Shown here piece by piece: positions 1 to 60,666 of a stretch of 60,666 nucleotides of DNA (position 1 is its first letter; every line of letters starts with the position of its first letter). The stretch is from contig JAGXFM010000011.1 in NCBI GenBank assembly GCA_024637215.1, positions 1-60,666 of the forward strand. The letters are read 5' to 3'. The position numbers were made by a program, and so were the translations under genes. The notes beneath the pieces were generated by a model that had not been told where the DNA came from, did no database searches, and was given only the letters and a program-made list of their open reading frames with translations. Origin of the DNA: Sulfuricurvum sp. Lineage in GTDB: Bacteria > Campylobacterota > Campylobacteria > Campylobacterales > Sulfurimonadaceae.

Positions 1-1
1 C

Positions 2-1006
2 TTATGTATCAATGATGGATTAATGGCCGTCTTTTTCTTTATGATCGGCTTGGAGATTAAACGTGAAGTGATTGAGGGTTCTCTCAGTGATCCCAAAGCG
101 ATAGCCGTTCCCGCTTTTGCCGCACTGGGTGGGATGGCAGTCCCCTCACTCATTTATGCGTGGTTCAACTGGAACAATCCGGTAGCACTTCAAGGATGGG
201 CAATCCCCTCTGCTACCGATATCGCATTTGCCCTAGGAATATTAACCCTTTTAGGAGACCGTGTCCCCAAAGGGCTGAAACTGTTTCTTTTGGCACTGGC
301 TATTATTGACGATTTGGGTGCGATTATCATCATTGCCCTTTTTTATACCTCCGAGCTATCGAGTGTCTCATTAATCACGGCGGCAACTATGATTACCCTG
401 TTAATTATCATGAATATCAAAGGGGTCATCAATCATACCGCATACATATTGGTCGGTATCGTCTTATGGACAGCGGTTTTAAAATCAGGTGTTCACGCCA
501 CCCTAGCCGGCGTCATTCTGGGGTTACTGATTCCGCTTAAAAACAACAAACCCTCTTTCCATGTACTTGAGCACTCCCTCCACGCACCGGTCAACTTTAT
601 CATTTTGCCGCTGTTCGCGTTTGCCAATACCGGCATCGGCTTTTCCAATATTTCGGCACAGGATTTCTACGATAACATTACTTTGGGGATCGCATTCGGT
701 CTCTTTATCGGCAAACAGACAGGGGTATTTTTATTTAGTGCTCTAGCCGTTTGGATGGGATTTGGAAAACTCCCTTACGGTGTTAATTGGGGACAGCTCT
801 ACGGCGTTTCAATCATCAGCGGAATCGGGTTTACGATGTCGTTATTCATCGGCTCTCTCGCATTTGAACACGCCAGAGCCGGCGGTATCGCTTTAAGCGA
901 CGAAAGACTGGGGATATTACTAGGATCCCTCCTCTCCGGAGTGATCGGCTATGTGGTATTACGCTATTTTTTAAATCAACCGGTTAAATCTGATGGGTTT
1001 GAATAA
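2..1006 (+). CDS. nhaA: Na+/H+ antiporter NhaA (5' end outside window)
   Basis: An inner-membrane sodium/proton antiporter that exports Na+ in exchange for H+, serving pH and salt homeostasis. The frame is open from base 2 and encodes the family stretch ending INDGLMAVFFF before the ATG at 23, so that ATG is internal and the N-terminus lies outside the window. The paired aspartates of the NhaA ion site are seen in AIIDDLGA (about residues 96-97 counted from the ATG at 23). The protein is almost entirely hydrophobic helices, and the C-terminal part looks complete. Its 3' end overlaps the convergent DUF502 gene by 23 bases. The family assignment is secure. Confidence 0.93.
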   Translation, partial: LCINDGLMAVFFFMIGLEIKREVIEGSLSDPKAIAVPAFAALGGMAVPSLIYAWFNWNNPVALQGWAIPSATDIAFALGILTLLGDRVPKGLKLFLLALAIIDDLGAIIIIALFYTSELSSVSLITAATMITLLIIMNIKGVINHTAYILVGIVLWTAVLKSGVHATLAGVILGLLIPLKNNKPSFHVLEHSLHAPVNFIILPLFAFANTGIGFSNISAQDFYDNITLGIAFGLFIGKQTGVFLFSALAVWMGFGKLPYGVNWGQLYGVSIISGIGFTMSLFIGSLAFEHARAGGIALSDERLGILLGSLLSGVIGYVVLRYFLNQPVKSDGFE

Positions 1007-1589
1007 GGGCTGATACACTCTCTTTTTGAGGAAAATCAGCCCCCATACTGATAATAAACGACGAGGCTTCTTGAAGAGTGAGGGTCGTTTTTTTGATCTT
1101 TGTTTCATCTACCATAACCGTATAACCGCTCGTCGGATTCGGAGAGGTGGGGATGAAAAGGACACAAATATTTTCATAACGGTTCAACAGATACGCCGGA
1201 ACCCATAACCCCTCTTTGGGATATTCAACCAATACCACCTCTTTTTTCGTCCCATCTTCACCGCCGCTGAGCATAGCGGCCAGTTTTTTCGAAACCGAAT
1301 AGACCGAACGGATAGCGGGAATTTTTTCAAAGGTACTGTCAATCATCGAGACAAAGATGGAGCGCCCGTATTTCTCAATCGAATATCCGAGTACGGCGAA
1401 AACAGCGATAACACCCGCCATCAATGCCAAGGTCACCCCAAATGAATTGGTGTAATCATGAAGAGAAGAATACGCGCTCACCCCTAAATTTTTCAGATAA
1501 TTGACAACAACGATCACCAAAATCAAAGGGAACAGCGAAAGAGCTCCCACAAAAATATAGCGCAGTAATAATTTAATTCTTATACTCAT
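984..1589 (-). CDS. DUF502 family membrane protein
   Basis: A 201-residue inner-membrane protein with two N-terminal hydrophobic helices (about residues 8-30 and 50-68). A soluble domain follows, with the DUF502 pattern: IPAIRSVYSVSKK, a VEYPKEGLW segment and an FIPTSPNPTSGYT loop. The molecular function of the family is not established. The ATG at 1589 has an AAAGGG ribosome site, and a TATAAT lies upstream on the minus strand (1616-1621). The gene sits alone between the convergent nhaA and the upstream flavoprotein gene. Family assignment is good; function is unknown. Confidence 0.8.
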   Translation of the reverse strand: MSIRIKLLLRYIFVGALSLFPLILVIVVVNYLKNLGVSAYSSLHDYTNSFGVTLALMAGVIAVFAVLGYSIEKYGRSIFVSMIDSTFEKIPAIRSVYSVSKKLAAMLSGGEDGTKKEVVLVEYPKEGLWVPAYLLNRYENICVLFIPTSPNPTSGYTVMVDETKIKKTTLTLQEASSFIISMGADFPQKESVSALIQTHQI

Positions 1590-1634
1590 GTATCATACCC
1601 TTTTAAATAGGACGAATTATACCGCATAGGACAC

Positions 1635-2630
1635 TTATCGGCGGTAGTGTTGCAACGCATACATATAGGAATTACGCTCGTATACTGAGGGGTTATCGGC
1701 ATACTTCAGCGAAATAGACCCTTTCATCTGAGAAATCGATTCATACTCGTATTTCTCCATCCATTCACCTATATCGCTTAAAATCTGTTTGATCTCCCCC
1801 TCCCCTTTGGTTAACAGCACCGATGCCAACGCCGTCGCATCGGCTCCGCTCATAATCGCTTTAAGGACATCTTCTCCACTGTGGATTCCCGTGTTAGCAC
1901 ACAGTGAACAAGAGAGTTTACCGTAGAGAATGGCACACCATCTGAGTGTTTCGCTGAGATTGTAGGAAGTTGTGATATTGGCGCTCTGAAACGGGCTCAA
2001 GAACTCCAAATCGACTTCCACCAGCGTGGGGTTATCAAACAGGCTCAACCCTTTTGCCCCCGCTTCCACAAACCGTTTCGCCATATTGGCGGGATTCGAA
2101 AAATAGGCATTCATTTTGACATTCAAAGGGATGTTGATCCGCTCAGCCACATTTGTTACAGTGTCGATATACATCTGCTCAACTCTATACCCCTCCATCT
2201 CCATCGAGGTAGGGATATAGGTGATGTTGAGTTCCAGCGCATCGGCACCTGCCTCTTCGAGTTTCTTCGCATAACTGATCCATCCCCCTGCTGAAATACC
2301 GTTCAAGCTGGCGATAAGGGGGAGTGAAACCGATTCTTTAATCCGACGGATCTCTTCGAGGTAGTTATCGGCTTGAAGATTCTCAAAATCGACTTCGCTC
2401 GGAAGATAGGAGGTCCCTTCGGCATTTGAGTCACTGTTAATATGGAGAAAATGGTCAATCTGATGGATTTCATGGTTGATCTCCTCTTCAAACAAAGAGT
2501 GCATAATGACAGCGGCAATACCGTTATCTTCGAGTCTACGGATACTCTCCGCTGAAGAGGTCAGCGGGGATGCACTGGCAATCAGGGGATTTTTGAGGTT
2601 CAATCCTAAAAATGTCGTGGTGAAATCCAT
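1635..2630 (-). CDS. dihydroorotate dehydrogenase-like flavoprotein
   Basis: A 331-residue TIM-barrel protein of the dihydroorotate dehydrogenase/PreA superfamily, expected to bind FMN. It begins with a GLNLKNPLIASASPLT strand and carries the late-barrel segment GIHSGEDVLKAIMSGADATA, which is typical for phosphate binding. This subfamily is usually annotated 'dihydroorotate dehydrogenase-like' and often travels with pyruvate:ferredoxin oxidoreductase. Here the start codon is only two bases after the nifJ stop, so the two are surely one operon. A role in electron transfer from, or regulation of, pyruvate oxidation is inference; pyrimidine synthesis is less likely. Confidence 0.78.
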   Translation of the reverse strand: MDFTTTFLGLNLKNPLIASASPLTSSAESIRRLEDNGIAAVIMHSLFEEEINHEIHQIDHFLHINSDSNAEGTSYLPSEVDFENLQADNYLEEIRRIKESVSLPLIASLNGISAGGWISYAKKLEEAGADALELNITYIPTSMEMEGYRVEQMYIDTVTNVAERINIPLNVKMNAYFSNPANMAKRFVEAGAKGLSLFDNPTLVEVDLEFLSPFQSANITTSYNLSETLRWCAILYGKLSCSLCANTGIHSGEDVLKAIMSGADATALASVLLTKGEGEIKQILSDIGEWMEKYEYESISQMKGSISLKYADNPSVYERNSYMYALQHYRR

Positions 2631-2632
2631 AA

Positions 2633-5600
2633 TTACACCTCCTTCGATGAGGGTTCATAATACGCATGCAGATTTTGGTAGCGTGCATAAAGTGATTCAG
2701 CGGTATGAGCCGCTGTCTTAAGAAAGGTTCCTGCCGAGAGTGCATTCATTTTTTCAACCATTTTAAAGCGGGTTTCACGGTACATAAAATCTTTCACATC
2801 GATTTTAGGCCCCTTATAATCCAACGTCATCGGATTCTCCCCCTCTTTGATTTTATCGGGATTAAACCTGAAAATCGGCCACAAACCGCTGTCCACCGCT
2901 CGTTTTTGCTGATCGAATCCGTATTTCAGATCGTAGCCATGTGCCACACAATGAGAATAGGCGATAATAATCGAAGGCCCCTCATACCGCTCCGCTTCGA
3001 CAAATGCTTTTATCGTTGCGGTATCATTTGCCCCCATCGCAACTTTAGCGACATAAACGTTTTCATAGGCAATCGCCATGGCGGCGAGGTCTTTAGGGAC
3101 TCCTACTTTTCCCCCTGCGGCGAATTTCGCTACCGCTCCCGTCATCGTTGCTTTAGACTGCTGTCCTCCCGTATTGGAGTAAACCTGCGTATCAAGGACA
3201 AGGATATTGACGTTTTTACCGCTGGCGAGGACATGATCCAATCCACCGTAGCCGATATCGTACGCCCAACCGTCTCCCCCCATAATCCAAACCGATTTTT
3301 TGACGAGATAATCGGCAAGCTCAAGAAGGGTTTTGGCATCCTCATTCTCTAAAATTTCCAACGCACCTTTGAGTTTTTCGACCCTATCGCGCTGCGTATT
3401 AATCTGTGATTCCTCCTGCTGTTCGGCACCGAGAATTTCTTCGACGAGTGCCCCATCCAAATGCGGTTTTAATATTTCGAGTACTCCGCGTGCCCGATCA
3501 TTCTGCGCATCGATAGAGAGACGGAATCCCAGCCCGAATTCGGCATTGTCTTCAAAGAGCGAGTTTGACCATGCGGGGCCTCTCCCCTCATCATTCTTTT
3601 TCCACGGAGTTGTCGGGAGATTACCGCCGTAAATCGAACTGCACCCCGTGGCATTGGCAATCACCATCCGATCCCCAAAAAGCTGGGACGCGAGTTTCAC
3701 ATACGGTGTCTCCCCGCACCCCGGACACGCCCCGCTAAATTCAAACAAAGGCTCTAAAAACTGTGACTCTTTGAGGTTGCTATGATCGAGCGACGCTCTA
3801 TCCATTTTAGGAAGTGAGGAAAAAATCCCACTGCGCGATTCCCGTTTCACGCAACGGCAGCTGCGGCACCATATTGATCGCTTTGAGAGAAGTTTGGGAT
3901 TTATTTTTGGCAGGGCATACTTCGACGCAGAGGGCGCATCCCGTGCAATCTTCGATAGCGACCGAGATATTAAACACCTCATTCTCCCCGAAGTTTTTCC
4001 CTTTTGCCCCTTTAGCACTGAATCCCGCCGGAGCATTTTTCAAAAACGAAATATCAAAAACACTCGATCGAATTACCGAGTGGGGACACGCCGAGACACA
4101 TTTGTTGCACTGGATACAGGTATCCGCATCCCACACAGGAACTTCTTGTGCAATGTTCCGTTTTTCATACTGCGTCGTCCCTGTCGGCCATGTACCATCA
4201 TCGGGTATTTGGGAGACCCGAAGCGTATCCCCTTTGAACGCAGTAATTTTTCCGATCACCTCGCGGGTAAATTCAGACATATCCCCTTTGAGGGTTGCTT
4301 GGAGTTCGAGTAAAGAATCAGCACTCGCAGGTACATCGATTTCGTAGAGATTTTCCAACGTCGCATCGACGGCGGCGTAGTTCATCTGCACGATCACATC
4401 CCCTTTGGAACCGTAGGTTTTTTGGATGGAGCCTTTGATTTTAGCCATCGCCTCCTCTTTAGAGAGAATACCGCTGATCGCGAAAAAACAAGTCTGCATC
4501 ACCGTATTGATCCGCCGACCCATGTTGGATGCATGCGCTACTTTATACGCATCGATAGCATAAAACTTTAACTTCTTCTCTATGATCCGCTCTTGTGTCA
4601 CACGGGGGAGGCGACGCCATACCTCCTCTTTGGGATAGGGCGTGTTGAGCAAAAATATCCCCCCCTCTTTGGCGATCTCAAGGAGATCAAGTTTTTCCAA
4701 AAATACCGACTGATGTACCGCCACGAAATCAGCTTTTTGGATCAGATAACTCGATCGGATCGGCTTGGTACCAAAACGCAGATGTGATGTTGTCATCGAA
4801 CCCGATTTTTTCGAATCGTAGACGAAATAACCCTGCGCATAATGATCCGTCTCGGTGCCGATAATTTTAATCGTATTTTTGTTCGCCCCCACCGTACCGT
4901 CCGAGCCAAGACCGTAAAATATGGCTTGAAACTGATCTTTATTTTCAAGAATCAGGTCATGATCATACTCTAATGAGGTGAAAGTAACATCATCGTCGAT
5001 CCCGATTGTAAAGTGATTTTTCGGGGAGGCTTTAGAGAGTTCCTCGTAAATTGCAAAGATCATCGTCGGGGTAAACTCTTTGGACGAGAGGCCATAGCGC
5101 CCCCCCACGATCCGAGGCATTTTAAACGGAAGAGACTCTCCTCGCTCAAACAACACACTCACTACATCGTGATAGAGAGGTTCGCCGATACTCCCCGGCT
5201 CTTTCGTACGATCAAGTACCCCGATCGCTTGCACCGACACAGGGAGTGCCGCGATAAACGCCTCTGAATCAAACGGCAGTGCCAAACGCACTTTAATAAG
5301 CCCTACTTTCTCTCCCCGCTCAACGAGGTAGTTCACACTCTCCTCCACCGCTTCGGCACCTGAGCCCATCAAAACGATCACTCGTGAAGCATCCGCCGCA
5401 CCGATGTAATCGAACAGATGATAGGAGCGTCCCGTAAGTGCGGAAAAACGATCCATCTCTCCTTGGAGTATTTCGGGCAACGCCTGATAGTATCGGTTGA
5501 CGCTCTCACGCCCCTGAAAGTAAACATCGGGATTCTGCGCCGTTCCGCGAAGGACAGGATGATCGGGACTTAGTCCCCTACGACGATGCGCGGCAACCAA

Positions 5601-6197
5601 ATCGGTATCGATCATTTTTTTCAGAACGTCATCGGAAAGTTTTTCGATTCGGCTCACTTCATGCGAGGTTCGAAAGCCGTCGAAAAAATGGAGAAACGGG
5701 ATACGGGAACGGAGAGTCGCGGCTTGGGAGATAAGGGCGAAGTCGTGCGCTTCTTGAACCGAATTGGACGCTAGAAGTGCGAAACCCGTTTGTCGAACCC
5801 CCATAACGTCTTGATGATCTCCGAAAATGGAGAGTCCCTGCGCCGCCAATGAGCGAGCGGCAACATGAAATACCGTTGCGCTCAACTCGCCTGCGATCTT
5901 GTACATATTCGGGATCATCAGCAATAACCCCTGCGATGCGGTAAAGGTGGTGGTGAGAGACCCTGCCTGCAACGCTCCGTGAACCGTACCGCTTGCCCCC
6001 CCCTCACTTTGAAGCTCAAAAACTTCCGGCACGGTGCCGAAGATATTTTTTTGCCCTTTGGAACTGTAAAGATCGCTAAACTCCCCCATCGGCGAGGAGG
6101 GGGTGATGGGATAGATGGCGATCACTTCATTGATTTTATGGGCAACTAGGGCGACGGCTTCATTACCATCGACGGTGATAGTATCGGATTTACTCAT
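2633..6197 (-). pseudogene. nifJ: pyruvate:ferredoxin (flavodoxin) oxidoreductase, frameshifted
   Basis: A single-chain PFOR that decarboxylates pyruvate to acetyl-CoA and reduces ferredoxin or flavodoxin. The N-terminal frame (6197 to 3807, about 796 residues) holds the pyruvate-binding segment IYPITPSSPMGE and two 4Fe-4S motifs (CIQCNKCVSACP near residue 695, CTGCALCVEVCP near 755). It then stops soon after IAQWDFF. The rest continues in the +1 frame from SLPKMDR with the cluster motif ACPGCGE and the TPP motif GGDGWAYD to the stop at 2633. Joined, the product is about 1190 residues, the usual NifJ length, with nothing else missing. The break lies at 3807-3826, next to a T6 run (coding sense). 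The start was moved to the ATG at 6197, which has an AGGAAA site. It could be a real mutation, a sequencing error or recoding. Confidence 0.88.
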
Positions 6198-6354
6198 GAT
6201 GAAATTTCCTGTTTTGTTTGTAGGATAATTATGGTTGCATCTCCTACAATTGTAACCCAAAAAGAACAATTTTTATTTCAAATTCTTAAATCTTCTCCAT
6301 TAGAATAGTTTTTGAAACACTTGACTACAATATCATCCATATTAGGAGAAAATA

Positions 6355-8307
6355 ATGAACCCGTTTGCCGATTTTAAACTCAATTTAGAGACCTTTATTG
6401 CTGATCTCAACACCCTTATCGAGATCAATCACAAAACGATTGCCGACTTGCTCGCGATACCGGACAAAACATACGCTAATTTTGTCCGCCCGTTTGATCT
6501 GATGGAAGAGGATTTAGAGCTTTTATTTACCCCATTGTCTCATATCAATGCTATCAAAAACTCCGAAGAGTCCCAAAAAGTATACGCGGATGCCCTCCCG
6601 ATTCTCACCGATTACTCCACCTTTGTCGGACAAAATCTTGATATCTACGAAGCATTTAAAGCGATAAAATCCCGTGAATACGATCATCTCAATACCGAAC
6701 AACGCCGTATCCTCGATCTCAATATCCTCCATTTCGAACTCGCGGGAGCCCATCTGGATGAGGCGTCTAAAGAGCGTTTAGCCGAGATAAACTTGCGCAA
6801 AAGCACCCTCACCAACGACTTTTCCCAAAACGTCCTCGATGCCACCAATGCGTATGAGAAAATCATTACCGACGCAGCGGATGTGGAGGGGATACCGGAG
6901 AGTGATCTAGACGACGCCACGTTTGAAGAAGAGGGGGTTGTCAAATACCGATTTACCCTCCAAATGCCCTCTTACATCGCCTATATGACCTACGGCCCCA
7001 ACCGCACGATTCGTGAAGAGCTGTATCGTGCCTACACCACCCGTGCGCCCCAAAACGGAGCCATCATCGATGAACTGATGGCGTTGCGTCAGGAGAGTGC
7101 GAAACTTCTAGGATTCGAAAATTACGCCGAGTATTCCCTCGCCTCCAAAATGGCACCGAGTACGGAAAGTGTTATCAGCTTTTTAAGCTCCCTCATTGAA
7201 GCATCCCGTAAACAAGGGATGCGAGAGCTAGAAGAACTCCGCGCCATCGCACCGGAAATCGATCTGCAAAGCTACGATACCGCCTACTACGGTGAAATTC
7301 TCAAAAAAGCCCAATACGATATCGATGAAGAAGAATACCGTCCCTACTTCGAACAACACAGTGTCATGGAGGGGATGTTTACTTTTTTAAATGAACTCTT
7401 CGGCATTCGTTTTGTCTCTCAAGAGATTGCGTTGTGGGATGAAAAAGCGAGCGTTTACGATATTTATGAGGGCGATACTCTCACCGCACGGGTCTATTTC
7501 GACCTCGAAGCCCGCAAAGACAAACGAGGCGGTGCGTGGATGCACAATTTCCAAACCCATTGCGAAGATACACAGGGGTGCACCCATCTCTCCAGCGCTT
7601 TTGTTGTCTGTAACTTCCCCCCCTCTTCCGATACTTCTCCCTCACTGCTGAGACACGATGATGTCGTCACCCTTTTCCACGAAATGGGCCATACCCTCCA
7701 CCACCTCTTAAGCCGCGTCAAAGAGCACGGGGTGAGCGGCGTCAACGGGGTCGAATGGGATGCGGTTGAGTTTCCCTCTCAGTTTTTAGAAAATTTCGCC
7801 TATGAGCCGAAAGTGCTGAAACTCTTTGCTAAACATCACCAGAGCGGCGATATTCTCAGCGACGAAATGATCGAAAAACTGATCCGAGCCAAAAATTTCC
7901 AAAGCGGGATGTTTATGCTTCGTCAAATCGAGTTTTCCCTCTTTGATTTCGAGCTTCACTCCAAGCTCTATCAGGGAGAGGAGATTCAAAACTTACTCGA
8001 TTCTATTCGCGACCAAACAGCCCTTATCAAGCCTCCGTCGTATAATAAATTCCAAAACGGATTCAGCCATATCTTCAGCGGCGGATACAGTGCGGGGTAT
8101 TACAGCTACAAATGGGCGGAAGTGCTCAGCGCCGATGCCTATTACGCCATCGTAGACGAAGGGGTTTTCGGGAGTGAGCTCGCAAAAGCGTATAAAGAGA
8201 TCGTCTTAGCCAAGGGGGGATCGCAGAGTATGCAGGAGCTGTTTGTGGAGATGATGGGACGAGAGTGCGACTCTAAAAATCTCCTTCGTCTGAGCGGGAT
8301 TGAGTAA
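6355..8307 (+). CDS. prlC: M3 family oligopeptidase (oligopeptidase A-like)
   Basis: A cytoplasmic zinc metallopeptidase of family M3 that degrades short peptides, including those released by proteases and signal peptidase. The zinc motif HEMGH is at residues 442-446, followed about 25 residues later by the third-ligand region EWDAVEFPSQFLENF. The length of 650 residues fits the oligopeptidase A/PrlC group. No signal peptide is present. An AGGAGA ribosome site precedes the ATG. The gene is divergent from nifJ and overlaps the next start by one base (TAATG), so the two are coupled. The exact substrate range cannot be read from sequence. Confidence 0.9.
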   Translation: MNPFADFKLNLETFIADLNTLIEINHKTIADLLAIPDKTYANFVRPFDLMEEDLELLFTPLSHINAIKNSEESQKVYADALPILTDYSTFVGQNLDIYEAFKAIKSREYDHLNTEQRRILDLNILHFELAGAHLDEASKERLAEINLRKSTLTNDFSQNVLDATNAYEKIITDAADVEGIPESDLDDATFEEEGVVKYRFTLQMPSYIAYMTYGPNRTIREELYRAYTTRAPQNGAIIDELMALRQESAKLLGFENYAEYSLASKMAPSTESVISFLSSLIEASRKQGMRELEELRAIAPEIDLQSYDTAYYGEILKKAQYDIDEEEYRPYFEQHSVMEGMFTFLNELFGIRFVSQEIALWDEKASVYDIYEGDTLTARVYFDLEARKDKRGGAWMHNFQTHCEDTQGCTHLSSAFVVCNFPPSSDTSPSLLRHDDVVTLFHEMGHTLHHLLSRVKEHGVSGVNGVEWDAVEFPSQFLENFAYEPKVLKLFAKHHQSGDILSDEMIEKLIRAKNFQSGMFMLRQIEFSLFDFELHSKLYQGEEIQNLLDSIRDQTALIKPPSYNKFQNGFSHIFSGGYSAGYYSYKWAEVLSADAYYAIVDEGVFGSELAKAYKEIVLAKGGSQSMQELFVEMMGRECDSKNLLRLSGIE

Positions 8308-9314
8308 TGCGTCTCGTTTGGCTTTTAACATTAATAATCTCATTTTTGGGAGGAGTTGAAGTGAAAATAGCAAGCTATAACGTCGAAAACCTATTCGATA
8401 TGAATAAAGATGGCAATGAATACGAAGAGTATATCCCTAACGGCGATTCGGGATGGACGCAGGAAATCTATCGTATCAAACTACGTAATACCGCCACCGT
8501 CATTCAAGGGATCGGTGCCGATATTATCGGATTGCAGGAGATCGAATCGGAGATCGCACTCAAAGCGCTCAAAGCCGAGCTCAACCGCCAAGGTCTTTAT
8601 TACCGCTATCACCTCTTTGCTCGAAATAAAAAATCGAGTGTCAATGTTGCACTTCTCAGCCGCTATCCGATTCAAAGCGCCCTCAAACACCCCATTAACC
8701 ATAACGGCAGGTACCGTGATATTTTAGAAGCCAAAATCGATATCAACGGCAAGAGTTTAAGGGTATTCGTCAACCATTGGAAGTCCAAAAGCGGCGGTGA
8801 AAGCCAACGTGTTCTCAGTGCCAAACGCCTTTCTATTCGTCTAGCTGAACTTTCAGCGGATGAGCCGTTTATACTGTTGGGAGATTTCAATTCCCATTAT
8901 GAAGAGTATAAAACCTTTCTCAAAAGCCGTCATCATAACGATACCGAAGGAATTACGGGGATCAACCATATCCTCCGCACCATCGACGATGAGGGAAATC
9001 CTATCACCTACGCATCCCTTAAAAGCAATAACGGGTATTTATATAATCTCTGGTATGAATTGGATGAAGCGAAGCGTTGGAGTCACCAATACCGAGGCCG
9101 CGGCGAAGGGCTGGATAATATGATTATCTCTCCCGCTTTAGCTGATGGAGAGGGGATAGAGTATGTACGGGGGAGTTTCAACCGCTTTGAGCCCGATTAC
9201 CTTTTTTACAAAGGGAAAGTGTACCGCTGGCAACAAAGCCGCAAATATCCGAAACACCATTTGGGTGAAGGGTACTCCGATCATCTGCCGATTTATGCCC
9301 TCTTTCGGTTGTAA
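8307..9314 (+). CDS. exported endonuclease/exonuclease/phosphatase family protein
   Basis: A 335-residue protein with a short hydrophobic N-terminus (MRLVWLLTLIISFLGG), probably a signal peptide. An endonuclease/exonuclease/phosphatase fold follows directly. Fold motifs seen are KIASYNVENLFD, the metal-binding GLQEIES, LLGDFNSH and the terminal SDHLPIYALF with its catalytic Asp-His. This fold cleaves phosphodiesters in nucleic acids, lipids or sugars. An extracytoplasmic nuclease for nucleic-acid scavenging is plausible but inferred. It is translationally coupled to the peptidase upstream (shared A in TAATG). Confidence 0.8.
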   Translation: MRLVWLLTLIISFLGGVEVKIASYNVENLFDMNKDGNEYEEYIPNGDSGWTQEIYRIKLRNTATVIQGIGADIIGLQEIESEIALKALKAELNRQGLYYRYHLFARNKKSSVNVALLSRYPIQSALKHPINHNGRYRDILEAKIDINGKSLRVFVNHWKSKSGGESQRVLSAKRLSIRLAELSADEPFILLGDFNSHYEEYKTFLKSRHHNDTEGITGINHILRTIDDEGNPITYASLKSNNGYLYNLWYELDEAKRWSHQYRGRGEGLDNMIISPALADGEGIEYVRGSFNRFEPDYLFYKGKVYRWQQSRKYPKHHLGEGYSDHLPIYALFRL

Positions 9315-9325
9315 TACAAACTCGT

Positions 9326-9331
9326 TATAAT
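9326..9331 (+). promoter_or_regulatory. -10 box of CHAD gene, probably leaderless
   Basis: TATAAT ends six bases before the ATG at 9338, so transcription would start at the A of the start codon. No ribosome-binding sequence is present. Confidence 0.45.
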
Positions 9332-9337
9332 AGCCGA

Positions 9338-10096
9338 ATGGAAGACAACAAATTAAGCCGCTATCTACTCTATCAGCTCTATCACACACGGGTTCTCCTT
9401 CATTCGCTTCAATACGATGCGAGAGAGGAAGAGATCCACGAGTTTCGTGTAACACTGCGCCGTGTCCGCTCCCTCGTTAAACTTTTTCTTAATGATTTAC
9501 CTTTTCCGAAAATATTGAAAACAGCTATGCAAGAGACCAATTCAGTTCGGGAGCTTGATGTACTTATACGATCACTGAGACGTTCAAAACATCCCAAACT
9601 TTTTAAGTATCTCTCCAAACTCCGAAAAACATCTGCGAAAACTATTTTTACCCCCAACTATACGGATAAAACCCTCTCACTTATGGATGAATATTCCCTT
9701 CTAATTTCACAAAATGATCCCCATTTTCTACCCGAGATACTGATTCAAAAAGTTCTTACCCACTACCAACATTGCATCGACTCCTTTTCAGCACTTCAGA
9801 GGGATTCGGATCCTAAAACACTCCACCGTCTACGAATCGAATTCAAAGATGCACGATACGGTTTTGAATTTTTAGAGATAGCAGGTATCCATCAATGCCA
9901 AGAAGTTATCCTACATTGTAAACAACTCCAAAATACGTTGGGAGCGATACAAGATACCGTCAATCAAATTGATTTACTCAAAAAAATCTATCAAGGATAC
10001 CCGGCTGATGAGGTAAAAGATCTGGTACGAAAGCGGAAAAAAGAGCTTCAAATACTCAAAGACACCACGCGATCGGAGCTATCTGCACCGATTTGA
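9338..10096 (+). CDS. CHAD domain protein
   Basis: A 252-residue, mostly alpha-helical CHAD-domain protein. CHAD domains are conserved histidine-rich helical domains linked to inorganic polyphosphate binding. Visible signatures are EEIHEFRVTLRRVRSLVKLF near residues 28-47 and HRLRIEFKDARYGFEF near 168-183; these are the two repeats with their His and Arg/Lys pattern. No CYTH phosphatase domain is attached. A TATAAT ends six bases before the ATG and no Shine-Dalgarno is seen, so the mRNA may be leaderless. The 3' end overlaps convergent ung by 41 bases. Confidence 0.8.
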   Translation: MEDNKLSRYLLYQLYHTRVLLHSLQYDAREEEIHEFRVTLRRVRSLVKLFLNDLPFPKILKTAMQETNSVRELDVLIRSLRRSKHPKLFKYLSKLRKTSAKTIFTPNYTDKTLSLMDEYSLLISQNDPHFLPEILIQKVLTHYQHCIDSFSALQRDSDPKTLHRLRIEFKDARYGFEFLEIAGIHQCQEVILHCKQLQNTLGAIQDTVNQIDLLKKIYQGYPADEVKDLVRKRKKELQILKDTTRSELSAPI

Positions 10097-10730
10097 GATA
10101 GTCATTCGTTTGAGTGAAAGGTTTTGAGCCGAAAAATCCCCGATACGACGAGAGAGGGGAGGGATGCGGAGCTTTCAGTATTAAATGCTTAGAGCTGTCG
10201 ATAAGGGTAGCTTTTTTCCCCGCCGGAGCACCCCACAAGATAAAAACAATATGTTCTCGCTGTTCACTAAGCGTTCGAATCACTTGGTCGGTAAAACGTT
10301 CCCATCCCCGCTCTTTGTGTGAAAATGGTTCACCTAAGCGAACAGTGAGCAGTGTATTAAGGAGCAATACCCCCTCCTGTGCCCAGTGAGTCAAATCACC
10401 GCTTTTGGGATACTCACATCCGATATCAGAGACCAGTTCTTTGAAGATATTTTGAAGCGAAGGTGGGAGTTGTACACCGTGCTGCACTGAGAACGATAAC
10501 CCGTGAGCCTGACTTACTCCATGGTAAGGATCTTGCCCTAAAATGACAACTTTGACATTTTCAAACGGGGTCGAGTTGAAGGCATTAAAAATGTGCCTAC
10601 CCTGCGGAAAAATAGTATAGTTTTTTTTCTCTTCGATGAGGAAAGTTTTGAGTTCTTCCATATAGGGGTGAGCGAATTCAGACGCTAATGCCTCTTTCCA
10701 ACTCGGATGAATAATCGGATTGATACTCAA
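10056..10730 (-). CDS. ung: uracil-DNA glycosylase (family 1)
   Basis: Removes uracil from DNA and starts base-excision repair in the cytoplasm. The water-activating motif GQDPYHG is at residues 65-71 (catalytic Asp67), and the minor-groove loop HPSPLS occurs near the C-terminus. The length of 224 residues is normal for Ung. The start is TTG at 10730, five bases after the hspR stop, with only a weak ribosome site. It is therefore the third gene of the cbpA-hspR operon and could be co-induced by heat or protein stress, although that is inference. Confidence 0.95.
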   Translation of the reverse strand: MSINPIIHPSWKEALASEFAHPYMEELKTFLIEEKKNYTIFPQGRHIFNAFNSTPFENVKVVILGQDPYHGVSQAHGLSFSVQHGVQLPPSLQNIFKELVSDIGCEYPKSGDLTHWAQEGVLLLNTLLTVRLGEPFSHKERGWERFTDQVIRTLSEQREHIVFILWGAPAGKKATLIDSSKHLILKAPHPSPLSSYRGFFGSKPFTQTNDYLKSVQIAPIAWCL

Positions 10731-10734
10731 AAGA

Positions 10735-11121
10735 CTACTTTAAAATATCATCTTCGAAAATAACCATCTCGTAAATACTCCGTTTTGTCACCAGCGATTT
10801 TTCCGGCGGGACATTGGAGCTGTTACGCATACGGGCGACTTCGACACGAAGTTCAGAGAGTTCACCCTCCATCATCTCCATTTTGTCTTTGAGACGCATG
10901 ACGACATCGACACCGGCAAGATTTACCCCAAGCTCACGTGTCAGACGAAGGATCGTTTTGATCTTTTCGATATCGCGCTGAGAGTAGAGACGTATACGCC
11001 CGTCGGAGCGTGAGGGGGCAATCAAATTTTCTCGTTCATATTGACGAAGCGTCTGAGGATGAATATCCAAAATCTTCGCTACGATGCTGATCATGTAAAC
11101 CGGTTCGTCAAAATGGTGCAT
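10735..11121 (-). CDS. hspR: MerR-family heat-shock repressor HspR
   Basis: A transcriptional repressor of chaperone genes that binds HAIR inverted repeats. The N-terminal MerR helix-turn-helix is clear: VYMISIVAKILDIHPQTLRQ, then the wing with YERENLIAPSRSDGRIRLYS. A leucine-rich coiled coil follows (VDVVMRLKDKMEMMEGEL). No C-terminal metal-sensing Cys cluster is seen, as expected for HspR rather than a metal-sensing MerR. A GGAG site precedes the ATG, two bases after the cbpA stop. The HAIR-like element upstream of cbpA implies feedback control of its own operon. Confidence 0.92.
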   Translation of the reverse strand: MHHFDEPVYMISIVAKILDIHPQTLRQYERENLIAPSRSDGRIRLYSQRDIEKIKTILRLTRELGVNLAGVDVVMRLKDKMEMMEGELSELRVEVARMRNSSNVPPEKSLVTKRSIYEMVIFEDDILK

Positions 11122-11123
11122 GA

Positions 11124-11996
11124 CTATACTCCTTGAGGAAGAGATTGTTTCATCTGTTCAACCAAATCAGGATCAATTTTATCAACCGCAGGCAAGACGA
11201 TGTTGGCTTTGAGATACAAATCACCGCGAACATTGCTCTGACGGTTCAATACCCCCATCTCTTTGAGACGGAAACGCTGACCATTTTTGGTGTTTTCCGG
11301 CACTTTGAGTGTTACCTCTTTTTCTAATGTCTGAATAGCAACTTTCCCGCCGAAAAGTGCCGCATAAAGAGGAACGTTAAAGGTTTTAACCAGATTATCC
11401 CCTTCACGCTCATATTCGGGATTCGCGGCGACATCGATCCGTAGGTACAAATCACCGACTTGACTTCCCGCACGTTTTCCTTTTCCGCGAACACGGAGCT
11501 TTTCACCGCTTTTGATCCCAGCGGGAATTTTGATGTCGAAACTCTCTCCTGAGAGGCCGATGGAGTGTTTGCCGCCCAATACGGCAACGGCAAACGGAAC
11601 CGTCACATTGGCATCGATGTCAAGATTCATCCCACCGCCAAATCCGCCACCAAAACCGCCTTGTCCGCCAAATCCTCCGAAGCCACCGCCGCCGCCTTGC
11701 CCAAAGATGTTACGGAGAATATCGTCCAAATCGACATTTCCCCCCTGCCCTCGAGCAAAGTCATGGAAATTCTGTCCACCGAACATTGAGTCACCGAACT
11801 GATCATATTTTGAGCGTTTCTCTTTATCGCTGAGAACTTCGTACGCCGCATTAATCTCTTTAAATTTCTCTTCTGCTTTGGGGTCTTTGTTCACATCGGG
11901 ATGATATTGGCGTGCCAGTTTTCGGTATGCTTTTTTGATCTCGGCTTCACTCGCACCGGGAGCAATTTCGAGGGTAGTGTATAAACTTTTAGACAT
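11124..11996 (-). CDS. cbpA: DnaJ-class co-chaperone CbpA
   Basis: A J-domain co-chaperone that stimulates DnaK. The J domain occupies residues 1-70 with the HPD triad at 32-34. A glycine/phenylalanine-rich linker follows (about 85-122), and then two beta-rich substrate-binding domains (from [13 protein letters not shown]). The CxxCxGxG zinc-finger repeats of true DnaJ are absent, which makes this CbpA-type. It heads the cbpA-hspR-ung operon, the same cbpA-hspR pair as in Helicobacter and Campylobacter. Its promoter overlaps a HAIR-like element, so heat-inducible repression by HspR is predicted. Confidence 0.93.
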
Positions 11997-12037
11997 AATT
12001 GTATCCTGTTCAAATCATAGTTAATTATTTATCAAAA

Positions 12038-12067
12038 ATTATAACAGAATAGTTGAGTCAAAGTCAA
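12038..12067 (-). promoter_or_regulatory. sigma-70-like promoter of cbpA-hspR-ung
   Basis: On the minus strand TTGACT (12067-12062) is followed after 18 bases by TATAAT (12043-12038), about 42 bases upstream of the cbpA ATG. The -35-like hexamer lies inside the HAIR-like element. A bound repressor would therefore cover it. Confidence 0.6.
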
Positions 12068-12072
12068 TCAAG
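12052..12072 (-). promoter_or_regulatory. HAIR-like HspR operator
   Basis: Read on the minus strand the site is CTTGATT, seven bases, ACTCAAC. The HAIR consensus recognised by HspR is CTTGAGT-N7-ACTCAAG, so 12 of 14 arm bases match with the exact spacer. It lies 56-76 bases upstream of cbpA, whose operon encodes HspR itself. Confidence 0.75.
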
Positions 12073-12118
12073 GTTAAAAAGAAGAGCTCATAAGATAGGG
12101 AAAAAGGAGGAATTGACA

Positions 12119-12138
12119 ATTGCGCCAATATGACGCAA
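12119..12138 (-). terminator. weak hairpin after purH, possible terminator
   Basis: Minus strand, just after the purH stop: TTGCG.CA and TG.CGCAA arms (one internal mismatch) around a three-base loop. A C/T-rich stretch follows, rather than a clean T run. Terminator function is only possible. Confidence 0.25.
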
Positions 12139-12144
12139 CTATGC

Positions 12145-13680
12145 TTAGTGTAAAAAGTGACGAATACCTGTAAAATAAAGAGCCATACCGTGCTCATCCG
12201 CCGCAGCGATGACTTCCTCATCACGTACCGAACCGCCCGGTTGGATAACGGTTTTAACCCCCGCTCCCGCCGCCGCATCGATCGAATCACGGAACGGGAA
12301 GAACGCTTCAGACGCCAACGCCGAACCACTCACATCCAGACCCATCTCTTCGGCTTTACGCAATGCACAGCGCGCCGCATCGACACGAGAGGTCATCCCC
12401 ATACCGACGGCGACCATCGCCGCATCTTTGACGTAGACGACACAGTTTGATTTGGTGAGAGATGCCACTTTGTACGCAATCTCCGCATCTTTCAAAGCTG
12501 CTTCGCTTGCAACATGTTTGGTTACAAGTTTAGCATTTTTGATCTCTTCGGCAGTTACACGATCCGCATCTTGAAATACAAACCCGCCGTCGATGTGTTT
12601 GAAATCGATTGCATCGTTGCTGAGGGCGATACGATCACTGCCGTATTCAAAAAGTTTAAGACGTTTTTTCGGCTCGAACACGGCGCGCGCTTCCTCATCG
12701 ATAGAGCCTGCAATGATCACTTCGAGGAACATTTCGTTCATCTTCTCTGCCAACGCTTTCGTCACGACGCCGTTGACCGCAACGACACCGCCGAACGCGG
12801 AGATAGGATCGCATTTGAGCGCCTCATTATACGCATCGAGGAGGTTCTCACGGATCGCAAAACCGCATGGATTACCGTGTTTGACGATACAGATCGCATT
12901 TTCATCCCCGAACGCCGCCGCGATTTTCACCGCACCGCTGATGTCGGTGAGGTTGTTAAAACTCGCTTCCCCTTTGAGGGTTTTGAAGTTTTGGCTAAAA
13001 AATGCGTCAAACTCGTATAAACCACCCTTTTGATGCGGGTTTTCACCGTAACGGGTATCCATCACTTTGTTTCCGACGATAAACTGTTTTGACCCCATGC
13101 CGTTGTTAAAACGTTTGTTCATGTAGTTGGCGATCATGGAATCATACGCCGCGGTGTGCTCATACGCTTTGATCATGAGATCACGGCGGAACTCAACCGT
13201 GTTTTCACCGTTTGAAATCGCATTGAGCACGAGAGAATAATCCGATGGATCGGTAAGGATGATAACGCTGTCGAAGTTTTTCGCCGCAGAGCGGACCATG
13301 GCAGGGCCGCCGATGTCGATATTTTCGATGATCTCTTCGAAATCGTCGGTTTTCTCAATCGTCGCTTTGAACGGATAGAGGTTGACACATACCAAATCGA
13401 TCGCCTCGACACCGAGTTCGACCGCTTGGTCGAGGTGCGATTGTTTATCACGTCGGTGCAAAATACCGCCGTGGATGTACGGGTTTAGGGTTTTAACACG
13501 CCCTTCGAAACACTCAGGGAATTTAGTCACCTCATCGATCTCGATGGCGCTGACACCTGCATCTTTGAGCATTTTGTACGTTCCACCGGTAGAGATGATT
13601 TGATACTCCAAACCGATAAGAGATTTGGCAAATTCAACGATGTTGCTTTTATCGCTGACACTGAGCAATGCACGCTTCAT
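12145..13680 (-). CDS. purH: bifunctional AICAR formyltransferase/IMP cyclohydrolase
   Basis: Catalyses the last two steps of purine synthesis: formylation of AICAR with 10-formyl-THF, then cyclisation to IMP. The N-terminal MGS-like cyclohydrolase domain begins [19 protein letters not shown] and includes [13 protein letters not shown]. The formyltransferase domain starts near residue 195 and carries the conserved RYGENPHQ motif and IVKHGNPCG. The ATG at 13680, with an AAAGGA site, is preferred over an in-frame upstream ATG at 13710. The length of about 511 residues is normal. It is a single-gene unit. Confidence 0.96.
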
Positions 13681-13763
13681 GCAGTTCCTTTGATTGGGTC
13701 GTATGCCCATAAATTAATGGTGGAATTGTAGCAAATGGTGGTTTAGGGGAAGGTAAATTGAGA

Positions 13764-13769
13764 TAAAAT
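13764..13769 (+). promoter_or_regulatory. -10 box of hypoxanthine-DNA glycosylase gene, probably leaderless
   Basis: TAAAAT ends six bases before the ATG at 13776. The only purine-rich stretch (AGGGGAAGG) is more than 20 bases upstream, too far to act as a ribosome site. Confidence 0.4.
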
Positions 13770-13775
13770 TCTTCT

Positions 13776-14270
13776 ATGAAATCCTATATTCACCCCTTTC
13801 CTCCCATCCTTGATGAGCATACCCGCATCCTATTTTTGGGGAGTTTTCCCAGCATCGCCTCATTTGAGCAAGCCTTTTACTACGCCCATCCGCGCAACGC
13901 ATTTTGGCCGATACTCGAAGCGATTTTTGATGTCCGTTTAGAAACCAATAAGGCAAAAACAGCATTTTGCCTCACAAAGGGGATCGGGTTGTGGGATGTC
14001 ATTGGAAGTTGTGAGCGGAGTAATTCGAGCGATACGAATCTGAAAAACTGTATCCCCAATGACTTTGAAAAACTGTTGAATGACTATCCAAATATCCACG
14101 TTCTCGCCTTTACGGGGAAAAAAAGCCATGATTTGTTTATGAAGATTTTTAAAGATTTGAAAATAGAGAAAGTGTTGCTTCCCTCCACTTCACCCGCTCA
14201 TGCCGCGATGACACGTGAAAAGAAAACGAAAATTTACACAGAATTTTTAGAAAAGTATTTAACTCTCTAG
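13776..14270 (+). CDS. hypoxanthine-DNA glycosylase (UDG family 6-like)
   Basis: A 164-residue member of the uracil-DNA glycosylase superfamily, in the group annotated DNA-deoxyinosine glycosylase, which excises hypoxanthine (deaminated adenine). Group features seen are ILFLGSFPSIASFEQAFYYAHPRNAFWPIL at the N-terminus (GSFPS-type active-site loop, then YAHPRNAFW) and LLPSTSPAHA near the C-terminus. A -10-like TAAAAT ends six bases before the ATG and no Shine-Dalgarno is near, so it may be leaderless. It overlaps convergent dacA by 12 bases. With ung 3 kb away the window holds two deamination-repair glycosylases. Confidence 0.82.
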   Translation: MKSYIHPFPPILDEHTRILFLGSFPSIASFEQAFYYAHPRNAFWPILEAIFDVRLETNKAKTAFCLTKGIGLWDVIGSCERSNSSDTNLKNCIPNDFEKLLNDYPNIHVLAFTGKKSHDLFMKIFKDLKIEKVLLPSTSPAHAAMTREKKTKIYTEFLEKYLTL

Positions 14271-15059
14271 TACCTGCTCGAATATATTTCTCGCCGTCTT
14301 CCAGCGATCCCCTTTGGCATTCATCATCACGATAACACAATCTTTTCCGTCTTTTTTTGCCCGAGCGATCAAACACGGTCCCGCTTTAGCGGTGTAGCCC
14401 GTCTTGATCCCGACAGCGTACTGATAGCGATTCAAAAGACGGTTGTGGGTATAGGCGTAAAATTCGCGGTTTTTATTGAGCGCACGATACCGGTGTTCGT
14501 TCATTTTGCTAATTTCGTTAAATTTGCGGTTTTTTATCGCATACTCGGCCATTTTCATGAGGTCTTTGGGAGTAGAATAGTGCCCTTTGGTATCGTATCC
14601 GCAAGGATTGCTAAACGACGTGTGGTTCATCCCGATTTTTTTAGCCTTAGCATTCATCATCTCGACAAAATGCTTTTCGCTCCCCCCCACCGTAATCGCG
14701 ATTGCTTTGGCCGCATCGTTATCCGATTTGATCATCGCCGCTTTGATCAAATCTTCCATAAGGATCACATCACCCCGTCTATACCCCGCGATCGTCGGTT
14801 CTACTTTGGTCATTTCCCGTGTAATCGTAATCGGTTTTTTAAGACTGCCGTGTTCAATCGCCAACATAACCGTCATCACTTTGGTGAGACTGGCGGGTTG
14901 AACCTCTTTGAACGGTTCTTTCGAGTAGAGCATCTGATTAGAGGTCATATCTTTGACTAGCAGTGCTTCTACTTGGAGTTTACCCAGCTCATTTTTATCG
15001 ATCTGAGCGTTGAGGGTGAGCGAAAAACCTAAAAGAAATGCGCATAGATGTTTAACCAT
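14259..15059 (-). CDS. dacA: D-alanyl-D-alanine carboxypeptidase (PBP5/6 type)
   Basis: A periplasmic penicillin-binding protein that trims the terminal D-Ala of peptidoglycan stem peptides. A signal peptide (MVKHLCAFLLGFSLTLNA) leads the protein. The three active-site motifs are present: SLTK at residues 57-60, SDN in MIKSDNDAA, and KTG in GIKTGYTAKAG. At 266 residues it covers the catalytic domain but is shorter than E. coli PBP5, lacking the long C-terminal domain and amphipathic membrane anchor. An AAGGA site precedes the ATG. It is divergent from the mla operon. Confidence 0.9.
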   Translation of the reverse strand: MVKHLCAFLLGFSLTLNAQIDKNELGKLQVEALLVKDMTSNQMLYSKEPFKEVQPASLTKVMTVMLAIEHGSLKKPITITREMTKVEPTIAGYRRGDVILMEDLIKAAMIKSDNDAAKAIAITVGGSEKHFVEMMNAKAKKIGMNHTSFSNPCGYDTKGHYSTPKDLMKMAEYAIKNRKFNEISKMNEHRYRALNKNREFYAYTHNRLLNRYQYAVGIKTGYTAKAGPCLIARAKKDGKDCVIVMMNAKGDRWKTARNIFEQVLES

Positions 15060-15143
15060 TTGAATCCTTGAATAAATGTTTGTATTAACTCGTAAAAAGC
15101 AAACACTATGCCACCTCGTAACAAACGCTTTTAATCCGTCAAA

Positions 15144-15175
15144 AAAAATGTGAAAAAGTCACTAAAAATGTGACT
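15144..15175. promoter_or_regulatory. candidate operator upstream of mla operon
   Basis: Two direct copies of AAAAATGTGA (15144-15153 and 15164-15173) are spaced exactly 20 bases apart, about two helical turns. A perfect inverted repeat AGTCAC-N7-GTGACT (15157-15162 and 15170-15175) is interleaved with them. The array abuts the -10-like box at 15195-15200 and would occupy the -35 region. The binding factor is unknown. Confidence 0.4.
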
Positions 15176-15194
15176 TAAGATTTATAGAATGCGT

Positions 15195-15200
15195 TATAAT
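15195..15200 (+). promoter_or_regulatory. -10 box of mla operon, probably leaderless
   Basis: A consensus TATAAT ends five bases before the mlaE ATG (15206). Transcription would therefore begin at or beside the start codon. No ribosome-binding sequence precedes the ATG. Confidence 0.5.
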
Positions 15201-15205
15201 AAACG

Positions 15206-16324
15206 ATGCAAAGTGTAATTCCGGCATCACTGACTATTACCCATGAATCGGCCAAAACCCTTCTTAAGTGCAAGGGAGATTGGACCATCGAAAACCTCTT
15301 AGAGGTTGCCGATCAACTTGAAAACCTTACTCCACAACCAAATATCTTTTGGGATGTAGCTGAAATATCTGAAATCGACTCAGCCGGAATTGCATTGTGG
15401 CAGTTGAGTAATCGCACCCTTGAACAAAAGGGACATAAATGTGAAACGATTGGTATCCGTAATGAGCACTCCCGCCTCTATCGTCTTCTCTATTCCGAAT
15501 CGTTTCAAAATTCTCCTCCCCCCGATTCCCCATCGTGGCTTTATCGTCTGGGAAGAGAAACCCATTTTAGTGTTTTAGGGATCGGAAGCTTTCTCTCCTT
15601 TTTAGGAGAAGCTTTCATACTGCTATTTTTCACACTTCGGCACCCTCAACTCATTCGTTACCGTTCTATCGGTACCCATATTTTGGAAACCGGAGCGAAT
15701 GCCCTCCCTATTATCGCCATCAGCGCATTTTTGATTGGGGTGGTAGTAGCCTATCAAAGCGTCGTACAGCTCCAAAAATTTGGAGCCGATATTTTCATTG
15801 TCGATATGATCGGAATATCTCTCACCCGCGAACTTGCCCCTTTGATTACGGCCATCGTTGTTGCAGGGCGAAGCGGTTCGGCATTTACCGCTCAAATCGG
15901 TGCCATGAAAATGACTCAAGAGATCGATGCCATGAAAACAATGGGATTTGACCCTTTTACCTTTTTGGTATGGCCGAGAGTCTTCGCACTCATGATCGTT
16001 ATGCCGCTCCTTATTTTCTTTGCTGATATGGTAGGAATCTTCGGAGGAATGGTGATCGCACACGCTCAGTCAAATTTGAGTTTCACTGAATTTATCCACC
16101 GTCTTCAAGGTGCATTGGCATTGAAACATTACCTCATCGGAATACTTAAAGGGCCATTTTTTGCCTTTTTGATCGCGTTTGTAAGTACCTACCGAGGATT
16201 TCAAGTCTCCATGAACACGGAGAGTATCGGGCACTACACGACAAAAAGTGTCGTAAATTCCATCTTTTTGGTCATTGCCTGTGATGCACTCTTCTCTATC
16301 CTCTTAACGGAACTGAAACTGTGA
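15206..16324 (+). CDS. mlaE: MlaE-family lipid ABC transporter permease with N-terminal STAS domain
   Basis: The permease subunit of an Mla-type phospholipid transporter in the inner membrane. Residues 1 to about 95 form a STAS domain (WDVAEISEIDSAGIALWQL), fused ahead of the MlaE/permease domain. In E. coli the STAS part is a separate protein, MlaB. The permease part has the GVVVAYQSVVQLQKFGA helix and the SGSAFTAQIGAMKMTQEIDAM coupling region. The gene corresponds to iamB of Campylobacter by family. Its stop overlaps the next start (GTGA), so the unit is coupled to mlaF. Confidence 0.9.
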   Translation: MQSVIPASLTITHESAKTLLKCKGDWTIENLLEVADQLENLTPQPNIFWDVAEISEIDSAGIALWQLSNRTLEQKGHKCETIGIRNEHSRLYRLLYSESFQNSPPPDSPSWLYRLGRETHFSVLGIGSFLSFLGEAFILLFFTLRHPQLIRYRSIGTHILETGANALPIIAISAFLIGVVVAYQSVVQLQKFGADIFIVDMIGISLTRELAPLITAIVVAGRSGSAFTAQIGAMKMTQEIDAMKTMGFDPFTFLVWPRVFALMIVMPLLIFFADMVGIFGGMVIAHAQSNLSFTEFIHRLQGALALKHYLIGILKGPFFAFLIAFVSTYRGFQVSMNTESIGHYTTKSVVNSIFLVIACDALFSILLTELKL

Positions 16325-17076
16325 AACAGATTATTATCGATGTTCGTGATGTCGTCACTGCATTCGGAGAACATCTGATTCACGATCACATCAACTGCAC
16401 GGTACGAGAAAACGAAATCTATGCCCTGTTAGGGGGGAGCGGATCGGGTAAATCGACCCTGATGCGAGAGATGATCCTCCTTGAGCGCCCTCAAAGTGGC
16501 ACCATCCATGTGCTGGGGCACGATCTTTCCAAACTCACACCGCTTGAAGCGGCTGGACTGCGCCGCTCTTGGGGGGTACTGTTTCAATCGGGAGCCCTTT
16601 ACTCCTCTCTCACCGTCGGAGAGAACATCGCACTCCTCTACAACGAATACACCGATCTCTCCCCCAAGCTTATCGATGAACTGATTCAACTCAAAATCAA
16701 TCTTGTCGGGCTTCCACCCCATGCAAAACATCTCTATCCTTCGCAACTCAGTGGAGGTATGGTTAAACGAGCGGCGCTCGCCCGCGCCCTTGCCCTTGAT
16801 CCCAAACTCCTGTTTTTGGATGAACCGACTTCAGGACTCGATCCGCTCAGTTCACGACAATTTGATGCTTTGATTCAACAATTGCGTGATCTTTTGGGAC
16901 TTACCGTCATCATGGTGACGCATGATTTGGATACAATTCATCATATTGTGGATCGATTCACCTTATTGGGCGAGAAAAAAGCGATTGCGGAGGGAAACCT
17001 CAGAGAGGTTCTGGCAATCGATCATCCGATTGTCGATTATTTTTTTAAAAAGGGTCCGCATGGAATCACGTGTTAA
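16321..17076 (+). CDS. mlaF: MlaF-family ABC transporter ATPase
   Basis: The ATPase that powers the Mla-type lipid transporter at the cytoplasmic face. The Walker A motif GGSGSGKST is near residues 38-46, the signature LSGGMVKRAALARA near 142-155, Walker B LLFLDEPTSGLD near 161-172, and the H-loop in VTHDLD. The start is GTG at 16321, within the mlaE stop. The 3' end overlaps mlaD by 17 bases. It corresponds to iamA of Campylobacter by family and gene order. Confidence 0.93.
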   Translation: MKQIIIDVRDVVTAFGEHLIHDHINCTVRENEIYALLGGSGSGKSTLMREMILLERPQSGTIHVLGHDLSKLTPLEAAGLRRSWGVLFQSGALYSSLTVGENIALLYNEYTDLSPKLIDELIQLKINLVGLPPHAKHLYPSQLSGGMVKRAALARALALDPKLLFLDEPTSGLDPLSSRQFDALIQQLRDLLGLTVIMVTHDLDTIHHIVDRFTLLGEKKAIAEGNLREVLAIDHPIVDYFFKKGPHGITC

Positions 17077-18016
17077 TTATATGGCCATCGGCGTCTTTAT
17101 TGTCCTCTTTAGCGTCGCTCTCGTTGCGTTTGCATTTTGGCTCGGAAAATACAATCAAGATGAACGACAATACCGTCGCTATAACGTTTTTATCACCGAA
17201 TCGGTTTCGGGGCTTGCGCCTGAAGCGGCTGTAAAATTTCACGGTGTGGATGTCGGAAAAGTAGAATCAATCCGTATCAACCCCCGCAACAGTGAAGAGG
17301 TTGAATTGGTCTTGAAAATAAAAAAAGAGACCCCTATCAAAACCGACTCTAATGCTATCTTGAAATTTTACGGGATTACAGGACTTGCCTTTATCGAAAT
17401 CGCCGGCGGTTCAAAAGGTGCCCCCCTTCTTGCAAACGGAGACGACACTGTTCCTACCATCCCTTCCAGCCCTTCGCTAATCCAACGTCTCGATGAATCG
17501 CTCAGTGATGTCGCTTCCAAACTCTCAATGACCCTTGATCGTGCCGACAGACTCTTCAGTGATAAAAATGTTGATAACGTTGCCAGATCCCTTGAGAATT
17601 TACGCTCATTAACCACTCAAATTGACGGATACCAAGGAGAGATTAAAGCTCTATTGGCACAAAGTATCGCGTTAGAGCATAATGCCTCCGAATCTTTGGG
17701 TGCGATGAAAGAGGCAGCCGGAAGCGTTAAAACCGCTTCGGGCAATTTTAACACGCTTGTTCAAACCAAAATGGCAACAACTCTCGAATCGCTTGAAGCA
17801 ACCTCAAAAGAGAGTCATACGCTGATTAAAAAGCTGGAGGCGAGCGTCGATCGAGGCGATTATAATATCGCTCCGGCAAGCAGTGAGCTCACCTCCCTTT
17901 TAGAACAAAGCCGTTCTCTCACGAGTGAAATGGAGATGACATTACGCTCACTCAGAGAAAGCCCTTCTGATTTACTGTTTAAAAAAACACCTCCAAAACC
18001 AGGCCCGGGAGAATAA
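17060..18016 (+). CDS. mlaD: MlaD-family substrate-binding protein
   Basis: The periplasmic MCE-domain subunit that carries phospholipids between the permease and its outer-membrane partner. One N-terminal membrane helix (MAIGVFIVLFSVALVAFAFWLG) is followed by an MCE domain (VSGLAPEAAVKFHGVDVGKV) and a long helical C-terminus (about residues 165-310). A much longer open frame from 16922 exists, but the ATG at 17060 gives the normal N-terminus just before the membrane helix. The protein is longer than E. coli MlaD and resembles the long, coiled-coil-bearing MCE proteins. Confidence 0.9.
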   Translation: MESRVNYMAIGVFIVLFSVALVAFAFWLGKYNQDERQYRRYNVFITESVSGLAPEAAVKFHGVDVGKVESIRINPRNSEEVELVLKIKKETPIKTDSNAILKFYGITGLAFIEIAGGSKGAPLLANGDDTVPTIPSSPSLIQRLDESLSDVASKLSMTLDRADRLFSDKNVDNVARSLENLRSLTTQIDGYQGEIKALLAQSIALEHNASESLGAMKEAAGSVKTASGNFNTLVQTKMATTLESLEATSKESHTLIKKLEASVDRGDYNIAPASSELTSLLEQSRSLTSEMEMTLRSLRESPSDLLFKKTPPKPGPGE

Positions 18017-18019
18017 TAC

Positions 18020-18613
18020 ATGCGACACTACCCTCTTTATCTTATAGCACTTTTTACACTGTGGGGATGCTCCGCACCTTCCATCAATGAATATACACTT
18101 CTCACTACCCAAACCGTTTATCAGGACAAAGCTCCGCTCTCCACTAAAAGTCTCTCTGTGGCTCTAAGCAAATCGGTAGCTTCACTCTCCGGTAAAAACA
18201 TTATTTATCTTCATGAAAACGGTGGAACCGGGGCTTATCTTTATAGCCGCTGGAGCGATACTCCCTCCATAATGCTACAACGTTCACTCCTCACCTCTTT
18301 ATACGAACAAAGATTATTTGCTTCTCTCTCCCCTTCCACGTCCATTGCTAAATCCGATTGGATGCTTGAATCGGATTTAGATGCCTTTACCCATCGTATT
18401 TCGAACGATAAAAGTGATGGGTACATCGATGTTACCTACCGTCTCATCGATACCCAGAGCAAACGTCAGATTGCCTCCAAACGCTTTGTTGTCTCCAATC
18501 CCTCAACCTCAGCCGATGCGACAGGGGGAATCAATGCCCTCAAATCGAGTGAACATGAACTTAACCGCCAATGTATAGCATGGCTAAAAACAATCGTAAA
18601 GGAGATCAAATGA
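18020..18613 (+). CDS. ABC-type transport auxiliary lipoprotein
   Basis: A 197-residue outer-membrane lipoprotein of the ABC-type transport auxiliary (PqiC-like) family, probably the outer-membrane end of the Mla-like system. The lipobox LWGC places the lipidated Cys at residue 17, followed by Ser, which fits outer-membrane sorting. Then come YTLLT and the family phrase SVALSKSVASLSGKNIIYL. It begins three bases after mlaD, and its TGA overlaps the ATG of the phosphofructokinase gene. The same fourth position is held by a lipoprotein in the Campylobacter cluster. Confidence 0.78.
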   Translation: MRHYPLYLIALFTLWGCSAPSINEYTLLTTQTVYQDKAPLSTKSLSVALSKSVASLSGKNIIYLHENGGTGAYLYSRWSDTPSIMLQRSLLTSLYEQRLFASLSPSTSIAKSDWMLESDLDAFTHRISNDKSDGYIDVTYRLIDTQSKRQIASKRFVVSNPSTSADATGGINALKSSEHELNRQCIAWLKTIVKEIK

Positions 18614-19590
18614 ATCAAAAAATCGCTATCCTCTGCTCAGGCGGAGATGTATCGGGAATGAATCCGGCGCTCAAACGTTTTGTCGAATACGCATTTGCCC
18701 ATAATCTTCAACCCTATTTTGTCCGTAACGGGTACGAGGGACTCATTGATAACCATATTACACCCGCCGATTATCATGATGTTGCCGGAATCATTACCCG
18801 AGGGGGGACAAAGATAGGCTCAGCCCGATCCAAACGGTTTATGGAACCTTCTTTTCGTGCCATTGCCGCAGAGAATCTCAAATTGCATGGAATTGATAAA
18901 CTTATTGTTTTGGGAGGAGATGGCAGTTTTCGGGGGATGGAACGATTTTATCATGAGAGCGGGATTGCCTTTTGCGGTATCCCCTCTACGATTGATAATG
19001 ACATCAACGGTACCGATTATTGTCTGGGGGTAGATACCGCATTGGGTGTTATCAAAGATGCTATCGATCAAATCCGTGATACCGCATCCTCATTCCACCG
19101 CGCATTCGTTATTGAGACGATGGGGCGAAACTGCGGATATCTCGCCCTCATTTCGGCAATTACCTCAGGAGCGGAGATGTGTCTTATTCCTGAGATTCCG
19201 ATAAATATCGATGAATATACAGGGTGTTTTAAATCACAAGTGGCTAAAGGACGCGACTATTTTATCGCAATCGTCTCGGAAGCGCTTAACAGTGACGAGG
19301 TAGCACAGTGGTTTGAGAAAGAGCTTGAATTTGAATCACGGGTCTCGGTCTTAGGACATATCCAAAGGGGAGGGAATCCGAGTGTTTATGATCGATTGAT
19401 GGCGTACAAATTTGTTACTTACGCGATTGATGCTCTTATGGAGGGGAAAAGTCATTCAATTGTCTGCTATAACAAAAGCCATTTCAATTTTAAAACGATT
19501 GATGAAGTGGCTCTCCACCCTTATCAACTCGATGAAGAGCTCCTTAAGCTCGGACGTGAACAATTTCTTCCATCGCACTGTCAAATGTAG
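18610..19590 (+). CDS. pfkA: 6-phosphofructokinase
   Basis: Phosphorylates fructose 6-phosphate in glycolysis. Seen are the nucleotide loop CSGGDVSGMNPALKRF, the GGDGS motif and PSTIDNDINGTD with the catalytic TxDxD; the substrate-binding MGRNCGYLA follows. GGDGS, and a Ser rather than Lys before TIDND, favour ATP over pyrophosphate as donor. The ATG at 18610 follows AAAGGAG and overlaps the lipoprotein stop (ATGA), so it appears co-transcribed with the mla genes. At 326 residues it is normal size. The 3' end overlaps a convergent gene by 47 bases. Confidence 0.9.
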   Translation: MNQKIAILCSGGDVSGMNPALKRFVEYAFAHNLQPYFVRNGYEGLIDNHITPADYHDVAGIITRGGTKIGSARSKRFMEPSFRAIAAENLKLHGIDKLIVLGGDGSFRGMERFYHESGIAFCGIPSTIDNDINGTDYCLGVDTALGVIKDAIDQIRDTASSFHRAFVIETMGRNCGYLALISAITSGAEMCLIPEIPINIDEYTGCFKSQVAKGRDYFIAIVSEALNSDEVAQWFEKELEFESRVSVLGHIQRGGNPSVYDRLMAYKFVTYAIDALMEGKSHSIVCYNKSHFNFKTIDEVALHPYQLDEELLKLGREQFLPSHCQM

Positions 19591-20413
19591 GGTACAAAAA
19601 TTTAAACCCTGCGTCTTGCAAAATCCTCGGATATACCTCTTTGGATTCAAGCATTACGGAAGAGCCTTCTCCGAATGCCAGTTTTACCAACCAAGACGGA
19701 AGATCAAAAAAAGTAGGACGATCTAAAATGCGCCCTATCGCTTTGGTCTGCTCCAAATTACTAATCGGTTCAGGAGAGGTTAAATTGACCGCACCTTGTA
19801 TCTCATGATGATCGATTAAAAAAGCACTCGCACGAACCAAATCTTCCAAATGGATCCATGAAATCATCTGAAATCCGTCTCCCATTTTTCCGCCGAATCC
19901 AAATTTGAAAGGGGGAAGCATTTTAGACATTGCTCCACCCCCATCGGCGTAAACAACACCGAAACGCATCGCACAGACACGGGTACGTTCCGATTGAGCA
20001 CGAAATGCGGCATATTCCCAATCTTGAACCAAAGAACTAAGAAAATCATCTGCAAAGTAAGATGAGAATTCATCATGCTGATGATACGCATCGTATATTC
20101 CAACGGCAGAAGCGTTTAAAAAGGTATGGGGAGGATACTCGCATGCTGTGAGTGCATCGACTAATAGTGCCGTTGTTTCTAAACGGCTTTGTCGTAAAAG
20201 TGCTTTATACTCTTTCGTCCAACGTCCCAAGATATTGGCTCCGGCAAGATTAATAAGGACATCGCATCCGTTTAGCTTTTGAGAAATCAACTCAACCGAT
20301 GTCCCAGCTCGGATACTTAAAGAGAGTACCTCATCCCCTCTTTTTTCAAAAAAAACTTTAAGTGCACTTCCAACAAAACCGCTAATTCCACATATTACTA
20401 TTTTCATGCTCAT
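19544..20413 (-). CDS. TIGR01777-family epimerase (SDR, YfcH-like)
   Basis: A 289-residue extended short-chain dehydrogenase/epimerase-like protein of the TIGR01777 (YfcH) family. It has an N-terminal dinucleotide-binding motif GISGFVGSALKVFFEKRG, the LINLAGANILGRWT segment diagnostic for the family, and SAVGIYDAYH at the active-site tyrosine region. The substrate is not known for most members. It is a stand-alone gene whose last 47 bases overlap the end of pfkA on the opposite strand. Confidence 0.83.
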   Translation of the reverse strand: MSMKIVICGISGFVGSALKVFFEKRGDEVLSLSIRAGTSVELISQKLNGCDVLINLAGANILGRWTKEYKALLRQSRLETTALLVDALTACEYPPHTFLNASAVGIYDAYHQHDEFSSYFADDFLSSLVQDWEYAAFRAQSERTRVCAMRFGVVYADGGGAMSKMLPPFKFGFGGKMGDGFQMISWIHLEDLVRASAFLIDHHEIQGAVNLTSPEPISNLEQTKAIGRILDRPTFFDLPSWLVKLAFGEGSSVMLESKEVYPRILQDAGFKFLYPTFDSAMEEIVHVRA

Positions 20414-20544
20414 CCCTTTAATTCGGATTTATTGTAGCCTAATGGATGTATGAAACGTTTAAAGATATTATTGACTTTAGGGTTTAAAGCAATTCTAATA
20501 CAAAAAAATAGAGTTTGAAAGTTTAAAGAAGTGGAAAGAGAAGA

Positions 20545-20562
20545 ATACCCCAAGAGGGGTAT
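20545..20562 (-). terminator. hairpin terminator after cytochrome c gene
   Basis: ATACCCC and GGGGTAT form a perfect 7-bp stem with an AAGA tetraloop (plus-strand reading), starting 8 bases past the cytochrome c stop. On the minus strand a T/C-rich tract (TCTTCTCTTTCC) follows. It is a likely intrinsic terminator with an imperfect T tail. Confidence 0.5.
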
Positions 20563-20569
20563 GAGGGGA

Positions 20570-20902
20570 TTATCCGCAAGAAGGAACGTTGCCTGAATCA
20601 GAACCGTATTCAAACAAGAAATCGCGTAGATCTTGTGATTGACCTTTAAATACCTCACCGTTGAAATAGGCTGCAGATTTATCATTAGCATGTGCTTTAA
20701 TGATTTTTGCTCCGCCGTTTGCGAACAATTCGTCCCATTCGTCTTGTGTATGCATCGCAGCACCTTTAGTACCGCTGCCATGACAATTCTTACAGGTTTT
20801 CAAATAAATTTTTTGACCTTTTTTTACATCGGCAGATGCCGCTGTACTCATCATCCCGAACGCTACAAGCGCTGCAAGGAAGCATGAAGCTGACTTTTTC
20901 AT
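20570..20902 (-). CDS. small periplasmic class I cytochrome c
   Basis: A 110-residue electron-carrier protein. A signal peptide (MKKSASCFLAALVAFGMMSTAASA) directs export. The single haem motif CKNCH lies at about residues 36-40 and the rest is a short cytochrome c domain; a candidate Met axial ligand is in GAAMHTQDEWDEL. A Cys at the very C-terminal end (VPSCG) is unusual for such proteins. An AAGGAG site precedes the ATG. The partner enzyme is not in the window. A long inverted repeat lies just upstream and a terminator just downstream, so it is a single-gene unit. Confidence 0.85.
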   Translation of the reverse strand: MKKSASCFLAALVAFGMMSTAASADVKKGQKIYLKTCKNCHGSGTKGAAMHTQDEWDELFANGGAKIIKAHANDKSAAYFNGEVFKGQSQDLRDFLFEYGSDSGNVPSCG

Positions 20903-20930
20903 GTCGTTCTCCTTCGAAAATTAGTGATTT

Positions 20931-20972
20931 AAGACACCTTCAACATTTTCGAAAAAACAGTGAAGGTGTCTT
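20931..20972. repeat. 12-bp perfect inverted repeat upstream of cytochrome c gene
   Basis: AAGACACCTTCA (20931-20942) and TGAAGGTGTCTT (20961-20972) are perfect inverted copies separated by 18 bases. A nearly concentric palindrome TTTTCGAAAA lies inside the spacer. It sits 29-70 bases upstream of the cytochrome c ATG. No T run follows on either strand, so an operator or a 5' UTR structure is more likely than a terminator. Confidence 0.6.
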
Positions 20973-21078
20973 GATACCCCTTAATAATATCGGATAAAGG
21001 ATAAATGGAGCTTTAACCGAATGTTAATATGATACTTTTTTAGCATATTTTATCAAAAATGTATCAAACTCTCCCATT

Positions 21079-21420
21079 TTATTCTCCATCAACACTCGGG
21101 TCAACTTCTTCTTTTACTTTACTTGCACGGACTTCCAAACGAATTTTGTCTTGGCGAATTTTACGATACGCTTTGTATTGCGCTTTGGTAAGTTCTTCAC
21201 CTGCCATCCCCACTTCTTTTCCTATCTCTTCAGGCGAAACTCCCGCTTCACTCATCATTACCATCCGAAACTCTTTTTTGGTGAGATGACGTTTGAGAGA
21301 TGCATACAATGCGCGTTCATCATCGCTGATTTCTACCGCACTGCACTCATAAAGCCGTGCTAATACTTCGCGGATGGTTTTTGTCGGGTTGTAGCGGAGC
21401 CACAATGAATTTTCTAACAT
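21079..21420 (-). CDS. conserved small helical protein, possible HTH
   Basis: A 113-residue charged, helical protein whose specific family I do not recognise. The ATG at 21420 shares its A with the serB stop (TAATG), so it is translated with serB; the longer frame to 21507 is rejected for this reason. The middle (about residues 46-92) reads LTKKEFRMVMMSEAGVSPEE, then IGKEVGMAGEELTKAQYKA and a basic stretch. The spacing resembles a sigma-70 region 4 helix-turn-helix. DNA binding is therefore possible but unproven. Confidence 0.65.
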   Translation of the reverse strand: MLENSLWLRYNPTKTIREVLARLYECSAVEISDDERALYASLKRHLTKKEFRMVMMSEAGVSPEEIGKEVGMAGEELTKAQYKAYRKIRQDKIRLEVRASKVKEEVDPSVDGE

Positions 21421-22049
21421 TATGAAAATACCTTTGTAATAATTTGGGTGAGGTCTTTCGTATCTACGATAACATTCGCCTCTTTTTTTAGAATTTCTTT
21501 CGCGCAAAACGCGACGCGGGTTCCTGCATGAGTAAACATAGAGCGATCGTTCGCACCGTCACCGACCACCATCGTCTCCTCTTCACTAATACCGAAAAGC
21601 CCTTGCAGACGTTGCAACATATCCCCTTTGGAGAAATCAAACATCATATCTCCGCCGACAAGCCCCGTGAGTTTACCCTCTTTCGCATGCAAAACATTAG
21701 AGAAATCGGCATCGTATCCGAGGATATCTTTCGCATACGCCGTTGCAGTGCGAAACCCGCCGCTAAAACAGACCACTTTAATACCGCGCTCTTTCAGTGC
21801 CGCGATCGTCTCAACCGCACCGTTCATGTAGGGGAGGTTTTGGCAAATCTCTTCGACAAGAGCAAATTCCAACCCTTTTAAAAGCCCAACGCGCTGTTGC
21901 AGAGACTCGAAAAAATCGAGTTCCCCATTCATCGCCCGCTCCGTGATCGCACTCACTTGCTCACCGATTCCGAGCGCTCGTGCGAAGAAATCGATGGTTT
22001 CGCCATCCATCAATGTCGAATCAAAATCAAATACCGCTAATTTTATCAA
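21420..22049 (-). CDS. serB: phosphoserine phosphatase
   Basis: The last step of serine synthesis, hydrolysing phosphoserine in the cytoplasm. It is a HAD hydrolase with DFDST at residues 8-12 (nucleophile Asp8, acid Asp10), motif II in VVCFSGGF, and motif IV in MVVGDGANDRSM. The length of 209 residues matches short SerB forms without ACT domains. The start is TTG with a GGGA site. It is divergent from the metF-like gene, and both promoters appear to share one TTATAA palindrome at 22070-22075. Confidence 0.92.
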   Translation of the reverse strand: MIKLAVFDFDSTLMDGETIDFFARALGIGEQVSAITERAMNGELDFFESLQQRVGLLKGLEFALVEEICQNLPYMNGAVETIAALKERGIKVVCFSGGFRTATAYAKDILGYDADFSNVLHAKEGKLTGLVGGDMMFDFSKGDMLQRLQGLFGISEEETMVVGDGANDRSMFTHAGTRVAFCAKEILKKEANVIVDTKDLTQIITKVFS

Positions 22050-22070
22050 AATAGATTTCCCACATTTTGT

Positions 22071-22076
22071 TATAAT
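22071..22076 (+). promoter_or_regulatory. -10 box of metF-like gene, overlapping serB promoter
   Basis: TATAAT on the plus strand lies 27 bases before the TTG start of the metF-like gene. The opposite strand reads TATAAC at the same bases, facing serB. The two promoters would therefore compete back to back. Confidence 0.4.
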
Positions 22077-22102
22077 GACGCAATTATATCCAAAGGCACC
22101 TT

Positions 22103-23005
22103 TTGTTCGAAACCTTTATAGATAAACTACGCAACAGCACCTATATAACATTAGAGACGACCCCGTCTCGCTCTGCTCAGTTCGCCCCGACGATTGAGAA
22201 AATCGCCGCATTGGGTCTCGATAAACTCGTCGATGGTTTCAGCACCACCGATAATCCTCTCGCCAAACTCAAATACAACGCCCTTTTCGCGGCGATGAAA
22301 CTTCAAGAGCGTTTTGGAAAACCGACACTCGCCACAATGAGTATGCGCGACCGTAACCGTATCGCCTTGCAATCCGATCTCCTCGGAGCGAATGAATCCA
22401 ACGTCCGCGCGATCCTCGCCCTCACAGGTGACAGCGCCCACTACTCCGATCAGCCGCACGCCAAAGGGGTATTCGAAAGCAACAGCAAACTCCTCCTCGA
22501 CATCATCACCACCCTCAACAACGGAACCGACTTAGCGGAGCAAAAACTCCTCGCCCCCGTACAAGAGATTTACCCGTTCGCCGTTATCGACGCCTATGCC
22601 AAAAGTGCCGCAACGTTGCAGAAAAAAATGACCAAAAAAGTGGCGCACGGAGCCATTGCTATTATCTCTCAGCCCGTCTATGATCTCGAAAACGGACAAA
22701 AATTACTCGATATGATGGCGGAAGCCAACCGTGAAAACAGTGCTAACTGCGTCCTTGTTTTGGGCTATTTCCCGATCACAAAACTCCGCACTGCACGATT
22801 TTTGGATGAAAATGTTCCGGGGATTTTTGTACCGAGTACATGGGTCGAAGCACTCGAAGCGGCATCCCTCATCAGCTCGGAAGAAGAGTACAGAGTCGGA
22901 TTTGAACTGAGTAAAACCCTTTTCGAAGAACTCAAAGCGCTCCACCCAAAAATTCATATCATGACGGCCAATCAGTTTGAGTTAGCCAAGGCTATTTTGA
23001 GCTAA
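22103..23005 (+). CDS. methylenetetrahydrofolate reductase family protein
   Basis: A 300-residue TIM-barrel protein of the MetF superfamily, expected to bind FAD and act on folate C1 units. Seen are an N-terminal ITLETTPSRSAQFAPTIEKI strand-helix where MetF has its FE(F/I)PP motif, NVRAILALTGDSA matching the MetF LTGD-type motif, and HGAIAIISQPVYD near the C-terminal half. The start is TTG at 22103 with an AAAGG site. It differs enough from classical MetF that the exact reaction (methyl-THF formation) is inference. Confidence 0.72.
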   Translation: MFETFIDKLRNSTYITLETTPSRSAQFAPTIEKIAALGLDKLVDGFSTTDNPLAKLKYNALFAAMKLQERFGKPTLATMSMRDRNRIALQSDLLGANESNVRAILALTGDSAHYSDQPHAKGVFESNSKLLLDIITTLNNGTDLAEQKLLAPVQEIYPFAVIDAYAKSAATLQKKMTKKVAHGAIAIISQPVYDLENGQKLLDMMAEANRENSANCVLVLGYFPITKLRTARFLDENVPGIFVPSTWVEALEAASLISSEEEYRVGFELSKTLFEELKALHPKIHIMTANQFELAKAILS

Positions 23006-23022
23006 TTTCAGCCTCTTTTAGC

Positions 23023-23028
23023 TATAAT
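23023..23028 (+). promoter_or_regulatory. putative -10 box of serS
   Basis: TATAAT lies 32 bases before the serS ATG, with an AGGA ribosome site between them. No good -35 hexamer is seen, as is common in this phylum. Confidence 0.45.
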
Positions 23029-23060
23029 CGATCATTATTAAATAGCAGGAATACTCCCTT

Positions 23061-24305
23061 ATGATCGATGTAAAACTTCTCCAGAAAAATTTTGACGAAA
23101 CCGCAACGGCGTTGATGCGCAAAAAAGTCTCAGCGGAAATAATCGCTGAACTGAAATCCGCCAACGAAACCCTCAAAACCGCTAAACTCGCCTACGAAAC
23201 ATTACAAGCCAAACAAAATGAGTTAAGTAAACTTTTCGGTCAGTATAAAAAAGAGGGGAAAAGCACCGACGAACTAAAAATCGAAGTCGATGCTAACAAA
23301 GCAACCCTGAGCGATCTTTTAGATACGCAACGCTCCGCCGAAGAAGCCCTCGATGCAATCATCATGCGTGTTCCGAATATCCCCGATGCAGACGTACCCG
23401 ACGGTGCGGATGAAAACGATAATATTGAAATCCGAAAAGTTCTCACTCCGCCAACCTTTAGCTTTACACCGAAAGAGCACTGGGAACTCGCCGAGCAAAA
23501 CGGCTGGATCGATTTCGAGCGAGGTGTTAAACTCGCCAAAAGCCGTTTCAGCGTCGTGGGCGGGATGGGTGCACGGCTAGAGCGCGCCCTCATCAACTTT
23601 ATGCTCGATTTTAACCGTGAACGAGGGTTTCAAGAGTTCAGCGTCCCGATGCTCGTTAACCGTCGTGCGCTAGAGGGGACGGGACAGCTTCCGAAATTCG
23701 AAGAGGATCTGTTCAAAGTCGAAGAGGAAGAGCTTTATCTTATTCCGACGGCGGAAGTACCTCTCACCAACCTCTACCAAGACGAAATCCTAAACGGTGC
23801 CGAGCTTCCGATCAAAATGACGGGATATACATCGTGTTTTCGTAAAGAAGCAGGTTCAGGCGGACGTGACGTGCGCGGTATGATCCGTCAGCATCAGTTT
23901 CACAAAGTTGAACTCGTCTCCATCACCCGTGCCGATCAAAGCGACGCGGTGTTTGAAGAGATGGTTGCGTGTGCTTCCGATCTCCTGAGTGCTCTTGGTC
24001 TCCCTCACCGTCTCGTCACCCTCTGCACGGGTGATTTGGGATTTGGTGCGGCACGTACCGTCGATTTGGAAGTATGGTTGCCGGGACAAAATACCTACCG
24101 TGAAATCAGCTCCGTTTCCAATACACGGGACTTCCAAGCCCGCCGTGCGAAGATCCGTTATAAAGAAGAGGGGAAAAATATCCTCGCGCACACCCTAAAC
24201 GGTTCAAGTTTAGCGGTCGGACGGACGATGATAGCTATTATGGAAAATTTCCAACACGAAGACGGGACCATTACCATTCCAACTGTATTGCAAAAATACC
24301 TCTAA
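23061..24305 (+). CDS. serS: seryl-tRNA synthetase
   Basis: A class II aminoacyl-tRNA synthetase that charges tRNA-Ser. An N-terminal coiled-coil arm (about residues 25-110) holds the tRNA long arm. The catalytic core has motif 2 [20 protein letters not shown] and motif 3 [16 protein letters not shown]. At 414 residues it is full length. The next gene, for a TPR protein, follows after 17 bases. Confidence 0.97.
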
Positions 24306-24322
24306 AGGGTTAAAGAGAGTCC

Positions 24323-26674
24323 ATGGCAGAAGATCAAGAAGAGATAATTATTATTGAAGAGGCCGATGCTGCCGGTGTCGACAAAACGGCAGCGGCAGCG
24401 ACTGAACCGATCAGTGAAAAACCGAGTCTGCTCAAAAACAAAAAAATTATTATCTTGGCGGCACTTGTACTCACGCTCCTTTTAGGAGCTGCCGGTATGA
24501 TCTTTTTACTCTCCTCCGGTTCTGAAAAATCGGCGCAACCGACCCATGAACAACCCATCGAAAAAGTAAACCCTTCTCAAGAAGACAACATCATAGAACC
24601 CAGTGAACTGGAGAGTATGATTGAGCGTGCCAACTACCTTTATGCAAACGGAAATGCGAACGAAGCACTCAAGCTGTATGAAAAAATTGCCCTCTATTCC
24701 GAAGCGATATCCCAATACAATCTAGGTGTCGTTCAACTCAAAGAAGGTGAATACCAAGAAGCTTTGGAGAATTTCAAGCGTTCAATCGCCAACAGTGAAA
24801 ATCGATGTGTCAGTGCTATCAATGCAGCGGTGTGCTGTCTCCATTTAAAACGGGAAAAAGAGTTCAATTATTATATGAATATGGCCCATTCCTATCTCCC
24901 CCAAGAGAGCAACTCTCCGATGTATTCGTATTATTATGCCCTGATCAACTATTACAAAGGAAATTACTTCGAAGCGCTAAGCGCGTTAAAGCACCCTACG
25001 ACGGAAGAGTACCAAACGATACAAAACAAACTTCGTGCCAAAATCAGTGCCATGTTCGGAAGCTTCCGCGATGCTATCAGTGCCATGGAAAATATGTTTC
25101 AAGAAGAAGATTCTTTTTCATTAGGACTTATGTACGGGAATCTCGGAGATTTATCCTCGGCAAAAAAATATTTAAATGATGCAATTTTACAAAATGACAA
25201 ACCGATCCAAGAACGGCTAGCACTCGCCTACATTGATCTCAAATCAGGTCTTCATGAAGATGCGGGTAAATTAATCAAACAAACTACCGATGAATATCCG
25301 AATGAAGTCTATACCCCCTATCCTATCCGTGTCTTTTTAAAACCGTCTCTCTATAATCCGGATGATATTCAGCGTCTCTATCGAGACTCAAAACAAGACA
25401 ATCGTCTAAAAATTTATCAAAGTATCTTTTATTTTACCCCTTATAAAATTTTTAATGCAGACCAAACTCTCCGCTATATTCAAAAAGGAAATGCCAATAT
25501 CTATATTGATGATATTGCCACGGCAAAAGAGTATCTTCAAACCAGTTCGAGTGCTTCCAGTGTCGATTACGGTATAGCCCTTTCGATACAAAAAGCGCTC
25601 AAGTTTCGTCTTAGAGATGCCAATCAACAACTCTCTCAGCTTTTAAAACGCAATCCTCAACATTCCATTTTGCATTATAATTTAGCCCTAACCTATGCGC
25701 AACTCGGTGATATGTCAAAAGCGCATGATCACTTCTTACGCTCTTATTATCTTGATGCCAACAATTATATTTCCGGTATTTTTGCCATAATGTGTTCGGA
25801 TATGATCGGCAAAAGCAATCCAAAACTCACCTCTATTCTCAAAGACAATCTCTCCCAAGAGCCTGAAAAAGAGGAATTTGAACTTTACCGTACGTTGCTA
25901 GACATCACCCAAAACAACATGCCAAGCGCCTCTAAATGGCTCGACAACACCTATAAAGTGCGTCCTCTTTACCTTGCCCTTAACGTTGCCATTGCTACGG
26001 AGATGGATCAAAATGATATTGCACGTAAAAGTGCCAAACAATTATCTGAACTTCAACCGCATGATATTCTTCCCCACCTGATGGTTTTAGATACCCACTT
26101 CAGCGATCAAAAGCCAAAAGCATTTGCCATATCGGCGATCAACTATCTCAAAAAACAATCTTTTCACTATGATGATCTCTACTTCGGTCCTCAATTGACA
26201 CGGGATAAAGCAATCCTTATGTCGGTAATGACAGGACAGCTTACCCCTTTCATCCAGCGTCTTGAAACCAGACTGCAAATAACGGCAGATCATACGACAG
26301 ATATTATCGGGGCATTGGCGCAAGCTTATTTCTACAATCAAGACTTCGAAAAATCGTATACCCTCTACAATCAACTTATCGATACCCATAAAATTCGGGA
26401 TGAACATACCCTATTTATGGGAGCATCCGCCTCTATCGGCGCAGAACATTATGAAAATGCGATTGCCCTTTTAGAGCTCTCCAAACTCAAAAATCCAGCC
26501 TATTTAGAAACCCGTTACGCACTCGCACTTCTTTATATGCAGATTTATAATAACCCTGCCGCAGTCAATCAACTGATTAAAATGGGAAATACCGGCTTTA
26601 TCTCCCGCTATTTTGATTTTGAAATTGATACGGAAAAACTCGCCAATGAGCCTAAAAAACATCACCCTCTGTAA
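24323..26674 (+). CDS. membrane-anchored tetratricopeptide repeat protein
   Basis: A 783-residue protein with an acidic cytoplasmic tail (residues 1-40), one membrane helix (41-64) and a long periplasmic solenoid of TPR-like helices. Clear repeats include ANEALKLYEKIALYSEAISQ, YNLGVVQLKEGEYQEALENF and YNLALTYAQLGDMSKAHDHF. It presumably scaffolds a protein complex; no enzymatic motif is seen. It follows serS closely, the same order as in Campylobacter. The last 13 bases overlap convergent pssA. The interacting partners are unknown. Confidence 0.82.
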   Translation: MAEDQEEIIIIEEADAAGVDKTAAAATEPISEKPSLLKNKKIIILAALVLTLLLGAAGMIFLLSSGSEKSAQPTHEQPIEKVNPSQEDNIIEPSELESMIERANYLYANGNANEALKLYEKIALYSEAISQYNLGVVQLKEGEYQEALENFKRSIANSENRCVSAINAAVCCLHLKREKEFNYYMNMAHSYLPQESNSPMYSYYYALINYYKGNYFEALSALKHPTTEEYQTIQNKLRAKISAMFGSFRDAISAMENMFQEEDSFSLGLMYGNLGDLSSAKKYLNDAILQNDKPIQERLALAYIDLKSGLHEDAGKLIKQTTDEYPNEVYTPYPIRVFLKPSLYNPDDIQRLYRDSKQDNRLKIYQSIFYFTPYKIFNADQTLRYIQKGNANIYIDDIATAKEYLQTSSSASSVDYGIALSIQKALKFRLRDANQQLSQLLKRNPQHSILHYNLALTYAQLGDMSKAHDHFLRSYYLDANNYISGIFAIMCSDMIGKSNPKLTSILKDNLSQEPEKEEFELYRTLLDITQNNMPSASKWLDNTYKVRPLYLALNVAIATEMDQNDIARKSAKQLSELQPHDILPHLMVLDTHFSDQKPKAFAISAINYLKKQSFHYDDLYFGPQLTRDKAILMSVMTGQLTPFIQRLETRLQITADHTTDIIGALAQAYFYNQDFEKSYTLYNQLIDTHKIRDEHTLFMGASASIGAEHYENAIALLELSKLKNPAYLETRYALALLYMQIYNNPAAVNQLIKMGNTGFISRYFDFEIDTEKLANEPKKHHPL

Positions 26675-27384
26675 ATAAGACGTCTTAGCAAATAGAAAGA
26701 GGCACGCAGGGGTCCATAAAGCAAATATCCCGCTGCAAGTATCCCCAAAGCTTCTATCGGATAAATAAAGACCCCCATCGCAATTACAATGAGCACTACT
26801 AAAAATCGCATCAAGTGAAATGTTTTAAAGTTCATTTTTTTAAAACTCGGATAGCGAATATTACTCACCATCAATATTGCTAAAATAACGGCGAGGGGAA
26901 GGAGCAATATTTTTAAATCGGTGATTTCACGATAACGCTCAATCAATAAAATAGCGATTGATATCATAATTGCGGCAGTAGGGATCGGTAGACCGATAAA
27001 AACACTCGGCTCAATTCGAGAGGTCATGACGTTAAATCGGGCTAACCGCACCGCACCGAAGATAATAAACAATGCACTTACAACAATACCTATCCTGCCA
27101 TAAGACTCACCGATATACAAATAGAGCAATAATGCCGGAGCCACACCGAAGGCAACAATGTCGGCAAGCGAATCAAATTCAACCCCAAAATGGCTTGCCG
27201 TATTGGTCATTCTCGCAACTCGTCCGTCCAACCCATCAAAAACAAGGGCTAAAAAGATAAACCAAGCCGCCGACTCAAAAGCACCTTCCAAGGCCAAAGC
27301 AATAGCATAAAATCCGGTAAAAATAGAAGCCGCCGTAAAAAGGTTAGGGAGAAGGTACGCGATAGGGGGAGGAGTTTGACGCAT
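26662..27384 (-). CDS. pssA: CDP-diacylglycerol-serine O-phosphatidyltransferase
   Basis: An inner-membrane enzyme that makes phosphatidylserine from CDP-diacylglycerol and serine. The CDP-alcohol phosphotransferase signature is complete: D50-G51, D53-G54, A57-R58, G67, D71 and D75 with canonical spacing. Several membrane helices follow. The ATG at 27384 has an AAGGA site eight bases ahead and is preferred over the GTG at 27402. It is the last gene of the cheY-prmA-ftsH-psd-like-pssA operon. Confidence 0.93.
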   Translation of the reverse strand: MRQTPPPIAYLLPNLFTAASIFTGFYAIALALEGAFESAAWFIFLALVFDGLDGRVARMTNTASHFGVEFDSLADIVAFGVAPALLLYLYIGESYGRIGIVVSALFIIFGAVRLARFNVMTSRIEPSVFIGLPIPTAAIMISIAILLIERYREITDLKILLLPLAVILAILMVSNIRYPSFKKMNFKTFHLMRFLVVLIVIAMGVFIYPIEALGILAAGYLLYGPLRASFYLLRRLIYRG

Positions 27385-27410
27385 AGAAAGTTCCTTTTGC
27401 ACAACAAAGC

Positions 27411-27434
27411 GAAGCGAAGAGATTTCTTCGCTTC
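27411..27434 (-). other. intra-operon hairpin between psd-like gene and pssA
   Basis: GAAGCGAAG and CTTCGCTTC form a perfect 9-bp stem, extendable by one A-T pair, around a six-base loop. It lies in the short gap between the psd-like stop and pssA. No T run follows on the minus strand. It may stabilise, process or attenuate the operon mRNA. Confidence 0.45.
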
Positions 27435-27439
27435 AGCAC

Positions 27440-28087
27440 TTAGGCAGCGTTTAGGTATCCAATAACACTTTCACCCGCACGAACGGTAGATCCGGCATTA
27501 ATATTCAAACGGGTATTCTCAGGCAAGTAAATAACACTTCGCCCTTTGGCTAAAAAGCCATAACGACCGCCTTCTTTGAGCTTTTGGCTTTTTTCCACTT
27601 CAATACCTATCGGAAAGCAGCTCTGCTCACTTAGATGTTCAATGTAAATTTCATCCCCTTTTGATGAGCGGAATGAAATAACTGCTTTTTCATTCAACGT
27701 ATCAGAGAGCGGATTATACAAAGGGAGCGATGCACCATGACGAATTTTAAATCCTTCAACCGCACAATCAAACGGAGCGCGAAGCATCGAAACATCCCAA
27801 AGCGAATTCATAATGGTCACTTTTGACATCTTATGATCATCCACCAAAGTCTCTTCTATGGACAATACGACACCGTCAACGCTGCTGATGATTGCATAGG
27901 CTTCCGTGGTCGCCGTATTACGTTCAGGATTACGAAAAATCATCAACACAGCCAGCAATAATGCACCCGTAATAAACTGAAAAAGGTGCAATTCGGTCAT
28001 TGTAAAAAACAAAAAGAGAGCGCCGATCACGCCTGATAAAAGCCATCCCCGGGAAGAGAGGATAAAGGTATCGTTTTGAACGCTCAT
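27440..28087 (-). CDS. phosphatidylserine decarboxylase-related protein
   Basis: A 215-residue protein with two N-terminal membrane helices (about 14-50) and a domain like the short phosphatidylserine decarboxylases. The SSVDG segment (69-72) is kept. The WDVHVNRAP-type motif reads WDVSMLRAP (His to Ser at residue 100), and the self-cleavage motif FGSRV.VYLP reads AKGRSVIYLP (Gly-Ser lost near 180-183). Pyruvoyl formation and decarboxylation are thus doubtful. An equivalent gene sits at the same place, between ftsH and pssA, in Campylobacter. Its role is inferred to be phospholipid-related only from position. Confidence 0.8.
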   Translation of the reverse strand: MSVQNDTFILSSRGWLLSGVIGALFLFFTMTELHLFQFITGALLLAVLMIFRNPERNTATTEAYAIISSVDGVVLSIEETLVDDHKMSKVTIMNSLWDVSMLRAPFDCAVEGFKIRHGASLPLYNPLSDTLNEKAVISFRSSKGDEIYIEHLSEQSCFPIGIEVEKSQKLKEGGRYGFLAKGRSVIYLPENTRLNINAGSTVRAGESVIGYLNAA

Positions 28088-28099
28088 CTAGTGCTCCTT

Positions 28100-30052
28100 T
28101 TAGTCGTCAATAACTATTTTTTTACTTGAAGGGGTCTCTTTACGCGGTTCAAGCTTGGTCTCGATGTTATTTTCCAGTTCGTATGCCTCAATGATCTCAC
28201 GCACCTGATCACCCGAAATATTTTCTTTGGCATAAAGAAGTTCCACCATTTTCTCAATAGCGCCTTTATACTCTTCCAAGCGATTTTTGACTTCAACATA
28301 ACGTGTTTGAAGGGATTGCTTGATAAAAGTATCCATATCTTCAGCCATTTTATCACTGTATTCACGCCCTTGCGTCATTCCGCCGCCAAGGAAAGTGCTA
28401 CGTTGTTTTTCTAATACCATCAAACCTGCTACGTCACTCATTCCGTACATTTGGACCATGGCTTTGATAATATCGGTAGAGCGTTCCAAATCGTTTGCTG
28501 CACCGGTAGAAATCTCACCGATAAAGACCTCTTCTGCCGCACGCCCCGCTAAAAGAACATCGACTTCAGCCCAGAGTTCATGCCGTTGCATCAAATATTT
28601 ATTCTCTTCAGGCGTATTAAGGGTGTACCCCAATGCTGCCAAACCGCGAGGGACGATAGAGACTTTGGAAACTTTTTTGGCTCCCTTGGTGGTCTCAGCT
28701 AGTAAGGCATGTCCACTTTCATGATACGCCACAATCCGTTTCTCTTTTTCATCAATTCGGCGGCTTTTCTTAGACAATCCGGCAATCGCACGTTCTACCG
28801 CTTCACGCATATCCGCTTGGCGAACTGTTTTTTGACTTTTACGTCCGGCAAGCAGTGCCGCTTCATTGATAATATTGGCTAAGTCGGCTCCTGCCAATCC
28901 TGCAGTAAGACGGGCAATCTCTTCGAGATCAACATCCGCATCTTGCTTGACCCCTTTGACGTGAACATTGAGAATGTCAATACGCCCTTGAAAATCAGGT
29001 TTATCGACCAATACTTGGCGATCAAATCGACCCGGACGAAGAAGTGCAGGATCAAGAATCTCAGGTCGATTGGTTGCCGCTAAAATAATGATCGGCGTGT
29101 CGGTTCCGAATCCGTCCATTTCGGCAAGAAGCTGATTAAGGGTTTGTTCCCGTTCATCATTTCCCCCCATCATTCCCCCTGCAGCACGGCTTTTACCGAT
29201 CGCATCGATCTCATCGATAAAGATGATAGAAGGAGCATCTTTTTTCGCTTGTTCAAACAAATCACGTACACGCGCCGCACCGACACCGACAAACATTTCA
29301 ATAAAGCTAGAACCCGACACGGAGAAAAACGGAACTTCCGCCTCTCCCGCTACCGCTTTAGCAAGAAGTGTCTTACCTGTTCCCGGGCTACCTACAAGCA
29401 AAACTCCCTTAGGGATTTTTGCTCCAAGCTCAACATAACGATCCGGAGATTTCAAGAAATCAACAATCTCCAAAACCTCTTCTTTTGCCTCTTGAGCTCC
29501 GGCAACATCATCAAATTTGGTTTTCGGTTTTTCAGAGTTGATCAGTTTTTTAGAATTCCCCATCCCTAAAATACCGCCACCCATGCTTTTTTGCATTCGT
29601 CCCGCAAAAAACATCCAAATAGCAATGATAATCAAAAACGGGAAAAGCCATCCGAACATTTCGGTAAACCAGTTACTCTCAGAAAACCCGACGTAATTGA
29701 TCTGTTTTTCATCAAGCAATGGGATAAGGGTGGAATCTTGTCCAACAATACGGGTAGTATAAGCAACCTTTCCCGTTCCGTCATTTCCGATTGCCCGAAT
29801 ATACGTTTGCCCGATAGATACTTTTTCAACTTGTTTATTTTGAATAAGTCGTTTAAGATCAGCATAACTGACCTCTTGGGTACGGGTAACACTTTGCCCC
29901 CCAAGTTTTCCGGAGAGGTCATTCTCATCGCCGATGAGTGCTTTAAAAAGGATAATAACAACAATTGAAAAAATAGCAAAAGTGATTAAAGGATTTTTAT
30001 TAAAAAAATTACCGTTTTTATCCGGATTAGGGTTCGATTCGTTTTGAGCCAT
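28100..30052 (-). CDS. ftsH: ATP-dependent zinc metalloprotease FtsH
   Basis: A membrane-bound AAA+ protease that degrades damaged membrane proteins and unstable regulators. Two N-terminal helices flank a periplasmic segment. The AAA domain has Walker A GSPGTGKT and Walker [12 protein letters not shown], and the second region of homology reads [17 protein letters not shown]. The zinc site HESGH follows. Two in-frame ATGs exist, at 30061 and 30052; the AAGGA site is one base from the first and ten from the second, so 30052 is preferred. It overlaps the end of prmA. Confidence 0.96.
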
Positions 30053-30053
30053 A

Positions 30054-30890
30054 TTATTCATTTCCTTTTTGAGTTACCACAAGAGTCACCCATTCGTTTT
30101 CAACAAGACGTTCTGTTAATTCAAAACTTTTGTATGCACGGAGCACTTTATCTTCATACTTATCCATAATCCCTGAGAGGATTATTATCCCCCCCTCACG
30201 TAACCGTTTTTTAAGATCACTCGCGATAAAAACCAATACATCGGCAACGATATTTGCAATAATAACGTCATATTTTTCAGCCGTTTCATTAATCGGCCCT
30301 TCCCAAAGACGGCGATAGGTAATACCGTTTTGCACTGCATTGACCATCGCATTTTCTACCGAGAGGGGATCGGTGTCACACGCATCGACGAGCGCACCTT
30401 TTTTGATTGCGGCAATAGCCAAAATACCGCTTCCGCACCCGACATCCATCACTTCATCACCGGCTTTTACGTATTTAGCGATTCCACGCAAACACGAAGC
30501 GGTCGTAGGATGATGTCCCGTACCAAACGCTAATGCAGGGTCGATAGCGATATTAATCATCCCCTCCTTGGGAGTTTCCCACGTCGGGTGTATATAAAAA
30601 GGGGCAATTTCAATGGGGGTAATTCCCTGCTGATACTGCGCGATCCAATCATCGTTTTTTTCTTTTGTGAGCGTCATCTCGACATCAATAACCTCACCTA
30701 GTGCGCGCTGAAGCGCTTCAGAAAACTGCTCGATTCCCCACATGACCGTTTCTAGGTCTTCTTCGCTTCGGATAATAAATCCCTCATCGATCTCTTCAAA
30801 CCCGACCGGTAATACATCCACAAGAAAATCACTAAATAACTCGATATGGGATGATGGTTTAACCACCAACATATAATAGTGATCTTGCAT
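30054..30890 (-). CDS. prmA: ribosomal protein L11 methyltransferase
   Basis: A SAM-dependent methyltransferase acting on ribosomal protein L11. The SAM-binding motif MDVGCGSGILAIAAIKKGA lies in the C-terminal half, followed by the ACDTDP-like acidic loop and the VIANIVADVL motif IV. A small N-terminal L11-recognition domain precedes them. The length of 278 residues is normal. The ATG shares its A with the cheY stop (TAATG), so the genes are coupled. Confidence 0.94.
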   Translation of the reverse strand: MQDHYYMLVVKPSSHIELFSDFLVDVLPVGFEEIDEGFIIRSEEDLETVMWGIEQFSEALQRALGEVIDVEMTLTKEKNDDWIAQYQQGITPIEIAPFYIHPTWETPKEGMINIAIDPALAFGTGHHPTTASCLRGIAKYVKAGDEVMDVGCGSGILAIAAIKKGALVDACDTDPLSVENAMVNAVQNGITYRRLWEGPINETAEKYDVIIANIVADVLVFIASDLKKRLREGGIIILSGIMDKYEDKVLRAYKSFELTERLVENEWVTLVVTQKGNE

Positions 30891-31264
30891 TAACCCTCAG
30901 TACCGAGTACAGCGGAGAGTTTTTCTTTGAGAACTTGAGGCGTAAACGGTTTAACAATATAGTTATTTACCCCTGCTTTAAGAGCGGTAATAACTTCCGC
31001 TTTTCCACCTTCTGTGGTTACCATAATGATTGGAAGGTCCGTAAAGCGAGCATCCGCACGTACTTTTTTAACCAATTCCAAACCGTTCATCTCCGGCATA
31101 TTCCAGTCTGTAATCAACATTCCCATATCGGGATTTTCATTCAGAACTGACCATCCTTGAACTCCGTCTTCACCTTCTAAGACATCCTCATAACCGAGGC
31201 GCGAAAGTGTATTTTTGATAATTCGGCGCATTGTCGAACTATCATCTACAACCAATAATTTCAA
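30890..31264 (-). CDS. cheY: chemotaxis response regulator CheY
   Basis: A single-domain response regulator that, when phosphorylated by CheA, binds the flagellar switch to change rotation. All receiver residues are present: Asp7-Asp8, phospho-acceptor Asp53 in TDWNMP, Thr83/84 and Lys105 in YIVKPF. No output domain is attached. The start is TTG at 31264 with an AAAGGA site. It heads the conserved cheY-prmA-ftsH-pssA operon. The switch protein FliG is encoded at 48.6-49.6 kb and two receptors at 39.5-43.3 kb. Confidence 0.94.
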   Translation of the reverse strand: MKLLVVDDSSTMRRIIKNTLSRLGYEDVLEGEDGVQGWSVLNENPDMGMLITDWNMPEMNGLELVKKVRADARFTDLPIIMVTTEGGKAEVITALKAGVNNYIVKPFTPQVLKEKLSAVLGTEG

Positions 31265-31336
31265 AGCACGTCCTTTTGTTGATACATTTTTACAGAATTA
31301 ATACCTAATAATAACCTAACCAACTTTGCGGTAAGT

Positions 31337-32035
31337 TTAAAAAAACTTATTTAGGTCAATTCTACCCTCATAAAATGCTTTTCCGACAATTACGCCGGAA
31401 ACTTCACCGCTTTTTAGCAAAGCTTCAATGTCGCTTCCATCTTTGACTCCACCGCTGGCAATCGTCGGGATCCCTGAGGCTCTGGCAATTTCAAGGGTAA
31501 AATCGACATTTACGCCCGAAAGTGTACCGTCACGCCCCACATCGGTACAAATTATTGCTTCTACTCCCGCATCTGCGAACGCACGAGCCAAATCAGTAGC
31601 TTTCATAGTACTCACTTCACCCCATCCCTCAACCGCGACATATCCGTCAATCGCATCGATCCCGACGACAATAGGATACTTGGCCGCCATTGATTTGACA
31701 AATTCAGGATCACGAAGGGCGATAGAACCTAAAATCAATCGATCTATCCCCAATTCCAAATAGCGTTTTATCGTTGCTTCATCACGAATCCCGCCGCCGA
31801 GCTGCAATTTAACATTGCAATTCTCACGAATGTCACGGATCTGCTCCAAGTTTTTCGGTTCTCCCGCAAAAGCACCGTTCAAGTCAACCAAATGAATCCA
31901 TTCGGCCCCCATCTCTTCAAATGTTTTCACAAGTTCCCATGGGGTATCGGAGTAGATTTTAGCACTTTCCATTAACCCTTTTGTAAGACGTACCGCTTTA
32001 CCGTCTTTAAGATCAATTGCCGGGAAAATAATCAT
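31337..32035 (-). CDS. hisA: ProFAR isomerase of histidine synthesis (HisA)
   Basis: A TIM-barrel isomerase converting ProFAR to PRFAR. The catalytic Asp is in [14 protein letters not shown] (residue 8) and the second in [12 protein letters not shown]. Phosphate loops GGGIRD and ASGGVKDG are present. It follows hisH by nine bases. The remaining histidine genes except hisC are not in the window, so the pathway is dispersed in this genome. Confidence 0.95.
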
Positions 32036-32044
32036 TGGTATCCT

Positions 32045-32656
32045 TTATAAATGAATAAAATTTTTAAGTATCGTGAGTCCGTTTTCATGACTTTTTTCAG
32101 GGTGCGGCTGTATTCCCATCACATTTTCATGCGCAACGGCACTCGTAAATCGGTATCCGTACACCGATTCGCCGATGCTATCCGATTCAAGTGTACAAAG
32201 AGCATGATACGAGTGGACAAAATAGAGATAGTGAGCTTCATCTAACCCGTTGAATAAAGGATGATTCGTTGTAAACATCCGATTCCACCCCATATGAGGA
32301 ACCTTAAGCGGTGTAGGAAAGCGCACGGTATCAAACGCCACAACCCGACCTTGTATCAACCCTAGCCCCTCGGAAATACCGAACTCTTCACTCGATTCAA
32401 ATAAAAGCTGCATCCCTAGACAAATTCCAAGCAGATATTTTCCGCTTGCGGCGTATTCACGCACGGCTTGATCCATTCCCCGCGTACTCAAATGTTCCAT
32501 CGCATCAGCGAATGCACCGACACCGGGAAGAATAATACGATCATACGACTTGAGTTTTTCGGGATCGGATTCGACAACCACTTTTTCTCCCAAAAGATCA
32601 AAAGCATTTTTAACACTGGCGAGATTACCCATGTTATAATCAACAATTGCTATCAA
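32045..32656 (-). CDS. hisH: imidazole glycerol phosphate synthase glutaminase subunit
   Basis: The class I glutamine amidotransferase subunit that supplies ammonia to HisF. The nucleophile Cys lies in LGICLGMQLLFE, and the catalytic His-Glu pair in GIQPHPEKS. At 203 residues it is full length. The start is TTG at 32656 with an AGGAG site, overlapping the stop of the upstream PDC-sensor gene by four bases. Confidence 0.95.
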   Translation of the reverse strand: MIAIVDYNMGNLASVKNAFDLLGEKVVVESDPEKLKSYDRIILPGVGAFADAMEHLSTRGMDQAVREYAASGKYLLGICLGMQLLFESSEEFGISEGLGLIQGRVVAFDTVRFPTPLKVPHMGWNRMFTTNHPLFNGLDEAHYLYFVHSYHALCTLESDSIGESVYGYRFTSAVAHENVMGIQPHPEKSHENGLTILKNFIHL

Positions 32657-33561
32657 CGGTGTTCTCCTAAATTTGTAAAACGGATGTAGATGGCAAGACC
32701 CACAAGGAGCATTGCTACTCCCCCTATAATATAAATTGCATTCACAAGCATATGCGGTTCGGTCATTGCAAATTTAAAGACCAGCATTAAGGCCTCAATC
32801 GAGAGTGCGATAATAATCGAACCTAAAAAACGGACCATGGTTTTATGGATACTCGAAGCGGGATCGCTTTTGGGACGTCCCAGCACTTCCTCTTCAAAGA
32901 GTGTTTTTACCAAATCCAATATTGCCAAGGAGAGTGTCAGTAAAATAGTCGCTTCAAAAATATCTTTAATCTCTATCTTGTCATAATGACCCATTCCGTA
33001 CGATAAAAATCCCTCGATTCCTTTGACAAACAGTAACAAAGCAACAAGAGAAAGAACGACGGTAAATGCGGCATATGCCAATCTAAAAAAGCGCCCTGCC
33101 GCTGATTCAAGCGCCATAGGATGGGCAATTTTCAACACTTCTGCTAACGGCATATCAATACAAGCGACGTAAACGATTTCACCGTGTTCATCAAATATCG
33201 GCTCCGATGCCGTAACCGTCAACTCATCATTCAACAGTGAAGGGTACGGATCGGTAATCGTACATCTGCGCTCATGCATAGCGCGGTAATAATACGCCCG
33301 CGTCGAACGGCTTGCACCGATATCTTCTTCATTTTTTCCACTTTTCAGGTAGGTCGGAGTGACTTGATTCCCCGTAGCGTCAAGGAGATAGGCCGCTTCA
33401 AGTCCCTGAAGATCACCCCGTATTTTTAATAAACGGGCCGTCAGCGACTCAATCGAAACGGAAGGGAGATGATTAGGGAGATTTTTATGAAATAAATAAC
33501 AAAAATAGGCTCGTGCTTTCGGGCGAATTTCTGCGAACTGTTGAATATCTTGAACAACCAT
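32653..33561 (-). CDS. PDC-sensor membrane protein without output domain
   Basis: A roughly 302-residue protein. The N-terminal half looks like a PDC/Cache-type sensor fold (LEAAYLLDATGNQVTPTYLK, then YYYRAMHERRCTITDPYPSL and TVTASEPIFDEHGEIVYVAC). Four hydrophobic helices then follow in the C-terminal half; the last part is reminiscent of the PsiE family. No kinase, HAMP, receptor-signalling or cyclase domain is present. The ATG at 33561 with a GGGGAG site is chosen over an upstream in-frame ATG at 33639. It overlaps hisH and is divergent from waaC. Ligand and partner are unknown. Confidence 0.65.
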   Translation of the reverse strand: MVVQDIQQFAEIRPKARAYFCYLFHKNLPNHLPSVSIESLTARLLKIRGDLQGLEAAYLLDATGNQVTPTYLKSGKNEEDIGASRSTRAYYYRAMHERRCTITDPYPSLLNDELTVTASEPIFDEHGEIVYVACIDMPLAEVLKIAHPMALESAAGRFFRLAYAAFTVVLSLVALLLFVKGIEGFLSYGMGHYDKIEIKDIFEATILLTLSLAILDLVKTLFEEEVLGRPKSDPASSIHKTMVRFLGSIIIALSIEALMLVFKFAMTEPHMLVNAIYIIGGVAMLLVGLAIYIRFTNLGEHR

Positions 33562-33614
33562 TATCTCCCCTTTTGTTATACCTGTAATTGATGCGGATTG
33601 TAGCTTAGTTGCGC

Positions 33615-33620
33615 TATAGT
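33615..33620 (+). promoter_or_regulatory. -10 box of waaC, probably leaderless
   Basis: TATAGT ends seven bases before the ATG at 33628 and one base before an ATG at 33622. No Shine-Dalgarno is present. A transcript starting about seven bases after this box would begin at the second ATG. Confidence 0.4.
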
Positions 33621-33627
33621 TATGCTT

Positions 33628-34623
33628 ATGAATACCCATAATTTTCGAATCGCCATTGTACGGCTCAGCGCACTGGGGGATATAGTCAATACTGCCGTCG
33701 TCTTACAAATCATCCATAAACATTATCCTCACGCAACCGTTGATTGGTACGTTGAAGAGGCGTTTGCACCGATTTTAAAAGATCATCCTCTCCTCCATGA
33801 AGTCATTGCGCTCCCCCTGAAACGGATCAAAAAAACGAAAAGCTTTACCCTCCTTAGAGAGACGATTCGAAATCTCAAATCGCGCCCATCCTATGATCAG
33901 ATTATTGATGCGCAAGGGCTCGTAAAATCAGCACTCGTTACCTATTTTTTAAAAGGGGATGTACACGGATTTGATCGCTTCAGCGCACGTGAGAAATTTG
34001 CCGCATGGTTTTACGATACTGCCTCTTCTATCCCCTATGAGCTGAATGTCATCAAACGTAACGTCCAAGTGATTACAGAAGCGTTAAAAATTCCTTATGA
34101 CGAAAATGATATTTTCTACAAACAGCCCCTTTTCCCCTCATATCCAAAACCAATCTGGATGGAAGATTCACAAAAAAGTATTGCCTGTGTGATCGGAGCT
34201 TCATGGCCAAGTAAATGCTATCCTAAAGAACATTTCGCAACTCTTTGTTCAGCCCTTCCCTATCCGTGTTATTTGATTTGGGGGAGTGAGGCAGAACGGC
34301 TTGATGCACAATGGATTGCGGAAAACGCTTCCAATGCCATTTTAACTCCAAAAATGTCATTAAAAGAGCTGGTCAATTTTATCAGCCATTGCGATCTTAT
34401 CATCGGCAACGATACAGGCCCAACCCATATGGCGTGGGCAATGAATAAAGCTTCCATTACCCTTTTCGGACCTACTAATGAGAGGATGATTTTCCCGACC
34501 GTTATCAATCTTGGGATAAAATCCCCCTCAACGGTCAATATTTTAAAAATAAACCGGAATGATTTTTCAATCCGCGACATTGACCCTTCGGTTGTACTCA
34601 AAAAAGCCAAGGAACTTTTGTAA
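33628..34623 (+). CDS. waaC: lipopolysaccharide heptosyltransferase I
   Basis: A GT9-family glycosyltransferase adding the first heptose to the Kdo-lipid A core at the inner face of the membrane. It begins with the Rossmann strand FRIAIVRLSALGDIVNTAVVLQ and carries the nucleotide-sugar motif IIGNDTGPTHMAWAM near the C-terminus. About 331 residues is normal. An alternative ATG lies two codons upstream at 33622; the -10 position favours 33628. The stop overlaps the next start (TAATG), and the waaC-htrB order matches Campylobacter. Confidence 0.9.
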   Translation: MNTHNFRIAIVRLSALGDIVNTAVVLQIIHKHYPHATVDWYVEEAFAPILKDHPLLHEVIALPLKRIKKTKSFTLLRETIRNLKSRPSYDQIIDAQGLVKSALVTYFLKGDVHGFDRFSAREKFAAWFYDTASSIPYELNVIKRNVQVITEALKIPYDENDIFYKQPLFPSYPKPIWMEDSQKSIACVIGASWPSKCYPKEHFATLCSALPYPCYLIWGSEAERLDAQWIAENASNAILTPKMSLKELVNFISHCDLIIGNDTGPTHMAWAMNKASITLFGPTNERMIFPTVINLGIKSPSTVNILKINRNDFSIRDIDPSVVLKKAKELL

Positions 34624-35501
34624 TGCTTTTATTTCGACTCTTTATGATGATAGACGCTTTTTTAATGGCACTCCCCCACTCTTGGCGTAAGAGATTTTTT
34701 ACCGCTTTAGCGGAACTGGCGCATCAATTAGCTCCTAAACGTAATAAAGTAATTCAGCAAAATCTCTCCTTTGCCTTTAATAATGAACTTTCCGTCGATG
34801 TAAAAAAGGAGATTGAACGCTATTGCTATCGAAATTTGGCCCTTAATCTCCTCCAAACTATGGAAAATCGACGTAATACGGCAGAAGATATCGCAAAAAA
34901 AGTAACCTTTGTAAACCGCGAGAAAGTAGAGGAAATTTTATCCCATGGCCGCGGAATTATATTTGTTTCTGCCCATTTTGGGAATTGGGAACTCGGAGGA
35001 GCCGCCTTATCTTCACTGATAACCCCTATAACTTCAATATACAAAGGGTTTAATCGTCCGGAGTTTAACTCTTATTTATTTGAAGCGAGAACAGCTCATC
35101 GGATGATACTTGCCGAAAAAAACGGTGCACTCAAACATATGGCAAAAGCACTTAAAAATAACGATTCCGTTTTGATTATGATGGATCAAGGGAGCAACGC
35201 AAAGTACGGGGTTTCGGCCGATTTTTTCGGTCATCCGACCTATCACTCCTCAACTGCGGCACACTTAGCGGGTAAATTCAATACACCGATCGTAGGGGTA
35301 TACATAACGACTGAAGATGAAGAAAACTACACGTTAACCTTTGAAGACCCTATAGAAGTTGAAGGAACGGATGAAGCGACGATTATAGAGGCAACCACAA
35401 AACAAGTCAACACACTTGAACGGGTTGTTCGACACTATCCAACATTATGGTTTTGGTGCCATAAACGGTGGAAAGGCGAATACAAAGAGATCTATCAATA
35501 A
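34623..35501 (+). CDS. htrB: lipid A acyltransferase (HtrB/LpxL family)
   Basis: An inner-membrane acyltransferase adding a secondary acyl chain to lipid A. The catalytic HX4(D/E) motif is HFGNWE, in FVSAHFGNWELGG, and MMDQGSNAKYGVSADFFG is the typical second block. An N-terminal hydrophobic anchor is present. The length of 292 residues is normal. It is translationally coupled to waaC and ends four bases from convergent dut. Acyl-chain specificity cannot be told from sequence. Confidence 0.92.
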   Translation: MLLFRLFMMIDAFLMALPHSWRKRFFTALAELAHQLAPKRNKVIQQNLSFAFNNELSVDVKKEIERYCYRNLALNLLQTMENRRNTAEDIAKKVTFVNREKVEEILSHGRGIIFVSAHFGNWELGGAALSSLITPITSIYKGFNRPEFNSYLFEARTAHRMILAEKNGALKHMAKALKNNDSVLIMMDQGSNAKYGVSADFFGHPTYHSSTAAHLAGKFNTPIVGVYITTEDEENYTLTFEDPIEVEGTDEATIIEATTKQVNTLERVVRHYPTLWFWCHKRWKGEYKEIYQ

Positions 35502-35505
35502 GGCA

Positions 35506-36192
35506 TTATGCCGGATAAGCCGCTTTAAGCGCTTCGTACAATCCATCCGGTGTCATGTCGGGATTCGCTTCCCATGCACTCTTCATAACGGCATTGTCTT
35601 CCAACCCGTTCCATATCTTAATATAGCTTCCCTCTTTGTATCCGTGATCTTGGCGGAATTGGTTGAGGATATTTTTACCGACATACAAACGGTAAAGCCC
35701 TGTCACATTAAGTGCTCCCAAATACGCCAATTCAAAAAATTCTTCAATCAATGCCCCAATCATCTCAGGAGATACCGGAATAAGTGAGAGGCGCATAACG
35801 TTTTCGATTTTTGTCATTAAAATATCATCATTTCCGAATTGGAGGGCTGTCTCACTCATAAGCTTTTGATACTCCGGCGTTTTAAACATTCGCTCTGCAA
35901 GTTCTTCGATACTCTCAGCTCCGTTATTGTAGGTAAACTCTAAGACCAAACTCATCACAAAATGCCATACGTCGACAATTTCGATTTGAAGATTTTCATA
36001 ATCGGTCTCTTGCGCGATACTTTTCCAATGCTTCCAACCGAACGAATCGATCATTTCAGCCGACTCCATCGTAATACAACGACGCCAATTGATCTTTTTA
36101 CCGTGTTTGGTAACCCCTTTTTCCCACGCTTTACCGTTTGTGGCATCGTTCAATTTTTGCTGAAGTTCTAACATACAGAGTAATTTATTCAT
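35506..36192 (-). CDS. dut: dimeric all-alpha dUTPase (Campylobacter type)
   Basis: Hydrolyses dUTP to dUMP, keeping uracil out of DNA. It belongs to the dimeric, all-helical MazG-like dUTPases typical of Campylobacter. The N-terminal helix LLCMLELQQKLNDATNGKAW, the RRCITMESAEMIDS metal-binding helix with its Glu residues, and NLQIEIVDVWHFVMSL with its E-x-x-D pattern are seen. At 228 residues it is full length. A TATAAT at 36227-36232 on the minus strand and an AAGGAA site precede the ATG. It complements the ung gene at 10 kb. Confidence 0.92.
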   Translation of the reverse strand: MNKLLCMLELQQKLNDATNGKAWEKGVTKHGKKINWRRCITMESAEMIDSFGWKHWKSIAQETDYENLQIEIVDVWHFVMSLVLEFTYNNGAESIEELAERMFKTPEYQKLMSETALQFGNDDILMTKIENVMRLSLIPVSPEMIGALIEEFFELAYLGALNVTGLYRLYVGKNILNQFRQDHGYKEGSYIKIWNGLEDNAVMKSAWEANPDMTPDGLYEALKAAYPA

Positions 36193-36226
36193 TTAATTCC
36201 TTTTAACTGCCCATTTTAATTTGCAA

Positions 36227-36232
36227 ATTATA
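36227..36232 (-). promoter_or_regulatory. putative -10 box of dut
   Basis: TATAAT on the minus strand lies 34 bases upstream of the dut ATG, with AAGGAA between. The divergent small Cys-rich gene starts 17 bases away on the other side. Confidence 0.45.
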
Positions 36233-36248
36233 CGCTAATATTTCATCC

Positions 36249-36425
36249 ATGCAAAAGATTATCTGTCAGAAATGTACCTATTATTTCGTTACATGGGAAG
36301 CTCATCAGCCTCACGGCTGTAAAGCGTACGGTTTTAAAGCAAAGATGATCCCCTCAATGGTCGTTCAGAGTTCCAGTGGCGCGCCGTGTAGTTACTTTAC
36401 CCCTAAAACTCCCGTTTCCAAGTAA
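36249..36425 (+). CDS. small Cys-rich conserved protein (58 residues)
   Basis: A 58-residue protein. CQKC lies at residues 6-9, followed by YYFVTWEAHQPHGCKAYGFK and a VVQSSSGAPCSYF end. The four cysteines (6, 9, 24, 47) suggest a small metal-binding ribbon. I know similar short proteins as conserved hypotheticals in this phylum; some carry a misleading 'uracil-DNA glycosylase' label, but no glycosylase motif is here. A TAATAT ends seven bases before the ATG and no ribosome site is seen. The end overlaps the convergent PNPOx-like gene by 23 bases. Confidence 0.7.
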   Translation: MQKIICQKCTYYFVTWEAHQPHGCKAYGFKAKMIPSMVVQSSSGAPCSYFTPKTPVSK

Positions 36426-36810
36426 TCTTTTTTCCGAAACCCAAGGTATTATCGGTCATTTTGACCTCATCGAGCCGTATTACCCACAATGTCGGATTCA
36501 TAATCCGTGCATACGGGAAAGCTCCGAAATAGAGTTCATACCCTTTTGTTTCCGCTTTAGCCATCACGCCACGAAACTGTATTCCTTGGATTTTCCCCAC
36601 CATTTTGGTCTCTAGTGCCACCGTTCCCGCTACGTTTGGATCACATGCAACATTACTCATATGTTCTGTCGTCTCCTCAGAAGCAACAATAAAAGAGATC
36701 CGCTCCGAATCATACGCATAAAACATCGAACAGCACCATAATCGCTCCCCCATCGTCGCAAGAGAGAGGAGATGATGCTCATCAATGAAGCGCTCTATTT
36801 TTTCAATCAT
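36403..36810 (-). CDS. pyridoxamine 5'-phosphate oxidase-like protein (YhbP-type)
   Basis: A 135-residue split-barrel protein of the PNPOx-like/UPF0306 (YhbP) group, expected to bind FMN or a related cofactor. Typical strands are HHLLSLATMGERLWCCSMFYAYD at the N-terminus and GTVALETKMVGKIQGIQFRG in the middle. The activity is unknown. Its start overlaps the stop of the PLP lyase gene by eight bases, so it is the third gene of the sulfoxide synthase-lyase operon. A link to thiohistidine chemistry is suggested only by position. Confidence 0.75.
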   Translation of the reverse strand: MIEKIERFIDEHHLLSLATMGERLWCCSMFYAYDSERISFIVASEETTEHMSNVACDPNVAGTVALETKMVGKIQGIQFRGVMAKAETKGYELYFGAFPYARIMNPTLWVIRLDEVKMTDNTLGFGKKITWKREF

Positions 36811-37963
36811 TTAAAGCCTTGTCTAACCGATCCAATGCATGACAAAGTACCGATGTAGGTACAGCAAAATTGAGCCGCATAAAACCACTCCCCTCTTTAC
36901 CGAAACTAAGTCCCGGACTGAGACCAAGCCCCGCTTTGCGAACAAAAAATTCCCGCAGTTCACGATCACCTAATCCTAGTGATTTACAATCAAGCCATGC
37001 TAAATAAGTTGCTTCTGGAGGACGAAATTTAATACGGGGATGTTCCTCGCACCACGTTTCGATTATTTTGATATTAGCGCTCAAATGTTCCACTAACTTC
37101 GTATGCCAGCTTTTTCCAGCGGTGTACGCCGCCTCGAACGCAACATGCGAAAGTACCGCTCCATCTCCGAAATGGACACGATGACGTTCTTTGTCGTACG
37201 CTTCTCTAAGTGTTTCGGAGGGGATACACACCGTTGAGATCGAAAATCCCGCCATATTAAATGTTTTTCCGGGACCTAATAACATAATCGTATTCTCTAA
37301 AAGCTCTTTAGAGAGTGCCGCGATTGGAAGATGATGAGGTTTAAAGACAATATCCGAATGAATTTCATCGCTAATAATACGGATATTATGTTCCAAACAC
37401 AATGTACCAAGAGCATTTAGTTCATCACGACTCCATACCCGTCCTATCGGATTATGAGGAGAGCACAGCAATAAAAGTTTGGTTTTCGAGGTTATTTGGG
37501 AGGCTAAAGCATTGATATCAAAACGGTATATTCCCTCATTATCTTGTTTTAGCGGATGAAGGATCAAATGACGATTATTATCGCGCACCATAGAATAAAA
37601 GGGGGGATAAACGGGATCCATTACGATAACCTCATCTCCTTCTTCACTTAAAGCACGAATCGCACACCCGATCGAAGCGACAACGGAGGGAGAGTAGCTG
37701 AGCCATTGACGTTGCATCGTAAAAGCATGTTGCTCCCTCATCCATTCTATCTGTGCTTCAAACGCACGCTCACTCATAATCTCATACCCGAGGATCGGAT
37801 GAAGCAACCGTTCCTGTACCGCATGAATAACACACTCAGGAGTCGCAATATCCATATCGGCGACCCACATCGGTTGTACGGCTTCGGTGCCGAAGAGTCT
37901 CTCTCTCAAGGTGTATTTCTCAGCGTTAGAGCCGCTACGCTCTATAAATCGAAATTCATCCAT
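36803..37963 (-). CDS. PLP-dependent C-S lyase (PatB/MalY family), OvoB candidate
   Basis: A fold type I aminotransferase-like enzyme of the PatB/MalY cystathionine beta-lyase group, about 386 residues. Seen are MWVADMDIATPECVI at the N-terminus, CSPHNPIGRVWSRDEL, and the PLP lysine in GPGKTFNMAGFS. The ATG at 37963 is chosen because MDEFRFIERSGSNAEKY is the family start; the open frame runs farther upstream inside the sulfoxide synthase gene. It overlaps that gene by eight bases. In ovothiol and ergothioneine synthesis a PLP lyase cleaves the sulfoxide, so OvoB function is inferred. Methionine metabolism remains an alternative. Confidence 0.82.
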   Translation of the reverse strand: MDEFRFIERSGSNAEKYTLRERLFGTEAVQPMWVADMDIATPECVIHAVQERLLHPILGYEIMSERAFEAQIEWMREQHAFTMQRQWLSYSPSVVASIGCAIRALSEEGDEVIVMDPVYPPFYSMVRDNNRHLILHPLKQDNEGIYRFDINALASQITSKTKLLLLCSPHNPIGRVWSRDELNALGTLCLEHNIRIISDEIHSDIVFKPHHLPIAALSKELLENTIMLLGPGKTFNMAGFSISTVCIPSETLREAYDKERHRVHFGDGAVLSHVAFEAAYTAGKSWHTKLVEHLSANIKIIETWCEEHPRIKFRPPEATYLAWLDCKSLGLGDRELREFFVRKAGLGLSPGLSFGKEGSGFMRLNFAVPTSVLCHALDRLDKALND

Positions 37964-39359
37964 ACCGTTTTTTCCATGCAGCGTACATCTGATCAATCCG
38001 AGTATACTTTTTTGCTTCATCATCTGTGTTTCCGATGACGTATCGAAATCCTGTATGTTGGATAAAATGACGGCGAAAGGCGTATCGTGATGTACGGATA
38101 ATTTCATTTCCTGTTGAAATCCACGATCCCCCCTTCATCAAATTGTGTTTTCCATCAAACGTAGGTTCTGAAAAATCGTCATACCACGGATGGGTTACAA
38201 ACCCCTCATACGCATCCATCTGCGTTTGTGTCCATTGCCATACATTTCCTACAACATCATAAAGTTCCCCGTGAGCAAACGTATCGACGGGAACGGAAGA
38301 GGCAAAATGGGCCAAGTTAAGGTTGGATTGTTGATCATCGAATATCTCCTCCGAAATTTCTCCCGCTTGCGCCATCACTTCCCATTCCGCTTCACTCGGT
38401 AGACGGTAGACTTCCCCCCCCTGAACACTTTTCCAACGGCAAAATGCTTCCGCTTCGAGAGCATTCACCTCTACCGGCCAATTGTAAGGGATCGGTATCT
38501 CTTGGGTTAAAGTACGATACGTAAAACTGCCATCGCCTTGCGGAATCCAAAATGGGGGACATAGTACATGGCGGATTTGAAGATAACGTAACCCCTCTTC
38601 ATCCCACCAACGCGGAGTTGTGTACCCCTCTGCCCTGACGAAATCCATAAATTCGCCATTGCTCACCAAATATTTGGAAGTTGAAAACGGCTCAACATTC
38701 ACAACAAGACGGCCGTATTCATTATCCCAGCCATAAAGACCCTGATCGTCGGCACCTTTCCCTAAACGCACCTCACCGCCGTGAAAATGGACCATACTGT
38801 TTTCAGGACTCTCCCCTACTATCGGACAAATCGGAAAATCCGTATGGGTTCGTATAAAGGCTAAAGGCATCTGACGATGGAGCACGCTTGAGGTTTCAAT
38901 ATGGATTCGCTCATGCTCAATTCCCATCCATATTGCCCAAAGCGGATTATCTTTAGTAATCGGCAACGTCATAGGCAGTGTAGCTATCATCTCATCCACC
39001 ATACAGCGGACTTTCTTACGATATTCCCGTACTTCGTCAATACTCGGCCATTGGAGCGTATCACTGCTAGCATCCCACGTCATCTCATCGACTCCGACCG
39101 CAAAAAGCTTTTCAAAATAGGGGTTAATCCCCTCTTTAAGTCCACCCGAAGCAATCAGCTTATTAATATAAAAAATTGCCGTATGGCCAAAATAGAAAAT
39201 CATCGGATGACGTGTCGGTTCGGATTGCAGGTAAAAAACGTCATCTGATTTTAAAAGTTCAAAAAGTGACTCAAAAATAGTATAACTCTGATGAAAATAG
39301 TTTTTTAACTCTTCGCGTTTAAGGGTGTAATCCGCTCCATCCAAACGTACTGACTTCAT
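37956..39359 (-). CDS. OvoA-type 5-histidylcysteine sulfoxide synthase, no methyltransferase domain
   Basis: A non-haem iron enzyme expected to join cysteine to the histidine imidazole with oxygen, giving 5-histidylcysteine sulfoxide, the first ovothiol intermediate. A DinB-like N-terminal domain supplies the iron histidines: His79 in YFGHTAIF, and His169 and His173 in EHERIH (numbered from the upstream TTG at 39419). The C-terminal FGE-like domain ends GGSWISTG, then RYAFRRHFIQHTGFRYV. FAVGVDEMTWD marks OvoA rather than EgtB. The C-terminal SAM methyltransferase of full OvoA is absent. The ATG at 39359 (MKSVRLDG) is preferred; the TTG at 39419 is possible. Confidence 0.85.
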   Translation of the reverse strand: MKSVRLDGADYTLKREELKNYFHQSYTIFESLFELLKSDDVFYLQSEPTRHPMIFYFGHTAIFYINKLIASGGLKEGINPYFEKLFAVGVDEMTWDASSDTLQWPSIDEVREYRKKVRCMVDEMIATLPMTLPITKDNPLWAIWMGIEHERIHIETSSVLHRQMPLAFIRTHTDFPICPIVGESPENSMVHFHGGEVRLGKGADDQGLYGWDNEYGRLVVNVEPFSTSKYLVSNGEFMDFVRAEGYTTPRWWDEEGLRYLQIRHVLCPPFWIPQGDGSFTYRTLTQEIPIPYNWPVEVNALEAEAFCRWKSVQGGEVYRLPSEAEWEVMAQAGEISEEIFDDQQSNLNLAHFASSVPVDTFAHGELYDVVGNVWQWTQTQMDAYEGFVTHPWYDDFSEPTFDGKHNLMKGGSWISTGNEIIRTSRYAFRRHFIQHTGFRYVIGNTDDEAKKYTRIDQMYAAWKKRYG

Positions 39360-39527
39360 CTGTCTTTGTAACACACTGTTGTCCTTATCGCATTTTGGGT
39401 ATTGTAGCAAATTTATCAAAAAGTAACATTTTGACTATTTATTTACCAATTTATCCGTTTATGACCGATCCATGACCATCCGTATAGTATTATTGTTTTT
39501 AAATTTTTTTAGTGATGGAGTTTACAC

Positions 39528-41132
39528 GTGACTATAAAGCAACAACTCAGTTATGGGATCGGCACCGTCATTTTCCTTGTGGCACTCAATGCACTCATAG
39601 GAACAGTGAATAGTAGCAGTATCAGTACTTTAGTGGAACAAACCTCCAGTGAATCGGTACCGTATGCGTTTAAAGCGGCGGATGCCAAATATCAATCGTG
39701 CCAAATGCAACAATTTTTGACCGATGCCGCTTTAACCCAAGAGGAGGGATCGATTGAGGAAGCCAATAAAGCACATACCGTATTTTTAGAAGATATGGCT
39801 TCATTTGAAAAAATGTTCAAAGAAGAACATGATACCAAGGCGTTGTCAAGCGTCGAAGCTATTAAAAAAGATGCCGCCTCTTTGCTCGATGCGGGCAAAG
39901 AGATGAAAGAAGCCTATGGACGCAGTACGTCCGAGGGAAATGATGCAATGGGACAATTCGATCAGATGACAGGGCAATTAGCAGAAAATATCGATAAGTT
40001 AAAAGAGACTCAAATCAAAGAGGCCTCCGATAACTTAACCATTACGATGGATAAATCAAATTTTTCTGCAACAACAACCTTCTTGTTGGGGGTGTTTTCA
40101 ACCCTCATCGGATTGGTTGTTGCCTATTTAACCACCTCTACCATTAGCCGCGCCGTTAAAACATTGAATGAAAACGTCCATACGATGGTGAGCAATAGAG
40201 ATCTCACCCATGAAATAACATTGCCGGGTAAAAATGAGCTGACCGAAGTAGCCGATAATATCAATGCACTGACCCATGCATTACGCGATACATTTGCCAC
40301 GGCACAGCACTCCTCAGCCGAAAATCTATCGGTGGCTACAGAACTCTCCGCAACCACTTTGTCTATCGGCAAGCAAGCGGAAGATGCCTCTAAAATAGTC
40401 TCGGAAACCACTGAAAATGCCAATATCATCAAAAATGAGATGAACGAAGCCGTTATCCGAACCCACGCGGTAAGCGATATGGCAACCCATGCGCGAACCA
40501 ACCTCACCGCAGCACAAAAAGCCCTTCAAGAGACGGTTGAGTCCCTCAACCAAACGGTGGAGATTGAAGCCGCGATGAATGAGAAACTAAACTCTCTGAC
40601 CCATGAAGCGGAACAAGTTAAAAATGTCCTCACAGTTATTTCGGATATTGCCGATCAAACGAACCTTCTGGCCCTCAATGCGGCTATCGAAGCGGCGCGG
40701 GCAGGTGAGCATGGTCGCGGATTTGCCGTGGTAGCCGATGAAGTACGCAAACTCGCTGAACGGACCCAAAAAAGCCTTGTCGAGACCAATGCAACCGTCA
40801 ATGTCATTGTCCAATCCATTATGGATATGTCGGAACAAATGAATGACAATGTTCACCGTATGGAAAATCTTTCTGCACTTTCGAGTGAAGTCGAATCGCA
40901 TACCGAAATGGCGGTCAATACCCTTACCTCTACGGTTGAGGGGATGCACGAAGTCGCTCAAAAAGCGGAAAGCAATACCAAACGTAACGATGTTATCATT
41001 GATGAGATAAATAAAATCAGCGTCATGTCGGCATCCAATGTCCGAAATGTGGAAGAGATCGCGGCAGCAGCCGAACATCTGCACCACGTAGCTGCAGAGA
41101 TGACAGCACAAATCTCTACCTACCGAACATAA
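39528..41132 (+). CDS. methyl-accepting chemotaxis protein
   Basis: A 534-residue transmembrane chemoreceptor. There is an N-terminal membrane helix (about 9-28), a periplasmic four-helix-bundle-like sensor domain, and a second helix (about 184-203). A HAMP-like region ([20 protein letters not shown]) and a cytoplasmic signalling domain follow. The hairpin tip reads [20 protein letters not shown] and then [19 protein letters not shown]. The start is GTG with a GGAG site ten bases ahead. It signals to CheA/CheY (cheY at 31 kb). The ligand is unknown. Confidence 0.9.
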
Positions 41133-41372
41133 AATACATTTATTCTAACGCGAAGAGAGCCACGGTATAATCAACCGCCTCTCCCGCTCTCTCATCCAAA
41201 GGTTACAAATCCATTTTACGACATCCCAAATGGGTAAATTTACTTTCTCTTCTTTATTAACCTGACGGTTTAGCTCAAGATTCTATCGCAGAAATAGAAA
41301 AAAATATTATAATAGCACCATATCGTTTTCTCTTCTTGTATCAACATATCTGCTTCTAAAAAAGGTTAAATA

Positions 41373-43277
41373 ATGTTAAACAACATCCTTTATCATCTCA
41401 GCATTCGCCAAAGAATGCGTTATCTTATTATCGCCGCAACCTTTTCCGTCGTCGGAGCCGCTATATTTGTTTTTTTTGCCCTCAAAAGCATTGAATCCCA
41501 ATACGATGATCTCCAGACCAACTCAACAGAAGGGGCATTATTGGCGCTGGAGATCGAAAAAGATCTCAACTATGTCAGCCGTACCAGCCGTGACATCATG
41601 CTAGGCGGAAGCTATGAGAAAAATATAGCAAAACTGGGCGAACGGATTGAGAAAATCAATGCCGCATTTACTAAGCTTGAGAAAACATCAACCGACCAAA
41701 AATCTAAAGCATTGATTGAACATGCGAAACACAGTACTACCCAATTTTTAGACAATTCCTATACGATGATGAAATCACTTGATCCGGGTTCAATAACCGT
41801 AAACAGTATTGAAATCTACGCGCAATATAAAAAAGAGCTCACCCCCTACGCTGATGCATCGCGTGATGATTTTGAACAAGTGGTAAAAATAAAACAAGCC
41901 GCACTCGCGAGTGCTTCTGAAAATTTACATGGTGAAATCAGTTTTTATAAACTTTTTGTATTGATAGCTGGGATCACGGTTGCCGCCATTATATTTGCCT
42001 TTGCGAGTCTCATTCAAGCCTCTATTATTACTGCGCTGGAAAACTTTACCCGTGTCATCAAACAAGTGGCGGAAGGTAATTTTTCCAATACCCATATCGA
42101 TGTGAGTCATAACACGGAACTTGGGATTATGGCCGATGCCCTTCAACAGCTTCTTTCCCAAATTGAAAATTTCATCTCCCAAATTAACACCTCTATTACC
42201 AATGCTACCGTCGGTGACTTTTCGCACCCTATCAGTGATGCGGGAATGCACGGAGCTTTTGTCGATGCGCTGTCACATGTCAAAGAGAGTATCGCCATTA
42301 TGGAGATTCAAGAACTCAAAAAACGTCATGATGCTATGAACGCCGAACTGAGCCATCTCAGTATCCAAGTTACCGAAAGCCTCAGTGTTATCCAAGAAGA
42401 CCTGCAAAAAAATATTCAAAATTTGAAAGAGGTGACCTCAGCGACCAAAGATGCCGCAACGTTAGCGGATGGAAGCCGTCAAAGTATTGGAGAGATTATT
42501 GAAGAACTCAGTAAACTTACTGAAAAAGTCAGCAACAATAACGATGCTATTAATCATATCGCAAACCGCACTACGGAAATCTCCTCCATCATCCAGCTTA
42601 TCACCGATATCGCCGATCAAACCAATCTATTGGCACTTAACGCCGCGATTGAGGCAGCACGTGCCGGAGAACACGGACGCGGGTTTGCCGTGGTGGCCGA
42701 TGAAGTACGCAAACTTGCCGAACGTACCCATAAAGCAACCGGAGAGATCTCTGTTTCCATTAATTCATTACAGCAAGACATGAGTGATATCCAAGGCAGT
42801 GCCGAAGAGATGAACACGGTGGTAGAGAGTTCAAGCGATAAAATCAATAAATTCGAGCACACCCTCATTCAGCTTAATGAAAGCTCATCGTGCATCGTTA
42901 ACTCTTCGTATAAAATGGAGAACAGTGTCTTTATCGTATTAGCAAAAATCGAACATATTCTCTATAAATCACGTGCGTATAACAGTGTCATGACATGCGG
43001 ACATCAACTCGACACGATGGATACCCACCAATGCCGTATGGGTCAATGGTATGATAACGAAGGAAAACGCCGTTTCGAAAAAACAAACAGTTATCCAAAA
43101 CTAAAAGATCCGCATCAAAGAGTCCATCAAAAAGCAAATGAAAATCTAAAATTTGTCCAAACGTACGAAGGCAAATGTATTGACCATGGCCCGCAAATTG
43201 TTGAAAACTTCAAAGAAATGGAAAAAGCGTCACACGAGTTGTTCCTTCTAATGGATATGATGCTCTCAGAAGCCTAA
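41373..43277 (+). CDS. chemoreceptor with C-terminal CZB zinc-binding domain
   Basis: A 634-residue methyl-accepting protein with two membrane helices (about 16-36 and 190-212), a periplasmic helical sensor, a HAMP region and a signalling hairpin nearly identical at the tip to the neighbouring receptor. After the hairpin lies a CZB domain (about residues 535-625): [20 protein letters not shown], then [12 protein letters not shown]. These are the conserved His and Cys residues known to bind zinc and, in some receptors, to sense hypochlorous acid. The 240-base gap before it holds no recognisable gene. An AAGG site precedes the ATG. Confidence 0.88.
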
Positions 43278-43301
43278 AAGAAGCACAATCTAACGTGAGC
43301 G

Positions 43302-44999
43302 CTACCCGTTCATCGAGGAGGAAGGCTCTCCGAAATAATACCCTTGCATCGAATCAAGCCGAAACGGCTTGAGATAATTATAGACCTCTTCAGAGCAGAC
43401 AAATTCAGCCACCGTTTTTATGTTTAACTTGGTGGCGAACTCAATAATAGTCTCTGTTATGAGCTGCGAAATCGGATTGGTATTGATATCACGAATGATG
43501 GAACCGTCGATTTTGATGTAGTCGATATCAAGTTTCGTAATGTACGCAAAGTTTGAGTACCCTGCCCCAAAATCATCTAATGCAATCTGCACCCCGTATT
43601 TTTTGACCTCTTGAATAAAAGAGTTGACGACATCATAATTTTCAATCCCTTCCGATTCCAAAACTTCAAAAATCACTTGGTGACTCCCTGAAAACTGTTG
43701 TACTTTTTGGATGATGTATTCATACATAACGGTATCATTAATATCTTCGATCGAGAGATTAATCGAACATACTCTATCCGGATTCATTTTGAGCGTATCA
43801 AATACCTTATCAATCATAATCATCGTAATACGATGATACAGCTTAACTTTTTTAGAAATAGTTAAAAAGTGAATAGGAGAAATAACACTCCCATCCTCTT
43901 CAATAATTCGGACGAGCGCTTCATACTTTTCAATTTTGAGTGTTTCGGCATTGACAATCGGCTGATAAAAAGGGACGATACGATCTTCCTCGATTGCACT
44001 TCGCAGCCGTTTAATCCATAAAAGATTTTTTTCATAATCTTCTTTGATGTGGAACAGTTCATCGTAAACGATATAGTTACGCCGCATTTTCTTGGCACGT
44101 TTCAAAGCCATATCTGCCCGTAAGAGAAGATTTTGCTCCTCTGAGGCATCAGAAAGGGCTACCCCCATCGTCATACTTAGGCTGATCTGCTGATTTTGTA
44201 TTGTAAAAATATTACCGCTCATCCAATGGGAGAGATCATCTACAAATACTTCAATTTGGGATAACGAAAATTCTCCGCTAATAAGGATAACGTATTCGTC
44301 CACCGGAAGTTTATAAATAATCACCTCGTCCCAGCGCTTTGACAATTCAAGCAAAGCCGTAGCCAAAACGCATAAAAGCTCATCTCCAATCCCATGACCG
44401 TAAAACGTGTTAAGCTCGTTAAAACTGTCAATATTTAGAAGAATCATCGCATGAGGTACATTTGATGTTTCGATATCATCCAGTAATTTGAGACGGTTTG
44501 GAAGTCCCGTAAGGGCATTATGCAAGAGACGATGGGTCAGCTCGTTGGTCCGCTCTTCAATAATGTTTTGAAGATCGCTTGCGTAACAATCTTGCTTGGC
44601 TTTGGCTTCGAGAAGTTCTCTGTTCAGTTCATGCAGGGAGGTCAAATCACGAACGCTCACCAAAATAGTATGCATCGTATTTTGCTCATCGTAAAGGGCC
44701 TGAACATTTTTTGAAATATGGACCAATGAACCGTCTTTTCGCTTAAAGACAGTCTCTTGATCATTACAATAGCCATTTTGAGTTATATCCGCCATACAAC
44801 TGGAGAGGATGTTCAAATCCTCAAGCCAATCCGTGATAGGGGTACCGATTAATTCTTCGGATGTTAAGTTGAGAAGTCTGTAAAAAGCAGGATTTGCATA
44901 TTGGATAGTTAGATTTGTATCGAGAGTGAACATACCATCGGGCATTTGTTCAAGGATATCATGTACGAGGATACTTTTTGTACTTTTGTATGCTCCCAT
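43302..44999 (-). CDS. PAS-GGDEF-EAL protein, probable c-di-GMP phosphodiesterase
   Basis: A 565-residue cytoplasmic c-di-GMP protein. A PAS domain (about 10-125) is followed by a GGDEF domain whose active-site motif is degenerate: PVDEY replaces GGDEF. An EAL domain (about 330-560) has its catalytic set intact: YEALVR, INLSIED, FEVLESEG, DDFGAGYSNF, KIDGSII and QGYYFG. Net activity is thus predicted as phosphodiesterase, perhaps with GTP or ligand control by the dead GGDEF. An AAAGGG site precedes the ATG. Its place beside two chemoreceptors suggests a motility or biofilm switch. Confidence 0.88.
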   Translation of the reverse strand: MGAYKSTKSILVHDILEQMPDGMFTLDTNLTIQYANPAFYRLLNLTSEELIGTPITDWLEDLNILSSCMADITQNGYCNDQETVFKRKDGSLVHISKNVQALYDEQNTMHTILVSVRDLTSLHELNRELLEAKAKQDCYASDLQNIIEERTNELTHRLLHNALTGLPNRLKLLDDIETSNVPHAMILLNIDSFNELNTFYGHGIGDELLCVLATALLELSKRWDEVIIYKLPVDEYVILISGEFSLSQIEVFVDDLSHWMSGNIFTIQNQQISLSMTMGVALSDASEEQNLLLRADMALKRAKKMRRNYIVYDELFHIKEDYEKNLLWIKRLRSAIEEDRIVPFYQPIVNAETLKIEKYEALVRIIEEDGSVISPIHFLTISKKVKLYHRITMIMIDKVFDTLKMNPDRVCSINLSIEDINDTVMYEYIIQKVQQFSGSHQVIFEVLESEGIENYDVVNSFIQEVKKYGVQIALDDFGAGYSNFAYITKLDIDYIKIDGSIIRDINTNPISQLITETIIEFATKLNIKTVAEFVCSEEVYNYLKPFRLDSMQGYYFGEPSSSMNG

Positions 45000-45171
45000 A
45001 AAATCCCTTTTATAAAATAATTAAATATTATCCTGTAATAGATATTAACTTAAGATGAATTACACTATTTACTTATATAATCATCACTTTTACTAATAGA
45101 TTTTCTAGCCTATTTTCGGAAAAAATCCTGAATAATAAAACTCTTTTATACCAACTAAAACGCTTCATAGG

Positions 45172-45177
45172 TATACT
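45172..45177 (+). promoter_or_regulatory. -10 box of pgeF, probably leaderless
   Basis: TATACT ends seven bases before the pgeF ATG, and no Shine-Dalgarno lies in between. The 185-base gap upstream is A+T-rich with no other gene. Confidence 0.4.
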
Positions 45178-45184
45178 CTTACTC

Positions 45185-45940
45185 ATGAAAACGATCTCCT
45201 CATCTCTTTTATCAGCCTATCCGGAAGTTACTGCCGCTTTTACAACACGTCATGGGGGCACATCATCAGCTCCGTATAGCTCTGCCAATCTTGCTTTTCA
45301 TGTCGGTGACAACCCTCTGGATGTTATTAAAAACCATGATCTCCTCTCTGTAGCATTGGGCTATGAACGGAACCGACTGATCCACCTGCGCCAAATCCAC
45401 TCGGATCGAATCGTAATAATCGATGAAACATTCAACTTTGATACCCCGCCGGAGTGCGATGCCCTTATCACTGACCATCCTAATACGCCTCTCATGGTTA
45501 TGAGTGCTGATTGCACCCCGATCTTGCTTTATGACCCGATCCGTCACGTTTGTGCCGCTATTCATGCGGGACGTGCGGGGGCATTGAATGAAATACTGCT
45601 AAAGACGATTCAAAAAATGGAAGAGCATTTCAAATCGCCCCATAAAAATATACAGATCATTTTAGGACCTTCCATTCAAGGATGCTGTTATGAAATTAAT
45701 GAGACTATTGCGCAAGAGACGGAAGAAAAAGGGTACTCAACGGCACTACGAAGAGAAGATAAAAAAGTATTTTTAGACGTCAACACCATTTTACTAAGTC
45801 AATTAGAGAAGCTCGCTATTGATCCGACACATATCGAGATTATTGGAGAGTGTACCTCATGCAAAAGCAATGAATATTTTTCCTATCGAGCCGATCGACA
45901 GCATACGGGGAGAATCGCAGGGGTAATTATCCTCCGATAA
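45185..45940 (+). CDS. pgeF: peptidoglycan editing factor PgeF (laccase-domain, YfiH-like)
   Basis: A 251-residue member of the YfiH/DUF152 multicopper-oxidase-like family. The family has been annotated polyphenol oxidase; in E. coli YfiH removes wrongly incorporated L-serine muropeptide precursors. Metal-binding signatures are seen: HGGTSSAPYSSANLAFHVGD, MSADCTPILLYDP, the His in AIHAGRAG, and GPSIQGCCYEI. No signal peptide is present. The 3' end overlaps convergent dxs by 14 bases. The precise activity here is inferred from the family. Confidence 0.85.
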   Translation: MKTISSSLLSAYPEVTAAFTTRHGGTSSAPYSSANLAFHVGDNPLDVIKNHDLLSVALGYERNRLIHLRQIHSDRIVIIDETFNFDTPPECDALITDHPNTPLMVMSADCTPILLYDPIRHVCAAIHAGRAGALNEILLKTIQKMEEHFKSPHKNIQIILGPSIQGCCYEINETIAQETEEKGYSTALRREDKKVFLDVNTILLSQLEKLAIDPTHIEIIGECTSCKSNEYFSYRADRQHTGRIAGVIILR

Positions 45941-47744
45941 CCCGTAATGCCAATTGTTCAGGAAGAAGTCCCAAAGACTCTTCCACGAGCTTGGTGTTGC
46001 CGTGTTTGATAAATACATCCTCGTATTCGAAACTCACAACCTGCACATCCGTTATTTTCTCTTCGGAAAGCCACTCTAACAAGGCACTCCCTACCCCACC
46101 AAGTCGGGCTGAATCACTAAAAACATACCATTGTTTATGTTTTTGTGCCATTTGATGCAACATCTGCGTATCCAAAGGCTTAACAAATCGTAAATCAAGC
46201 AATGAAGGTTGTTCCTCCATACATGCCATCGTTTGTGCCGCACGTCCGACACCGTTACCGTAGCCGATAAACAATCGGCTAGAGTCGTTTGAAATAAGAA
46301 GCTGTGATTTTCCCCTCTCATACGCAACAGAGGCTAAAAGCTCCGCTTCAAAAAATGCCCCTCTCGGATAGCGAATCGCACACGGATGCTCATAGTTGGA
46401 AGCAAATTCAACAATCTGGTGAAAAGAGAGCTCATCACGCGGTGCACAAAGGGTCATATTAGGGATCAGACGTAAAAAGCTGATGTCGTATGCCCCTTGG
46501 TGGGTTTCACCGTCTTCTCCTACGATTCCGGCACGATCAAGGGCAAATACGACCGGTAAATCCATTAGACATACATCATGGATCACTTGATCAAACCCGC
46601 GCTGTAAAAAAGTAGAATAGATCGTACAAAACGGTTTAAATCCCTCTTTGGCTAATGCCCCCATCGACGTAACGGCATGTTGTTCGGCAATCGCCACATC
46701 CCAAAAACGGTCGGGGTATTTTTCCATCAGCGCGGAGAGCCCAGTACCGCTTGGCATTGCAGCGGTAACCCCTACTATTTTATCATTACGATCCGCTTGA
46801 TACATCAAAGCATCCGCATAAATCTGTGTCGCACTTTTGGCTGAACTTTTGGCATTTGCCGTACCGCTTTTGAGATCAAACGGTGAGACGCCGTGCCATT
46901 TTTCATGTTTCCCCTCGGCGATTTCATACCCTTTACCTTTGATTGTTTGGATATGAACCAATACCGGCTTCCCCATCCCCTTGGCAATCTCAAACGTCTC
47001 GATCAACGATTTAAGATCATGTCCGTCAATGGGGCCAATATACTCAATCCCCATCTCCTCAAACATAATTCCCGGTGTGATGAGTTTAAACGACTCTTCA
47101 AACCGCTTTGCGAGGTAATGGGCCCCTTCACCGAAATTATCGACAAACTGCTCTGTTTTACGTTTGAAGCGTTGATAAAACGGGCTTGCCATCGCGGAAC
47201 TGAGCATTCGGCTGATCGCTCCAATCGGTTTGGCGATAGACATCTCATTATCGTTGAGAATAATAATCATCGGATATTTACGATCGCCAAGCTCATTCAT
47301 CGCTTCATACGCCATCCCGGCAGACATTGCTCCATCACCGATAAGCACGACAGGGATACGGCTCTCTTGCTCATTTTTAAGAGCTATCGCTTTAGCTGCC
47401 CCTACCCCTAAAGAGATAGAAGTGGAGCTGTGCCCCGCGACAAAATAATCGCTCTTTGATTCTGAAGGTTTGGTATAGCCGCTCAGACCGCCAAATTGGC
47501 GTAGTGTTGCAAACTCTTCCCAACGCTCACTCAAAAGTTTATGGGCATACGCTTGATGAGATACATCAAAAATAAAAGGATCGCGTGCTGAATCAAATAC
47601 TTTATGCATCGCTACGATAATCTCAGTAGCGCCCAAAGTAGAGCTCAAATGACCACCGTTGGTACTCACCACCTCTAAAATACGGTCTCGTATCTTTTGC
47701 GATAGCTCTTCCAACTGCGGTAAAGTAAAATTTTTAATTTTCAT
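45927..47744 (-). CDS. dxs: 1-deoxy-D-xylulose-5-phosphate synthase
   Basis: A TPP enzyme condensing pyruvate and glyceraldehyde 3-phosphate, the first step of the MEP isoprenoid route. The N-terminal TPP motif IGDGAMSAGMAYEAMN, the FDVSHQAYAHK segment, and the transketolase core DRAGIVGEDGETHQGAYD are present. At 605 residues it is normal for the phylum. It follows fliH by 73 bases, the same unusual flagellar-dxs linkage as in Campylobacter. Confidence 0.95.
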   Translation of the reverse strand: MKIKNFTLPQLEELSQKIRDRILEVVSTNGGHLSSTLGATEIIVAMHKVFDSARDPFIFDVSHQAYAHKLLSERWEEFATLRQFGGLSGYTKPSESKSDYFVAGHSSTSISLGVGAAKAIALKNEQESRIPVVLIGDGAMSAGMAYEAMNELGDRKYPMIIILNDNEMSIAKPIGAISRMLSSAMASPFYQRFKRKTEQFVDNFGEGAHYLAKRFEESFKLITPGIMFEEMGIEYIGPIDGHDLKSLIETFEIAKGMGKPVLVHIQTIKGKGYEIAEGKHEKWHGVSPFDLKSGTANAKSSAKSATQIYADALMYQADRNDKIVGVTAAMPSGTGLSALMEKYPDRFWDVAIAEQHAVTSMGALAKEGFKPFCTIYSTFLQRGFDQVIHDVCLMDLPVVFALDRAGIVGEDGETHQGAYDISFLRLIPNMTLCAPRDELSFHQIVEFASNYEHPCAIRYPRGAFFEAELLASVAYERGKSQLLISNDSSRLFIGYGNGVGRAAQTMACMEEQPSLLDLRFVKPLDTQMLHQMAQKHKQWYVFSDSARLGGVGSALLEWLSEEKITDVQVVSFEYEDVFIKHGNTKLVEESLGLLPEQLALRVIGG

Positions 47745-47817
47745 TCTAATGCACTGTCCTAAAAATAATTCTATTCTCGAAGTCTATAGTATAAAAGTGA
47801 ATGTTTGCGAAACCGCT

Positions 47818-48594
47818 TTATGATTCAAGTAACAAGGAGCGTTTAAGTCTTTCGTAACGCTTTTTGATCTCTGAATCAATATTTCCCGCATCACTGATGG
47901 CAACAACCCCGCCGGCACTGATTGCACGATCGGAAAGGACCTCGACATGCTCAAGTGAACCCACTTTTTCAGAGATAAATCCATGATCGGTTGGGTTAAC
48001 CCGAAGGGTGATTTTAGAGGCATCTTTAAGCTCTTCAATCAAATCACTCGAGAGTTTAGCCGCTATTTTTGAGCTGTGTTCTCCCGTTTCAATCCCGATC
48101 ACCTCTTTGGCGATATCAAGCGCCGTATGGGTAAGCTCTTTTTGAATTGCGCCAAGGGCGGAAACAAACTCGGCGGCTGCATTCTCTAGCGTTCGAACCG
48201 ACTGAGCAAGCTGATCATGCGATTGTGCATTTTTCCCCTCATGATTCGCTTTCTCTTGCGCTATTCCCGCCTCAATACCCTCATCATAAGCGATTTTTTT
48301 AGCTTCTTCGAGTGCACTTGTATGTTCTTCCTGCATTGATTCAAGACGCATTTGCATTTTGATCACATTTGAACTCATTTCATCGGCTTTTTTCATCAAA
48401 GATTCGATGAGCTCATCTTTAGAAGATTTCGGTTCTTCTTTACGATGTTCCTCTTGCGCTTCTTCTCTTGGGGCGTTATTGATTTCTTGACTTGCTTCCC
48501 CGATGCTCATACCGGAGAGGGACGAAAGAATTTTAAATTGGTATTTGTTGATGGTATGTGCACCGGTAGAATTATGATGAATGACCACGTCCAT
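47818..48594 (-). CDS. fliH: flagellar assembly protein FliH
   Basis: The regulator of the flagellar export ATPase FliI, peripheral on the cytoplasmic side. It has a low-complexity acidic/helical N-terminus (about 30-110, predicted coiled coil with many Glu/Lys/Ala) and a C-terminal FliH domain (HTALDIAKEVIGIETGEHS, then RVNPTDHGFISEKV). It lies five bases after fliG in the fliF-fliG-fliH set. Length of 258 residues and context make the call safe. Confidence 0.9.
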   Translation of the reverse strand: MDVVIHHNSTGAHTINKYQFKILSSLSGMSIGEASQEINNAPREEAQEEHRKEEPKSSKDELIESLMKKADEMSSNVIKMQMRLESMQEEHTSALEEAKKIAYDEGIEAGIAQEKANHEGKNAQSHDQLAQSVRTLENAAAEFVSALGAIQKELTHTALDIAKEVIGIETGEHSSKIAAKLSSDLIEELKDASKITLRVNPTDHGFISEKVGSLEHVEVLSDRAISAGGVVAISDAGNIDSEIKKRYERLKRSLLLES

Positions 48595-48599
48595 CTACG

Positions 48600-49625
48600 T
48601 TACTCCACCATCTCTTCAGATTCACCGAGTTGCAAGATACCCTGCTCCGCCAATGCCTGAACCGCATCAACAATTCTACGTTGTGCACCCTCGACCTCTT
48701 TCATCTTAACCGCACCCAAAAATTGGAGCTCTTCGATAAAGGCATCTTTGGCACGTTGGGACATATTGGCATAAAATTTCTCTTTGAGCTCTTCCGCCGC
48801 ATTTTTAAGGGCAAGCATAAGATCATTTTTATCTACCGCTTTAAGAATTTCACGGATACTGTTGCCATCAAGATCAACCATATCTTCGAAGGTAAACATC
48901 ATCTCTTTGATTGATGCCGCAAGTTCCTGATCCAACTGCTCGATTTGTGACAAAGTAGCCTTGGAAACTTTGGCCCCCAAACGGTTGAAGACATCGGCAA
49001 CCGATCGCGGCCCGCCCACTTCGACCTTGTAGCTGGCAAGAGATTCGAGTTTCGATTCGAGTACGGCGCTGACCCGTTTGATAATCGATGGGGAAATGTC
49101 TCCGAGTTTAGCCATACGCATTGCAACTTCAGCGCGTAAATCATCGGGAAAGATATAAAGGGTCTCTGCGGCGGCAGAAGGATCCATATGCGCTAGTATT
49201 AATGCTACGGTTTGAGGATGTTCGTTCATAATAAAGTCGGCGAGCTGTTGCGGCTTGATTTTAGACAAGTAAGAAAAGTTCTGAGCACCTTGCATTGTTT
49301 TGCTCAGCCGTTCCAATACCTTTTTCGCCTCTTCAGGCCCTAATGCTTTGTAGAGGATTTCACGTGCGTAATCCATACCGCCGGTGTTGAGGTATTGGTT
49401 TGATTGAATAATCGCGTAAAATTCTTCAAGAACCGCCGCTCCTATGTTTTTCTCAATAGAGCGGTTATTAGCTATAAATTTGGAGATTTCAGTAATCGCT
49501 TCGACATTCATACGTGAAAAGATAGTGGCCGTGACATCTTCACCTAACTGCACTAATAGAATAGCCACTTTCTGTGACATACTCATTTCGTCAAAATTAG
49601 CTTGTTGGGACTGTGTCAACGTCAT
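48600..49625 (-). CDS. fliG: flagellar motor switch protein FliG
   Basis: A rotor protein that joins the MS ring (FliF) to the C ring and meets the stator. The N-terminal domain starts SQKVAILLVQLGEDVTATIF. The middle has NEHPQTVALILAHMDPSAAAE, the EHPQ motif of FliG. The C-terminal charged helix lies around MFTFEDMVDLDGNSIREIL. The length of 341 residues is normal. It sits nine bases after fliF. Confidence 0.96.
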   Translation of the reverse strand: MTLTQSQQANFDEMSMSQKVAILLVQLGEDVTATIFSRMNVEAITEISKFIANNRSIEKNIGAAVLEEFYAIIQSNQYLNTGGMDYAREILYKALGPEEAKKVLERLSKTMQGAQNFSYLSKIKPQQLADFIMNEHPQTVALILAHMDPSAAAETLYIFPDDLRAEVAMRMAKLGDISPSIIKRVSAVLESKLESLASYKVEVGGPRSVADVFNRLGAKVSKATLSQIEQLDQELAASIKEMMFTFEDMVDLDGNSIREILKAVDKNDLMLALKNAAEELKEKFYANMSQRAKDAFIEELQFLGAVKMKEVEGAQRRIVDAVQALAEQGILQLGESEEMVE

Positions 49626-49634
49626 ATGCCGCTC

Positions 49635-51353
49635 CTATCGCTTATGTGGAGAATCAGAGGGTACTGACTCTTCATCAATCAAGGCTTGAATTAACGAAGC
49701 TATCTCTTCCGGATGATCTTCGGCAATTTCACGTACTTTTTCAAGCAATACATCGTATTTAAGCTCATCTTCGTTGAAATTTTCTCCAAGTCCCAATTGA
49801 TTTTCCACTTTTTTACGCATGAGTTGTACTTTTTCCGCTAAATCTTCATCTTCATCATCGGCAATTTCTAAATTCGGTTTTTCGAACTCTTCTTCTTCTC
49901 TACTAAATTCTAGCATACGTTCCGCAAATGGGATAATGATTTTTTTGTACGCTATGAATAAAATAATCCCCACTAAAATGTATTTAAAAATAGGGGCGAA
50001 GGGGACCAGATAAGTTGCTATAAACTCAGAGAATTTTGAAGCACCGTCTTTAGGCTCTAACCCCTCTTTGGAAGCTTGAAATGCAAAGTTACGGACCGTT
50101 ACCTGATCTCCGCGCTGTTCATCTACTCCAATAGATTGCTTGACCAATGCATCAATCGCTTGAATTTGTGTTTCATCCAAAGCCACATACTCTATTTCTT
50201 CCGTAGCCTCTCCGGCTGCATCTTTTTTAGGCTCATACTTACCGTCAACGACAACGGCGGCCGTCATCCGTTTAATGCGTGCAAACTCCATTTTGGTTGT
50301 TGAAACCGTTTTAGAAACTTCGTAATTCGTTGTTCCGGAAGTTTTTTCAAATTTTTCACCGCCGCCGCCCGCAAGCCCTTCTACCGGTCCAATATTACTG
50401 ACGGCACCCGGAACACCGCCCACTTGTGCAGGTGCAGCTCCTTCACGCTTCTCTTCTAGCGTTTGCTCGCTGCGTACTACGTTTTCAGGATCGTATTTTT
50501 CCGATGTCGAACTTTGTTCTGAAAAATCATATTCAATCGTTACTTTAGCAACAACACGATCTTTGCCACCGATAAACGGAGCAAGAACGTTGATGATTTT
50601 TTCTTCTTGCTTTTTCTCTTCTTTGGTTTTGTACATCTGCTGTATTGCAGAGAGTTCACCCATCGCGCTTGCGGCATCATCATCACCCAGCGTTTCACCC
50701 TCAGAATCGATTAATGCTACATTTTCAGGGGTCAACTTCGGAACGGCAGCCGCAACAAGCTTCTTAATCCCCCGAATCTGCTTTGGGGTCAATTTTCGAT
50801 CAGGATAAAGCTGTACCATAACGGAAGCCGAAGGGGGAACTTCTTCAGCTACAAACAGGGTCTCTTTGGGAAGGGCGAGTGAAACACTCGATTTTTCTAC
50901 CGGAGAAAGGGAGTCAATCGATCTTGCCAATTCTCCTTCTAAAGCACGTCGGAACTTTACCTCTTGATCGAAGTTTGTAGCACCAAATTCTTGTTTATCA
51001 AAAAGTTCAAATCCAACATGTCCCTCTTTTGGAATACCCAAAGAGGCGATCGTAATACGTTCTTTGTAGACAACTTCTTTGGGAACTTCAATCACATTTT
51101 CACGAGGAATTCGGTAAGGAACCTGATCTTTTTCGAGTTGTTCAATGACTTTCGCGGCATCTTCACTGCTCAGCTGATCAAAAAGAACTTGGTACCCGCC
51201 ATTATCGTTTTTTGACCCTTCGGAAGTATACACAACCAAGAAAATCAAAAATGCAATAATTCCGGCAACCGCTGCAGCGATAATAATTCTTTGTGCCTGA
51301 GTGAGCTTTCCGAAAAAAACAACAAGCTGTGCGAAAAGGGTCTTAAAATCCAT
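49635..51353 (-). CDS. fliF: flagellar MS-ring protein FliF
   Basis: The inner-membrane ring at the base of the flagellum. Two membrane helices, near residues 24-43 and 452-472, flank a large periplasmic part with ring-building motifs (QLSSEDAAKVIEQLEKDQVPY, then the SLALPKETLF block). The cytoplasmic C-terminus that binds FliG is acidic. At 572 residues it is full length. It follows hisC by 13 bases, so flagellar and amino-acid genes share an operon. I see no sigma-54 or sigma-28 promoter in that gap. Confidence 0.95.
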   Translation of the reverse strand: MDFKTLFAQLVVFFGKLTQAQRIIIAAAVAGIIAFLIFLVVYTSEGSKNDNGGYQVLFDQLSSEDAAKVIEQLEKDQVPYRIPRENVIEVPKEVVYKERITIASLGIPKEGHVGFELFDKQEFGATNFDQEVKFRRALEGELARSIDSLSPVEKSSVSLALPKETLFVAEEVPPSASVMVQLYPDRKLTPKQIRGIKKLVAAAVPKLTPENVALIDSEGETLGDDDAASAMGELSAIQQMYKTKEEKKQEEKIINVLAPFIGGKDRVVAKVTIEYDFSEQSSTSEKYDPENVVRSEQTLEEKREGAAPAQVGGVPGAVSNIGPVEGLAGGGGEKFEKTSGTTNYEVSKTVSTTKMEFARIKRMTAAVVVDGKYEPKKDAAGEATEEIEYVALDETQIQAIDALVKQSIGVDEQRGDQVTVRNFAFQASKEGLEPKDGASKFSEFIATYLVPFAPIFKYILVGIILFIAYKKIIIPFAERMLEFSREEEEFEKPNLEIADDEDEDLAEKVQLMRKKVENQLGLGENFNEDELKYDVLLEKVREIAEDHPEEIASLIQALIDEESVPSDSPHKR

Positions 51354-51366
51354 CGTTACCTAATTT

Positions 51367-52461
51367 TTATAATAAAGGATCAGTGAGTTCAAAGAATCGA
51401 TCATTTTGAACTCGGGTTCCGATTGTAACACGAATCGCGTTCAATCCGTAACTGCTTAAATCACGTACAATCATACCCTTTTTTAAGAGTTCTTGCGCAA
51501 TTTTCGATGAATTTTTTTCTTCAGGAAGCGATAAAGTGACGAAATTGGTATAACTTTCAATCACATTGATCCCTTTTTCTCGTGCAAACTCTTCATAACG
51601 TCTCATCTGCACAAAATTATCGGCGATACACTCTTGAACAAAAGCCTCATCTTCCAATGCGACAGAAGCCGCTTCGAGAGAAAGAGTCGTGATATTAAAA
51701 GGGGGGCGAACTTTATAGAGAGCATCAATAATGTGATTTTGGGCAATGCCGTAACCTACGCGCATCCCTCCCAAACCGTACGCTTTTGAAAAAGTCCCGA
51801 GAAAAAGGACGTTATCAAACTTCGCAATTAAATCTCGCGGATCGACGGCAAAGGCAGGATTTTTAAAACGGGCATACTCCATATACGCACCGTCAACGAT
51901 GACTAATGTATCGCTCTCTACCTTTTCGATAAAAGAGAACATCTCTTCTGCATTTAACCCCTCACCGGTCGGATTATTAGGGGTACAAAGAAATACAATG
52001 GAAGGTTTATGTTCTTGATACAGAGCATAAAACTCTTCCATTTTATGCTCACGTGACGCGGTACGGAGGATTTGTGCTCCTACCTGTTTCGCATAAATCT
52101 CATACATGGCAAACGTTACACTGTTCATCAATACTTTACTACCTTCATGCACTTTGGCATGAATCGCGAATTCAATCACCTGATCGCTTCCCGCACCTAT
52201 AATAATTTCATTAGGTTGGATACCGTATTTATTCGACAACGCGGTTTTAAGTTTAACCATCGAGTCATCAGGGTAAAGTGCCATATTATCGATGATAGAA
52301 CGTACAGCCTCTTTAACTTTCGGAGAACACCCGAACGGATTTTCATTACTGGCTAATTTGACAATCTGATCTTTCGTAATACCGTATTCACGGACTACCA
52401 ACTCGATCGGTTTACCTGCTTCGTATGTTTTGATCGTTTCTAATGCACTATTAAATTTCAT
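51367..52461 (-). CDS. hisC: histidinol-phosphate aminotransferase
   Basis: A PLP aminotransferase converting imidazole-acetol phosphate to histidinol phosphate; in this phylum such enzymes may also serve aromatic amino acids, which would fit its neighbour pheA. Seen are [31 protein letters not shown] and the PLP lysine in [17 protein letters not shown]. At 364 residues it is normal. The start overlaps the pheA stop (ATGA). Confidence 0.94.
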
Positions 52462-53540
52462 AACTCTCCCTTAACATAGCTTCCCAGCCATGTTACTTCA
52501 TCATTGTGTTTTTGTATTAATGTTTGAATACTCGGCTCATCAATGTGGCCAAAAAAATCGATAAAAAACCAGTAGCCAAAACCGTCATTATCTCTTGAGG
52601 GACGACTTTCAATTTTACTTAGATTGATATCGGCATTATTAAAATCTTCGAGAAAATGAACCAAAGCTCCCGCTTTTTGAGCATCTTTAAGACGAACCAA
52701 GATGGAAGTTTTATCATCACCGCTGATACCGTTTTTAAAATCACTGAGGATGAAAAAGCGTGTAGCATTATTTTGAGTATCTTCGATATTTTCAAACAAT
52801 GTCGGAACACCGTAAAGTTTTGCGGCGATATGAGAACATATCGCGGCGGCTTCAGGATCTTTAGAAGCCAAAATAGCCGCTTTTGCCGTTGATTCTACCG
52901 GTATATGCTCAATCGTATTGAGCCCGTGTTCCGCTAAAAACTCTCGACATTGTCCGAACCCTTTATCCTTAGAATAAATACGTTTGATATGGTGGATTTG
53001 TTCCGCTTTGGTAGCAAATGCCATATGTATCGGCATATAAAGCTCAGCTACAATTTTTACACTGCTTTTACCGAGCAAATCGAGCGTTTCACCCACAACA
53101 CCGTCTCGTGAGTTTTCAATCGGAACGACTCCGAATTTAGCGCGAGAGGCTTCAAGTGTTTTAAAAACCGCTTCGATGGAACCAAGTGAGAGATAATCAC
53201 TCATAGCACCGAAACGTGACTCTGCCGCCTGATGGGTAAAGCTCCCCTCAGGTCCCAAATAAGCAATCCGTTCAGGAAGTTCCAGATTACGGGCCACGGC
53301 AAAAATCTCTAAAAATACCGCTTCAATCGCAGCAAAATTAAGAAGTCCGCCTGAGGTTTCACTGATTTTCGTTAAACGATCAATAATCGCTTTTTCGCGT
53401 TCAGGACGATAGATTGCGCTGTTGCTTTCATGTTTGATTTCACCGACACGGTGAACCACTTCCATACGGCGATTTAACAGTGTGACAATCTCATTGTCAA
53501 TCTCATCAATGCGTGCTCTGCACTCTTCTAAAGTATTCAT
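52458..53540 (-). CDS. pheA: bifunctional chorismate mutase/prephenate dehydratase
   Basis: Makes phenylpyruvate from chorismate. The AroQ-type mutase is at residues 1-85 ([20 protein letters not shown]), the dehydratase follows ([16 protein letters not shown], and NNATRFFIL with the catalytic Thr), and an ACT domain ends the protein ([20 protein letters not shown]), giving phenylalanine feedback. At 360 residues it is full length. It overlaps its upstream HAD gene and downstream hisC by four bases each. Confidence 0.95.
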
Positions 53541-54319
53541 AAACGCTCCAATATCTCTTGCATGTCGGCATAAATCTCTGCCGGACGCTCGGAAGTTTTT
53601 AAAGAGGGAATAATTTCCTCGGCACGACGGTATTTACCACTAAGGACAAATATCCCTTTCATACCGAGGGACTGTGCTCCGATAAGGTCCCCTTTAACAT
53701 CATCGCTAATAATCGTAATATCAGAGAATGTTACCCCTGATTTTTGCTCACATAGTCGAGACAATGCCTCTTCAAAAAATGGGATACTCGGCTTACCGAC
53801 GACCGTATAGGGAGTCGATGTCGCAAACTCCAACATTTTCAAAATTGCCCCAACCCCCGGATAACGTTTGTGATTTTTGACGTAAAGGGTCGTTTCATGC
53901 ATTCCAATAAGTTGGGCACCTGCGAGGAGAAACTCAATCATCTGTGCGTATTCATCGCTTACAAAATCTTCTTTGATGGCGACTAAAACAATATCAGGAG
54001 AGCTAAAGTCGAGGATATACCCCATAGATCGCAATACAGCTAAAAAAGGTTCTGATCCGTAAGCAGCTATTTTTTTGGTTTTCACGATATGACGTTCCAA
54101 CATCATCAGCGGATCAAGATAACGTTCATACGCAATATTCAATCCGATAGAATTCAAATAACCCAAAAACTCATCGCTCGGATTTTTGGTGCTGTTGGTA
54201 ATCACCATATAGGGAATTTGATGTGCATTAAGATGGTCGATGAAGGCAACCGCACCACGGGTCGGAAGTTTACTATTGTCTTCGATCAACGTCCCCTGCA
54301 CATCTATAAAGTACATCAT
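53537..54319 (-). CDS. HAD-family hydrolase (NagD-like) with altered DxD motif
   Basis: A 260-residue HAD hydrolase of the NagD-like, C2-capped group. Motif I reads FIDVQGTL: the nucleophile Asp6 is kept but the second Asp (acid/base) is Gln8. Motif II is VITNSTKNP, motif III VVGKPS, and motif IV IISDDVKGDLIGA, all intact. The substrate is unknown. It lies between lysA and pheA as in Campylobacter and is coupled to pheA by ATGA. Reduced or different chemistry is possible because of the Gln. Confidence 0.82.
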   Translation of the reverse strand: MMYFIDVQGTLIEDNSKLPTRGAVAFIDHLNAHQIPYMVITNSTKNPSDEFLGYLNSIGLNIAYERYLDPLMMLERHIVKTKKIAAYGSEPFLAVLRSMGYILDFSSPDIVLVAIKEDFVSDEYAQMIEFLLAGAQLIGMHETTLYVKNHKRYPGVGAILKMLEFATSTPYTVVGKPSIPFFEEALSRLCEQKSGVTFSDITIISDDVKGDLIGAQSLGMKGIFVLSGKYRRAEEIIPSLKTSERPAEIYADMQEILERL

Positions 54320-54325
54320 AATGTC

Positions 54326-55528
54326 CTACAAATACTCGCGTTCTAGCGCAATAACGTCTTCAAACATTTCACGACGGCGAATTAAGCGTTCACTGCCTGA
54401 CTCAACCGCGATCTCGGCAGAACGTCCGCGTGTATTGTAGTTGCTCCCCATCCCGAAACCATACGCTCCGGCACTGTGAACCACCAAAAGGTCATTGTGT
54501 TCCATCATCGGAAGAGAATAGTTTTTGGCTAAAAAGTCACCGCTCTCACAAACAGGCCCGACTACATCTGCCACACTCTCATCACCGCTCTTATCCAACG
54601 CTTCGATGCGGTGATACGCTTTGTACAAACTCGGACGTATAAGATCGTTCATCGCCCCATCTACCATCACGAAACGTTTTGCTCCGTTGTTTTTCTCATA
54701 CAAGACTTTTGTCAAAAAATACCCCGCATTGGCCGTCAAAAAACGCCCCGGTTCGCAGATGATCGTTACATCAATCCCTTTGAGAGCTGCAAGGATCGCT
54801 TGCGCATAGTCGTATGGCTCAATCGTCGTCTCATTATCGTAACGAACCCCTAATCCACCGCCGATATCGAAAAATTTTAACTCAATATCAATCGCTTGGA
54901 GGGAACGGAGTAAATCGGCTACAATAACTGCCGCTTCATAAATCGGTTCCAATTCAGTCAATTGGCTTCCGATATGGAAATGGATACCTACAGGGTCAAG
55001 ATAATCAGAATTTTTCGCTTGAATATACATCCGTTTTGCCGCAGCGATTTCAACTCCAAATTTGTTATCATGGAGTCCGGTAGAGATATACGGATGGGTT
55101 TTCGGATCGATGTTCGGATTGACGCGGATACTGATACGGGATTTGGACTTCAACTCACATGCAATCATTTCTACACGAGAGAGTTCCGCTTCACTCTCCA
55201 CATTGATGTAGAGGATATCACTCTCAATCGCTTCACGAATTTCATCATCCCGTTTGCCGACACCACTAAAAATAATACGATATTTTGGGACTCCCGCCAT
55301 CAACGCACGACGTACTTCACCAATAGAGACACAATCGGCTCCCGAACCCATCTGCGCAAAATGCTTGACAACGCTAAGGTTAGAATTTGCCTTAACCGCA
55401 TACGCCAAAATCGATTTACGACCGCGAAAAGCCTCTTTTAATGATTCAAACTGTGTACGCATCGCATCAAAATCATACACGTACAAAGGCGTTCCGTACG
55501 TTTGTGCCAGAGCTTTAAAATCGATCAC
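54326..55528 (-). CDS. lysA: diaminopimelate decarboxylase
   Basis: The last step of lysine synthesis. It is a fold type III PLP enzyme with the PLP lysine at residue 46 in AYAVKANSN. The glycine-rich loop is in FFDIGGGLGVRY, EPGRFLTANAG is the phosphate/diaminopimelate loop, and CESGD carries the partner active-site Cys. At 400 residues it is normal. The start is GTG at 55528 with a GAGG site. It belongs to the rplY-to-dxs gene run. Confidence 0.95.
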   Translation of the reverse strand: MIDFKALAQTYGTPLYVYDFDAMRTQFESLKEAFRGRKSILAYAVKANSNLSVVKHFAQMGSGADCVSIGEVRRALMAGVPKYRIIFSGVGKRDDEIREAIESDILYINVESEAELSRVEMIACELKSKSRISIRVNPNIDPKTHPYISTGLHDNKFGVEIAAAKRMYIQAKNSDYLDPVGIHFHIGSQLTELEPIYEAAVIVADLLRSLQAIDIELKFFDIGGGLGVRYDNETTIEPYDYAQAILAALKGIDVTIICEPGRFLTANAGYFLTKVLYEKNNGAKRFVMVDGAMNDLIRPSLYKAYHRIEALDKSGDESVADVVGPVCESGDFLAKNYSLPMMEHNDLLVVHSAGAYGFGMGSNYNTRGRSAEIAVESGSERLIRRREMFEDVIALEREYL

Positions 55529-55544
55529 CCTTAATCCTCATTGA

Positions 55545-56633
55545 TTAGTTTTGTCGCGATTTTACCCTAACTCTCCTTAGGGGATTTCCAAGACGCCATA
55601 ACATGACACAGCTCAAGAGGATAATCGGGGCAATAATCCCCATTTCAGGAGAGAGTGTTTTATTATTTGAGAGTTCCCCCAGCATAAACAACAAGCCCCA
55701 TACAATCAGAGTTACCAAAATAGCACCGAAGCTAAAAAAGGAGAGATTCAAAAAACGGCTGCTCACCGGTGCATAGGTGAAAAAAACGACCATTAAAATC
55801 GGTGCAAACCACGGAGAGATAAAAATACGGTACATTGCACTTTTTATTTTGGCCACGTCAACGTTTTGATTTTCCAGAAGGGCAAGGGCATCAAAACCAT
55901 CACCAATGGTAAAATTAGCTTTTCCTTCATACACCTGATCCAATATTTTGGGTTTAAAATCACGCAGTACTTTGAGATTATGGCGATCTTCGCTCGTTAT
56001 CCCGAGTGCCTTGAGGTCGAACCCCTCAGGAGGACGTATGACATGCGCCTTTTTGATGTTCCAAAATTCATTATCGTAATGGGCTTCTTTTGCACTTAAC
56101 GCCTCTTTTAAATGACCCTTTTCAAAGGTAAAGATTCGGATATCCTCCGCTTTTTTGCTCAAAGGATAGAGATTGCCGAAATAGATATAACTACCCTCGT
56201 GTGTGAAAAAAAGATTACTTGTAGGACGAATAAATTGGGAGGTTTCACGTAAATTGTTGGCAAATTCGTTTGATCGGGCAAAATTGGTCGAATGAAGGGC
56301 AATGTAACCAATAATCATCCCCCCCGCTACACTCAAAAACGGTGCCATAATACGAGTTTTAGAATACCCAAGGGCAAAATACGCCGCCAGCGCATTAGAG
56401 CGAACCAATTCAACCAAAGAGGCAATAATCGCAAAAACAAGGGATATCGGAAGCATCATATCAATCGCATAAAAGTATTTATACATGATATAGATTAATA
56501 CAAGATTGGCTGAACTCGGCAGCTCTGAGGCATTATCCATCAGATCAAATCCCACCATAAAACTGCTTAATGCGATCAGAACAATCGAAAAATAACGTAG
56601 ATAAAGTAACGATAAAGTAGTAAATGCAAGCAT
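55545..56633 (-). CDS. lptG: LptF/LptG-family lipopolysaccharide export permease
   Basis: An inner-membrane permease of the LptB2FG machine that lifts lipopolysaccharide out of the membrane. It has six hydrophobic helices in the family arrangement: three N-terminal (from FSIVLIALSSFMVGFDLMD) and three C-terminal (from FISPWFAPILMVVFFTYAP). A periplasmic beta-rich domain lies between them, about residues 115-260. LptF and LptG look alike; G is chosen from the gene order seen in related genomes. At 362 residues it is normal. It lies between pth and lysA. Confidence 0.82.
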   Translation of the reverse strand: MLAFTTLSLLYLRYFSIVLIALSSFMVGFDLMDNASELPSSANLVLIYIMYKYFYAIDMMLPISLVFAIIASLVELVRSNALAAYFALGYSKTRIMAPFLSVAGGMIIGYIALHSTNFARSNEFANNLRETSQFIRPTSNLFFTHEGSYIYFGNLYPLSKKAEDIRIFTFEKGHLKEALSAKEAHYDNEFWNIKKAHVIRPPEGFDLKALGITSEDRHNLKVLRDFKPKILDQVYEGKANFTIGDGFDALALLENQNVDVAKIKSAMYRIFISPWFAPILMVVFFTYAPVSSRFLNLSFFSFGAILVTLIVWGLLFMLGELSNNKTLSPEMGIIAPIILLSCVMLWRLGNPLRRVRVKSRQN

Positions 56634-56689
56634 AGGTGCCTAACTGTAAAAATTGAAGTTTATTGTATCCAATAAAACCTGCAAAATTT

Positions 56690-57238
56690 TTACAGCCCCT
56701 TCATCGAACATTTACTGGCAACATCGCTGCAACTGTGTTCAAGAAGCATTTCAACCGCATCAGCAGCAGAAGCTATCCATGCGACAAGCTTGATTTGTTC
56801 TTCCACACTAAACGGATGGAGTACATAATCAGCCACTTGTGATTTGTGTTCAGGCTTTCCGATCCCCATACGGACCCGAATATACTCGGGTGAAATCGCC
56901 GCATCGGTCGATTTTAATCCGTTATGTCCTCCATGACCGCCACCGCTTTTAAAACGCAACGCACCGAATGGGAGGTCCAAATCATCATGAATAACAATGA
57001 CCTCATCGATTTTATAGAAATTTTTAACAGAGAGTATAGAGCGACCGGAGAGATTCATAAAGGTAGTGGGTTTGAGAAGAAAGTGCTGACCCATTTTAAA
57101 CAACTCCCCTTCGAAGGAGCTCTTTGAAATGTTTTGAACACTGTGCCGACGGCAAAGCTCATCAATCACCATAAAGCCGATATTATGACGCGTTGAGACG
57201 TACGCCGAGCCGGGGTTTCCCAGTCCGACGATTAGCAT
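56690..57238 (-). CDS. pth: peptidyl-tRNA hydrolase
   Basis: Recycles peptidyl-tRNA that falls off ribosomes. The VGLGNPGSAYVSTRHNIGFM block holds the catalytic His of TRHN. KPTTFMNLSG and VIHDDLDLPFG (catalytic Asp) follow, then GGHGGHNGLKS. At 182 residues it is normal. It follows rplY by two bases, as in Helicobacter and Campylobacter. Confidence 0.96.
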   Translation of the reverse strand: MLIVGLGNPGSAYVSTRHNIGFMVIDELCRRHSVQNISKSSFEGELFKMGQHFLLKPTTFMNLSGRSILSVKNFYKIDEVIVIHDDLDLPFGALRFKSGGGHGGHNGLKSTDAAISPEYIRVRMGIGKPEHKSQVADYVLHPFSVEEQIKLVAWIASAADAVEMLLEHSCSDVASKCSMKGL

Positions 57239-57240
57239 CC

Positions 57241-57783
57241 TTATTTCGCTTTGATGATACTAAGAACCGATACACGGTCTGAATCAGTAAACGTAACGTT
57301 TTCAACACGTGGAAGATCACGAACCAATACAGAATCACCGAGATCAAGTGGAGCAACATCGATAGTGACGTTCGCTGGCAAGTTTTCAATCGCCGCTTTT
57401 ACACGAAGACGTTTTTTAGCAACAAACAACATACCTTTGTTTTTCAAACCGACTGGAATTCCTACTGTGTTCACAGGAACATGATAGTGAGTGACAACAC
57501 CCGGTTGCGCAACCATTAAATCAACGTGCAACAAGTTGCCTGATACCGGATGAGACTCATACCCTTGAACAACAAGGTTCATCTCTTTACCCGCTACGCT
57601 TACTGCAAATGCTACGGTTTCTTTATTGCGCACCGTACGGATAAAATCGTTCATTTTGAACGCGGCGTGAATATTTTCAAGCCCTTTTCCGTAGATGTTG
57701 GCAATGAGATAACCATCACGGCGATATGCTTTAGTAGCAACTTTGCCAATACTCTCTCTTACAATGCCTTCTAACATAATCAT
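57241..57783 (-). CDS. rplY: 50S ribosomal protein L25 (Ctc form)
   Basis: A ribosomal protein binding 5S rRNA, with the extra C-terminal TL5/Ctc domain. The N-terminal L25 domain starts GIVRESIGKVATKAYRRDGY. The second domain contains VNTVGIPVGLKNKGMLFVAKKRLRV and ends DRVSVLSI. At 180 residues it is the two-domain form. It opens the conserved rplY-pth-lptG-lysA run. Confidence 0.94.
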   Translation of the reverse strand: MIMLEGIVRESIGKVATKAYRRDGYLIANIYGKGLENIHAAFKMNDFIRTVRNKETVAFAVSVAGKEMNLVVQGYESHPVSGNLLHVDLMVAQPGVVTHYHVPVNTVGIPVGLKNKGMLFVAKKRLRVKAAIENLPANVTIDVAPLDLGDSVLVRDLPRVENVTFTDSDRVSVLSIIKAK

Positions 57784-57845
57784 GTCCTTAAAATAAAATG
57801 AGGCGAATTATACTTAAATATAGCTTATTTTATTCTAAACCCTAT

Positions 57846-59039
57846 CTACTCTTTTAACCCTATATAATCCTCTTCTCTAAACTCTTTCGGACTATCATCA
57901 ACCCCAAGTTTCCCTTTATCCACGGTCGTACTCAACCCCTCCATACGAAGTTTTAAATCCGATGGAGACGTTGCATAAGATAATGCATCCTCACGGCTGA
58001 TACGCTGTGCAAGATACAAATCCAAAATCCCCTGATCAAACGTTTGTGACTTGTAGAGCTCTTTCCCCTCCGCAATCGTATCCGGGATTTCAATATCGCG
58101 ATTTTCGGCAATGAGCTGCTCAATACGAGGGGTTCGGATCAATATCTCTAAAGCCGCTGTCCGTTTTCCCTCTACGGTAGGAATAAGACGCTGAGAAATA
58201 ATCCCTTTAAGGACAGAAGCAAGTGTCATCCGAACACGATTTTGTTCACCGGTCGGAAAAACCGAAATGATACGGTTAACCGTCTCCTTTGCGTCCAAAG
58301 TGTGAAGGGTCGAAAAAACCAAATGTCCCGTATCGGCCGCATGCAATGCAATCTCAATGGTTTCCGTATCCCGCATCTCCCCCACAAGGATAATATCGGG
58401 GTCTTCACGCAAAGCGGCACGGAGTGCATTACCAAAGCTGAGGGTATCCTGACCGACACTACGCTGATTTATAATGCACTTACGATCTTTATGGACAAAC
58501 TCGATCGGATCTTCAATGGTGATGATATGTTTACGTCGCGTACAGTTTATCTCATCGATCAATGCCGCTAACGTTGTTGATTTACCGCTTCCGGTAACCC
58601 CTGTGACCAAAACAAGTCCCCGCTCCATCTCAGAAAAGGTATGAACAACCGCAGGAAGATTGAGTTCATCAATGCTCAAGATTTTAACCGGAATCAAACG
58701 AAAAACTGCCGATACCCCTTCCATTTGAAAGAAAATATTGATACGAAAACGGGTGTTTTCATCGAACGGATAGACCAAATCCAGCTCTTTTTTTTCTACC
58801 AATTCAGAAAAACGGGTTTGGAGTAACTCTTTTGCAAAAGTAAAAGCATCTTCTTTTGAGAGAATTTCACCCGATAAAGGGACAATCTCTCCGTTAATAC
58901 GAGCGCGTACAACGCTATTGGCTTTGACATGCAAGTCACTTCCCCCTGCATCCACCATACGGCGCAAATATCCTCGAATTTTTTTCAATACCTCAAATTT
59001 AAGCTCACCTGTATCCATTTGATCGTTCTGCTGACTCAT
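57846..59039 (-). CDS. PilT/PilU-family type IV pilus retraction ATPase
   Basis: A hexameric secretion-type ATPase with an N-terminal PAS-like domain (DAGGSDLHVKANSVVRARING) and the RecA core: Walker A GVTGSGKSTTLAAL, the IEDPIEFVH Asp-box segment, Walker B ILVGEMRD, and HAADTGHLVFSTLHT. The C-terminal QTFDQGILDLYLAQRIS, then EDALSYATSPSDLKL, looks more like PilU than PilT. No other pilus gene is in the window. The ATG at 59039 with a GGAG site is chosen; the longer frame would run into tal. Confidence 0.85.
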   Translation of the reverse strand: MSQQNDQMDTGELKFEVLKKIRGYLRRMVDAGGSDLHVKANSVVRARINGEIVPLSGEILSKEDAFTFAKELLQTRFSELVEKKELDLVYPFDENTRFRINIFFQMEGVSAVFRLIPVKILSIDELNLPAVVHTFSEMERGLVLVTGVTGSGKSTTLAALIDEINCTRRKHIITIEDPIEFVHKDRKCIINQRSVGQDTLSFGNALRAALREDPDIILVGEMRDTETIEIALHAADTGHLVFSTLHTLDAKETVNRIISVFPTGEQNRVRMTLASVLKGIISQRLIPTVEGKRTAALEILIRTPRIEQLIAENRDIEIPDTIAEGKELYKSQTFDQGILDLYLAQRISREDALSYATSPSDLKLRMEGLSTTVDKGKLGVDDSPKEFREEDYIGLKE

Positions 59040-59043
59040 CCTA

Positions 59044-60021
59044 TTACTCCAATGCGTCCAGAATTTCGGTGAACGCCACTTTAAATGCATCCAACCCCTC
59101 TTCTATCTGCTGTTTAATGATATCTTCCATCACAATTCCTGCCTTCGCCACTTTATTATGATGTTCTTGAATACTCACTGCACTTTTCGGCAATTTCAAT
59201 GTTCTATCCCCTCCGCACACATACGCGTCAATCGTCGCAATCGGTGCCGTATTGACACTGTTAGGTGCCAAAAGTTCATCAATATAATACGAGGCTCTGA
59301 GTTCAGAGCCTTTAACGCCGGTACTGGCAAAAAGTACACGGCATTTCGGAACATGCAATGCTTCAACGCGATTATAAATATCACTGGCATTGAGTATCCC
59401 CATCAATCCGATCTGGATTCCCTGCGCGCGTAGTGTTTCATCAATAGCACGGTCTATTCGACTTACAAAGACACTGATAACCGTATCAACCGAAGATTTT
59501 TGCGATGCTTTATTAAAAGCATTCGCACATTTAAGCGCTTGCTCAACCGAAAAAATCAACGTTGCATTCACCGGAATTCCCATTCCAGCAAGTGTTTCCA
59601 TGGCGATATATCCGGCATCCGTTGCAGGAACTTTTATCATCACATTAGGTCGGTTGATGCTACCGTGCAGTCGTACCCCCTCCGCAATCGTAGCCTCAGT
59701 ATCATCACATAAAAAAGGATCGACTTCGATACTCACGTACCCGTCATCTCCTTTGTCATACAGAGGCCGTAAAATATCAGCGGCACTCTGGATGTCAAAT
59801 ATCGCCAATGCTTCATACTTTGCTTTGGGGGATAAATGGGTGAGAGTAACGAGTTGCTCTTGATACGCCGGTGAAGTAAGAATCGCACTTTTAAAAATAG
59901 CGGGGTTGGAAGTAGCTCCGTTGATAATCCCTTTATCGATGAGTTCTTTAAACCCTGTTTCCAAAAAGGTTCGTTCGATAAAATCAGCCCAAAGGGCGAA
60001 GCGAGCTTCCTCTAAATACAT
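59044..60021 (-). CDS. tal: transaldolase
   Basis: A cytoplasmic pentose-phosphate enzyme moving a dihydroxyacetone unit between sugar phosphates. The Schiff-base lysine is Lys130 in VMIKVPATDAGY. The N-terminal INGATSNPAIFKSAI and the late FASTGVKGSELRASYYIDEL motif are typical of the long bacterial type. At 325 residues it is normal. A GGAG site precedes the ATG. The order tal-(pilT-like)-rplY-pth resembles Helicobacter's tal-rplY-pth with one gene inserted. Confidence 0.94.
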   Translation of the reverse strand: MYLEEARFALWADFIERTFLETGFKELIDKGIINGATSNPAIFKSAILTSPAYQEQLVTLTHLSPKAKYEALAIFDIQSAADILRPLYDKGDDGYVSIEVDPFLCDDTEATIAEGVRLHGSINRPNVMIKVPATDAGYIAMETLAGMGIPVNATLIFSVEQALKCANAFNKASQKSSVDTVISVFVSRIDRAIDETLRAQGIQIGLMGILNASDIYNRVEALHVPKCRVLFASTGVKGSELRASYYIDELLAPNSVNTAPIATIDAYVCGGDRTLKLPKSAVSIQEHHNKVAKAGIVMEDIIKQQIEEGLDAFKVAFTEILDALE

Positions 60022-60065
60022 AAAAACTCCATTCTTTAAATTAGAACTATTATGCCGAAAAATAA

Positions 60066-60666
60066 TTAAAAATAGAGGTTCATACCGAGCGTAAAGCGTT
60101 CTTCCCTATACTCTTGATCAATCGTTTCATAACGCATCGAAAGGGCTCCCGACGTGTTCAATTGCCATAAATGAGAAACATTCATACGACTTTGATCTCT
60201 CTTATCGAGATAAAAAATATGCCCTGTTTCCGCTAAGGTTTTCATACGTCCGCTCCAGCTAATGCCCGCCCCTGCACTAAAACCTAAACCGATATCGGCA
60301 TTAAACCCTAATCTTATTTCGGGTTCGCTCAAAAGATACCCGAATATCTGATCATTTCCTATCGATGCCCCGGCTCCGACTCGGGTAACGAAGCTCAATT
60401 GATCCTCTCCGTAATCACGATCCCAACCGCTTTTCATCCTCCAAGAGAATGGCTTAAAAAAGTGACTTACCGGAGTAATGGAGGCCAAAGAGAGGAGGGT
60501 CAATTTCTCCATTCTCACGTTATCATGCTCAATCCCGACCAACGTATCAAGAAATTCGATCTGCGCCCCGGAGAGATGTCCCGTGTCATCCTCACCCAAA
60601 TCGTGAAAAGCGGGACGCCATGCGATCAATAATGGAGAGCGGTGTTCAAACCACCCCTGTGCCACA
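60066..60666 (-). CDS. C-terminal part of DUF4105 (Lnb N-terminal domain)-type envelope protein
   Basis: Only the last roughly 200 residues are inside the window; the frame is open to the edge and the true start lies beyond. The segment has the phrase RPAFHDLGEDDTGHLSGAQI, ITPVSHFFKPFSWRMKSGWD, and then alternating beta strands ending in FTLGMNLYF with a terminal Phe. This matches the beta-barrel-like C-terminal domain I associate with DUF4105 proteins, likely in the outer membrane. The function is unknown, and the family call is moderate because the N-terminal domain is not visible. Confidence 0.6.
   Translation of the reverse strand, partial: VAQGWFEHRSPLLIAWRPAFHDLGEDDTGHLSGAQIEFLDTLVGIEHDNVRMEKLTLLSLASITPVSHFFKPFSWRMKSGWDRDYGEDQLSFVTRVGAGASIGNDQIFGYLLSEPEIRLGFNADIGLGFSAGAGISWSGRMKTLAETGHIFYLDKRDQSRMNVSHLWQLNTSGALSMRYETIDQEYREERFTLGMNLYF

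Follow-up and report, generated by a model that had tools for sequence, protein, structure and literature searches.

The nearest solved structure to the sulfoxide synthase described here is the PDB entry 8khq, a fused OvoA protein of 728 aa that includes a methyltransferase domain. By analogy with the known families, OvoA would join cysteine to histidine at an iron site formed by three histidines, in a reaction with O2 that yields 5-histidylcysteine sulfoxide, OvoB would split this compound into 5-thiohistidine, pyruvate and ammonia, and OvoM would N-methylate 5-thiohistidine with SAM to yield ovothiol A. A separate methyltransferase is represented by the PDB entry 9bxl (‘OvoM’), whose sequence does not differ, across 246 residues, from the OvoM of a second Sulfuricurvum genome (G094); a separate OvoM enzyme from this genus is therefore already on record. 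An excerpt of PMC12631010 describes a different arrangement, a truncated OvoA that is co-encoded with a 5-thiohistidine N-acetyltransferase (5THNAT). The locus from Sulfuricurvum sp. analyzed here is a split, otherwise ordinary form of the known ovothiol A pathway. Its OvoA and the truncated OvoA of that excerpt both lack the methyltransferase module; unlike in that system, the methyltransferase is encoded in trans.

The window, i.e., the whole stretch of DNA analyzed, spans 60,666 nucleotides (G000:C77:1-60666, where G000 is the label of the assembly that contains it, comprising 1.82 Mb in 80 contigs, with 84% completeness; other genomes are labeled likewise). As the initial annotation had supposed, the DNA comes from a member of the Campylobacterota. 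Three genes follow one another on its minus strand, in the layout that the initial annotation had read and that the open reading frames bear out: OvoA (37956..39359, 467 aa), a stand-alone 5-histidylcysteine sulfoxide synthase without the methyltransferase domain; OvoB (36803..37963, 386 aa), a PLP-dependent C-S lyase of the PatB family; and a YhbP/PNPOx-like protein with a predicted split-barrel fold (36403..36810, 135 aa), a syntenic neighbor that probably is not an ovothiol enzyme. Both junctions are overlaps of 8 bp: the lyase start lies over the ovoA stop (37956-37963), and ovoB and the YhbP-like gene share positions 36803-36810. The next gene downstream on the same strand, given as context only, encodes a dUTPase (35506..36192; PF08761, 102.5 bits) that scores 246 bits with NF049964 in a profile search, under the cut-off of 300. 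A similar-sized ORF is located 3' of the YhbP-like gene in many loci of the genus, with the sequence inspected in some of them.

A profile search assigns the window OvoA to TIGR04344 (ovoA_Nterm) with 624 bits, over the cut-off of 400, compared to 191 bits for the EgtB model (cut-off 360) and 175 bits for the SenA model (cut-off 420). These bit scores corroborate the OvoA identity originally proposed and rule out EgtB or SenA; that the enzyme could be an EgtB-like or selenium synthase with a different substrate, as the common superfamily might suggest (EgtB-IV with 343 bits and OvsA with 77 bits in a PDB search), is barely conceivable with both scores so far under their cut-offs. Pfam detects DinB_2 and FGE-sulfatase domains, and the motifs GHT (residues 58-60) and EHERIH (148-153) contain His59, His149 and His153, which are invariant in all 115 OvoA proteins of about 380 aa or more in the alignment and which, from EgtB and OvoA work, we take to be the iron ligands. 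Residues 15-445 align with 8khq (504 bits), the likeness spanning the iron-histidine motifs, and the window protein stops near the point where a methyltransferase domain like that of 8khq would start. Past residue 441, neither Pfam nor other profile models yield a domain match, in agreement with the missing fused methyltransferase reported in the initial annotation. The lyase, likewise recognized there as a PatB-type enzyme and putative OvoB, belongs to TIGR04350 (PatB C-S lyase; 538 bits, cut-off 340), and ovoB lies directly 3' of ovoA in those loci of the genus where both genes are seen whole. The PDB chain closest to it, 4dgt (337 bits), bears no more specific name than putative PLP-dependent transferase, and no chain named OvoB is found among the 60 PDB matches listed for the window lyase.

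A profile search of the contigs of the same genome identifies a stand-alone methyltransferase, OvoM (253 aa), on a different contig (G000:C57:3038-3799), unlinked to ovoA and ovoB. The match to TIGR04345, at G000:C57:3050-3775, has ~299 bits (cut-off 170) and covers positions 1-242 of the 242 positions of the model, so that this is a full-length, stand-alone member of the family. The protein scores 363 bits against 9bxl, with 64% identity over 246 residues and no difference seen at the protein level, and 268 bits against the methyltransferase part of 8khq. The contig C57 also carries a dnaX gene that is 94% identical to the dnaX of a member of the genus, which makes contamination unlikely. The initial annotation had called for a search for a separate methyltransferase and had left two alternatives, an unmethylated product or methylation by an enzyme encoded elsewhere; the OvoM on C57 favors the latter over the former for this genome. 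Since the genome encodes OvoM, the pathway is predicted to end in ovothiol A, and the window very probably represents the ovothiol A pathway of a Sulfuricurvum species, with the third step split off.

Across the genus Sulfuricurvum, 38 of the 41 genomes have an OvoA match over the cut-off (the compared genomes include many MAGs). OvoM is present in 20, in one of which it is cut by a contig end, and is not found by profile search in the other 21, among which 12 have a completeness of 97-100%. The absence is uncertain in G110 and G102, since these genomes are incomplete (81% and 88%, respectively) and neither gives a dnaX match. The flank of dnaX, the usual site of OvoM, was inspected in 17 of the 21 and contains OvoM in none; in G114 and G057, dnaX is directly followed by the ORFs that in G000 lie beyond OvoM and the ADP-ribosylglycohydrolase-like gene next to it (ARH, see below). 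Given that 21 of the 41 genomes possess the OvoA and OvoB genes and no OvoM, methylation is not bound to the first two steps, and, on the simplest reading of the gene content, the pathway in these genomes should stop at unmethylated 5-thiohistidine. Estimated by simple counting, with synonymous sites often close to saturation, the dN/dS of OvoA and OvoB ranges from 0.08 to 0.15 in the eight tested pairs that lack OvoM and from 0.06 to 0.18 in the five that have it; in these pairs, both genes are under purifying selection with and without OvoM. The persistence of OvoA and OvoB in the 21 genomes and the low dN/dS of OvoA in the eight OvoM-lacking pairs, along with the N-acetyltransferase co-encoded with truncated OvoA in the excerpt of PMC12631010, would also fit unmethylated 5-thiohistidine as the working product in G000 itself, with OvoM idle or acting on another substrate; this is improbable for a genome with an intact OvoM close to the crystallized one.

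Five genomes of the genus (G090, G096, G098, G037 and G116) contain an OvoA open frame of 643-707 aa that includes a methyltransferase remnant. The remnants score 101-122 bits with the methyltransferase model, and their SAM-binding stretch is still recognizable; missing are the N-terminal stretch NIYETD..QYC.FQYG and the C-terminal segments SPYTW..EEYT..FW.GGY and FVIRET. One of these genomes, G116, encodes both a remnant and OvoM. The dN/dS values, likewise obtained by simple counting with synonymous sites often nearly saturated, are 0.18-0.28 for the remnants in five comparisons; the N-domain, computable in four of these, has 0.10-0.14. In a control pair with the intact domain (G010/G044), the values are 0.07 for the methyltransferase and 0.08 for the N-domain. 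Dead sequence is not supported by the remnant values, which, lying above those of the N-domain and the control, indicate a constraint that is weaker, not gone. The original fused domain would have shrunk to a remnant in some Sulfuricurvum species and vanished in others.

The OvoM rows of the genus form a single clade (100/99) that is nested among the methyltransferase domains fused to OvoA in the same family and adjoins genus g7, with support of 100/96 in a first tree (74 of 103 rows, with the partial rows G132 and G032 left out and large genera represented by fewer fused rows) and 99/97 in a second tree (47 rows, remnants left out). The tree of the OvoA N-domain, a quick tree of 89 of 116 rows computed without bootstrap, with short rows dropped and genera thinned, groups Sulfuricurvum (g1) with g5/g11, not with g7. 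This mismatch suggests that the decay of the original domain was followed by the arrival of OvoM from a different lineage, and the differing trees suggest, short of establishing, a g7-like donor. The AU tests permit a common history: a g1+g7 clade is not rejected in a second, quick OvoA tree of 48 of the 89 rows (p-AU 0.236), and in the 47-row methyltransferase tree, neither OvoM with g5 (0.116) nor OvoM with g11 (0.118) is rejected, whereas OvoM with g3 (0.005) and OvoM with g5+g11 (0.02) are. An origin of OvoM by in-place gene fission is unlikely, because remnants are still fused in the five genomes of the genus, a remnant coexists with OvoM in G116, and the genes around OvoM are different ones.

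Of the 20 OvoM loci, two (G084 and G132) are cut by contig ends, and in 15 of the remaining 18 testable loci, ARH, an ADP-ribosylglycohydrolase-like gene (PF03747), is located directly upstream of OvoM; the exceptions are G104, G094 and G120. OvoM faces dnaX directly in 15 of the 20 loci, and in G029, ARH and OvoM comprise a single ORF of 613 aa. Orthologs of ARH are present in 16 of the 41 genomes of the genus, all of them OvoM-bearing, with four OvoM genomes devoid of ARH; among the 21 genomes without OvoM, the ortholog is found in none. The Fisher p value for this co-occurrence, 5e-8, is inflated by related genomes, and a sign test with only four independent pairs gives a median p of 0.25. 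In the alignment, ARH contains the motif GGDNASR at the position where canonical members of the family have GGDTDT; its activity is putative. A second ARH, 25-28% identical to the OvoM-linked one, is encoded in the ovo region of G025, G007, G006 and G013; among the best 80 named OvoA loci listed, none contains this gene except for G013's own locus (L350).

The third protein of the window resembles YhbP, with 133 bits for NF002900, under the cut-off of 176 for membership in that family. The PNPOx_N domain is weakly detected in 25 of 26 aligned members of the third-protein family and, in the window protein, has an E value of 0.013, which falls short of Pfam's cut-off. An AlphaFold2 model (mean pLDDT 91.9) matches 155 PDB chains at E values up to 0.001, with query TM-scores of 0.71-0.82 among the 20 best, and predicts an FMN-binding split barrel (PNPOx-like) fold. 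The best fold matches are haem-binding split barrels, e.g., MSMEG_6519, HugZ and ChuZ; proteins that bind flavin or F420 rank lower. In a phylum sample of 298 Campylobacterota genomes, 67 with OvoA and 231 without, relatives of the third gene are found in 40 of the former and 143 of the latter, a distribution that speaks against the role in thiol reduction or oxidation first proposed for this protein. In this sample, the third gene and OvoA are no more than about 8 kb apart in 21 of the 23 genomes of the same family that have both, and within 8 kb on one contig in 0 of 17 such genomes of other families. The third gene is found in none of the 26 OvoA-bearing genomes from families f4, f7 and f11 and is present in genomes of the same family that lack OvoA (G003, G019 and G031). 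Because this distribution is independent of OvoA, the third gene appears to reflect local synteny within the family and is probably not an ovothiol enzyme, although within the family it could have been recruited to ovothiol. The 8-bp overlap with ovoB, the proximity to OvoA within the family, the predicted haem/flavin split-barrel fold and purifying selection on the gene would be compatible with a dedicated thiohistidine redox enzyme in a three-gene functional unit; against equal frequency in genomes without OvoA, dispersal in other families and presence in relatives devoid of OvoA, this is highly improbable, and as a general claim the three-gene unit is rejected by the phylum survey.

Beyond the genus, OvoA is widespread in the same family, where 139 of 151 genomes give a match over the cut-off and 146 give any match, so that the claim that such a locus would be notable in Campylobacterota is weakened; the methyltransferase is over the cut-off in 113 of the 151. 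Remnant-bearing OvoA proteins are also encoded in six genomes from outside the genus (G017, G018, G040, G107, G142 and G109), which correspond to five changes on the quick OvoA tree, four of them forced by starred branches. In a different genus, the 100% complete genome G011 encodes a stand-alone OvoA followed by OvoB and gives no methyltransferase match; the apparent stand-alone OvoA of G009 is not counted because its gene reaches the end of the contig. Of the 67 OvoA-bearing genomes in the phylum sample, seven have no methyltransferase over the cut-off (G014, G017, G037, G189, G274, G314 and G337), and in G421, the methyltransferase is over the cut-off and covers only positions 1-184 of 242. 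The best 80 named-genome OvoA loci listed yield 79 OvoA ORFs, among which seven, all from Sulfuricurvum, are without any methyltransferase signal and three contain a remnant.

Two parts of these findings are new and testable: the recurrent loss of the methyl step and the association of ARH with OvoM. In the literature searched, there is no description of an ARH-OvoM unit or of repeated loss of the methyl step, no paper that joins ovothiol to Sulfuricurvum or thiohistidine to Campylobacterota, none that joins OvoM or ADP-ribosylglycohydrolase to ovothiol, and none on YhbP or OvoATh2; in an excerpt of the review PMC9103826, Sulfurimonas appears only in the reference list. Tentatively, and with the odds rather against it, the methyl group might be optional. 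The methyltransferase would have been lost in Sulfuricurvum and separately in other genera, with OvoA and OvoB under selection, so that 5-thiohistidine or some derivative yet to be identified would be the working thiol; in about half of Sulfuricurvum, methylation would have been kept or regained through a two-gene ARH-OvoM unit whose presence or absence mostly concerns a single site next to dnaX. ARH would then be a partner, not described so far, that acts specifically on the methylated product, for example by cleaving or making a glycosidic ovothiol conjugate. According to the excerpt of PMC12631010, OvoA is, besides 5THNAT, the only known enzyme that recognizes a 5-thiohistidine derivative. 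The ARH that accompanies OvoM is a further candidate for such recognition. To our knowledge, there is no settled answer as to the purpose of the ovothiol methyl group. With about half of its genomes with and about half without the methyl step, and with OvoA and OvoB retained, the genus Sulfuricurvum represents a natural experiment on methylation, and thiol pools and stress survival in close relatives could reveal what methylation does.

In five Sulfuricurvum genomes, ovoB (the PatB-family C-S lyase gene) is followed by a gene for a membrane protein of 424-429 aa (e.g., L163:644-1933, with similar ORFs in the loci L171, L187, L188 and L191); the one member tested contains the DUF4010 domain (PF13194). 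In the fragmented assembly of genome G092, a 795-aa ORF (L162:574-2961) spans ovoA and ovoB, the OvoB part lacking its first 46 residues; this single ORF could be an assembly error. In the window, a small 58-aa ORF (36249-36425, plus strand), which overlaps the YhbP-like gene at its end in antisense orientation, has no match in Pfam or NCBIfam at an E-value of 0.01.

In the source genome, the ADP-ribosylglycohydrolase-like (ARH) gene (L004:3824-4888, contig C57) lies immediately 5' of ovoM, the stand-alone methyltransferase gene, and in genome G029 ARH and OvoM form a single 613-aa ORF (L198:4377-6218). The ovoA region of other genera with fused OvoA contains a distinct ARH-family gene, upstream of the YhbP-like gene (L255:11384-12286, L258:12723-13721, L261:3087-3989 and L256:12143-13057). 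Between ovoB and the ARH gene of genome G006 lies a putative sirtuin-like ORF (L261:4338-5087), assigned by eye.
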